From Candidatus Fermentithermobacillaceae bacterium (GTDB taxonomy: Bacteria; Bacillota; Sulfobacillia; Fermentithermobacillales; Fermentithermobacillaceae): DNA of 37,324 nucleotides. The notes beneath the pieces were generated by a model, which saw nothing but the letters and a program-made list of their open reading frames with translations, was not told the DNA's origin and did not search any database. The translations under genes were made by a program, and so were the position numbers. The stretch lies in NCBI GenBank assembly GCA_012842685.1, contig DUSI01000025.1, positions 1 through 37,324 on the forward strand, given 5' to 3'. Shown here piece after piece: positions 1 through 37,324 of this stretch (positions within the stretch are counted from its first letter, which is position 1; the number at the start of each line of letters is the position of its first letter).

Positions 1-838
1 CCATGAGGGCGGTAGACCCTACGAAGTAGGTCCCCTTCCCGAAAGCCACGAACCTTCCGAGCCCGGCGACCAAGGGACCGTGGTTCTCGTCGAGTTCCTG
101 GCCGTAAAGGGGCATGGAGGCCTCGAAGCGGAGCGTATCGCGGCAACCTAGGCCTGCAGGGACAACAAGCCCATCATCCATGCCGGCTTCAAGGATGGCC
201 TCAAAGAGAGCGATTCCGTCTTCGGCCTTGCAGTAGACCTCAAACCCATCTTCTCCGGTGTAGCCGGTGCGGGTTATGAGGGTGTCGATACCTGCGACGT
301 CTACGTGCTCCACACCGTGGTAGTACTTGAGCTCGTTCAGAGGATACTTGCAGATCTTCTGGAGGACTTTCTCGGAGTTCGGACCCTGGAGAGCCACTTC
401 CGCGATCTCGGCCGAGAGGTTCTTCACGGTCACGTCCTTAAAGTACTTGGAAGCCGTAAGTATCCACTCGTAGTCTTTCTCGATGTTCCCTGCGTTGACG
501 ACCAGGAGGTACCTCTGGCCTTCCAGGCAGATGATCATCATGTCATCTACCGTGCCGCCGTTCGGATAGCACATGGGGCTGTAAACGACCCTGCCGGGGT
601 ACCCCTTGGCGATGTCGTTGACCATGAGGAACTGGAGCAGGTTCAGGGCATCGGGCCCCTCCACCATGATCTCTCCCATGTCCGAGACATCCCAGAGAGC
701 GGCCCTTTCCCGGCACGCGGCGTGCTCTTCCTTAATGCTTGTGAACTGCACGGGAAGAGCCCACCCGGAGAAATCGATAATCCTGCCTCCGTACTTCTCG
801 TAGATGTCGTAAAGCGGGGTCTTCTTCAGTTCCGACAC
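1..838 (-). CDS. gcvT: Aminomethyltransferase GcvT (glycine cleavage T protein), 3' end cut by the window
   Basis: GcvT takes the aminomethyl group from lipoyl-H protein and passes its methylene to tetrahydrofolate, releasing ammonia, in the cytoplasmic glycine cleavage system. I translated the minus strand by hand: 279 codons are visible, beginning VSELKKTPLYDIYEKYGG and containing the family blocks FSGWALPVQF (about residues 23-32), LWDVSDMGEI, VALQGPNSEKVL, TRTGYTGEDGFEVY and GLGCRDTLRFEASMPLYG. The usual length is about 365 residues, so the C-terminal barrel lies outside the window. The start is a GTG: an in-frame TGA sits four codons upstream with no other start codon between, and a GGGAGG precedes it by 12 bases. 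A tandem glycine riboswitch lies directly upstream, so expression probably rises with glycine. Identification is firm. Confidence 0.95.
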   Translation of the reverse strand, partial: MSELKKTPLYDIYEKYGGRIIDFSGWALPVQFTSIKEEHAACRERAALWDVSDMGEIMVEGPDALNLLQFLMVNDIAKGYPGRVVYSPMCYPNGGTVDDMMIICLEGQRYLLVVNAGNIEKDYEWILTASKYFKDVTVKNLSAEIAEVALQGPNSEKVLQKICKYPLNELKYYHGVEHVDVAGIDTLITRTGYTGEDGFEVYCKAEDGIALFEAILEAGMDDGLVVPAGLGCRDTLRFEASMPLYGQELDENHGPLVAGLGRFVAFGKGTYFVGSTALM

Positions 839-946
839 GTTGGAAACTCACCTCCCGATTGGTAATAACCTTCCCAACTACCCCCATTCTTCACCCGAGC
901 CCCGGAGTCCTCGTCCCGTGCGCCCGTCCCTTCCTCTTCTTATCTT

Positions 947-986
947 GCGAAAAGCAAACAAGGGACCGGGAGAATCCCCGATCCCT
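947..986 (-). terminator. Candidate expression-platform terminator of the glycine riboswitch
   Basis: On the minus strand the sequence AGGGATCGGG-gattct-CCCGGTCCCT forms a 10-bp stem (one T-G wobble) immediately after the aptamer-2 tail, followed by TGTTTGCTTTTC, a moderate T-rich run. This is what an intrinsic terminator controlled by the riboswitch would look like. The T run is interrupted, so strength is uncertain. Confidence 0.6.
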
Positions 987-1222
987 GTCCTTTTACCTGA
1001 GAGATTGCTGCCTTGCGGCAGTTTCCCCTTTGGTGCCATTTCTGGCTCTCCAGGAACGCGTCCGATGACGGTGTTTGTACCTGAGAGTTTCAGGTCCTCC
1101 GACCCTTGCTCCTTCGGCGCCCGGTTACGGCGGCTACAACTCCCGTGCGTGAGCCTGATGCCGCCTCCTCGCATCCAGGCGGCATACGGGAATCGTGAGA
1201 CCGCCTCCGGGACTCTCCCGCC
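961..1222 (-). promoter_or_regulatory. Tandem glycine riboswitch (two aptamers) in the gcvT leader
   Basis: Read on the minus strand, two copies of the glycine-aptamer signature occur. Aptamer 1 (about 1075-1222) opens with GGGAGAGT and contains GCGCCGAAGGAGCAAGG and CTCTCAGGTAC. Aptamer 2 (about 978-1053) opens with GGAGAGCC and contains GGCACCAAAGGGGAAACTG and CTCTCAGGTAAAAGGACAG. Aptamer 1 carries an extra peripheral hairpin with a perfect 9-bp stem (plus-strand 1158-1185). Glycine riboswitches upstream of gcvT normally switch expression on when glycine binds; the terminator-like hairpin just downstream (961-986) fits that logic, since its 5' edge adjoins the end of aptamer 2. Confidence 0.93.
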
Positions 1223-1276
1223 ACCTTCATCCGCAGGTGTATTAGGTTGTGAATGGGATATTCCGAGGGCAACTTA

Positions 1277-1306
1277 TTTCTACATCGGATTCGGGTAATC
1301 CTTCAA
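1277..1306 (-). promoter_or_regulatory. Weak candidate sigma-A promoter for the gcvT transcript
   Basis: On the minus strand TTGAAG (1301-1306) and TAGAAA (1277-1282) are separated by 18 bases, placing a start of transcription about 45 bases before aptamer 1. Both hexamers match consensus only partly; position supports it more than sequence does. Confidence 0.3.
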
Positions 1307-1389
1307 GTCATCCACTGAGCTTCGCCCACGGTTAAAGGAATGGACCGGTCTCCAGACGGGCCACCCCATCCTCCAAACGGGCGTCCCCC

Positions 1390-2811
1390 TCACCTCTCGG
1401 CCGCTACCAGGCCAGCCCTTCCTTCCAGCGACCTTACGAGGACTATCGGGGTCTGCTGGTCTTGGTTTCCGGCAGGGTTGTCGGCCATGGCGAGCTCGAG
1501 GGACTTATGGTCCACGCCATCTGAGTATCCGACGGCCCATGCGATCCCCAAGTCGTTTGCGTCCACTATGGCGGCACCTACCCGGCCCCCCAGCGCTTTC
1601 GCGATCCGGTTGGATAGGAGGTGCGGGTCTTTTGCCCCCAGCATCACATAGTAATCGTAGGGCGGGAGCGACCCGAGGATGTCATCTATCTGGGCAACCT
1701 GCGGCCCCGCGACGACGTAGAACCAGCCGTCTTTCCTCAGCAGCTTCCCGATTCCACCCGCGACGATGGCCGCCAGGATCCTGAGAGACCCTACTTCTTC
1801 GAGGGCGGTTTGGGCAGAGAGGGCGTTTGCCAGGGGGGCGGACGAAGTGAACGCTCCTACCGGATGCCTCGACGCGACGAGACTGGCGGTGAGCCTCGCC
1901 AGCCGGCTGATGGGAACCGTCCCTTCCATGAGCATGCGTCCTTCCATGATGGCCGCAACGCACGAAGAAAACGCAACTACGTCGCCGGACCTTATTCTCC
2001 CCTCCACGTACTGCTTGACGGTCTCAACCGGGTCGTCGGCTTCGGTGAGGAGTTTGGTCTTTATGGGGACTTTTTCGTACCCGCCCAAGTTGGGCAAAGG
2101 CTTTTTCCTCGGAGGTATGGGCGGCGGTTCCCCGAACCCCATTTTGCGCCAAGCTTCCCTCAGGTGGACGTCTCTCACTTTGGCTTTGCATCCGGTCTCG
2201 AGGACCTCTCTGGCCCTCTCCCTGTTCCCTCTCTTTAGGTGCAGCTCGGCGAGCAATATGAACTCGTCGTGGTGGAAGTTGGTGGACTTAAGGGACAAGA
2301 AACGCTCGAGGCTCTCGAGCAGTGCGTCTTCGTCCCCACGTTCCTTGTGGATCTGGGTCACTCTCTTCAGGAGCACCGCCAAGGGATAATGGTCCGGGAG
2401 CATGGCGGTGCAAAGGGGATCCGCCTGGCGGTATATCTCCAGCGCCCTCTCCGGGTTATTGGGATCGGAGAAGAAGCGGACGATATCGCCGTAGAGGACC
2501 CTAATCCACGCATTCTCCGGATATCGCTCCGCAAGTTCGGCTGCTACCTTCTCCGCTTCGGAAAACTCTCGTTTCCTCATGAGCACGTGGATGTAGTCTC
2601 TCCCGGCGCGGGGAGAACGGGACTTCTCCCACCGCCCGCGCGAGAGTTCCATGGCCTTGTCTACTTCGCCGGCAGAAAGGAGCCCCCACACTGCCCTGTG
2701 GACGGGATAGTCGGGATCTTCCGGAGCCGCGTACCTCGTGAAGATGGAGTCTGAAAGCCCCTTCATGCTGAGTATGTCAAACAGCCATCCGAGGAGAACC
2801 ATGAAACCCAT
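1390..2811 (-). CDS. TPR-repeat protein fused to a CofE-like (F420-0:gamma-glutamyl ligase fold) domain
   Basis: 473 residues. Residues 1-15 are hydrophobic (possible membrane anchor). Residues about 36-225 are helical repeats of TPR character (EVDKAMELSRGRW, REFSEAEKVAAELAERYPEN, NPERALEIYRQA, GNRERAREVLETG). After a Pro-rich linker (229-240), residues 248-461 resemble the F420 ligase (CofE) fold as seen in bacterial homologues: KTKLLTEADDPVETV, SGDVVAFSS, GWFYVVAG, PPYDYYVMLGAKDP, AIVDANDLG (415-422) and DNPAGNQDQQTP. CofE adds glutamate to coenzyme F420, but no other F420 genes are here, so the substrate is unknown. The start has no good ribosome site; the ATG codons at residues 4 and 16 are alternatives. 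It lies downstream of an M14 peptidase on the same strand, 181 bases away. Domain assignment is by motif recognition only. Confidence 0.75.
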   Translation of the reverse strand: MGFMVLLGWLFDILSMKGLSDSIFTRYAAPEDPDYPVHRAVWGLLSAGEVDKAMELSRGRWEKSRSPRAGRDYIHVLMRKREFSEAEKVAAELAERYPENAWIRVLYGDIVRFFSDPNNPERALEIYRQADPLCTAMLPDHYPLAVLLKRVTQIHKERGDEDALLESLERFLSLKSTNFHHDEFILLAELHLKRGNRERAREVLETGCKAKVRDVHLREAWRKMGFGEPPPIPPRKKPLPNLGGYEKVPIKTKLLTEADDPVETVKQYVEGRIRSGDVVAFSSCVAAIMEGRMLMEGTVPISRLARLTASLVASRHPVGAFTSSAPLANALSAQTALEEVGSLRILAAIVAGGIGKLLRKDGWFYVVAGPQVAQIDDILGSLPPYDYYVMLGAKDPHLLSNRIAKALGGRVGAAIVDANDLGIAWAVGYSDGVDHKSLELAMADNPAGNQDQQTPIVLVRSLEGRAGLVAAER

Positions 2812-2968
2812 AGCCTAAGCCAGCCCTTCGTCTAGATTTCGTCTGCTCTTGCCTCTCGATCTCGAATCTCGCTTCTTCTTTACATCCTGACCTGCATGAG
2901 GTTTCCCGACTCATACTTTCGTAAGAGAAGCCTAAAGATCCTGTCGGATAGCAGTACGAGAAGGGTTC

Positions 2969-2991
2969 CCGCCGTGCCGCAGGCGTGGCGG
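2969..2991 (-). terminator. Hairpin directly after the first M14 gene, weak terminator candidate
   Basis: CCGCCGTGCC-gca-GGCGTGGCGG gives a 10-bp stem with two G-T wobbles, starting one base after the stop codon of the M14 gene. There is no T run after it, so it may only stabilise the mRNA end. The rest of the 181-base gap down to the TPR/CofE gene shows nothing recognisable. Confidence 0.35.
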
Positions 2992-2992
2992 C

Positions 2993-4654
2993 TCAGCATT
3001 GTTGTTCCTCGGGGTACTCCTTCCTGACCGTCCCGCCCCTCTGACTCCTGTATTCCACGGCGAGCGTTACGTCGGCGCCGGGGTCCACCTTGACCATCCA
3101 AGCGAAACGGGCCGCCGACTTGGGAGGATTACCCCTCCCTCCTCCGCTCACGTATCCCTCGAGGAAACCTGCTTCGACTCTGGCTTTGCCGAGCACGGTC
3201 ACGCCCGGCCCGGGGAGGAGAACCGCCACGTCCTCCTTGCATGCGCCAAGCTCCTTGGCTTTGTTTGTAATGCAAGTCGGCAGGTAGCCGAAGTTCTCAA
3301 CCACGGCGGTAACCTTCTTGACAGAGCCGTCTATGTCCTCAACTTTCAGGGAAGTTATATGCAGTTCGGGAAGAGACGCCGCGTGCTTCATGATCCACAA
3401 CGCGTTCTTATGGCACTCCTGCTTTAGAAGGAACGGAGGAGGATTCTGCACGCAGAACTTGGGATCCCATCCGCCGATCTCGACGAGACCGAGCTGCGGG
3501 TGCTCAAAGGGCGTCCAGGGCCTAAAGCCTTTCCCTGCAAGCTCCCTGTCGTTCCACTCCAGGAGCTTCAGGTTCTGCTGTTCCCGCCTTTCCGGGTCGG
3601 TCGTCTTCTGCCATTCCATGAGGTCTACCCCGGCCCGTTCGTAGCGGTTCCAGAGCTCGGTTGTGTACGCGATTATCCCTCTGTGCTCGTAAGCCCATTC
3701 CGTAAGCGTAGCCCTGTTTGGGGATTTCACGTCGGGATAGCCGCACACGCGCGTGCCTTCGCAGGCGATCTCCCGCGTAGCCTTAAGGTCCTGCGGATCC
3801 ATCTTGTCCTCGGGGTACTGGCACGGGTTCCTGTAGAAGAAACCGCCCGAGGTATGCAGTGCCTGGATCCCCCCGATGTTGGGATGCTTCACGATAAACT
3901 CCATGATCGTCCGCGCCTCGGGCTCGCTTCCGGGGAAATCACCACCGCCCGGAACCTTGGTATCCCAGTTGGAAGGGAAGTTCCTGTTGAGATCCAGGCC
4001 GTAGCGGGGCTTCTGAATCTCTATGGGCTCGCCCTCGTAGTCCTTGATATAGCCTTCCGGGTAGATGCGGTAGAACGGCCCTTTTCGCTCTCCTGGCCTG
4101 CGGGGAACCATGAGCCTCGGGTCTTTATCGGAGACCTTCCATTCTCCCCTTCCGTCGTCCCTTACTCTCATCTGAAGGATCATGCCGTCTCCGTCCACAT
4201 CATCCCTGTGGAGCCCCGGGAGGTCGTCCACCTCTTCGTCGGGCCACACCCGGACGCTGCTCCTAAGAAGGGCCGGAGTAGTGAGGTACAGCTCGGCTCC
4301 GTCAGGATTTACCCTCGGAAGCACGTAGAAGGTCTTCGTATCCAAGAGGTAAGTGACTTCTTCGTCTTTGCCGTAATTGTCTACCAGGTAATCGATTAGG
4401 TACAGCGCCACCATGCTGCCCGTGACTTCACCTGCATGGATGTTGCCGTCTACGTAGAGCGCGGGTTTATGTGAGGCTGAGCCGGTTTTTCTGTTGGTTA
4501 GCGTGACTGCCCAGATATCCCTTCCTTCGTAACTCTTCCCCGCCGACTCCAAGTCGACCAGATCGGGATATGCTTCGGCGGTCTTCTTTAAGTAATCGGC
4601 GATCTCCGAGTACGTGAGGTACTTATCGAATGTGATCTCAACCTTCGACGACAT
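2993..4654 (-). CDS. M14-family zinc carboxypeptidase, paralogue 1
   Basis: 553 residues. A zinc carboxypeptidase removes C-terminal residues from peptides. Zinc ligands are visible as H73-AG-E76 and H267 (ALHTSGG); N223-R224 (DLNRNFP) matches the substrate-carboxylate pair of carboxypeptidase A, and E333 (YTTELW) fits the catalytic glutamate. A segment between the HxxE and NR motifs carries DVDGDG at 152-157, like a calcium-binding DxDxDG loop. Residues from about 430 on form an extra C-terminal domain, likely beta. No signal peptide is seen, so it is probably cytoplasmic. The ATG at 4654 is chosen over an in-frame start 12 codons upstream because GAGGGGTGA lies 5 bases before it and the N-terminus then matches paralogue 2 (ITFDKY). 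The gene is divergent from the ferritin-like gene. Confidence 0.9.
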   Translation of the reverse strand: MSSKVEITFDKYLTYSEIADYLKKTAEAYPDLVDLESAGKSYEGRDIWAVTLTNRKTGSASHKPALYVDGNIHAGEVTGSMVALYLIDYLVDNYGKDEEVTYLLDTKTFYVLPRVNPDGAELYLTTPALLRSSVRVWPDEEVDDLPGLHRDDVDGDGMILQMRVRDDGRGEWKVSDKDPRLMVPRRPGERKGPFYRIYPEGYIKDYEGEPIEIQKPRYGLDLNRNFPSNWDTKVPGGGDFPGSEPEARTIMEFIVKHPNIGGIQALHTSGGFFYRNPCQYPEDKMDPQDLKATREIACEGTRVCGYPDVKSPNRATLTEWAYEHRGIIAYTTELWNRYERAGVDLMEWQKTTDPERREQQNLKLLEWNDRELAGKGFRPWTPFEHPQLGLVEIGGWDPKFCVQNPPPFLLKQECHKNALWIMKHAASLPELHITSLKVEDIDGSVKKVTAVVENFGYLPTCITNKAKELGACKEDVAVLLPGPGVTVLGKARVEAGFLEGYVSGGGRGNPPKSAARFAWMVKVDPGADVTLAVEYRSQRGGTVRKEYPEEQQC

Positions 4655-4857
4655 GCCAGTCACCCCTCGCAATTCCGGATAATCCAGCACTTCGTCACGG
4701 CATGCAAGGTATCCTTCGGCGGTCGAAGAGATCCGTCTAAAGGATAAGGAGCCGGCAGCTTGTCACAGATCTTGCACGATTGGACATACTCTTCCAGCGT
4801 ACGTTGATCTAGGCTTAAGTTGGAGATGGAGAAAAGATCCAAACGGAGGGACCTGTA

Positions 4858-5442
4858 ATGGAACGTTTCCAGATAACCACAGATGCGCCGGATGCCCAGA
4901 CCGCAGCGAGGACGAACCCGCTTGACGCAACCACGATCGAAGAAGCCATAAGGATGGCCATAAACGCCGAGGAATTCGGCCACAAGATGTACAAGGAGAT
5001 GGCCGAGAAGTCCACGAACCCGCTGGCAAAGTCGCTCCTCGAAGAGCTGGCGGCAGACGAGCTCACCCACTGCAGCATCTTCAAGGAGATCGGGCGCGAG
5101 GCGCTCGGCGAGCCCGACCCCGCCGTAGAAGCCGGATGCACGTCCATCGAAGAACGCATAAAGCTGGCATTTGACAAGATAGGCGAATCGGCCAAAGAGC
5201 AAGTAGACGACACGCAATTGGAAGTGCTCAACAAGGCCATCCAGCTGGAGAAGGAATCGTACGAGACATACGACGAGCTTTTCAAGAAAGCCAGCGGAAA
5301 TGTGAGAGACATCTTCGACAGGATCCGTCGCGAAGAGTACGACCATATGATCGCGCTTCAGAACATACTCCTGTACCTCACCAAGACGGGCCAGTGGTTC
5401 GACATCGAGGAGTCCAAGCGCTGGAACTGGATGAACACGTAA
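4858..5442 (+). CDS. Ferritin-like (rubrerythrin-type) diiron protein without rubredoxin domain
   Basis: 194 residues. A four-helix-bundle protein with the repeated ligand pattern of rubrerythrin/ferritin: E38-E39, then E68-LT-H71 (ExxH), E131/E133 in EKESYE, and E160-YD-H163 (second ExxH). This is a complete diiron ligand set. There is no C-terminal CxxC pair, so the rubredoxin domain of classical rubrerythrin is absent. Members act in peroxide detoxification or iron handling in anaerobes; the exact role here is inferred. The N-terminal 25 residues are polar and outside the bundle. GGAGG lies 9 bases before the ATG. A strong terminator follows the gene, so it is probably monocistronic. The 203-base gap on its 5' side shows no confident promoter. 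Confidence 0.85.
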   Translation: MERFQITTDAPDAQTAARTNPLDATTIEEAIRMAINAEEFGHKMYKEMAEKSTNPLAKSLLEELAADELTHCSIFKEIGREALGEPDPAVEAGCTSIEERIKLAFDKIGESAKEQVDDTQLEVLNKAIQLEKESYETYDELFKKASGNVRDIFDRIRREEYDHMIALQNILLYLTKTGQWFDIEESKRWNWMNT

Positions 5443-5532
5443 AGGACGCTGCATCGTAGCGGAATATCTCCGATAATCCCACGGGACGCACCTGAGAGAG
5501 ACCCGGGACCAATAGGAGCGGTGATTCCCACA

Positions 5533-5582
5533 GGACCGGGCCGCGCCGGCAGGCAACCTGCTGACGCGGTCCGGTCCTTTTT
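5533..5582 (+). terminator. Strong intrinsic terminator after the ferritin-like gene
   Basis: GGACCGGGCCGCG and CGCGGTCCGGTCC pair over 13 bp (one G-T wobble), with an inner GCAGG-caa-CCTGC hairpin in the loop, followed directly by TTTTT. It ends the transcript about 90 bases after the stop codon. Confidence 0.9.
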
Positions 5583-5691
5583 CGCCCCGTTCCGCCAGAC
5601 CACCCCTGATCTTGAAGGAACGGCGGCTCCGGTGGGGGTATAGTACCCAAAGGGAGTATCCTCATCTTGAGCATTCAAAGAAGGTGGCGCG

Positions 5692-6519
5692 TTGGCAAAG
5701 GGCCTCACTGGGTATCTGGGCGAGGAGCGGATCAGGGCATGGAACGACGCCATACCCGACCGTTATTCGGTGCGCTCCTACCGCAAGAGACCGGTTAGGG
5801 AGGATGCGCTCCGGCGGATAGAGGAGCTCCTCCGGGGGTTTTCGCCCCTTTGTGAAAAGGCGCGAGGTTACCTCATCACCGAGGGCGCCCAGCGCATTTT
5901 CACCGGCCTCTTGGGCCCGGTCGGCAGGGTGGCCAACGCGTCCGTCGCGGTAGCTTTCGCCGCCGACTTCCACCTGCCCAGGCACATGGAAGCCGTAGGG
6001 TACCTTGGAGAAGGTATTGTCCTCGAAGCGACTTCCCTGGGACTGGGCACCTGCTGGATGACTGGCTCGTTCAGCAGGGAACGCGTCCTCGCCAGGGTAA
6101 ACCTCCCGGCCGGGTGGAAGGTGATCGCGGTCACGCCCCTCGGGTACGGGGCGAAGCGGAAGACGCTCGGCGATAGTGCGCTCCGGGCGCTCTTCAAGTC
6201 GGATTCCAGGAAGCCCCTCTCTGAGATCGTAACCGGGCTCCCGAGAGCCCGGTGGCCGAAAGGGCTGAAAGAGGCCCTCGAAGCAGCCAGGTGGGCGCCT
6301 TCTCCCGGAAACTCCCAGCCATGGCGGTTCAGAGTCGACAAAGACGGTGTGACCCTCTACACAGACACGGGAGAGGTGAATTTCAACTCCGTAAAACGCC
6401 TCTCATGCGGCATCGCCATGCTCCACTTCGAAGTCGCGTGCGCCGCGTCAGGCATCGAGGGAACGTGGAGATTCCCGAGGCCCGGGGTCCCGATCATCGC
6501 GAAGTACAGGTATCTATAG
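5692..6519 (+). CDS. Nitroreductase-family flavoprotein with two nitroreductase-like halves
   Basis: 275 residues, close to the putative TM nitroreductase group in which two nitroreductase-like halves are joined in one chain. The first half has RYSVRSYRKRPV (about 24-35), typical FMN-contacting N-terminal sequence, and GLGTCWMTGSF near residue 116; the second has AARWAPSPGNSQPWRF (about 198-213) and CGIAMLHFEVAC near 240. Such proteins bind FMN and reduce nitro, quinone or enone compounds with NAD(P)H; the physiological substrate is unknown. The start is TTG, preceded by AAGGTGG at a short distance; no in-frame ATG fits better. It stands alone between the ferritin-like terminator and the next plus-strand gene. 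Confidence 0.85.
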   Translation: MAKGLTGYLGEERIRAWNDAIPDRYSVRSYRKRPVREDALRRIEELLRGFSPLCEKARGYLITEGAQRIFTGLLGPVGRVANASVAVAFAADFHLPRHMEAVGYLGEGIVLEATSLGLGTCWMTGSFSRERVLARVNLPAGWKVIAVTPLGYGAKRKTLGDSALRALFKSDSRKPLSEIVTGLPRARWPKGLKEALEAARWAPSPGNSQPWRFRVDKDGVTLYTDTGEVNFNSVKRLSCGIAMLHFEVACAASGIEGTWRFPRPGVPIIAKYRYL

Positions 6520-6574
6520 GGCTGGCCTCCGTTTCACAAGGTAGGCCCGCGTCACCTCACGAGCCCTCTGGAGT

Positions 6575-6586
6575 TCCGTGCACGGA
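6575..6586. other. Perfect 12-bp palindrome in an intergenic gap
   Basis: TCCGTGCACGGA is fully self-complementary and lies in the 139-base gap between the nitroreductase and the following gene. It could be a protein-binding site or a small hairpin; there is no T run to make it a terminator. Confidence 0.4.
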
Positions 6587-6658
6587 GCCTGCACGACGCT
6601 CCCCCCGTCGCATTCGCCCTGGACGGATCTGCGCTAAAATATCCCTGAGGTGTCTCAC

Positions 6659-7255
6659 TTGCCATCTCGAGCCAAGAAGTTGGAAGCGCTGTACAACTGC
6701 GGATTTATGGTCGGCCAGAACCCCTGGTTCGCGTTCCTTTTCGGCTATCTCGTGGGACAGGTCGACAGGGTCCATTTCGTCCAAGACCTGACGGGGGCCG
6801 AGATCGCAATACACCTGGACCTCCGACGGAAAAGGATATGGCCGGGCGAACCCTTCAGGGCCACCGTCCGGGGGATCACCATGCCCAACACTTTCACGCT
6901 GGTACGGTCCATGGAAAGCAGCGACGCTCCCATCTGCCTCCAGGTTGACTTCGACGGTGCGGAGGATACCCCATGGTACCAGGAAGTGGTCCTGCCCGGT
7001 GTCTCCTATGTCAAGGACCTCCATGAGGCGGTACAGGAGGAATCGGACGCCCTATGGAAGGAGATGGACCGTACCCTTGACATCTACCGCGAGTGCAAGA
7101 CCCTGCTCGAAGGGGCAAGCCCGGAACGACGGCGGGAGCTCCAGTACTACATGAGGCTGGCCGAAGACCAAATGCGGAAACTCTCGGCGCAGATGGATGA
7201 ACTGAACAGGCAGATGAAACGCATCACGAGCCAAGAGCAAGAACCGCAGGACTGA
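6659..7255 (+). CDS. Hypothetical protein with C-terminal coiled coil
   Basis: 198 residues, not recognised. Residues about 1-40 are mixed hydrophobic with NPWFAFLFGYLVGQ but no clear membrane span; residues 40-110 look like a beta-rich domain; residues about 115-190 are charged, heptad-like helix (EESDALWKEMDRTLDIYREC, RLAEDQMRKLSAQMDELN) consistent with a coiled coil. I chose the TTG at 6659 because GAGGTG sits 6 bases before it; the GTG three codons upstream lies inside that same ribosome site. A TAAAAT just upstream would give almost no leader and is not called as a promoter. Downstream it converges on the M42 gene across a hairpin. Confidence 0.65.
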   Translation: MPSRAKKLEALYNCGFMVGQNPWFAFLFGYLVGQVDRVHFVQDLTGAEIAIHLDLRRKRIWPGEPFRATVRGITMPNTFTLVRSMESSDAPICLQVDFDGAEDTPWYQEVVLPGVSYVKDLHEAVQEESDALWKEMDRTLDIYRECKTLLEGASPERRRELQYYMRLAEDQMRKLSAQMDELNRQMKRITSQEQEPQD

Positions 7256-7300
7256 GGGCTAGTACTCAGATGCGCAAGCCGGAACCGGCCAAAGTTCGAA

Positions 7301-7340
7301 CCGGGGCCCACAAGGAATGCCGCATTCCCGGGAGCCCCGG
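7301..7340. terminator. Hairpin between convergent genes, possible bidirectional terminator
   Basis: CCGGGGC...GCCCCGG (7 bp) encloses GGAATG-ccg-CATTCC (6 bp), giving a two-tier hairpin between a plus-strand and a minus-strand stop codon. T-rich flanks are modest on both sides (TTCATTTC on plus, TTCGAACTTT on minus). Confidence 0.5.
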
Positions 7341-7399
7341 CTTCATTTCACACGGTTCACACGATGGCCTTGGGCCTGATGCGCCCGTCCTTACGCAGC

Positions 7400-8452
7400 T
7401 CACTCGCTCATGATGTAGCTGAGCACGAGCCTCGCCGTCGCGAGGACCCCTTCTTTGTGTGTCCTCTCGTGGGAGTGAGAAGCGTCCACCCCGGTACCGA
7501 TGAGGCCGCACCTCACGTCGTATCCCGCCCTGAGAAGGGCTCCCGCGTCAGAGCCGTAGTACGGGAAGATATCGACCACGTAAGGGATGTCGTGCTCCTC
7601 GCAGAGGGCCTCGAGCTTCTTCCTCAGGGCCAAATCGTAGGGCCCGCCGCTGTCTTTGGCGCAGATGGACACGGTGTATTCAGATCCCTGGAGCCCGTTC
7701 CCCACGCAGCCCATGTCCACCGCGATGAACTCCTTGATCGTCTCGGGGATGCCCGACGAGCCGCCGTGCCCGACCTCTTCGTGGACGCTTATGTAGAAAT
7801 GCGTGGTGTAAGCCGGTCTCAGGTTGTTGTCCGCCAGGTACTTGGCGCATCCGAGGAGCACCGCCACTGAAGCCTTGTCGTCCAGGTGCCTGGACTTTAT
7901 GAACCCGGACGAGGTGACCTCTGTCCTGGGATCGAACACGACGAAGTCGCCCACGCGGATGCCGAGCTGGAGAACGTCCTCTTTGTTCTTCACCTTCTCG
8001 TCAATGCGCACTTCCATGTTGTCGGCATTCCGCTCCATCTTGGAAGTCTCCTGCCCCCACACGTGGGAAGCGGCCTTGGTTACGAGGATAGTGCCCGTGT
8101 ACCGCTTGCCGTTCGAGGCTTTTATGATGACGTGCTCCCCTTCAAGGCTGGGCCAGGGCGAGCCTCCGATGAGGCTCAGCTTGAGCCTACCGTTGCTCTT
8201 AATCTCGAATACCATCGCGCCAAGGGTGTCCACGTGGGCAGACAGACCGCGCTCGTTACCTTCCTTGGCCCCGGGGATGGTGACCAGAAGCCCGCCTTTG
8301 TTGTTTATCTTGGGCTCGTACCCGAGCGCTTCGAATTCGGCTTTGAGCCAGTCTATGACCTCTTTCGTGTCTCCGCTCGGACTCGGGGTCTTGCACAGGG
8401 TAACAAGTCTGTCGGTGATATACTCGATATCCGGGATGTAGCCTTTGGTCAC
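7400..8452 (-). CDS. M42-family metallo-aminopeptidase
   Basis: 350 residues, the normal size for M42 (glutamyl/deblocking aminopeptidases, tetrahedral dodecamers that trim peptides in the cytoplasm). The two-metal site is complete: H73 and D75 (SAHVDTLG), D191 (RHLDDKAS), catalytic E225 with E226 (VHEEVGHGG), D246 (VDMG) and H326 in SHSHERTH. Apical-domain sequence between residues about 80 and 180 is intact. The start is GTG with GAGGAGG 8 bases upstream, an excellent ribosome site. It is the last gene of a same-strand run cobO-M14-M14-M42 with gaps of only 72, 49 or 54 bases, so it is probably co-expressed with the carboxypeptidases and would complement their C-terminal trimming. Confidence 0.93.
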   Translation of the reverse strand: MTKGYIPDIEYITDRLVTLCKTPSPSGDTKEVIDWLKAEFEALGYEPKINNKGGLLVTIPGAKEGNERGLSAHVDTLGAMVFEIKSNGRLKLSLIGGSPWPSLEGEHVIIKASNGKRYTGTILVTKAASHVWGQETSKMERNADNMEVRIDEKVKNKEDVLQLGIRVGDFVVFDPRTEVTSSGFIKSRHLDDKASVAVLLGCAKYLADNNLRPAYTTHFYISVHEEVGHGGSSGIPETIKEFIAVDMGCVGNGLQGSEYTVSICAKDSGGPYDLALRKKLEALCEEHDIPYVVDIFPYYGSDAGALLRAGYDVRCGLIGTGVDASHSHERTHKEGVLATARLVLSYIMSE

Positions 8453-8506
8453 CTAAGGTACCTCCTCTTCTGCCGGAGTCTGATAGAGACTTACCTCGCG
8501 GGTTCG

Positions 8507-10165
8507 CTAGCCGGTTGTGAGCTCAGCCTGAGCCTTGCCGGCCCTCGGCGTATGGGCCAGGACGGTGAGCTTTGTCCCTTTCTCGGCGCGCACGACCCAG
8601 GTGATCTTCTTTTTCGTATCTCCTCCGCCGGACCTGCCGCCCAGGTGGCCGATCTCCTGGACTTCTTTACCGCCCGCCACTTCGCCGCCGCACAGGGTAA
8701 GCTTCACAGGCTTCGCCTGCCTCACCTTCAGGGCCTGGTAGGTTACATGGGTGGGCAGGTAGCCGTCATTCTTCACGACGGCTTCCACTTTGTAGAGGCC
8801 GTCTCCCAGGGGTTCGGCCACGAATTTCTCGATGACCAGGTGGGGCGTCACTGCCGCCCGGGTGAGCGTAAACTGGGCATTCCTCTTGCACTCGTCTTCG
8901 AGGAGACAAACCGGCGGGTTCTGCCTCCCCATCTTGGGCTCCCAGCCTCCGATCTCGACTTCGCCCAGCTGGGGGTGGTTAAAAGGCCGCCAATCGTGGA
9001 AGAGTGCCCCGCCCATCTCTTCGTCGTTCCACTTTAGGAGCTTCAGGGCATCCTCTTCCCTGTCTTTTTCCGATAGGTTCCTCATCTCAGTAAGGGAGCG
9101 TTTCCTGATCCCGGCGCGTCCCTGCATATCCCAGAGCTCGGTCTCGAAGGCCAGGATACCCAGAGTCTCATAGAACCACTCCAGGTCGCTCCCTACCTCG
9201 GGTTTCTCGGGATCCCACGTGAAGCTCTCAAACACCGACTTTAGAGGATACCCCGTGAGCTCTTCTCCGATCTCTCCCAGGGCGCGGTAGATGGCCAGGT
9301 CCCTGCCGTCCATATTCCTGTCCGGTTTGTCGCAAAGGGGCCTGAGGAGCACCCCGCCGCTGGTGTGGTAAGCCATGGTGCTCACAATGTTCGGGCGGGA
9401 AAGGACGAAATCGCCGATGGCCTTCATCTCGGGCTCGGAGAACGGGTAGTCTCCAGATCCAGGCTGCCTCACGGGGAGGGCCCAGTTGGTTGGATATTGT
9501 CTGTTGAAATCCAGCCTGTGCTTGCCCGGGGCGTAGCCGACGGGCACATCGGGATCGTAATCTCTCACGAGGCCTTCGGTATAGACGTCGTAGTAGACCT
9601 CACCGGGCGCACCGAGGTCGTCCGGGCGCCTCCTGACCATTATCCTGGGGTCCTTCTTGGACACCCTCCATGCTCCGTCGGGGTTCTTGACGCGCATCTG
9701 AAGTATCTTCCCGTCGCCGTCTACGTCCTCCGGGTAGAGCCCGGGCTTATCGTCCGTCTCTTCGGGCCACGGCCTCAGGCTCGACCGGAGCATGTATGGC
9801 GTCGAGAGGTAGTACTCAGAGCCGTCTACCGCTATCCGTGGGATGAAGTAGAACACCCTGGTATCCACCAGATGCGTGATGCGCGGGTCTTTTCCGTAGC
9901 CTTCGAGGAGCATCTTTATGGTATATACGACGACCTCGGCTCCGGTCACTTCACCGGCGTGGGTATTGGCATCGGTGTAAATCCCTGGTTTGTCGGAACC
10001 CGGTCCCGTCTTCCTGTTCGTGATCTCGACCATCAGGATCTCCCGGCCCTGATAGGACTTACCGATGCACTCTATCCGGCAAAGTTCGGGATACTGCAAA
10101 ACGCATTCTTGCAGGAATGCGCGTATTTCATCGTATGTGTGGTACTTGTCGAAGGTTATGTTCAA
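8507..10165 (-). CDS. M14-family zinc carboxypeptidase, paralogue 2
   Basis: 552 residues. Zinc ligands H69-AG-E72 and H267 (YHTSGG), substrate-binding N221-R222 (DFNRQYP) and a catalytic-glutamate motif FETELWD are all present, so it should be an active carboxypeptidase. The DVDGDG loop at 147-152 and the C-terminal extra domain are shared with the other two copies. The start is uncertain: an ATG at 10171 lies only two bases from GGGAGG, too close, while the TTG six bases further in has ideal 8-base spacing and yields LNITFDKY; I chose the TTG. It sits 54 bases upstream of the M42 gene and 49 bases downstream of paralogue 3, so the three are probably one transcript. Confidence 0.9.
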   Translation of the reverse strand: MNITFDKYHTYDEIRAFLQECVLQYPELCRIECIGKSYQGREILMVEITNRKTGPGSDKPGIYTDANTHAGEVTGAEVVVYTIKMLLEGYGKDPRITHLVDTRVFYFIPRIAVDGSEYYLSTPYMLRSSLRPWPEETDDKPGLYPEDVDGDGKILQMRVKNPDGAWRVSKKDPRIMVRRRPDDLGAPGEVYYDVYTEGLVRDYDPDVPVGYAPGKHRLDFNRQYPTNWALPVRQPGSGDYPFSEPEMKAIGDFVLSRPNIVSTMAYHTSGGVLLRPLCDKPDRNMDGRDLAIYRALGEIGEELTGYPLKSVFESFTWDPEKPEVGSDLEWFYETLGILAFETELWDMQGRAGIRKRSLTEMRNLSEKDREEDALKLLKWNDEEMGGALFHDWRPFNHPQLGEVEIGGWEPKMGRQNPPVCLLEDECKRNAQFTLTRAAVTPHLVIEKFVAEPLGDGLYKVEAVVKNDGYLPTHVTYQALKVRQAKPVKLTLCGGEVAGGKEVQEIGHLGGRSGGGDTKKKITWVVRAEKGTKLTVLAHTPRAGKAQAELTTG

Positions 10166-10214
10166 GCTCATTACCTCCCGCTCGGCCCCGTACTGAGGAC
10201 CTCACATGCCTTTT

Positions 10215-11888
10215 CTACTCGAGCACTACTTCGGCGGTGGCAGTGCCGGCGCGCTCAGAAGACACCGTCACCGTGAGGCGCGAACCTTTTTCGGCCCTCA
10301 CAACCCACTCGACTTCCTTGCGGTTGCCCTCGCCGCTCCCGGCCATCCACGCGCCGCGGCCTCCCCTGCTCCCCGAGAGGCCCGGAAGGTGGCCGATCTC
10401 GGTCTTGGGCTTACCGGTTATGACCTGGATCTCATCGCCACAGGAGATCTCCACCGTGACGGGCTTGGCCCTCCCGACCTGCACGGCCTGCTGAGAACCG
10501 CTCGTGGGCATGTAGCTCTTGTTGGTGACCACCACCGTCACCTTGTAGAGGCCATCTGCAAGCTTCTCGACTCCTGTCTTGTCTATGTGCACCTCCGGCA
10601 GGCAAGCCGCGTGGTAGAGCGTGAACATGCAGTTCTTGTGGCACTCGCCCTCGAGGAACTGGGGCGGCGGGTTGGTCAGGACGAACTTGGACTTCCAGCC
10701 GCCGATCTCCACCTCACCCAGCTGCGGGTGGTTAAACTTCCTCCACCTCTCGAAACCCTTTCCTGCAAGTTCCCTGTCATTCCACTTGAGGAGGTTGAGC
10801 TGGGCCTCCTCTGCGCTCCGGCCGCTCCGGTCGAAAAGCTTGTTTCCCGCCCGGACCGAAGCGTCCCAGAGTTCGGTCGAGAAAGTAATTATCCCCAGGT
10901 GCTCATACAGCCAGTCCATGAAGACCCCCTTGAGGGGGTTGGATTTATCGAACGTGTAATCTTCGTAGGTTGAAACGTGGGGATACCCCGTGAGCTCGGT
11001 GCCCTTCTGCCCTATGGTCTTGTAAAGGGCCACGTCAGCGGGCGGGAGCTTGGTGTCGGGCTTCGTGCAGGAGGGCCGGAGTATCGCCCCCATGGTGGTG
11101 TGGTACGACATAGCCCCCGCTATGTTGGGATGGCTGAGGATGAAATTCGCGACGTTCCGCGTCTCGGGCTCTGACAGAGGATACGGGCCAGCGCCCCGCT
11201 GGACGTTGTCGGGTTCCCAGAAGGCCGGGTAGTTGCGGTTGAGGTCAAGTCCCCACTTGGGCTGGGCCATTTTGATCTCGCCGCCATCCCAGTTCTTTAT
11301 GATCCCTTCAGGATAGACCCTGTAGAAAGGCCCTTCAGTGTCCCAAGGCTCCCTCCGCACCATGAGGCGGTCGTCTTTGGAAGACACCTTGAAATCGCCA
11401 TCGGGGTCTAGGACTCTCATCTGCAGGATCCACCCGTCGCCGTCTACATCTTCCGGGTTGAGGCCGTCGTCGCTTTCCCTCGGCGGGTACTCCCTGGTGC
11501 TGGAACGAAGCGTATGGGGAGTATGCAGGAAGACCTCGGCGCCATCCGCCGATATCCTGGGCAGTATGTACCACGTCCTGTCATCCACCAGGCGTGTCAC
11601 GAACGGGTCTTTCCCGTAGTTCGAGAGGAGGTACCAGATCGTGTAGAGGCAGACTGCCGATCCGGTAACTTCTCCCGCGTGGTGGTTGCCGTCTATGTAC
11701 ATGCCGGGTTTCTTGTCCGGGGAACCCTTGGAGAAATTGGTGATCTCCACCGCCCACATATCCCGGCCCTCGTAGGTTTTCCCTATCGAGTACATTTTCG
11801 CCAGGTTCTCATTTTCCTTGACCATTTCCCTGAGAGTCTCTGTAAGCTCGGCGTAATCCAAGTAACGGGTAAAATCAGGTTTTTTCAC
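10215..11888 (-). CDS. M14-family zinc carboxypeptidase, paralogue 3
   Basis: 557 residues. Active-site residues are H70-AG-E73, N217-R218 (DLNRNYP), H263 (SYHTTMG) and E339 (FSTELWD). The DVDGDG loop is at 147-152. The His motif reads HTTMG instead of HTSGG in the other two, which may alter the substrate pocket. The C-terminal domain is longer and has a Gly-rich stretch (SGSRGGRGAW). GTG start with GAGGAGG 10 bases upstream. Neighbours are cobO on the 5' side (72 bases) and paralogue 2 on the 3' side. No signal peptide, so intracellular peptide breakdown is the likely role. Confidence 0.9.
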   Translation of the reverse strand: MKKPDFTRYLDYAELTETLREMVKENENLAKMYSIGKTYEGRDMWAVEITNFSKGSPDKKPGMYIDGNHHAGEVTGSAVCLYTIWYLLSNYGKDPFVTRLVDDRTWYILPRISADGAEVFLHTPHTLRSSTREYPPRESDDGLNPEDVDGDGWILQMRVLDPDGDFKVSSKDDRLMVRREPWDTEGPFYRVYPEGIIKNWDGGEIKMAQPKWGLDLNRNYPAFWEPDNVQRGAGPYPLSEPETRNVANFILSHPNIAGAMSYHTTMGAILRPSCTKPDTKLPPADVALYKTIGQKGTELTGYPHVSTYEDYTFDKSNPLKGVFMDWLYEHLGIITFSTELWDASVRAGNKLFDRSGRSAEEAQLNLLKWNDRELAGKGFERWRKFNHPQLGEVEIGGWKSKFVLTNPPPQFLEGECHKNCMFTLYHAACLPEVHIDKTGVEKLADGLYKVTVVVTNKSYMPTSGSQQAVQVGRAKPVTVEISCGDEIQVITGKPKTEIGHLPGLSGSRGGRGAWMAGSGEGNRKEVEWVVRAEKGSRLTVTVSSERAGTATAEVVLE

Positions 11889-11960
11889 TGTCTGCGCCCC
11901 TCCTCGTTTCGCTGTCTGAAACCTTTAAGAGATACCTATACACTGAAGACAACAGGGAAA

Positions 11961-12491
11961 TCAGTACTCTATCCCTTTCCTCGCGGGGATGCCCTGCCGG
12001 AAGTGGTGCTTCACTTCCTTCACCTCGGAGACCATGTCGGCCCTGTCCTCGATCTCTTTGGGACAATACCTGCCGGTAAGCACGACATCCGTGTTCTTGT
12101 GCCTTCTATCCAGGAGGTCGAGTACCTCTTTGGGGTCGACCAACCCCGTGGCCATAGCGACGTTGATCTCATCCAGGACCACCATCCCGTACTCCCCAGA
12201 GGTAAGCGCCTCTTCCGCCCGCCTTAGGGCCTTCCGGGCGAGCTCCACATCGAGCTGGGCCGGGTTCTTGAGGTCAACAAACTCGTCCCGCCCGTGTTGC
12301 TCGATCTCCAAGAGGGGCAGATAACGCTCGGCGGCCATCCTCTCACCGTGGACGTTCCCTTTGCCCTTCATGAACTGGATCACGAGTACCTTCCTGTCCC
12401 AACCTACCTGGCGGAGGGCAAGCCCCAAAGCCGCAGTGGTCTTCCCCTTGCCGTTGCCCGTGTAAACAAGGACCAGACTTTCTCCTTCCAC
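11961..12491 (-). CDS. cobO: Corrinoid (cob(I)alamin) adenosyltransferase, CobA/CobO type
   Basis: 176 residues, usual for the family. It transfers the 5'-deoxyadenosyl group of ATP to cob(I)alamin or cobinamide, making adenosylcobalamin. The N-terminus carries the family P-loop GNGKGKTT, followed by ALGLALR, VLVIQFMKG and VVLDEIN, and ends with the typical VKHHFRQGIPARKGIEY. The GTG at 12491 is chosen because GGGGAGG stands 7 bases upstream; an ATG 14 codons earlier has no ribosome site. No other cobalamin genes are nearby; it heads the run of M14/M42 peptidase genes, which may reflect salvage for B12-dependent amino-acid fermentation (inference). The 214-base gap to divergent ftsK contains no promoter I can call with confidence. 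Confidence 0.92.
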   Translation of the reverse strand: MEGESLVLVYTGNGKGKTTAALGLALRQVGWDRKVLVIQFMKGKGNVHGERMAAERYLPLLEIEQHGRDEFVDLKNPAQLDVELARKALRRAEEALTSGEYGMVVLDEINVAMATGLVDPKEVLDLLDRRHKNTDVVLTGRYCPKEIEDRADMVSEVKEVKHHFRQGIPARKGIEY

Positions 12492-12705
12492 CTGACAACC
12501 TCCCCACGTGAAAACGAGCCGCATCCTAGCCACGAGACACTTCTCGACCAGGGATCCAATATCCTCCCGGCCTCGCAGAAGACGGGCTATATCCGCCCCG
12601 GGAGAAAGGTACCCTTTTCCGACTTCTTCGCCGAAGGTATCCTATAGAGGAGAAGCACCGTTATGGGAGAATTCTTGACCCAATCGCTTTCTTGGGAGGT
12701 TTACC

Positions 12706-15324
12706 TTGGCCAGGATATACCGGGTAAAAAGGACAGCCGGAGGGCCGCCAGAAGAGGATCTTCCCCGTGCCGGGAACGGGACGGCGGGAAGAGACGGCGA
12801 AAATGGAGGCGCATGGCAAGGCCCGGAAAGGAGGCGCACCCGCTCCTCCCGCGGAAGGAAGTCCGCTCTGAGGCACGGAAAACGCTGGCCGTGGGCTTTG
12901 CTCCTTCTGGCCGGCATGGCGCTCATAGTAGCCAAAGGGATTTCCGAGTATAGCCCCCAGGCAGGCAGCCCGGTCGTCATGGTCTTTGCCCGCTTCGCGA
13001 GGCTGCTATCGTCGTTCTCCGGCGCCCTGGCCATGTTCTTCTGCTTTACGCTCATCCTCACCTCGATAGTCAAATTCGCGAGTCCGGGAGAACCTCTCCC
13101 CCGCTTCGTCTGGGGTTTCTGGGTCCTATTGGTGTTCGGATCGGGCATCTTCCACGCCCTCCGCATACCGTGGGAAGACGTCTTCACCGCGGGCCGCTTG
13201 GGCGGCGGCGGGGGCCTTCTGGGCGCCTCGGTCTGGTGGTTTTTCAGGATCGCAGCCGGGAGATACCTGTCCTTCCCGCTTCTTTTCTTGGGAGTAGCCG
13301 TGTCCCTGAGCCTCCTCGCCAACAAGTCGCCCTGGACCCCGTTCTCGTTGGCCTGGATGGGAGTCCTAATGGGTTGGGATTACCTCAAGGCATTCCTTAG
13401 CCGCTTCTTCAGCGAACACGGTCCCGAGCCCGACGAAATGTGGGAAGACGAGGCTCAGGAAGACAGAGAGGAAGAAGAGGAAGAGATAAGCCTCAGGGAA
13501 CTCGTAGAGGCCGAGGGCTCCCCGGCCAGGAGTTCTTTCTCGTCCGCCGTCCTGGACCTCCAGGCGAAGCTAGGAGCCTCGCAGGAAGCCGCGGCAAGCC
13601 CGGAGCCGCAGCCAGAGGTCCGCGGGGCTCAGGGCGAAGCGGGTACCATGCCCGCAGCAGCCAGAGTCCCATCGGATACTCCCGAAGAAGATTTTGCGGC
13701 GGCGATGCAGCAGCAGCCCCTCAGCGAGGACGCCTTCTACGAGCTGCCGCCCTTCAGCCTGCTTGATAAGTCGGAGCCTCCCAGGCGAGGGAAACCGTCT
13801 CAGGATTACGCCGCCCAAGGGAAAGTCATCGAGAAGACGCTTATGTCTTTCGGCATAACGGCCAAGGTCGTGGGGATAGAAAACGGCCCTGCGGTTACCC
13901 GGTACGAAGTCCAGCCCGGCCCGGGAGTCAAAGTCGCGAGCATCGTAAACCTGTCCCAGGACCTGGCCCTTGCCCTCGCTGCTCAGGACGTCCGCATCGA
14001 GGCGCCCATACCCGGGAAGTCCGCCATAGGCATAGAGGTGCCCAACAAAGAGGTTTCCCTGGTTCACCTGCGAGATGTCCTGGAGACCAAGGAATTCAGG
14101 AGCTCCAAGTCGCCTCTCACGGTGGCCCTTGGGAAAGACATCTCCGGCCGTCCGGTGGTGACGACGCTGGATCACTGCCTCCACCTCCTCATCGCGGGGG
14201 CGACGGGGGCAGGCAAGAGCGTCTGCATAAACTCGATCATCGCGAGCCTGCTTTTCAAGGCCCGGCCAGATCAGGTAAAGCTGGTCCTCATAGACCCCAA
14301 GCGCGTGGAGCTTTCGGTATGGTCGAGGATCCCTCACCTCATCGCCCCGGTAGTCTCGGATCCGAAGAAGGCCGCGGGCGCGCTGAGGTGGGCGATCAAA
14401 GAAATGGAATCCCGCTACGAGAAGTTCACCAAAGTCGGGACCAGGGACATAGACCGCTACAACGAGGTCGCCACCCCACCCGACAGTCTAAGGCCGGCCA
14501 TGCCTTATATCGTCATCATCATAGACGAGCTGTCGGACCTCATGATGGTGGCGCCCGCCGAAGTGGAAGACGCCATCTTCAGGCTCGCCCAGATGGCGCG
14601 GGCTTCCGGCATCTATCTCATAGTGGCTACCCAGAGGCCGTCGGTAGACGTCATAACCGGCACTATAAAAGCCAACATCCCGTCGAGGATAGCCTTCGCG
14701 GTGGCGTCGCAGATAGACTCGCGCACGATCCTGGATATGGCGGGGGCGGAGAAGCTCCTGGGGCGTGGGGACATGCTCTTCTACCCTGTTGGCGCCTCCA
14801 AACCCCTCCGCGCCCAGGGCGCGTATATTTCCGAGCGAGAGATCGACGAGCTGGTGTCTTTCGTCTCGTCCCAGGCCAAACCCCAGTTCGCCCAGGGTAT
14901 ACTCCAGGTGCCCGAGACCCTCGAGCAGCAGCAGGAGAGCTCGGACGACCCCTTCTTCCCGCAAGCCTTGAGGATTGTGGTCGAGGCCAAACAGGCATCG
15001 GTGTCGCTCCTCCAGCGGAAGCTACCCATAGGCTACAGCAGGGCGGCCCGGCTTATAGATGCCATGGAAGCCAAGGGTTACGTAGGGCCGTATGAAGGCT
15101 CCAAGCCCAGGGAAGTGAGGCTCACCATGGCCGAGTACCTCAGGTTGTTTGAGTCACCGGGAGATAAGCCTTCAGACCAGGGAGCCGGCCAGGTCGCCGC
15201 CACATCCGACGGGTCGCCGGACGAAACACCTCAGAGAGGCACCCAAGACCGCAGCATCCACGTCACGGCAAGGAGACAAAGTCATGAACAACCAACCGGA
15301 AACCGGCCGGGTCGTAGTAGTTGA
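12706..15324 (+). CDS. ftsK: DNA translocase FtsK/SpoIIIE
   Basis: 872 residues. This membrane-anchored ATPase pumps chromosomal DNA through the closing division or sporulation septum. After a basic N-terminal tail of about 60 residues there are roughly four membrane spans (about 62-210), then a linker with an acidic run (about 240-265) and Pro/Ala-rich sequence, then the alpha/beta motor with Walker A GATGAGKS (near residue 500) and Walker B IIIDELSDLMM (near 605), and a C-terminal winged-helix gamma domain (SRAARLIDAMEAKGYVG) that reads orienting DNA sites. About 60 disordered residues follow. The start is TTG with GGGAGG six bases upstream. Its last 41 bases overlap the next gene, so the two are translationally linked. 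Whether it is the division or sporulation paralogue cannot be told. Confidence 0.95.
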   Translation: MARIYRVKRTAGGPPEEDLPRAGNGTAGRDGENGGAWQGPERRRTRSSRGRKSALRHGKRWPWALLLLAGMALIVAKGISEYSPQAGSPVVMVFARFARLLSSFSGALAMFFCFTLILTSIVKFASPGEPLPRFVWGFWVLLVFGSGIFHALRIPWEDVFTAGRLGGGGGLLGASVWWFFRIAAGRYLSFPLLFLGVAVSLSLLANKSPWTPFSLAWMGVLMGWDYLKAFLSRFFSEHGPEPDEMWEDEAQEDREEEEEEISLRELVEAEGSPARSSFSSAVLDLQAKLGASQEAAASPEPQPEVRGAQGEAGTMPAAARVPSDTPEEDFAAAMQQQPLSEDAFYELPPFSLLDKSEPPRRGKPSQDYAAQGKVIEKTLMSFGITAKVVGIENGPAVTRYEVQPGPGVKVASIVNLSQDLALALAAQDVRIEAPIPGKSAIGIEVPNKEVSLVHLRDVLETKEFRSSKSPLTVALGKDISGRPVVTTLDHCLHLLIAGATGAGKSVCINSIIASLLFKARPDQVKLVLIDPKRVELSVWSRIPHLIAPVVSDPKKAAGALRWAIKEMESRYEKFTKVGTRDIDRYNEVATPPDSLRPAMPYIVIIIDELSDLMMVAPAEVEDAIFRLAQMARASGIYLIVATQRPSVDVITGTIKANIPSRIAFAVASQIDSRTILDMAGAEKLLGRGDMLFYPVGASKPLRAQGAYISEREIDELVSFVSSQAKPQFAQGILQVPETLEQQQESSDDPFFPQALRIVVEAKQASVSLLQRKLPIGYSRAARLIDAMEAKGYVGPYEGSKPREVRLTMAEYLRLFESPGDKPSDQGAGQVAATSDGSPDETPQRGTQDRSIHVTARRQSHEQPTGNRPGRSS

Positions 15325-17068
15325 CGCCACAACCGGGAGCGTAACCGACTATCCCCTGCAAGAGACCGTAAGGCTCGGCTACCTTGGCGGGTCGTGCCTG
15401 GCTTCCCGCCTGTGGCTCGAATCCACGCGGCTCGAGGTCGACCCACTCTCCGCGGCCAACACGCTTGTCATCGCCCCGGGCCTCCTCACTGGTTTTCCCG
15501 TGCCCCATGCCGGACGCACGTCCCTGGCGGCAAAGTCGCCTCTCACGGGGCTCCTCAGCGATTCTTCCGCCGGAGGTTCCTTCGGCGCCAGGCTGAAGGC
15601 CCTGGGAGTGGCCGCCCTGGTCATCAAAGGGGCTTTCGACGAGCCTTCGTACATCGTGATAGACGGTGAAGAACGCGGCGTGAGGCTTGAAAAGGCCGGC
15701 ATCCTGTGGGGACAAGATGTGTTCTTCACCTACGAGGCCCTCAAGGAGCGACACGGCGAAAGGGCAGAAGCCGCCATCATAGGGCCCGCCGGCGAGAACG
15801 GAGTATACTTCGCTTCCGTAGTCTTCTGCGGCGCGCGTCCTGGGTCGGCGAGCAGGACAGGCATGGGGGCGGTCATGGGCTCCAAGAACCTGAAGGCTGT
15901 CTTGGTCAGGGGCGACAGATCTCTTGTCCCCAGAGATCCTAGAGGGCTCGAAGAGGCCGTAGCAGAGTTCCTGGCCCGGACGAGAGAGACGGCCTCGAAA
16001 GGCAATCCGGGGAGCAGGAGCTCTATGCCGCTTCACGCCCTGAGACTTCTCCCCGCGAGGAACTGGCGGGAAGGGACAGATCCGGGCGTCTACGGGCCGC
16101 CCGGCGCCGAAGTCTTGGGGCAAGGAGTTACACTCGAAGCCTTTGGTGCCTTCGGTCCATTGTGCCTGGTGAAAGAACCCCGTTACATCTCCCTAGGCTC
16201 CGAGACGTGCCTGAAGATGGGCCTGGACCTCATCTCGGCCGGGTCAGCCGCCGCTTTCGCCATGGAAGCCTACGAACGGGGTATCATAGGCGATGAGGAC
16301 GCGGGCAGGGCCCTTACCTGGGGTGACGGAGAAGCCGTCCTCTTCATCCTGGACGAGATCGTAAACCAGCAGGGTCTCGGCAGCCTCCTCTCCCGGGGGA
16401 CCCGCGCGGCAGCCGCGAAGTTGGGCCCTCTCGCCGGCGAATTCGCGGTGCACGTGAAAGGGCTCGAAGTCCCGGTCTACGACCCCCGGGTTATCCCGGG
16501 CCTTGCCGTCTTCTACGCAACCGGGAGTCGCGGGGCTTGCCACCTGGACGGGCTGAGCCGGTACATCCTAGCCGGCGAGCACCCGGACGGACGTGCCGGC
16601 GTGGGAGGATTCTTGGAAGCCCAGGACGCCGGGGAGATAGCCGGGATGGCCATAAGAATGCAGGACCTATCCATGGCCCTAGACTCCCTCGGGCTGTACA
16701 AGTCGATCCTCCACGCAGCCGTTTCCACCCGGGAGATAGCCCGCTGGGTAGAGTGCTGCCTCGGCACCCGCTTCGCCGCGGAAGACCTGCATAGAGCCGG
16801 GGAACGGAGCTTTACACTGAGGCGCCTCTGCAACGTCGCCCTAGGCATAACCCGGAAAGACGATTTCCTGCCACCAAGGCTCTTGAGCCATCCCAGGCAT
16901 CCCGCTGAAGGCGGGAGCCTGCCGTACCTCGGCGAAATGCTCCACGAGTACTATGCCTCCCGCGGCTGGGACCAGGAAGGCCTGCCCACGGTAAGGACGC
17001 TGGAGAAGCTGGAACTCACGGGCTATCCCAAGTGGCTGGGGATCAGAACGAAGGTACTCACAGGCTAG
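15284..17068 (+). CDS. Aldehyde:ferredoxin oxidoreductase-family protein lacking all Fe-S cysteines
   Basis: 594 residues. AOR enzymes use a tungsten- or molybdenum-pyranopterin and a [4Fe-4S] cluster to oxidise aldehydes to acids. Family signatures include YLGGSCLASRLW, GPAGENGVYFASVV, SRTGMGAVMGSKNLKAV (about 190-206), NWREG, LDLISAGSAAAFAMEAYERG, VKGLEVPVYDPR and SRGACHL. The cysteine motif normally GCxGCPxxC reads GAFGPLC (288-294), so its positions are A, P and V, and the fourth ligand, normally in LGLCKF, is Y472. About 20 residues between this motif and LDLISAG are also missing. A [4Fe-4S] cluster is therefore unlikely, while pterin-binding sequence remains. The ATG at 15284 has GGAG eight bases upstream and overlaps ftsK by 41 bases. 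Function is unknown; it may be a pterin-binding or cofactor-poor derivative. Confidence 0.85.
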   Translation: MNNQPETGRVVVVDATTGSVTDYPLQETVRLGYLGGSCLASRLWLESTRLEVDPLSAANTLVIAPGLLTGFPVPHAGRTSLAAKSPLTGLLSDSSAGGSFGARLKALGVAALVIKGAFDEPSYIVIDGEERGVRLEKAGILWGQDVFFTYEALKERHGERAEAAIIGPAGENGVYFASVVFCGARPGSASRTGMGAVMGSKNLKAVLVRGDRSLVPRDPRGLEEAVAEFLARTRETASKGNPGSRSSMPLHALRLLPARNWREGTDPGVYGPPGAEVLGQGVTLEAFGAFGPLCLVKEPRYISLGSETCLKMGLDLISAGSAAAFAMEAYERGIIGDEDAGRALTWGDGEAVLFILDEIVNQQGLGSLLSRGTRAAAAKLGPLAGEFAVHVKGLEVPVYDPRVIPGLAVFYATGSRGACHLDGLSRYILAGEHPDGRAGVGGFLEAQDAGEIAGMAIRMQDLSMALDSLGLYKSILHAAVSTREIARWVECCLGTRFAAEDLHRAGERSFTLRRLCNVALGITRKDDFLPPRLLSHPRHPAEGGSLPYLGEMLHEYYASRGWDQEGLPTVRTLEKLELTGYPKWLGIRTKVLTG

Positions 17069-17110
17069 CACACAACGCCTTGAGCTCCGAGGGGCTCCTT
17101 GCGGAGGTGT

Positions 17111-18430
17111 CTACCTTAGTGCTTCGACGAATCCCTTGGGGTTCACCAATCTGCCCTCTACTCCCTCGTAGCCGAAGGTCCACGCCGTCTCTATGAGGGC
17201 CGAGAACAGCTCGTCCGGAGACACGTCCGGGTCCACCTGAAGACCAAGGGCCAGAACGCCCGCCAAGTACGGGGTCGCCCACCCGAGACCGCCGGCTCCG
17301 TAGTAGGTGTAAGAAGATGGTGAGGATATCCCGGCGACAGTCAGGTAGTCTACGGGCACACATAGGGTGTCGAGATCGTACGTTACCATGGCCCACAGGT
17401 ACTCCTGGTACTCGGCTGAGGGATCCAGCGCCGCCAGCTCGATCATGTAGAGGAAGGTGTGGATTGCCTCGACCTCCAGGACGTCGAGGTCCGGGTCAGA
17501 TGTCAGAAGGCGCTTGAGCTCTTCCCTCGCATCTTCGAAGGAGGACGCGCCGGTTTGGACCAGCTTGCCCACGACCTGCTCTTTGGCCCTAACCCAGCTC
17601 CACCGCTCGTAGCTCTCCGGGTCGTCTCGATCCAGATGAGGAGGGCAGCCTGCGCCCGTGAAGACGATCCCGTCCATCCCGGGATAGACCACGATCACGC
17701 CTTGTTCTTCTGCCCGCGCGATCGCCTCGAGCCACTCGGAAGCTCCCGCGCCATAAGTCCCGATGCCATATGAGACCGAGACCACGCGCATTCTCTCCCC
17801 CTCAGGCATCTCTTCGCGCATATCAAGGAGCATATCCATGGCTTTGGTGAGCCACTTGTAGGGCTCAGAGTCGTCGGGGATGGCGAAGTAGTAAAGCGTG
17901 GCTTCAGGCGCGACTCCGTATTCTCCCGCCAGGATGCTTGCCGCCCCCGCGCCCTGGAAATAGGGAGCGTTCATCCTCTCGTCTCCAGGGGCTACCTCGA
18001 TGTACCTGAGGTTCTCCCGGTAGGCTTCGTGGTCTTTGGGGATGGGCTTGTCTATGATGGCCACCGAGACCCCTTCTCCAGTTATGCCCGCTTCGTGAAG
18101 CGCAGAAAGCCCGAGGCCCATGTCCTTGCCCCGTGCGATTATATCTTCAGGCCTGTATCCGGGAGGCATCCTATCGGCGCCCGGCCACTTCGTTTCGGTG
18201 CTGAATGCGTATGTCAGGATCTCGTCTCCGACCGTGGAGAAATCCATCTCCGTGAGGTCCATGCCGGAAAAGTCGCTGTACCGGAACGACCTCACGATGG
18301 CCTCTGGGATGTCTCCCAAGTCCCCCTGAGCCCGCCGCGAGAGGGAATCGTGGATCACGTAGTAGAAGGCGCTGGCCACAGTACCCAGCACCATGAGGGA
18401 AACGAGTAGCACCACCGCCGCTTTTTTCAC
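17111..18430 (-). CDS. Membrane-anchored subtilisin-fold (S8-like) protein, predicted catalytically dead
   Basis: 439 residues. Residues 1-25 form a signal anchor (KKAAVVLLVSLMVLGTVASAF), so the body lies outside the membrane. Subtilase landmarks are recognisable: VSVAIIDKPI with D127, GVAPEATLYYFAI, RVVSVSYG, GVIVVYPGMDG and GLGWATPYLAGVLAL. However the HGTxVA histidine position is Q159, the oxyanion Asn position is M252, and the GTSxATP serine position is G383. With His, Ser and Asn all gone, hydrolysis by the usual mechanism is not expected. An insertion of about 110 residues (255-365) separates the last two motifs. It could act as a peptide-binding or scaffold protein. The start is GTG with GGGGAGAG six bases upstream. 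It converges on the AOR-like gene and diverges from tldD. Confidence 0.75.
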   Translation of the reverse strand: MKKAAVVLLVSLMVLGTVASAFYYVIHDSLSRRAQGDLGDIPEAIVRSFRYSDFSGMDLTEMDFSTVGDEILTYAFSTETKWPGADRMPPGYRPEDIIARGKDMGLGLSALHEAGITGEGVSVAIIDKPIPKDHEAYRENLRYIEVAPGDERMNAPYFQGAGAASILAGEYGVAPEATLYYFAIPDDSEPYKWLTKAMDMLLDMREEMPEGERMRVVSVSYGIGTYGAGASEWLEAIARAEEQGVIVVYPGMDGIVFTGAGCPPHLDRDDPESYERWSWVRAKEQVVGKLVQTGASSFEDAREELKRLLTSDPDLDVLEVEAIHTFLYMIELAALDPSAEYQEYLWAMVTYDLDTLCVPVDYLTVAGISSPSSYTYYGAGGLGWATPYLAGVLALGLQVDPDVSPDELFSALIETAWTFGYEGVEGRLVNPKGFVEALR

Positions 18431-18485
18431 AAATATCTCTCCCCGCTCAAAGCTTTCCCGGAGGCTTTCTTGCGTATATGCTGCG

Positions 18486-18514
18486 TCGAAGCGTATCTAC
18501 CATGCCAGTATAGC
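18486..18514 (+). promoter_or_regulatory. Weak candidate promoter for tldD-tldE
   Basis: TCGAAG (18486-18491), 17 bases, then TATAGC (18509-18514), on the plus strand in the 165-base divergent gap. The -35 matches poorly; spacing and position are right. Confidence 0.27.
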
Positions 18515-18515
18515 A
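18507..18515 (-). promoter_or_regulatory. Extended -10 promoter candidate for the subtilase-like gene
   Basis: On the minus strand TGCTATACT is an extended -10 element (TGn plus TATACT); no good -35 is present, as often for this class. It gives a leader of about 70 bases. It overlaps the candidate -10 of the divergent tldD promoter. Confidence 0.4.
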
Positions 18516-18595
18516 GAAGCGGTAGGTATGCGGCATGCACCCGTAGAATTGGTGCCGGACGGCTGTGGAAACAGGAAGGGAGGAAAGAAGGCGCC

Positions 18596-19981
18596 ATGAC
18601 ATCCATGAAGGATCTCTTACGGCGGGCGCTCAAGCGTTCTACCGCCGAGTACTGCGAGATCCGGGTCGAAGAGACGGAAGAGGTCAGGATCCAGTTCCGG
18701 GGAAAAGACATAGACCAGGTCTCCGAGACCATAGCGGTGGGCGGAAATGTCCGGGCGCTTCATAGCGGGGGCTGGGGGTTCGTCTCCTTCACCCGCCTAG
18801 ATGACCTCGAGCGCAAAGTCGACGAGGCGTGCGCTCAAGCCCGGATCCTTGGGGAGAGGCTTAAGAAGGAGATAAAGCTCTACCCCGTGGACCCCGTGGA
18901 AGACGAAGTCCCGGGGACGTTTGTGACGCCCGCGTTCAAGGTTCCGCTGGCCGAGAAAGTGGGGCTTCTCACAAGGTACAATGAGCTGGTCCTCGCGCAG
19001 CCCGAGATCACGTCTTCGTTCATCAGGTACTTCGACAGGCATACCCACCTCTACTTCGCAAGCTCCGAAGGAACGTACATCTACCAAGAAAAGATGGACT
19101 TGGGCGGCCACATCGCGGCGATAGCCACCAAAGGGAACCTCACGACCCAGGAGTCGGTGAGGTTCGGGTCGAGCACAAACTACGATGTAGCGCTGGGGCG
19201 GGAGGATGAGATTATAGGCGCCGCAAAGGCCGCACGGGACTTGCTCTACGCCCCCGTCATAAAGGCCGACGAGTACACCGTTATCCTGGCTCCGGACATG
19301 GCGGGACTGTTCGTCCACGAAGCTTTCGGCCACCTGTCGGAAGCAGATTCCCTCGATGAAAACGAACGCCTGAAGGAACTGCTCAAGATAGGGACCGAGT
19401 ATGGCCCCAACGACCTCGACATCTTCGACAGCGGCATAGAAGGGGGAAACCGGGGCGATGCCAAGTACGACGACGAAGGCGTGCCCATGCAGAAAACTTA
19501 CCTCATCAAGGGTGGAGTCGTAGTCGGACACCTTCACAACAGGGAGAGCGCCTGGAAAATGGGAGAAAAGCCCACCGGAAACGCCCGCGCCATAAACTAC
19601 AGGTTCCCCCCGATCGTCCGCATGAGGACGACGTGTATAGCGCCTGGTAAACACACGCTGGAAGAGATGCTTAAAGATATCCGCCTTGGAGTATACGTGG
19701 CGGGTGGCTACGGCGGCGAGACAAACGGCGAGATGTTCACTTTCACCGCTTCCAGGTGCAACATGATAAGAAACGGCTCCATCGCAGAGCCGGTCAGAGA
19801 TGTGACCCTCACAGGCAACGTTTTCACGACCCTCAGGAACATCGACATGATAGGGAACGACTTCAGCATCAAGAACACCGCGGGAGGGTGCGGTAAAGGC
19901 GGCCAAAGCCCGCTCCCCACTGCCGACGGAGCTCCTCACATCAGGGTGCAGAGGGTAGTCGTGGGAGGTGAGAAGAAATGA
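18596..19981 (+). CDS. tldD: TldD-type metalloprotease subunit
   Basis: 461 residues. TldD is the zinc-bearing subunit of the TldD/TldE protease, which breaks down small or unfolded peptides and in E. coli matures microcin B17 and degrades the antitoxin CcdA. The zinc motif HExxxH is at H241-EAFG-H246 (FVHEAFGHLSEAD), and the later SRCNMIRNGSIAEPV block carries the expected metal-binding cysteine. The beta-barrel N-terminal domain (1-200) is complete. The ATG at 18596 is chosen because a GGGAGGAAAGAAGG purine stretch ends four bases before it; the longer in-frame extension has no ribosome site. The stop codon overlaps the tldE start (ATGA), so the pair is translationally coupled. Confidence 0.95.
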   Translation: MTSMKDLLRRALKRSTAEYCEIRVEETEEVRIQFRGKDIDQVSETIAVGGNVRALHSGGWGFVSFTRLDDLERKVDEACAQARILGERLKKEIKLYPVDPVEDEVPGTFVTPAFKVPLAEKVGLLTRYNELVLAQPEITSSFIRYFDRHTHLYFASSEGTYIYQEKMDLGGHIAAIATKGNLTTQESVRFGSSTNYDVALGREDEIIGAAKAARDLLYAPVIKADEYTVILAPDMAGLFVHEAFGHLSEADSLDENERLKELLKIGTEYGPNDLDIFDSGIEGGNRGDAKYDDEGVPMQKTYLIKGGVVVGHLHNRESAWKMGEKPTGNARAINYRFPPIVRMRTTCIAPGKHTLEEMLKDIRLGVYVAGGYGGETNGEMFTFTASRCNMIRNGSIAEPVRDVTLTGNVFTTLRNIDMIGNDFSIKNTAGGCGKGGQSPLPTADGAPHIRVQRVVVGGEKK

Positions 19982-21267
19982 TGGGCGAAGCCCTGAAATA
20001 CGCCCGGGAAGCCGGAGCGAGCGCCACCTTGAACTTCCGGGAATCAAAGAAGGTTGAGATCAATTTCGAGTTCAACCGCCTAAAGGGCATACAAAACACG
20101 GAAAGCCTGCACATTACGGCTCAGGCGATACGGAACGGCAGGCTCGGAATCGCCACCTCAAGCCGCGCAGGCGGAGAAAAAGAGGTCATGGAGAGGGCGA
20201 TACGCTTGTCAGAGTATGGCGCTCCCGTGAGTTACTCGTTCCCCGAGCCGGAACCCTCTTCGCGGCCCGATGTCTACTCGGAAGAGGTAGCCTCTCTGGA
20301 CCTCATGGAGATGCTTCGGGTCGGCGAAGACCTGACGGCGTTCCTAAGGTCTCTCCACCCCGACGTAAACGGCTCGGTAACGGTGGCCAAGACGGTCTTC
20401 CGGGAAGGGATCGCCAACACGAACGGCCTGGATGCTTCGTGGGACAGGACGGTCCTCAGCGTCGTCGCCATCGCCAGCCTAGTGGATGGGCAGAACCTCG
20501 TGGACCTCTGGGATTACCACGTCTCAACCAGAGTGGACTGGGATATCGAAGCCCTAAAAGAGGGGATCCGGTCCCGCTTCGACCTTGCCAGGAAGAACGT
20601 GCCGGTAGAAACGGACGCGTACCCGGTTCTGTTTACCCCGGATGCTTTCCAAGCGCTCATCTCCCCCATCCTGGCCTGCCTGGACGGGAGGGCCGTGACT
20701 CTCGGCGTAAGTCCGTTCTCCAGACGTCTGGAGGAGCAGCTTTTCTCCCCCCTCCTCTCGGTCATCGAGGACGGGCTTCTGGCGGGTGGCCTTGGGAGCC
20801 GCATGTATGACGCCCAGGGAGTGCGGGCGAGGCGCAATCTCCTCATTGAAAAAGGCGTCCTGCGCGAATACCTCCTTGACCTCGAGACGGCCCACAAGCT
20901 TGGCAGGAAACCCATCGGAACGGGCGGCGTCGGCGGCATAGATCCCGCCAACATCATCGTGCCCGGCGGGACCGACTCCAAAGACAGCCTGCTTTCGGGC
21001 ATGAAGAGGGGAATAGTCATAGAGAACACGATGGGGGCATGGGCCGGGAACCCCTATTCAGGCCAGGTGAGCGGCAATATAGCCATGGGCTTCCTCGTGG
21101 AAGACGGAAAGCTCGCAGGCCGCGTCAAAGACTGCATGTTCTCGGTGAACGTCTTCACGCACCTAAGGGACCATCTGGTCGCTCTGAGCCGGGAGACCAA
21201 GAACGTCGGGCCAACGCTGCCTTATGCGCTGGTAGATAACGTCTCCATAGCAGCCAAGCGAACGTAG
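19978..21267 (+). CDS. tldE: TldE/PmbA-type protease partner subunit
   Basis: 429 residues. This is the non-zinc homologue that forms the heterodimer with TldD. It has no HExxxH where TldD has one; the corresponding stretch reads VLFTPDAFQALISPIL. Shared family blocks include RLKGIQNTES near the N-terminus, SRMYDAQGVRARR, KPIGTGGVGGIDPANIIVPGG and VIENTMGAWAGNPYSGQVSGN. Translation starts inside the tldD stop (ATGA overlap), preceded by GGGAGGTGAGAAGAA; a second ATG one codon on is equally possible. A strong terminator follows, closing a two-gene operon. Confidence 0.95.
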   Translation: MMGEALKYAREAGASATLNFRESKKVEINFEFNRLKGIQNTESLHITAQAIRNGRLGIATSSRAGGEKEVMERAIRLSEYGAPVSYSFPEPEPSSRPDVYSEEVASLDLMEMLRVGEDLTAFLRSLHPDVNGSVTVAKTVFREGIANTNGLDASWDRTVLSVVAIASLVDGQNLVDLWDYHVSTRVDWDIEALKEGIRSRFDLARKNVPVETDAYPVLFTPDAFQALISPILACLDGRAVTLGVSPFSRRLEEQLFSPLLSVIEDGLLAGGLGSRMYDAQGVRARRNLLIEKGVLREYLLDLETAHKLGRKPIGTGGVGGIDPANIIVPGGTDSKDSLLSGMKRGIVIENTMGAWAGNPYSGQVSGNIAMGFLVEDGKLAGRVKDCMFSVNVFTHLRDHLVALSRETKNVGPTLPYALVDNVSIAAKRT

Positions 21268-21302
21268 GGAAACCGCCGGTCAAGGGAGGCCACTTGCGAA
21301 AG

Positions 21303-21350
21303 AGGGCGCGCGCCGCGTGAGACTCTGAGGCGCGCGCCCTACGTTTTCCT
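21303..21350 (+). terminator. Strong intrinsic terminator after tldD-tldE
   Basis: AGGGCGCGCGCC and GGCGCGCGCCCT form a perfect 12-bp GC-rich stem, followed by ACGTTTTCC. It lies between convergent tldE and the gamma-glutamyltransferase gene; the T run is only on the plus strand. Confidence 0.88.
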
Positions 21351-21369
21351 AACTGACCCACCGCGGGTG

Positions 21370-22989
21370 CTAGTAACCCAGGGCGAGACCTCCGACCCGC
21401 CTGTCTGAACCACCTATCAAAGCCCCGGTCTCGAAGTCTCTCATGATAATCTGGGCCCCGCCTCCGCCGGCCCAAGGACCGACGGTCTTAACCGCATGAC
21501 CCATGGCCGCAAGGCGCCTTACGGTCTCCTCTGGGAACCGGGACTCCAGGCTTAGTTCGTAGGGTTTCCCGAGGCTTATGACGTCGGTCCCGGGGGATGA
21601 AGTCCACCGCGGGAAATCACAGGCATCTTGAGGCCCCATCCCGTGGTCCAACATGAGGCTGAGCATCTGCATGTTCCACTGGGGCTGGCCGTCTCCTCCC
21701 GGAGTTCCGCCCACGATGAAGGGAACCCCATCCCTGAGGACCATGTAGCAGTTCAAAGTGTGCATGGGGCGCTTCCCGGGAGCGAGGCAGTTGGGGTGGC
21801 CCGGCTCAAGCACGAAGGACCTACCTGCCCTGTTGTTGAGGAGTACACCTGTCCCCGGCACCATGACGCCCGAACCGAAGGCGAAGGCGTTGCTGTGGAT
21901 GAAGGAACAGCAGTTACCTTCCGCATCCCAGGCGACAAATGAGGTCGTGTCTCCGCCCCGGAGGTCGCCGGAGCCCGCTGAAGCCCTTTCCCGGTCGATG
22001 GTCGCAGAAACCCTCCTAGCATACTCTTTGGAAATGAACTCCCCAACATCAAACCCGGTGACCGCCGGGTCACCCGCATGGGCATTTCTGTCGGCGAAAG
22101 CTATCTTCTTGGCCTCAACCATGAAATGTATGGCCTCGGGGCTTGATGGACAGAGGGAGGACATGTCTATCGTCTCCAGGATATTGAGCTCTTCCAGGAC
22201 GATGAAGCCCTGGGAGACCGGAGCCGTCTCGAGCACGGTATATCCCCTATAGGACGTCTCGATCGGTCTATAGAAGTCCTGCGGGTTCCGGAAGTGACGC
22301 CTGAACTCCTCTCCCGTGAAGGTGCCGCCCATCTTCTCGTTCAGCTCGTAGAACTTCTCGGCGAAGGGCCCCTCGTAGAAATAGGCGGCCCCTCCCTCGC
22401 CGAACTCTCTGAGGGTTCTTGCCATGTCTTCCTGCCTGAGCAGCGTCCCGGGCTTCGGAGGTTCTCCTCCCGGTAGAAACACCCTGGCAGATTCCTCGAA
22501 CTTTGAAAGCTTTGCCTTCTCCGCGGCGATCGCCCTGGAGAAAGCCGCCGAGACCACGAAGCCCCGCTCGGCTATCTTGGCCCCCGCTTCGAAGCACCTA
22601 CGCAAGCCAAACGTACCGAACCTCCGGGCCGCCATCTCGAAAACGAGAGGGGCGCCAGGGACGGCCACGGAAAAGATGCCGTCTTGAGGCAGGATCGGCC
22701 CCTTGCCGGCGAAAAACTCGACCGTCGAGCCATCGCCGGGGCTACCGCTCCCATTTAGGGCCGTCACGATCTTCGACCGGGCATCGTAATAGATGAAAAA
22801 CGCATCGCCGCCCAGCCCGCACATGTGAGGCAGCACAACCGAAGTCACCGCCGCCATGGCGAGACAGGCGTCCATGGCGTTGCCGCCCTCTCTAAGCGTA
22901 TCGACGCCCGCCAGGGCCGCAAGCGGGTGCGCAGCGGCCACCATCCCATTCTCCGCTACTTGCGCTTTGGCGTACCACTTCTCAGGCAT
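21370..22989 (-). CDS. Gamma-glutamyltransferase-family N-terminal-nucleophile hydrolase, no signal peptide
   Basis: 539 residues. GGTs cleave gamma-glutamyl bonds (for example in glutathione or poly-gamma-glutamate) and mature by self-cleavage before a threonine. The predicted nucleophile is T348 in GGDTTSF, giving large and small subunits. N-terminal MVAAAHPLAALAGVDTLREGGNAMDA and CGLGGDAFFIYYD are typical, as is GSGVMVPGTGVLLNNR in the small subunit and GGTPGGDGQPQ near the binding pocket. There is no signal peptide from the chosen start, so the enzyme is probably cytoplasmic, like YwrD-type members. The ATG at 22989 has GGGAGG seven bases upstream; the much longer in-frame extension overlaps the upstream regulator gene. 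Only 28 bases separate the two, so they are probably co-transcribed. Confidence 0.92.
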   Translation of the reverse strand: MPEKWYAKAQVAENGMVAAAHPLAALAGVDTLREGGNAMDACLAMAAVTSVVLPHMCGLGGDAFFIYYDARSKIVTALNGSGSPGDGSTVEFFAGKGPILPQDGIFSVAVPGAPLVFEMAARRFGTFGLRRCFEAGAKIAERGFVVSAAFSRAIAAEKAKLSKFEESARVFLPGGEPPKPGTLLRQEDMARTLREFGEGGAAYFYEGPFAEKFYELNEKMGGTFTGEEFRRHFRNPQDFYRPIETSYRGYTVLETAPVSQGFIVLEELNILETIDMSSLCPSSPEAIHFMVEAKKIAFADRNAHAGDPAVTGFDVGEFISKEYARRVSATIDRERASAGSGDLRGGDTTSFVAWDAEGNCCSFIHSNAFAFGSGVMVPGTGVLLNNRAGRSFVLEPGHPNCLAPGKRPMHTLNCYMVLRDGVPFIVGGTPGGDGQPQWNMQMLSLMLDHGMGPQDACDFPRWTSSPGTDVISLGKPYELSLESRFPEETVRRLAAMGHAVKTVGPWAGGGGAQIIMRDFETGALIGGSDRRVGGLALGY

Positions 22990-23017
22990 TCCGAGCCCTC
23001 CCGGTTTCAAGGTGCGT

Positions 23018-23446
23018 CTATTCCTTCCCCGAAAACCCTTTGTCATACTTACGCCGGGCTTCCACCCATGCAGCGACGATGGCTTCAAGGTCCTCCGGAG
23101 AGAGGTCCTTCTCCCGCATGCCCCTCGCAAGCCTTATGTAGGGCCACCCGCGCTCGGCCTCTTCCTTTACAAACCCATACAAGTCCCTGGGTAGGCTGTA
23201 TACCCACTCCGGTATCTTGGGCGGGGCATCGGGGAGCGGCCTGTGGCCTGCTTCCTGCATGAGGACTTCATAGGGGATATCCAGGGCAGAAGCCAGGGCA
23301 AGGAGCACCTTCGGAGACGGGCTTTTCCTCTCACCCGACTCTATCCTGGATATCTCGCTGTTGCTGAGACCGGAGACAGCGGCCAGCTGGCGCTGGCTCA
23401 TGCCCAGTTCGATCCTTCTTCTCTTGACCATTTCGGCGATCGTCAT
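23018..23446 (-). CDS. XRE-family transcriptional regulator, probably leaderless mRNA
   Basis: 142 residues. Residues about 4-62 form a Cro/CI-type helix-turn-helix (MVKRRRIELGMSQRQLAAVSG, LSNSEISRIESGERKSP), and the C-terminal half is a helical extension (PRDLYGFVKEEAERGW, SPEDLEAIVAAWVEARRKY) without a known sensor domain. The ATG at 23446 starts exactly where the HTH begins; the longer in-frame ORF would run through the promoter. No ribosome site precedes this ATG, while a -10 element ends seven bases before it, so the transcript probably starts at the A of ATG. It sits 28 bases upstream of the gamma-glutamyltransferase gene and probably controls that operon and itself through the nearby palindromes (inference). 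Confidence 0.88.
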   Translation of the reverse strand: MTIAEMVKRRRIELGMSQRQLAAVSGLSNSEISRIESGERKSPSPKVLLALASALDIPYEVLMQEAGHRPLPDAPPKIPEWVYSLPRDLYGFVKEEAERGWPYIRLARGMREKDLSPEDLEAIVAAWVEARRKYDKGFSGKE

Positions 23447-23452
23447 GTAACC

Positions 23453-23481
23453 AGTGTATACCTGAAGTTGACATACGGCAA
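23453..23481 (-). promoter_or_regulatory. Promoter of the XRE-GGT operon (leaderless)
   Basis: On the minus strand TTGCCG (23476-23481), 17 bases, then TACACT (23453-23458). The expected start, seven bases downstream, coincides with the first base of the ATG of the XRE gene. Confidence 0.5.
23468..23481. promoter_or_regulatory. Imperfect dyad over the XRE promoter -35, candidate operator
   Basis: TTGACATACGGCAA has dyad form TTGnCnTAnGnCAA with 10 of 14 positions symmetric. It covers the -35 element of the minus-strand promoter, a natural place for autorepression. Confidence 0.4.
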
Positions 23482-23562
23482 CACATCTTTTCCGGAACGT
23501 TGCTCCCGGACGTCTTGATATCCAACCGGCTGCGGTCAAAGCGCGTTGTCGAACGATTGTGG

Positions 23563-23572
23563 TTGACGTCAA
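23563..23572. promoter_or_regulatory. Perfect palindrome over the divergent -35, candidate operator
   Basis: TTGACGTCAA is a perfect 10-bp palindrome and contains the -35 hexamer of the plus-strand promoter. It shares the half-site TTGAC with the dyad at 23468-23481. A further inverted pair, CGTTGT (from about 23544) and ACAACG (23573-23578), flanks it. Confidence 0.45.
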
Positions 23573-23591
23573 ACAACGTCATTTCTATACT
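23563..23591 (+). promoter_or_regulatory. Sigma-A promoter for the small XRE gene
   Basis: TTGACG (23563-23568), exactly 17 bases, then TATACT (23586-23591): near-consensus on both hexamers. The predicted leader is about 29 bases and contains GGAGG eight bases before the ATG at 23627. Confidence 0.75.
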
Positions 23592-23626
23592 ATATCTGTC
23601 GCTTCAAGGCAACGGAGGTGACCCCC

Positions 23627-23863
23627 ATGAACAGATTCTCACCCGCGCGGCTCCGCACAGCCCTCGCGAAAAGCGGGATGAAACAAGCTGAACTGGCAAG
23701 GAGGATGGGGGTTTCCAGGGCGGCCCTGTCCAGGATACTTAGGGGACTCCGTTCGCCCAACTCGAGGTTCATCGCGGCCCTCAAACTGGGATTCCCCGAC
23801 CTTCCTCTGGAGTACTTCTTCGAACTGGACCGGGAAGAAGATGCCGATACGGGCGAGGACTGA
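23627..23863 (+). CDS. Small XRE/Cro-type DNA-binding protein
   Basis: 78 residues, little more than a helix-turn-helix: RLRTALAKSGMKQAELARRMGVSRAALSRILRG spans helices 1-3, with an acidic tail (DREEDADTGED). Cro-like repressors of this size act as dimers on palindromes. The ATG at 23627 has GGAGG eight bases upstream; an in-frame GTG three codons earlier overlaps that site. It is divergent from the larger XRE gene, and the 180-base gap between them carries two promoters and two palindromes. The arrangement resembles a phage-type or toxin-antitoxin-type switch, but no phage or toxin gene is present. The 138 bases after it show no feature I can support. Confidence 0.85.
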   Translation: MNRFSPARLRTALAKSGMKQAELARRMGVSRAALSRILRGLRSPNSRFIAALKLGFPDLPLEYFFELDREEDADTGED

Positions 23864-24001
23864 ACCAGACGAGCTTCCCCTGTCTTCCCGCGAGTCCCTG
23901 TGGTATAACTGAGGTATCTCAAGAAGAAGCATCCTCCCCGTGCCGGCTATTTAGCACATACCGTCTCAAGAAAGTCTTCCTTGACAGGAGAACGGCGTAT
24001 C

Positions 24002-25570
24002 ATGAGAAAACTTAGACCGGTTGTCGTACTTACGCTCCTACTTCAGGTTCTGGTCTTGGGCGCCTCGCCGAGGGGAGCCCTCGCTCAAGAAAGCCCAGGG
24101 GGCTACAGAGCCGTCGGAGTTTACCTGGACGACGTCCCCGTGGCTTTCCCCATGAGTCCCTTCCTGAAAGGGGGCACGACCATGGTACCCCTGCGTGCCC
24201 TTTCGGAAGCCCTCGGTTTTTCCGTGAAGTGGAGCGACGACGGGACTGTGACGTGCGAAAAAGGCGGCGCGGCGATCGTGCTCAGGATAGGAGACCCAAA
24301 TGTCGAGGCTAACGGGCAGATCATAACCCTTCCGGAGCCGCCGGAGCTGGTCATGGGATACACGGTGGTGCCCCTCAGGTTCTTCAGCGAAACCATGGGA
24401 TACACCGTGAGGTGGGACACTGCATCGTCTTCCGCCTACCTCGTCTCCCCCAAATCAGACCTCTGCGTATGGGGGTTTTACGCCCTGGGCACGCCCGAAT
24501 ATTCCAGCTGGGAGGACTTCTTCGGCGACAAGTACCCCTATCCCCTGGTCCCTGGCCCGGAAAGCCCGGCATCCAACCTGAAGGGCGCCATCATGGGGTG
24601 GTTCGCCGTTGACCGGGACGGGAGGGTCACCGACAGGGATACCGTGTCGGGCTTCCGGAAGCCCGACGGATGGGGAGCGGCCATGATAGGTATGGAGGCA
24701 AGCGGCGCCCAGGCGGTGGCCATGTACTTCGCCCATGAAGACGGCGGGTGGCTCTCCTCGCTCCTCGCCGATCCGGCCAAGCGCCAGCAGCTGGCCATGT
24801 CCATCGCCTCTACTTCTGCATCCTTCGACGGGGTCGCCATCGACTTCGAGGGCCTTGGACTCAACTCCGAAACCCGCGAAGCCGATGCCATGAACCTGAA
24901 CGCTTTCCTGGATATCCTGAGAAAGTACCTGAGAGACAGACTCCTCTTCGTCGTCGTGCATCCCCTGAACAGCGAATACCTCGGCTACGACCACGAACAC
25001 ATCGGAGAGACAGCAGATGCGGTCGTTCTCATGGCCTACGGGTACGAGGATCCCAACGTCCCGAGCCCCACGGCGCCGTGGAGCAAGGTAGACGAAGCGA
25101 TACGCATGGAGCTTGAGAAGGTTCCGGCAAGGAAAGTCATCCTGGGGATACCGGCTTACGGCACGGTGTACGTCGTGGAGGAAGTCCCCGATGCCGGAGA
25201 GGCATCCACAGGAAGCTCGAGGGTGGCAAGGCTCATATCCCGCCCGGCAGCACGAGACCAAGTGGGTCCGGGGCACTCCGGCGAGCTCCCCGATACTGAA
25301 GAACCCGCCTGGCTCCCCGGCGCAGCGGGGGACGCTCGAATAAGCAGGGAAGCCCCGGAAACCTACGACCCTTACCGCTTGTGCCATTACTCCACCTGGG
25401 AGTCTCAAGGCGCGACATACCACGCCTTCACCGAGAGCAATAGGTCTCTTAAAGCCAGAGCTTCCCTGGCAAAACGTTACGATCTCGCAGGAGTCGCCAT
25501 ATGGAGGCTGGGGCTCCTGGAACCCGGATGGCTCGATGCCCTCTTTGAGGTTGCTTCCGGCCTCAGGTGA
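24002..25570 (+). CDS. Secreted copper-amine-oxidase-N domain plus GH18-like glycosidase
   Basis: 522 residues. Residues 1-29 are a signal peptide ending ALA-QE. Residues about 38-150 form a copper-amine-oxidase-N (stalk-like) domain with the repeated MVPLRALSEALGFSVKW and VVPLRFFSETMGYTVRW units, a common wall-associated module in Clostridia. Residues about 155-520 resemble glycoside hydrolase family 18 of the spore/cortex type: the catalytic motif reads FDGVAIDFEG (275-284) with D276, D281 and likely acid E283, and LMAYGYEDP and GIPAYGTV follow. The middle Asp/Asn of the usual DGxDxDxE is A279. A Pro/Gly-rich insert of about 60 residues (near 395-460) interrupts the C-terminal part. Likely role is cell-wall or spore peptidoglycan/chitin-like cleavage. 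AGGAG lies 11 bases before the ATG. Confidence 0.85.
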   Translation: MRKLRPVVVLTLLLQVLVLGASPRGALAQESPGGYRAVGVYLDDVPVAFPMSPFLKGGTTMVPLRALSEALGFSVKWSDDGTVTCEKGGAAIVLRIGDPNVEANGQIITLPEPPELVMGYTVVPLRFFSETMGYTVRWDTASSSAYLVSPKSDLCVWGFYALGTPEYSSWEDFFGDKYPYPLVPGPESPASNLKGAIMGWFAVDRDGRVTDRDTVSGFRKPDGWGAAMIGMEASGAQAVAMYFAHEDGGWLSSLLADPAKRQQLAMSIASTSASFDGVAIDFEGLGLNSETREADAMNLNAFLDILRKYLRDRLLFVVVHPLNSEYLGYDHEHIGETADAVVLMAYGYEDPNVPSPTAPWSKVDEAIRMELEKVPARKVILGIPAYGTVYVVEEVPDAGEASTGSSRVARLISRPAARDQVGPGHSGELPDTEEPAWLPGAAGDARISREAPETYDPYRLCHYSTWESQGATYHAFTESNRSLKARASLAKRYDLAGVAIWRLGLLEPGWLDALFEVASGLR

Positions 25571-26746
25571 TCAGAGATCGTAGAGCAGCCGCCCGTAGCA
25601 TTCGAAGAGGAGCTTGATGCCGGGCACCAGGGAATCGATGTACAGGTACTCCGTGGTCCTGTGGCCGTTCTCCGACCTCTTGAACCCCATGGTTACCGCC
25701 GGCCACCCTTTGGCGAGCGGGATGTTGGAGTCAGTGCTCGAGGGGACGAGCTTGTAGTCGATCCCGTGTTCTTTGCCCAGTTCCATCAGGGTTCTTATCA
25801 AAGGCGAATCCGGCGAAAGGGTACCCGTGGGCCTGTCGCCCACCACTTCCACTTCGTAGGTCGTGTCCGTCTCCCGCGCTGCCCACTCGAGGATATCCCT
25901 TACTTCTTCCTCGAGCCTTCTAAGGTGCTCGGCGCTCACAGATCTCATGTCGATGAGCATCCAGGCTTCCTGGGCAATAGAGTTCACCGAATGTCCGCCC
26001 TGCACAACCCCCACGTTGTAGGTGGTCTTGGGTTCTTTGGGCACCTCTATCTTCGCTATCTTGGCTATCGCACTGCCCATACCGTGGATCGCGCTGGACT
26101 TGCCGAAGGCTCCCCAGGAGTGCCCTCCCTCACCCTTGTAAGTGACCCGTAGCCTCCTCGAACCGATACCCTGGTTGACTATATAGTCCATGCCTCCGTC
26201 GATGTTGAGGAAGACGAGGCTTTCAGGCCTAAGCCGGAAGCCTCCGAAGTCATACTCCGCTACGTGATCGCAGAAGTACCTGGCTCCCTTCAGGTCGCCA
26301 AGGCCTTCCTCGCCCACGTTCGCTATGAGGATGACAGGGTGGGGTAGCGGAACGTGTCGCGCGAAGATCCGCCCGACCAGCAACATCTGGCAGACGGAAG
26401 CCGTGTTGTCGGAGACGCCCGGCGCCGCCAGGATATTCCCGTCTCTCCTGACGGTCAGGTCGGTCTCCCTGGGGAAAACCGTATCCATGTGGGCCATGCT
26501 GACGATAACCTTGGACGGGTCCTCGCCCGGGAAAAAACCCAGGACGTTCCCGACGGCGTCTGTCTGGACATGGGGAAATCCGTACTCCCGCATGATGCTC
26601 GCGATCAGCTTGCCGCGTTCACCTTCGTCATTGCTGGGAGCCGGAACCTGGACCACTCGGGCTATGAGCTCCACCAGCTCTTCCTGACAACCGTCCAGCT
26701 CCTTCAAACCTTCTTCGAGCCAGTCTCTGACCCTCGCTTCAGCCAT
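25571..26746 (-). CDS. M20-family metallopeptidase (PepT/carboxypeptidase-like)
   Basis: 391 residues. M20 enzymes are two-zinc aminoacylases, dipeptidases or tripeptidases of the cytoplasm. Metal residues are H86 and D88 (SMAHMDTVFP), bridging D113 (GVSDNTAS), catalytic E146 with metal E147 (NVGEEGLGD), D183 (NIDGGMD) and a C-terminal His in ENGHRTTEYL. The lid/dimer domain (about 195-305) contains GHSWGAFG and GGHSVNSIAQEAWMLIDMRS. AAGGAGG stands eight bases before the ATG. It lies 48 bases after the pyrophosphatase gene on the same strand, so the two are probably one transcript. The substrate cannot be told from sequence. Confidence 0.93.
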   Translation of the reverse strand: MAEARVRDWLEEGLKELDGCQEELVELIARVVQVPAPSNDEGERGKLIASIMREYGFPHVQTDAVGNVLGFFPGEDPSKVIVSMAHMDTVFPRETDLTVRRDGNILAAPGVSDNTASVCQMLLVGRIFARHVPLPHPVILIANVGEEGLGDLKGARYFCDHVAEYDFGGFRLRPESLVFLNIDGGMDYIVNQGIGSRRLRVTYKGEGGHSWGAFGKSSAIHGMGSAIAKIAKIEVPKEPKTTYNVGVVQGGHSVNSIAQEAWMLIDMRSVSAEHLRRLEEEVRDILEWAARETDTTYEVEVVGDRPTGTLSPDSPLIRTLMELGKEHGIDYKLVPSSTDSNIPLAKGWPAVTMGFKRSENGHRTTEYLYIDSLVPGIKLLFECYGRLLYDL

Positions 26747-26794
26747 CGTGTACGCCTCCTTGGCATGCTATTAGGCCTTCTGCTCCGAGCCCAT

Positions 26795-28453
26795 CTACAT
26801 CGCGTTGATGGCCCTTATAATCCTCGGGAGCACCTGCTTCTTCCTGGATATGACACCCGGCAGGAAGAGCGGCTTCTCTTTGAGGCTCACCCCAAACGCC
26901 CGCTCCACGATCTCGGGCTGGTGCCCTACCACCAATAGCTCCGAGCCTTCCGCGATGATATCCGTGAGCATGAGCAGGAGAAGGTCGTATCCCCTCTCCG
27001 CCTGCAGGTGTTCCATGAACGCCGTAAGCCTCTCTCTCAGCGCGGCGACGTCGGTGTGATAGGTGTTCACCTGGCTCACGCCGATCCTCAGGTTCCTTAT
27101 CCGGGACTCTTTGAAGTCTCCAAAGAAGATCTCGGCCTCGGTCTTCCCTTCCAGGGACGTGCCGGCGCTGAACATGCTCTTCACGAATTCCTCCATATCC
27201 ACTCCCGCTATCTGCGCGAGCCTCTTAGCCGCCCGCACGTCTTCGGGAGTGCAAGTGGGAGACTTGAAGGCAAGGGTGTCGGACAATATGGCCGCGAGCA
27301 TGAGGCCGGCTATGGGCCCCGGCGGCTCGACGCCGCGCTGGCAGTAGAGCTCGTAGACGATGGTCGCCGTGCTGCCCAGAGGGCGGTTTATGAAGACTAT
27401 GGGCTCGCCCGTCTCAACGGAGCCGACCCTGTGGTGGTCGATAATCTCCAGTATCCGGGCTTCTTCAATGCCTTCCACCGACTGGGACCTCTCGTTGTGG
27501 TCGACGAGTATCACGTTTTTCCCCGTATAGTCGATGACGTGGCGCCTAGCCAGTTTGCCCACGGGTCTCCCCTCGTCGTCGAGGACCGGGAAGTACCTGT
27601 ATCTGTATCTGAGCATGGTCTCTTTGACATCGTCCACTTGTTCCTCCAGGGAAAAGGCCACTATGTCTTCTGTGGTCATGATGTGGGAAACCGGCTCGCT
27701 CTGGCTCACGCGCCTCGCGGTTTCGTAGATCCCGTGGGGGGTTTTTATGACGGTGATGCCTCTCTTGCGGGCTCCGGCGAGGAGTTCCGGAAAGACGGGC
27801 GCCTCATGGGTGAGCACCACAACTTCGAGCCCGGACGTCTCCAGGACTTCAGGGCCGATATAGCCCCTGCCTACTATGAGGAGGACGCCGGTTGCGGGAC
27901 CGGCATGAATCCCGGCGGCTTTCCCATCGTACGTCCCCAAGTAGGCTCCGCCGTGAGAGACGACCTCAACGGTCCCGCGGAACTGCGGCCTCCCTTGGAC
28001 GAGCAGCTCTCCGTCCAAAGCCCCGACGATGTTCCTCACAGGCACCGGCCCTCGCACCAGACTACCGCTGGATGCGAGGTAAGCCTCGGCAATGTCTCCC
28101 AGGGTCACGATGCCTACGAGCTTTCCCCTGTCATCCACGACGGTCAGGCTCTTAAAGCCCGTCTGCGCCATGAGTTCCCAAGCGGAACGCATGGAGGTGT
28201 CGAGGGAAACGCTCGTCGGTTCGTCAAAAACGAGGTCTTTCACCTGGGTGTACACGTTTTCAAGGAGTATCGGGGCTTCCACACGGAAGTAATCGAGCAC
28301 GAACTGGGTCTCCCTATTGGGCGGCCCCAGCCTCACGGGTATGTGCTCTGCACCCGGTTCAGTAACATTCTTGAGATGGGCATAGGCGATAGGAGAAGCG
28401 ATGGAGTCGGTATCCGGGTTCCTATGCCCGATAACGTAAATCCTCGTAGTCAT
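26795..28453 (-). CDS. CBS/DRTGG-regulated manganese-dependent inorganic pyrophosphatase (family II)
   Basis: 552 residues, the size of CBS-PPases of Clostridia. It hydrolyses pyrophosphate to phosphate in the cytoplasm. The DHH domain opens with GHRNPDTDS (9-17). A CBS pair is split by a DRTGG-type domain (about 125-245), with SLDTSMRSAWELMAQTGF in CBS1 and VSHIMTTEDIVAFSLEEQVDD in CBS2. The DHH core resumes with LVDHNERSQ and IIDHHRVGS, and the DHHA2 end carries the substrate motif SRKKQVLP. In this family AMP and ADP inhibit through the CBS pair while ATP or Ap4A activate, so activity probably follows energy charge. AGGAGG lies four bases before the ATG, and a near-consensus promoter lies about 100 bases upstream. 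Confidence 0.95.
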   Translation of the reverse strand: MTTRIYVIGHRNPDTDSIASPIAYAHLKNVTEPGAEHIPVRLGPPNRETQFVLDYFRVEAPILLENVYTQVKDLVFDEPTSVSLDTSMRSAWELMAQTGFKSLTVVDDRGKLVGIVTLGDIAEAYLASSGSLVRGPVPVRNIVGALDGELLVQGRPQFRGTVEVVSHGGAYLGTYDGKAAGIHAGPATGVLLIVGRGYIGPEVLETSGLEVVVLTHEAPVFPELLAGARKRGITVIKTPHGIYETARRVSQSEPVSHIMTTEDIVAFSLEEQVDDVKETMLRYRYRYFPVLDDEGRPVGKLARRHVIDYTGKNVILVDHNERSQSVEGIEEARILEIIDHHRVGSVETGEPIVFINRPLGSTATIVYELYCQRGVEPPGPIAGLMLAAILSDTLAFKSPTCTPEDVRAAKRLAQIAGVDMEEFVKSMFSAGTSLEGKTEAEIFFGDFKESRIRNLRIGVSQVNTYHTDVAALRERLTAFMEHLQAERGYDLLLLMLTDIIAEGSELLVVGHQPEIVERAFGVSLKEKPLFLPGVISRKKQVLPRIIRAINAM

Positions 28454-28556
28454 GGTCCCTCCTAAGCGGACAACTCGTAATCAACCTTCGCAAGATTTCT
28501 CTCGAGCATTCGCCTGGTTCTCGAACTCGCCGCAGTCTCCACAACCGTAAGTTCTC

Positions 28557-28585
28557 CGCATATGGATGGATTTCCCTGTTGTCAA
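28557..28585 (-). promoter_or_regulatory. Promoter for the pyrophosphatase-M20 unit
   Basis: On the minus strand a consensus TTGACA (28580-28585), 17 bases, then TATGCG (28557-28562). It lies in the 212-base gap between the pyrophosphatase and the end of the phosphate operon and is the only good promoter there. The -10 matches only in part. Confidence 0.5.
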
Positions 28586-28665
28586 TTTCAGGTTGGTGTT
28601 ATTTTAGCACTCGTCTTCGGGAACCTCACTAATCGGCTCTCCTTTGGGCGGTCTAAGTGAAGAAC

Positions 28666-29478
28666 CTAGGTGGAGGATGACAGAAGGTCCGTAGGGGTGA
28701 TGATCCCCAGGAGCTCTTCGTCAGGGTTTCCGTTTTCGGTTATCAGGACTGCCGCGATGCGCGACCTCTCTCGCCTGGAGCTCTCTCTGAAAAGATCTTC
28801 TACCTCAAAGACAGTGAACCGCTTACCCACAAACTTGGCAATGTACGGATTTTTCTCTGACACCAAGACTTCGCCGACCAGCGCACTGGCGAGGATCTCA
28901 CCCACCAAGTCTTTCCCTATTCCCCCAGACATCAGACCAGCTACCCAGCGCGCGATGCCGCGATCCGTGAGGAGACCCATGTAAACTCCATCTTCATAGA
29001 CGGGGAACTGGGTGAAGCCTTTCCGGTAGATCGTTTGGAATACCTTCTCCAGCGGATCCTGAGGCGAAAAAACCACCACTTCCCGCTGAAATCGCGGGTA
29101 CACGAGGGGCGGATCCGAAAGAAGCCGGGCTATTTCCTCGATCCTCTCAACCGTCTCCCGAAGGGGAACGGCTATCAAGTAGTCGGGACTCACCCTTTCG
29201 TGCACGATGGCGTTCCTGAGCTCGCTGAACTCGATGAGGTCGTCCCTGTACCTCCGGACGACCGCATTTTCCTTGGACATCTCGTCTACTAGATGCCTGA
29301 AGCTCTCCCTGGAGTCATTGCCGCTCATTCTCCTCATAAGCTGCTCCACGGAATGATAGGCGGCCAAGAACCTTTCGCCGCGCTCTCTCTCCTCGGGCGT
29401 CGTGTATCCGGCGCTCGAGCTCGAGTTACTGGTGAAGTTCTTTGAGCTCTCCTGTCTCAACGTAGAATACCCTCTCAC
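28666..29478 (-). CDS. CBS-domain protein with HEPN-like helical N-terminal domain
   Basis: 270 residues from the longest start. Residues about 36-125 form a charged helical domain with RNAIVH at 88-93, the Rx4H pattern typical of HEPN folds (often RNases or nucleotide-binding helpers). Residues about 130-265 are a CBS pair (SPQDPLEKVFQTIYRKGFTQFPVYEDGVYMGLLTDRGIARW and a second copy ending LLGIITPTDLL), which usually senses adenine nucleotides. The start is uncertain: the GTG at 29478 overlaps phoU by 53 bases and lacks a ribosome site; a TTG at 29460 and an ATG at residue 48 are alternatives. It is the last gene of the phosphate operon, so a role in coupling phosphate uptake to nucleotide status is plausible but unproven. 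Confidence 0.75.
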   Translation of the reverse strand: MRGYSTLRQESSKNFTSNSSSSAGYTTPEERERGERFLAAYHSVEQLMRRMSGNDSRESFRHLVDEMSKENAVVRRYRDDLIEFSELRNAIVHERVSPDYLIAVPLRETVERIEEIARLLSDPPLVYPRFQREVVVFSPQDPLEKVFQTIYRKGFTQFPVYEDGVYMGLLTDRGIARWVAGLMSGGIGKDLVGEILASALVGEVLVSEKNPYIAKFVGKRFTVFEVEDLFRESSRRERSRIAAVLITENGNPDEELLGIITPTDLLSSST

Positions 29479-30097
29479 CGATGTTGGTGATATGGTCGGC
29501 GACGCGCTCCAGGTAGCGGGCTATGAGGATAAGCGGTACCGCCTGGTCAACAAGATCAGGGTCTTTCTTCATAAACTCACAGAGCTCGTCGTGGAGGTAC
29601 TGATACAGGTAGTCGACCTCGTCGTCGTCCTTGATCATTTTCTCTATTAAGGCGAGGTCCCGCGATACGAACCCCTCGAGGCTCTCCCTGAGCATCTGCA
29701 CCACAAGGTTCGCCATCCTCGGTATGTCCACGAGGGGTTTGAAGAGAGGCCTTTCGGCCAGGCGTATGGCAAGCTTGCATATGTCAACCGAGTAGTCTCC
29801 CACCCTCTCCACGTCCATGGCGATGGAGAGAGCCGCAAAGACACGCCTTAGATCCCGGGCGGCAGGTTGTTGGGTGGCGATGATCTCCATGGCCCGCGTC
29901 TCGATGTCGAACCTGTATCGGTCGACCACGTCGTCCCTGGCTATGGTTTTCTCCGCAAGCCGGACATCCCTTTCGGCCAGTGCCTTGAGCGCATCGTGCA
30001 GCATCGCCTCGGCTTCCCGTCCCATGGCGAGGAGGTCTTCGTCGAGTTTGGCAAGCTGGCTGTCAAAGGCGCGCCTCGGGTTGTACACTGCGTTCAC
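29426..30097 (-). CDS. phoU: Phosphate transport regulator PhoU
   Basis: 223 residues, normal length. PhoU is a cytoplasmic all-helical protein of two three-helix bundles that restrains the Pst transporter and PhoR signalling. Both repeats show the metal-binding pattern: RVFAALSIAMDVERVGDYSVDICK (first) and VPLILIARYLERVADHITNIGERV (second). The GTG start has GAAAGG just before it; a second GTG three codons on is possible. It follows pstB2 by 28 bases and overlaps the CBS gene. No phoR/phoB pair is in the window. Confidence 0.95.
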   Translation of the reverse strand: MNAVYNPRRAFDSQLAKLDEDLLAMGREAEAMLHDALKALAERDVRLAEKTIARDDVVDRYRFDIETRAMEIIATQQPAARDLRRVFAALSIAMDVERVGDYSVDICKLAIRLAERPLFKPLVDIPRMANLVVQMLRESLEGFVSRDLALIEKMIKDDDEVDYLYQYLHDELCEFMKKDPDLVDQAVPLILIARYLERVADHITNIGERVFYVETGELKELHQ

Positions 30098-30125
30098 GTC
30101 CTTTCAAGGCCTATCTTCTCCGCCC

Positions 30126-30914
30126 CTAGCCCAGTTTTCCTGTTATGTACCTCTCGGTCCTCGGATCCTTTGGATTGGTGAAAACCTGCCTGGTAGGTCC
30201 CACCTCGACGATCTCTCCACCCAGCATGAAGACGGTGTAATCCGAAGCCCTGGCCGCCTGCTGCATGTTGTGGGTGACGATCACCAGGCAGTATTTCTCC
30301 CGAAGGGTCCACATGAGATCTTCAAGTTTGAGCGTGGCGATGGGATCCAGCGCCGAAGCCGGCTCGTCCAGCAGTATGACTTCAGGGTTCGTGGAGATCG
30401 CCCGGGCGATGCAGAGTTTCTGCTGGTTTCCGAGGGAAAGCCCCAGGGCGGACTTCTTGAGGTCGTCCTTCACCTCGTCCCAGAGCCCCACGCTCCTAAG
30501 GCTCCATTCGACGATCTCATCGAGCTCGCTTTTCTTCGTTATGCCTTGCACCCTGGGAGCGCAGGCTACGTTGTCGTAGATGGAGAGCGGGAAAGCCACG
30601 GGCCGCTGGAACACCATCCCGATCCTGGACCTGAGCCAGGTTAGATCCACCGACGGGTCGTAGACATTCTTGCCTTCGTACAATATCTCTCCTTCGACCC
30701 TGGTTCCTTTGATAAGGTCGTTCATCCGGTTTATGCTCCGGAGAAAGGTTGACTTCCCGCAGCCGGAAGGACCTATTATCGCGGTTATGCTCCTGTCGGG
30801 AAAAGCCGCGTTCAGGCCCTTGAGGGCCATGAAGTCCCCGTAGTAAAGCCTGAAATCCCTTGCCACTACTTTCGCTTTGACCTGAGAGCTAGGTTTTTCC
30901 ATGGCTTCTTTCAT
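30126..30914 (-). CDS. pstB2: Phosphate ABC transporter ATPase PstB, copy 2, with altered signature motif
   Basis: 262 residues. The nucleotide-binding subunit drives phosphate import at the inner face of the membrane. Walker A GPSGCGKST (48-56), Q-loop Q103 (MVFQRPVAFP), Walker B VILLDEP and switch His in VTHN are intact. The ABC signature, normally LSGGQ, reads LSLGNQQ (159-165), confirmed on the DNA as CTT-TCC-CTC-GGA-AAC-CAG-CAG. So the ATP site that needs this signature should be weak. It is adjacent to a second pstB with the opposite defect. Spacing to pstB1 is 24 bases, consistent with one transcript. The name number is only for order here. Confidence 0.92.
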   Translation of the reverse strand: MKEAMEKPSSQVKAKVVARDFRLYYGDFMALKGLNAAFPDRSITAIIGPSGCGKSTFLRSINRMNDLIKGTRVEGEILYEGKNVYDPSVDLTWLRSRIGMVFQRPVAFPLSIYDNVACAPRVQGITKKSELDEIVEWSLRSVGLWDEVKDDLKKSALGLSLGNQQKLCIARAISTNPEVILLDEPASALDPIATLKLEDLMWTLREKYCLVIVTHNMQQAARASDYTVFMLGGEIVEVGPTRQVFTNPKDPRTERYITGKLG

Positions 30915-30938
30915 ATCACATCCACCAATCGGGCCGCC

Positions 30939-31739
30939 CTAACCGAATTTCCCCGTGATATAGTCTTCCGTCCGCTTCTCCCTGGGACGGACAAACAAGG
31001 ACGCGGCAGGCCCTTTCTCGACGAGTTCGCCCATGTAGAAGAACGCCACTTCCCCCTGGACACGAGCGGCCTGAATTGGGTTATGGGTTACAAGGATCAC
31101 CGTGTAGCGTTCTGACAGGACCCTGAGAAGCTCCTCGATCTTGAGGGTCGAGATCGGATCGAGCCCCGAAGTCGGTTCGTCCAGGAGGATTACCTCCGGT
31201 CCAACCGCCAGCACGCGGGCCAAGGAGAGCCTTTGCTGCTGTCCCCCCGAAAGGTTCTGGGCAGGCGAGTCCAGCCGGTCCTTCACCTCGTCCCAGAGGG
31301 CTGCAGAAACCAGGGCTTCTTCCACTATCTCATCCAGGCGCTTTCTGGACGTAATCCCGCGCTTTCTCGGCCCGAAAGCCACGTTGTCGTATATGGACAT
31401 GGGAAGCGGCACAGGCAGCGCGAACACCATCCCCACCCGCCTCCTGAGCTCCGCAACGTCCACGTCCTTGTCGTATACGTCCTTGCCGTCCAGGAGGAGG
31501 GAACCCGTGTGGGAAGTCCCCGGCACTCTGTCGCTCAGCCTGTTGAGCGCCTTGAGGAAAGTGGTCTTACCGCTCCCCGTCGGTCCCATTATGGTGAGGA
31601 GCGATCTCTCAGGGACCTCGAGGTCCAAGGACCTGAGGGCCTGGTTCTTCCCGTAGAAGAACGAAAAATCCTTGGCCCAGACTTTCGGGATCCGCCGGGC
31701 CCCGGCATCTACTTCATGATCGGGCTTAATCCCGCCCAT
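30939..31739 (-). CDS. pstB1: Phosphate ABC transporter ATPase PstB, copy 1, with altered Q-loop
   Basis: 266 residues. Walker A GPTGSGKTT (52-60), signature LSGGQQQ (163-169), Walker B VILLDEPTSGLD and VTHN are canonical, but the Q-loop glutamine is A107 (MVFALPVPLP instead of MVFQKPNPFP); the DNA reads TTC-GCG-CTG. The Q-loop contacts the attacking water/Mg and the membrane subunit, so this copy should be poor at its own Walker site. The ATG at 31739 has GAAAGGG eight bases upstream; the longer in-frame form would overlap pstA. Start is 13 bases after the pstA stop. Confidence 0.92.
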   Translation of the reverse strand: MGGIKPDHEVDAGARRIPKVWAKDFSFFYGKNQALRSLDLEVPERSLLTIMGPTGSGKTTFLKALNRLSDRVPGTSHTGSLLLDGKDVYDKDVDVAELRRRVGMVFALPVPLPMSIYDNVAFGPRKRGITSRKRLDEIVEEALVSAALWDEVKDRLDSPAQNLSGGQQQRLSLARVLAVGPEVILLDEPTSGLDPISTLKIEELLRVLSERYTVILVTHNPIQAARVQGEVAFFYMGELVEKGPAASLFVRPREKRTEDYITGKFG

Positions 31740-31752
31740 GCAATCAACCCTT

Positions 31753-32643
31753 TCATATTCCGCCCGCTCTCCGCTTTGAAACCCGGTAAAGGACGTAGTA
31801 TGCCGCAAGGTTGACTAGGAGGACCGCAGTGATCAGCACGGCGGCGGTCCCGTAGGCATTCTCGAAAGATATGCCCTCCCTGGCCAGTATGTAGAAGTGC
31901 ACCGGAAGGGTCCTCACAGAGTCGAAAATAGACTTCGGGAGCCTGAGGGAAGAACCCGCGGTAAATATCACCGCGGCAGTCTCTCCAATCGCCCTGCCCA
32001 TCGCCAGTATGACTCCGGTGATTATCCCGGGCATGGCCGCCGGGAGCACTACCGACGTCACCGTCTGCCACCTGCTCGCCCCAAGCGCGTAGGCGGTTTC
32101 TTTGTAGATATCCGGCACCGACCTCAGGGCCTCTTCGGAGGTCCTCACTATGGTGGGCAGCATCATGGCAGCCAGCGTAAGCGAGCCTGAGAGTATGGAC
32201 CATCCCATCCCGAGCCGGATGACGAAAAACAAGAAGCCGAAAAGCCCGAAGATGATGGACGGGATGCCCGCGAGGCTCTCGGTCCCGAACCGCACTATGC
32301 GGGAGAACAGACCTTCTCGAGTGTACTCGGTGAGAAAGATGGCCGTCCCTATACCCAGAGGCGCAGCGACCGCCACGCTGCTCAGAGTGAGGACCACGGT
32401 CCCGACTATGCTCGGGAAGATGCCGCCTTCACGTCCCATTTTCTCGGGGGATCCGAATAGGAAGCGGGGCGTCATGAGCCGGGCGCCTCTGAGCATTATG
32501 TAGCCGACGATGAAGACCAGGATGGCGACGGCCAGCGCCGCCGAGGCGCGCACCAGCGCCACTCCCAGCACGCCGGATCTCTTCTTGGGTCTACCCGGTG
32601 CTCCCCGCCCGTGAGACTCTCCTCTTCCCGCATCTCGTGCCAT
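31753..32643 (-). CDS. pstA: Phosphate ABC transporter permease PstA
   Basis: 296 residues. After a basic, Gly/Arg-rich cytoplasmic tail (1-25) there are about six membrane spans: roughly 28-52, 78-103, 118-142, 150-165, 205-225 and 270-290. The coupling-helix EAA motif that meets the ATPase is EEALRSVPDIYKETAYALGASRWQT (about 170-194), with GIITGVILAMGRAIGETAAV following. It pairs with PstC to form the phosphate channel. AGGAG lies nine bases before the ATG. The stop of pstC is 12 bases upstream. Confidence 0.95.
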   Translation of the reverse strand: MARDAGRGESHGRGAPGRPKKRSGVLGVALVRASAALAVAILVFIVGYIMLRGARLMTPRFLFGSPEKMGREGGIFPSIVGTVVLTLSSVAVAAPLGIGTAIFLTEYTREGLFSRIVRFGTESLAGIPSIIFGLFGFLFFVIRLGMGWSILSGSLTLAAMMLPTIVRTSEEALRSVPDIYKETAYALGASRWQTVTSVVLPAAMPGIITGVILAMGRAIGETAAVIFTAGSSLRLPKSIFDSVRTLPVHFYILAREGISFENAYGTAAVLITAVLLVNLAAYYVLYRVSKRRAGGI

Positions 32644-32655
32644 TACCTTGTGCTC

Positions 32656-33504
32656 CTATCTTACCCTGTTTCTCACAAACGACCTGGCCAGTATGTTGAG
32701 GGCGCCGATGACGACGAAAAGCACCACGCCGGTGGCAAAAAGTGCCTGCCTGTGGAGCCCAGAAGCGTATCCCATTTCAAGAGCTATGTTGGAGGTGAGG
32801 GTCCTCACAGGATCCAGAAGGGACGTGGGGATGATGGTAGCGTTCCCCGCCACCATTATCACGGCCATGGTCTCCCCTACCGCCCTGCCCATGGAAAGGA
32901 TACCCGCCGCTAGGATGCCCGACCTTGCGGCAGGCAGGACCACCGAAGTGACGGTCTGCCACTTGTCGGCGCCCACCGCCAGCATGCCTTCACGGTAAGC
33001 CTGGGGAACCGCCCTCAGGGCATCGTAAGTGATGCTCACCATGGTCGGCAGTATCATAACGCCCAGTACCAGAGAGGAAGCCAGCACCGAAAAACCAGGG
33101 CCCCCGAGGTGGTCCCGTATCAGGGGGACGATGACCGTGAGGCCTATGAAGCCAAACACCACCGACGGGATCCCGGCGAGTATCTCCACGAGGGGTTTGA
33201 GGACGGCGGCGGTCCTCTTCGGGGCAAACTCGGAAAGGTAAAGAGCGCAGCCCAGCCCCAGCGGAACTCCTACGACCAACGCTCCGAGGGTCACGAAAAA
33301 CGACCCTGCGATCATGGGCAGGATGCCGAAGTGCCCCTTACCGGGAGACCACCTGGTGCTGCCCAGGAAATCGGCGAGCCCGACCTCTGCGAAAAAAGGC
33401 GCCCCCTCTCTGAAAATGAAGAAGATGATGAGGGCGAGGACCGCGACAGATGATAGCCCCACGACGGTAAGGATGGCCTCGGCGATCCTCTCCTTGCGGC
33501 TCAT
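32656..33504 (-). CDS. pstC: Phosphate ABC transporter permease PstC
   Basis: 282 residues with about six membrane spans (first at 10-30, last at 255-275). The coupling motif is YDALRAVPQAYREGMLAVGADKWQT (about 159-183), followed by GILAAGILSMGRAVGETMAVIMVAGN, both standard for PstC. It is translationally coupled to pstS: its ATG overlaps the pstS stop (ATGA), with GGTGAGAG close upstream. Confidence 0.95.
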   Translation of the reverse strand: MSRKERIAEAILTVVGLSSVAVLALIIFFIFREGAPFFAEVGLADFLGSTRWSPGKGHFGILPMIAGSFFVTLGALVVGVPLGLGCALYLSEFAPKRTAAVLKPLVEILAGIPSVVFGFIGLTVIVPLIRDHLGGPGFSVLASSLVLGVMILPTMVSITYDALRAVPQAYREGMLAVGADKWQTVTSVVLPAARSGILAAGILSMGRAVGETMAVIMVAGNATIIPTSLLDPVRTLTSNIALEMGYASGLHRQALFATGVVLFVVIGALNILARSFVRNRVR

Positions 33505-34325
33505 TTGGCTCTCACCAGGCCTTCTCCCGCCAGGATACTCTGGCCTTCTTCACCCATGACAAACTCCATGAACTCCTTTACCCCCGTAGGTACCTCGCCT
33601 TTGGTCACGAAAAGAAACGGGCGGACCAAGATGTACTCGCCTGCCCGGACCGTCTCGACGGAAGCCTCTACTCCATCCACTTTAACGGCCTTGACCCTAT
33701 CATCCACAAGCCCCAGGGAAACATAACCTATGGCCCGTGGGTCGCCGGCAACCGTCTCCCGGACCGCGCCGTTTGAATCCTGGACTATCGCCCTAGGTAG
33801 CACGTCTTCGCCTTCCATGACGAGACCGTCAAATGCATCCCGGGTGCCGGACCCTGCTTCCCTGCTGATGACATGGATAGGTCCCGGCGCGCCGCCCAGC
33901 TCGCTCCAGTCGGTTATGCGGCCGGAGAATATGCCCTTGATCTGCTCTTTGGTAAGCTCCGTCACTGCGTTGTCCCGGTGGACGATGAGGGCAAGGGCGT
34001 CGACGGCTATGACCGTGGGAGTGAGTTCCCTTTCGCTCCCGGCAAGCTCCCTGGACAGCATACCTATGTGGGCGGTGCCCGACATGGCGGCCCTGGCTCC
34101 CGCGCTGGAACCGCCGCCCTGCACGTTTACGGACGGGCGCTCCGGGTAGCGCCTTGCGTATTCCTCGGCGAGGATCTCCGCGAAAGGCTGAACCGAAGTA
34201 GACCCTGCCAGGGTGATAGAACCCGCTCTGCCCTCCCTTGCGCATCCGGAAAGGAGGGCCATAGCCAGCAGACAGAGGAGCAGCCACGCCTGCGGGAGCC
34301 GCAGGATCTCCTTTCTACGTAACAC
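33501..34325 (-). CDS. pstS: Phosphate-binding lipoprotein PstS
   Basis: 274 residues. Residues 1-27 are a lipoprotein signal with lipobox LLSGC, so Cys28 would be lipidated and the protein tethered outside the membrane, as in Gram-positive bacteria. Phosphate-contacting blocks are visible: GSTSVQPFAE, GGGSSAGARAA and SREAGSGTRDAFD. It captures phosphate and hands it to PstCA. The GTG start directly follows the malic-enzyme stop codon (TAG-GTG, no gap); GAGGAG lies 12 bases upstream within the malic-enzyme gene. There is therefore no room for a promoter, and pst expression must depend, at least in part, on read-through from the fum/malic genes or on a promoter inside them. Confidence 0.95.
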   Translation of the reverse strand: MLRRKEILRLPQAWLLLCLLAMALLSGCAREGRAGSITLAGSTSVQPFAEILAEEYARRYPERPSVNVQGGGSSAGARAAMSGTAHIGMLSRELAGSERELTPTVIAVDALALIVHRDNAVTELTKEQIKGIFSGRITDWSELGGAPGPIHVISREAGSGTRDAFDGLVMEGEDVLPRAIVQDSNGAVRETVAGDPRAIGYVSLGLVDDRVKAVKVDGVEASVETVRAGEYILVRPFLFVTKGEVPTGVKEFMEFVMGEEGQSILAGEGLVRAK

Positions 34326-35549
34326 CTACCGGACCATCTCCTCTACCCGCCTGCGGACCTCGAGAGGATCCACTTCTGTCCTCGCAACCCCTGATTCCAT
34401 GGCCGCCCTGGCCACCGCTTCGGCCACTGCGGGGCCCACACGCCGGTCGAAGGGGTCCACGATAATGTAGTCGGGGGTAAGTTCGTCGGGGGCTATGAGC
34501 GAAGCGATGGCTTCAGCAGCCGCAACTTTCATCGCTTCGTTTATGTCGGAAGCCCTGGCCTCGAGGGCGCCCCTCAGTATGCCGGGGAACGCGAGGACGT
34601 TGTTCACCTGGTTCGGGAAATCTGAACGGCCGGTGCCTACCACCATCGCGCCGGCGGCTTTGGCTTCGTCCGGGAAAATCTCGGGGACCGGGTTTGCCAT
34701 GGCGATAACCACCGCCCTATCCGCCATAGACCTCACCATGTCCTGAGTGACCGCGCCGGCCACCGAAACCCCCACGAAAACGTCGGCGCCTCTCATGGCG
34801 TCGGCGAGGGTTCCCCTTATGCTCCTCGCATTTCCTCGCCTCGCCGTATCCTCTTTGAACGGGTTCATCCCTTCGGGACGACCGGGATAGACTATGCCCC
34901 TGCTGTCGCAGACGACGCAGTCCTTCACGCCCGCATCCATGAGGAGGTTGGCAGTAGCTATCCCCGCCGCCCCCGCGCCGTTCACGACTACCCTTATGTC
35001 CTCAATCTTCTTGCCCACAACCTTGAGGGCATTGAGCACCGCGGCAAGCACCACCACCGCGGTCCCGTGCTGGTCGTCGTGGAAAACGGGGATCGAAAGC
35101 TCTTCCTTGAGGCGCTTTTCGATCTCGAAGCACCTGGGAGCCGATATGTCCTCAAGGTTCACTCCGCCCAAGGTGGGCTCGAGCATCTTGACGAACCGCA
35201 CTATCTCGCCTACGTCCTTGCTCGCCACGCAGAGAGGTATGGCATCCACGCCCGCGAAGGCCTTGAACAGGAGAGCCTTGCCTTCCATGACGGGAAGCGC
35301 GGCCCGCGGCCCGATATCCCCCAGGCCGAGCACGGCGCTGCCGTCCGATACCACTCCAATGACGTTTCCTTTGAAGGTGTACTCGTAGACTGTGTCCGGG
35401 TCCGCCGCTATCTCCTTGCACGCCTCGGCGACGCCGGGAGTGTAGGCGAGGGTCAAATCCTTCTTGTCCCGGAGAGGGACCTTCCCTACGATCTCGAGTT
35501 TGCCGCGGTTATCCCTGTGGAGCTTCAAGGCATCGTCTCTGAGCGTCAT
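34326..35549 (-). CDS. NAD(P)-dependent malic enzyme (short bacterial type)
   Basis: 407 residues. It decarboxylates malate to pyruvate, reducing NAD(P). N-terminal LTLAYTPGVAEAC contains the catalytic Tyr (Y36); IPVFHDDQHGTA holds metal-binding Asp residues; VVNGAGAAGIATANLL is the dinucleotide fold; VIAMANPVPEI and GRSDFPNQVNN are family blocks. There is no phosphotransacetylase extension. The ATG at 35549 has a GGGGGAAA stretch just upstream and gives the normal N-terminus; the 26-residue in-frame extension is not family-like. It lies 89 bases after fumB and abuts pstS. Confidence 0.93.
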   Translation of the reverse strand: MTLRDDALKLHRDNRGKLEIVGKVPLRDKKDLTLAYTPGVAEACKEIAADPDTVYEYTFKGNVIGVVSDGSAVLGLGDIGPRAALPVMEGKALLFKAFAGVDAIPLCVASKDVGEIVRFVKMLEPTLGGVNLEDISAPRCFEIEKRLKEELSIPVFHDDQHGTAVVVLAAVLNALKVVGKKIEDIRVVVNGAGAAGIATANLLMDAGVKDCVVCDSRGIVYPGRPEGMNPFKEDTARRGNARSIRGTLADAMRGADVFVGVSVAGAVTQDMVRSMADRAVVIAMANPVPEIFPDEAKAAGAMVVGTGRSDFPNQVNNVLAFPGILRGALEARASDINEAMKVAAAEAIASLIAPDELTPDYIIVDPFDRRVGPAVAEAVARAAMESGVARTEVDPLEVRRRVEEMVR

Positions 35550-35638
35550 GAGTTTTCCCCCGTAGGTCTTAGGATTTTGCGCCGGTCCTTCCGTCCGATT
35601 GCCTGGGTTCACTTCGCGGGCAATCAATATCTAGGCCC

Positions 35639-36205
35639 TTAACGATCGTACATGTCGCGGCCCATTGGATCAACAGCGATGAGGGCGGGGAAATCGACTA
35701 TCTCCAGCCGGTATATGGCCTCCGGGCCGAGGTCGGGGTAGGCAACGAGTTCGGCTTCTTTCACGGCTTCAGAAAGGAGCGCCCCTGCCCCGCCGATGGT
35801 CGCGAAGTAGACCGCGCCGTACTTCGCTATTGCCCGGAGCACGGCCTTGGATCGCTTGCCTTTCCCTATCATGCCCTTGAGCCCCGCGGCACACAGCCTG
35901 GGGGCGTACACGTCAATCCGCCCGCTGGTGGTTGGCCCTAGGGAGCCTATGACTCTTCCGGGGGGCGCAGGGCACGGTCCGGCATAGTAGATCACCTGGC
36001 CATCGAGGGGGAACGGCAGCTCCTCGCCCTTCTCAAGGGCCTCTACCATCCTCTTGTGGGCCGCATCCCGCGCGGTGTAAACGGTGCCGCTCAAGAGGAC
36101 CTTGGTGCCCGCCTTGAGCCTCTTGAGAGGTCCTGCGCCTGTGAAAGGAACCGAGACTCTCAGAGCCCCGTCCCAGAACTCCCCGTGTCCCTTTCTTTCG
36201 AACAT
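35639..36205 (-). CDS. fumB: Class I fumarate hydratase, beta subunit (C-terminal part)
   Basis: 188 residues. With the alpha subunit it forms the two-chain, [4Fe-4S]-dependent, oxygen-sensitive fumarase that interconverts fumarate and malate. Family blocks: LLSGTVYTARDAAHKRM, VIYYAGPCPAPPGRVIGSLGPTTSGRID, GMIGKGKRS and YFATIGGAGALLSEAVKEAE. The ATG at 36205 is chosen for GGGGAG ten bases upstream and for the family N-terminus; it overlaps the alpha gene by 46 bases. Product malate would feed the malic enzyme encoded next. The name follows the two-subunit convention and could also be written fumA-beta or ttdB. Confidence 0.92.
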   Translation of the reverse strand: MFERKGHGEFWDGALRVSVPFTGAGPLKRLKAGTKVLLSGTVYTARDAAHKRMVEALEKGEELPFPLDGQVIYYAGPCPAPPGRVIGSLGPTTSGRIDVYAPRLCAAGLKGMIGKGKRSKAVLRAIAKYGAVYFATIGGAGALLSEAVKEAELVAYPDLGPEAIYRLEIVDFPALIAVDPMGRDMYDR

Positions 36206-37059
36206 GGCTTTTCCGCTCCCCTCAGAACCCCGGTTGCCCGCCTCGCGGCGTGGCACTGGAGGTTTACAGCCACCGGAAGCGCGCCGATGTGTGTTGGGTA
36301 CGTCTCTATATGGACTGCCAGGGCGGTCGTTGAGCCTCCGAATCCCCCTGGACCAATTCCTAGGTTGTTGATGGCGGTGAGAAGCTGCCTTTCCATGGAA
36401 GCGATCTCGGGATCAGGATTTGAATCGCCCACCGGCCTAAGGAGTGCCTTTTTCGCCAGGAAGGCCGCCGTGTCCATCATCCCGCCGACTCCGACGCCCA
36501 CCACCAAGGGCGGACACGCGTTTGGCCCACCCTGCCTTACCGTCTCAAGCACGAAGTCCATGACGCCCTGGGGCCCCGCCGACGGGGTGAGCATCTTTAT
36601 CGCGCTCATGTTTTCGCTGCCCGTGCCCTTTGGAAGCACGGTAACTTTGACGTCGGAACCGGGCACGATGTCAATATGTATGACGGGAGGAGTGTTGTCC
36701 CCGGTGTTTTCCCTGTGGAAGAGAGGGTCCTTCACCACGGATTTCCTGAGGTAGCCTTCCTGGTACCCCCTGGCCACGCCCCTGGTTACGGCTTCTTTTA
36801 GGTCGCCCTCTATGCGGACGTCGCGGCCGACATCCAGAAAGACGTAGGTAAGCCCTGTGTCCTGACAGATGGGGATCCTCCTTTCCCTGGCGAACTCCGC
36901 GTTCTTGAGCAGCGCGCCCAGGATCTCCCGCCCCAGGGCGCTGGTCTCCTTCCGGGAAGCCTCAAGCAAGGCCAGGGCGACGTCACCAGGCAGCTCTATG
37001 GCTGCCTTGATGCACAGCTCTCTTACGAGGTCCTCAATGTCGGAGGCTCTTACGTACAT
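36160..37059 (-). CDS. fumA: Class I fumarate hydratase, alpha subunit (N-terminal part)
   Basis: 299 residues, about 20 more than usual. The three cluster cysteines are C65 (PICQDTG), C182 (NACPP) and C269 (NLQCHA), and GTGSEN, GGMMDTAA and GPGGFGGSTTALAV are typical. The last 25 residues (after CHAARRA) are a polar tail that is read in the region shared with fumB. GAGGG lies six bases before the ATG. This is the first gene of the fum-malic-pst unit. On the minus strand a TATGAT lies about 50 bases upstream (37109-37114) without a good -35, so the promoter is not certain. Confidence 0.92.
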   Translation of the reverse strand: MYVRASDIEDLVRELCIKAAIELPGDVALALLEASRKETSALGREILGALLKNAEFARERRIPICQDTGLTYVFLDVGRDVRIEGDLKEAVTRGVARGYQEGYLRKSVVKDPLFHRENTGDNTPPVIHIDIVPGSDVKVTVLPKGTGSENMSAIKMLTPSAGPQGVMDFVLETVRQGGPNACPPLVVGVGVGGMMDTAAFLAKKALLRPVGDSNPDPEIASMERQLLTAINNLGIGPGGFGGSTTALAVHIETYPTHIGALPVAVNLQCHAARRATGVLRGAEKPCSKERDTGSSGTGL

Positions 37060-37146
37060 ACATATCCCTCAATACATCCCTCGGCGGGAAGGTTCCTCCT
37101 CACGGAAGATCATACCACCCGGTTTCTCTCGAGAACCACTTCTATC

Positions 37147-37155
37147 TGCTATAAT
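37147..37155 (+). promoter_or_regulatory. Extended -10 promoter candidate reading out of the window
   Basis: TGCTATAAT is a perfect extended -10 element on the plus strand, with no clear -35. It lies between fumA and whatever gene follows past 37,324. Confidence 0.4.
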
Positions 37156-37164
37156 GTGTCAATA

Positions 37165-37254
37165 GACAGTGATTCTGTCACCCTAAGACGCGTTAACTAG
37201 TTGGTCCTGAAAAACTGGGTTGAACTTGCGAGGTTTTGCGGACTTAGGCGACAG
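37165..37254. repeat. Short inverted repeats, possible mobile-element end
   Basis: GACAG-tgatt-CTGTC (37165-37179) is a small hairpin. CTGTCACCCTAAG (37175-37187) and CTTAGGCGACAG (37243-37254) are inverted copies differing by one substitution and one base. Repeated GACAG/CTGTC blocks at an edge, followed by an ORF start, recall ends of IS21-type elements, but no transposase is visible, so this is only a suggestion. Confidence 0.3.
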
Positions 37255-37298
37255 ACACGTGTTGTTTTGGCGAGGATCAGGAAGGAATTGGATCATTT

Positions 37299-37324
37299 AT
37301 GTCTAAACCCTCTATATGGAGGGG
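37299..37324 (+). CDS. Possible start of a gene running past the window
   Basis: ATG at 37299 opens the frame MSKPSIWRG up to the window edge, with AGGAAGG about 12 bases upstream. Too short to identify. Its placement after the inverted repeats and promoter candidate is the only support. Confidence 0.25.

Follow-up and report, generated by a model that had tools for sequence, protein, structure and literature searches.

The window analysed here, the whole stretch of 37,324 nucleotides, carries on its minus strand a gene whose product joins a TPR superhelix to a domain resembling the F420 ligase CofE. The question raised by this locus is which reaction such a domain would carry out in its host, and what the TPR part would add to it.

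Domain layout and fold of the fusion protein

The earlier note had described the protein as TPR repeats fused to a CofE-like domain, and this was borne out by Pfam, by profile-profile alignment (hhalign) and by an AlphaFold model, which place a TPR superhelix at residues 3-223 and a CofE fold from residue 243/244 to 473 (Table 1). With Pfam, TPRs were detected in the first half (PF13428, E 9e-11, and further TPR models), no Mur-ligase domain was found, and PF01996 (F420_ligase) matched at residues 250-309 below threshold (E 0.007), with a score of 16-19 bits versus a gathering cut-off of 25; the paralogue encoded in the same genome passes, at 39.3 bits. Tandem TPR helix pairs arranged in a superhelix, as expected of TPR proteins, were found by Pfam, in the AlphaFold model and in its structure matches. 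Confidence is high along the whole model, which was computed from 49 sequences (pLDDT 92.5, pTM 0.91).

Table 1. Position of the fusion gene and of its domains and motifs in the window
Feature	Positions	Strand	Evidence or remark
TPR-CofE-like fusion gene	1390..2811	-	473 aa; ATG start; stop 1390-1392; frame uninterrupted
Residues 1-224, TPR superhelix (helices H3-13 to H215-223)	2140..2811	-	Pfam TPR_14 9e-11; AlphaFold secondary structure; VIA matches include TPR superhelices
Residues 225-243, Pro-rich linker (PPPIPPRKKPLPNL)	2083..2139	-	Sequence; P230, P233, R235, P240 conserved in A2
Residues 244-473, CofE-fold amide-ligase-like domain	1393..2082	-	hhalign E 3.4e-15; Z 13.9 to 2phn; Foldseek E 6.9e-5
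EGR motif, residues 290-292	1936..1944	-	R292 aligned with CofE R49; R in 97% of domain family
D376-D377 (QIDD), invariant or near-invariant acidic pair	1681..1686	-	Near CofE D109; insertion makes exact equivalence uncertain
DAND, residues 417-420	1552..1563	-	D417 aligned with CofE D150, N419 with N152; D420 in place of G153; D417 and D420 invariant
NPAGN motif, residues 445-449	1465..1479	-	Signature of the non-F420 branch at the position of CofE MGEGGDG

Residues 243-472 of the model superpose on the CofE of A. fulgidus (2phn) with Z 13.9 and an rmsd of 3.6 Å over 189 aligned residues, and on 7uld with Z 13.8; identity is 24% over the former and 24-25% over the pair. The profile search of the C-terminal half, which had been proposed as a check, did find the F420-ligase family: hhalign against CofE-like sequences gave E 3.4e-15, and the profile of the domain family found the solved CofE structures (E 7e-5). 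A PDB search with the single sequence gave no useful match; only the family profile succeeded. The domain thus has the CofE fold of the F420_ligase superfamily.

In the alignment to A. fulgidus CofE, D417 falls on D150, N419 on N152, R292 on R49, D277 on D34 and G369 on G107. Across Bacillota, Caldisericia and Cyanobacteria, D417, D420, N445, P446, G448 and D376 vary hardly or not at all. D109 and D150 were reportedly identified as metal ligands in the 2007 CofE structure. A loss of all GTP- and metal-binding residues, which would have refuted the note, did not occur: the metal-site Asp is retained. The mechanism of CofE involves two Mn ions, GTP, formation of an acyl phosphate, then attack by an amine (PMC10861534). 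Based on the fold and on the aligned D150, N152, R49, D34 and G107 positions, the window protein is best read as a putative NTP-dependent CofE-fold amide ligase, which probably proceeds through an acyl phosphate. The three motifs AIVDANDLG, DNPAGNQ and FYVVAG had been taken as typical of CofE. They turned out to be signatures of a distinct, non-F420 branch of the family, their counterparts in A. fulgidus CofE being ITDTNGR, MGEGGDGIP and VCVNAG.

The fusion gene is flanked by genes for an M14 peptidase and GcvT. Three M14 zinc carboxypeptidases (2993-4690, 8507-10171 and 10215-11888, all on the minus strand) and a nearby M42 aminopeptidase, TIGR03106-like although below the cut-off of that model, suggest a peptide-degradation cluster; the TIGR03106 resemblance also brought an osmoprotectant (NAGGN) pathway into consideration. 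The window also holds a TldD/PmbA-like ORF pair on the plus strand (18470-21267), and in locus L045 a comparable pair (8611-11324) immediately follows the TPR-CofE gene.

The fusion protein is not an F420 ligase

That no F420 gene lies nearby was confirmed, and the observation now extends to the whole genome, which is 97.5% complete. CofC was not found in it, and its matches to CofH lie far below the cut-off. One match to PF01933 was considered as CofD and rejected, as its locus, between RapZ- and WhiA-like genes, reads as YvcK of a rapZ-yvcK-whiA cluster. The F420 pathway (CofC, CofD, CofG/H), for which a search for cofC, cofD and fbiC had been suggested, is therefore absent from the host genome. 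The equivalog model TIGR01916 (CofE/FbiB) gave no row for the fusion protein at E<=0.1, and only 23.0 bits for the paralogue of the same genome (cut-off 180.65); a single genome among the 199 sampled in the phylum passes it. A second, distinct CofE-like set, present in many Bacillota as open frames of about 390-550 aa, matches TIGR01916 in separated pieces.

The protein itself points the same way. In CofE, F420 is contacted by G153-C155, by R234 of the partner chain and by a long domain-swapped hairpin (PMC10861534). In the alignment, D420-L421-G422 (DLG) stands in place of G153-R154-C155, in the non-F420 branch about 28 residues are missing from the F420-contact segment that separates D150 from the C-terminal Gly motif, and the conserved part stops before any equivalent of R234, so that the C-terminal R234 region of CofE is missing. 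In sum, the protein shares with CofE (A. fulgidus 2PHN/7ULD, and also the N-terminal domain of FbiB) a fold over about 190 residues and the five aligned positions, but differs from it by an identity of only about 24% over aligned residues, by these lost parts, by the DxND and NPxGN signatures, by the TPR fusion, and by a host without F420 genes. We conclude, on both the genome content and the F420-contact parts, that the TPR-CofE protein is not an F420 ligase.

The fusion clade and the wider non-F420 branch

Orthologues of the fusion were found in every sampled relative, in both families of the order, at 42-87% identity, and also in Caldisericia, a 'Dictyoglomota' MAG and further MAGs. The architecture is not confined to the host genome but marks a clade that has been conserved in two phyla or more. 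A chance association or an assembly artefact was considered and rejected, because separate genomes, namely all sampled relatives of the family and order, have kept the fusion. When the domain was placed in a maximum-likelihood tree, the 23 rows fused to TPRs fell on one side of a branch (support 96/100), with an Amidase_3-linked group and a group of c21-linked, Negativicute and cyanobacterial rows as neighbours: the fusion has a single-clade origin. It is the only CofE-like match in a Caldisericia genome (G260, reached from L043) and in the genome of L046 (G262). Neither a decarboxylase nor an adjacent Amidase_3 accompanies the TPR clade. At 7 of the 8 order-level loci outside the nearest relatives of the window, a PBP2-type transpeptidase lies directly upstream and a sigma factor downstream; little weight can be given to this adjacency, since synteny is conserved over a larger region that includes it. 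In no other branch of the CofE-like family was a linkage to TPRs found. The fold is known, and the architecture, a TPR and CofE-like fusion, is new.

The PF01996-type proteins of other non-F420 bacteria belong to the same branch, their domains being about 31-43% identical to that of the fusion protein, but have other partners: Amidase_3-CofE and asparagine synthase-CofE architectures and, in Cyanobacteria, a form anchored in the membrane. Many standalone copies adjoin or are fused with Amidase_3, often with a third gene for an Orn/Lys/Arg or pyruvoyl arginine decarboxylase, a context from which the TPR clade departs. The standalone paralogue of the host genome (contig C42, L112:7841-11102) lies in such a triad, in the order Orn/Lys/Arg decarboxylase, cytosolic Amidase_3 and CofE-like gene, with overlapping ends. 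Besides this locus, all 7 other paralogue loci examined in Fermentithermobacillales contain the triad, as do further class members, with a PLP enzyme in two and a pyruvoyl enzyme in three. In L121-L123, the order is pyruvoyl decarboxylase, a membrane gene (c21) and the CofE-like gene. By inspection, no signal peptide was seen in the Amidase_3 proteins of the branch. Where the motif could be read, the H-E-H zinc residues are kept with a single exception. The Amidase_3 partner at L184:4047-4958, unlike the others inspected, has an altered zinc motif (DPACGG, second His missing).

The GatD-MurT-MurJ genes lie 2-10 kb from the Amidase_3-CofE pair in all five loci of one family. In the cyanobacterial form (L099:7437-8630), the CofE-like domain is fused to an N-terminal anchor, made up of a transmembrane helix and a beta-sandwich to which c21 is homologous (hhalign E 1e-9); in Bacillota, c21, which has no Pfam match, is a separate gene upstream of the CofE-like gene (L111:7456-7992, L121:974-1498). 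Arg-rich residues after the transmembrane helix suggest that the cyanobacterial domain would face the cytosol. The cyanobacterial cluster often continues to GNAT, RuvX, DUF3727, YqeG and MltG. Glutamine amidotransferase, asparagine synthase and CofE-like domains are found in one ORF at L189:5152-8049 (965 aa) and L190:3078-5876, followed by an RseB-like protein in both and an ECF sigma factor in L189; open frames of this asparagine synthase-CofE type, of 890-1000 aa, also occur in several families.

The CofE-like domain is present in 80 of the 199 genomes of the phylum sample, 74 of them strong (about 37%), and in 75 of 97 genomes of the cyanobacterial class, the other 22 giving no match. It is found, almost always once, in 119 of 120 genomes of a class inferred to be Negativicutes, as this class was reached via a Selenomonadaceae locus and contains an Acidaminococcus genome (G257). 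In the 199 genomes of the phylum, 23 carry both the domain and MurT_C (PF08353), and 51 and 41 respectively only one of them (OR 0.92, p 0.88). The two are statistically independent, and therefore give no sign of a shared or a mutually exclusive role. MurT_C is absent from the host genome.

An activity attaching polyamines to the peptidoglycan of Negativicutes has been known since the 1980s, and the enzyme activity was reportedly described by Kamio and co-workers. Cadaverine or putrescine is carried by the D-Glu of Negativicutes peptidoglycan (PMC10628300; PMC12826042). In cyanelles, modification by N-acetylputrescine takes place at a membrane-bound stage, and better with lipid II (PMC3266927). 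Our search of largely open-access literature retrieved neither a named diamine transferase gene nor CofE-like proteins outside F420. To our knowledge, polyamine-modified peptidoglycan has not been reported from free-living cyanobacteria.

Proposed function and its alternatives

Our leading proposal, put forward tentatively, is that the window protein is a TPR-scaffolded CofE-fold amide ligase joining a glutamate-type carboxylate of a peptidoglycan precursor to a small amine, the TPR part serving for docking. Two divalent metals and an NTP would likely make an acyl phosphate from the carboxylate, which the amine would then attack; this chemistry is the best supported of the proposed steps. Acceptor and donor are less sure. 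Most likely, the acceptor would be a peptidoglycan-precursor glutamate on the cytosolic side of the membrane, and the donor a small amine of polyamine type or similar, to judge from the triad of decarboxylase, Amidase_3 and CofE-like genes in the sister branches. The TPR part would replace the membrane anchor, amidase or asparagine synthase partner and dock the ligase to an envelope-synthesis protein. The family context behind this reading (Amidase_3, Orn/Lys/Arg or pyruvoyl arginine decarboxylases, asparagine synthase, MurT/GatD/MurJ, PBP) assigns the substrate by guilt by association, and we infer that a cell-wall acceptor with a small amine as donor fits it better than any named alternative. 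Against the proposal speak the TPR clade itself, whose genes have neither a decarboxylase nor an adjacent Amidase_3 beside them, and the 22 cyanobacterial-class genomes without a match. The broader generalisation is doubtful, namely that the non-F420 branch would be the ligase attaching polyamines or related amines to peptidoglycan-precursor glutamates in Negativicutes and relatives, with the TPR fusion as a variant docked on the wall machinery in Fermentithermobacillales and Caldisericia.

The proposed reaction resembles that of the MurT/GatD lipid II amidation complex in that both would use an NTP to form an amide at the alpha-carboxylate of D-Glu in a lipid-linked precursor; MurT/GatD differs in having an unrelated Mur-ligase fold and in taking ammonia from glutamine. 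As for the polyamination of Negativicutes peptidoglycan, it is distribution and context that link it to the CofE-like gene, which in the loci read lies beside its membrane-anchored partner gene.

The same triad, with its overlapping genes, may be read otherwise. By analogy with glutathionylspermidine synthetase/amidase, a bifunctional enzyme, the family might conjugate glutamate, or else a small peptide, with agmatine or a polyamine, a reaction that the cytosolic Amidase_3 would reverse, and the TPR form would then be a paralogue acting on a related small substrate. An Amidase_3 without signal peptide, with its zinc residues mostly kept, fits this, but the membrane anchoring, the asparagine synthase fusions and the MurT/GatD/MurJ and PBP2 neighbours are left unexplained, and no decarboxylase lies near the TPR-clade genes; we regard it as unlikely. 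The TPR part invites another reading, in which it binds a protein that the CofE-like part glutamylates or amidates. TPRs are protein-docking modules, and among the fold matches of the model is OGT, an enzyme with TPRs whose substrates are proteins. However, the other branches of the family are never linked to TPRs and are mostly tied to cell-wall or polyamine genes, and the substrates of CofE are small molecules (PMC10861534), which makes protein modification quite improbable.

Is the domain an enzyme at all? The sub-threshold PF01996 match, and the L184 Amidase_3 partner without full zinc residues, would be consistent with a degenerate CofE fold kept as a scaffold or sensor. We give this little credence, as the acidic pair and the DxND and NPxGN motifs show little or no variation between Bacillota and Cyanobacteria, which is unexpected in a dead enzyme. 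Finally, homology to CofE could speak for glutamylation of F420, or of another known cofactor such as folate, through an undetected pathway. This is hardly credible given the missing CofC, the CofH matches below cut-off, the CofD-family gene that is YvcK, and a protein with a shortened F420-contact segment and no R234 region (contacts as given in PMC10861534).

The suggestion made from the sequence, that the protein glutamylates another substrate, thus stands in so far as F420 is ruled out. Neither glutamate as the added amine nor a protein substrate chosen by the TPR part gained support, the family context pointing rather to polyamine-type amines and to cell-wall precursors.

Whatever the substrate, the non-F420 branch is widespread in Bacillota and Cyanobacteria, and matches to F420-ligase models mislead, because the host and nearly all sampled genomes of the phylum lack a canonical CofE by the equivalog test. 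If the cell-wall reading is true, it would put a definite gene, present once in almost every sampled genome of the class inferred to be Negativicutes, behind the polyamine-attaching activity, and one ligase would have been coupled to four partners: an amidase, an asparagine synthase, a membrane anchor and a TPR scaffold. With its neighbouring polyamine and cell-wall genes, the non-F420 CofE-like family is a candidate for the enzyme by which small amines are coupled to the bacterial wall.
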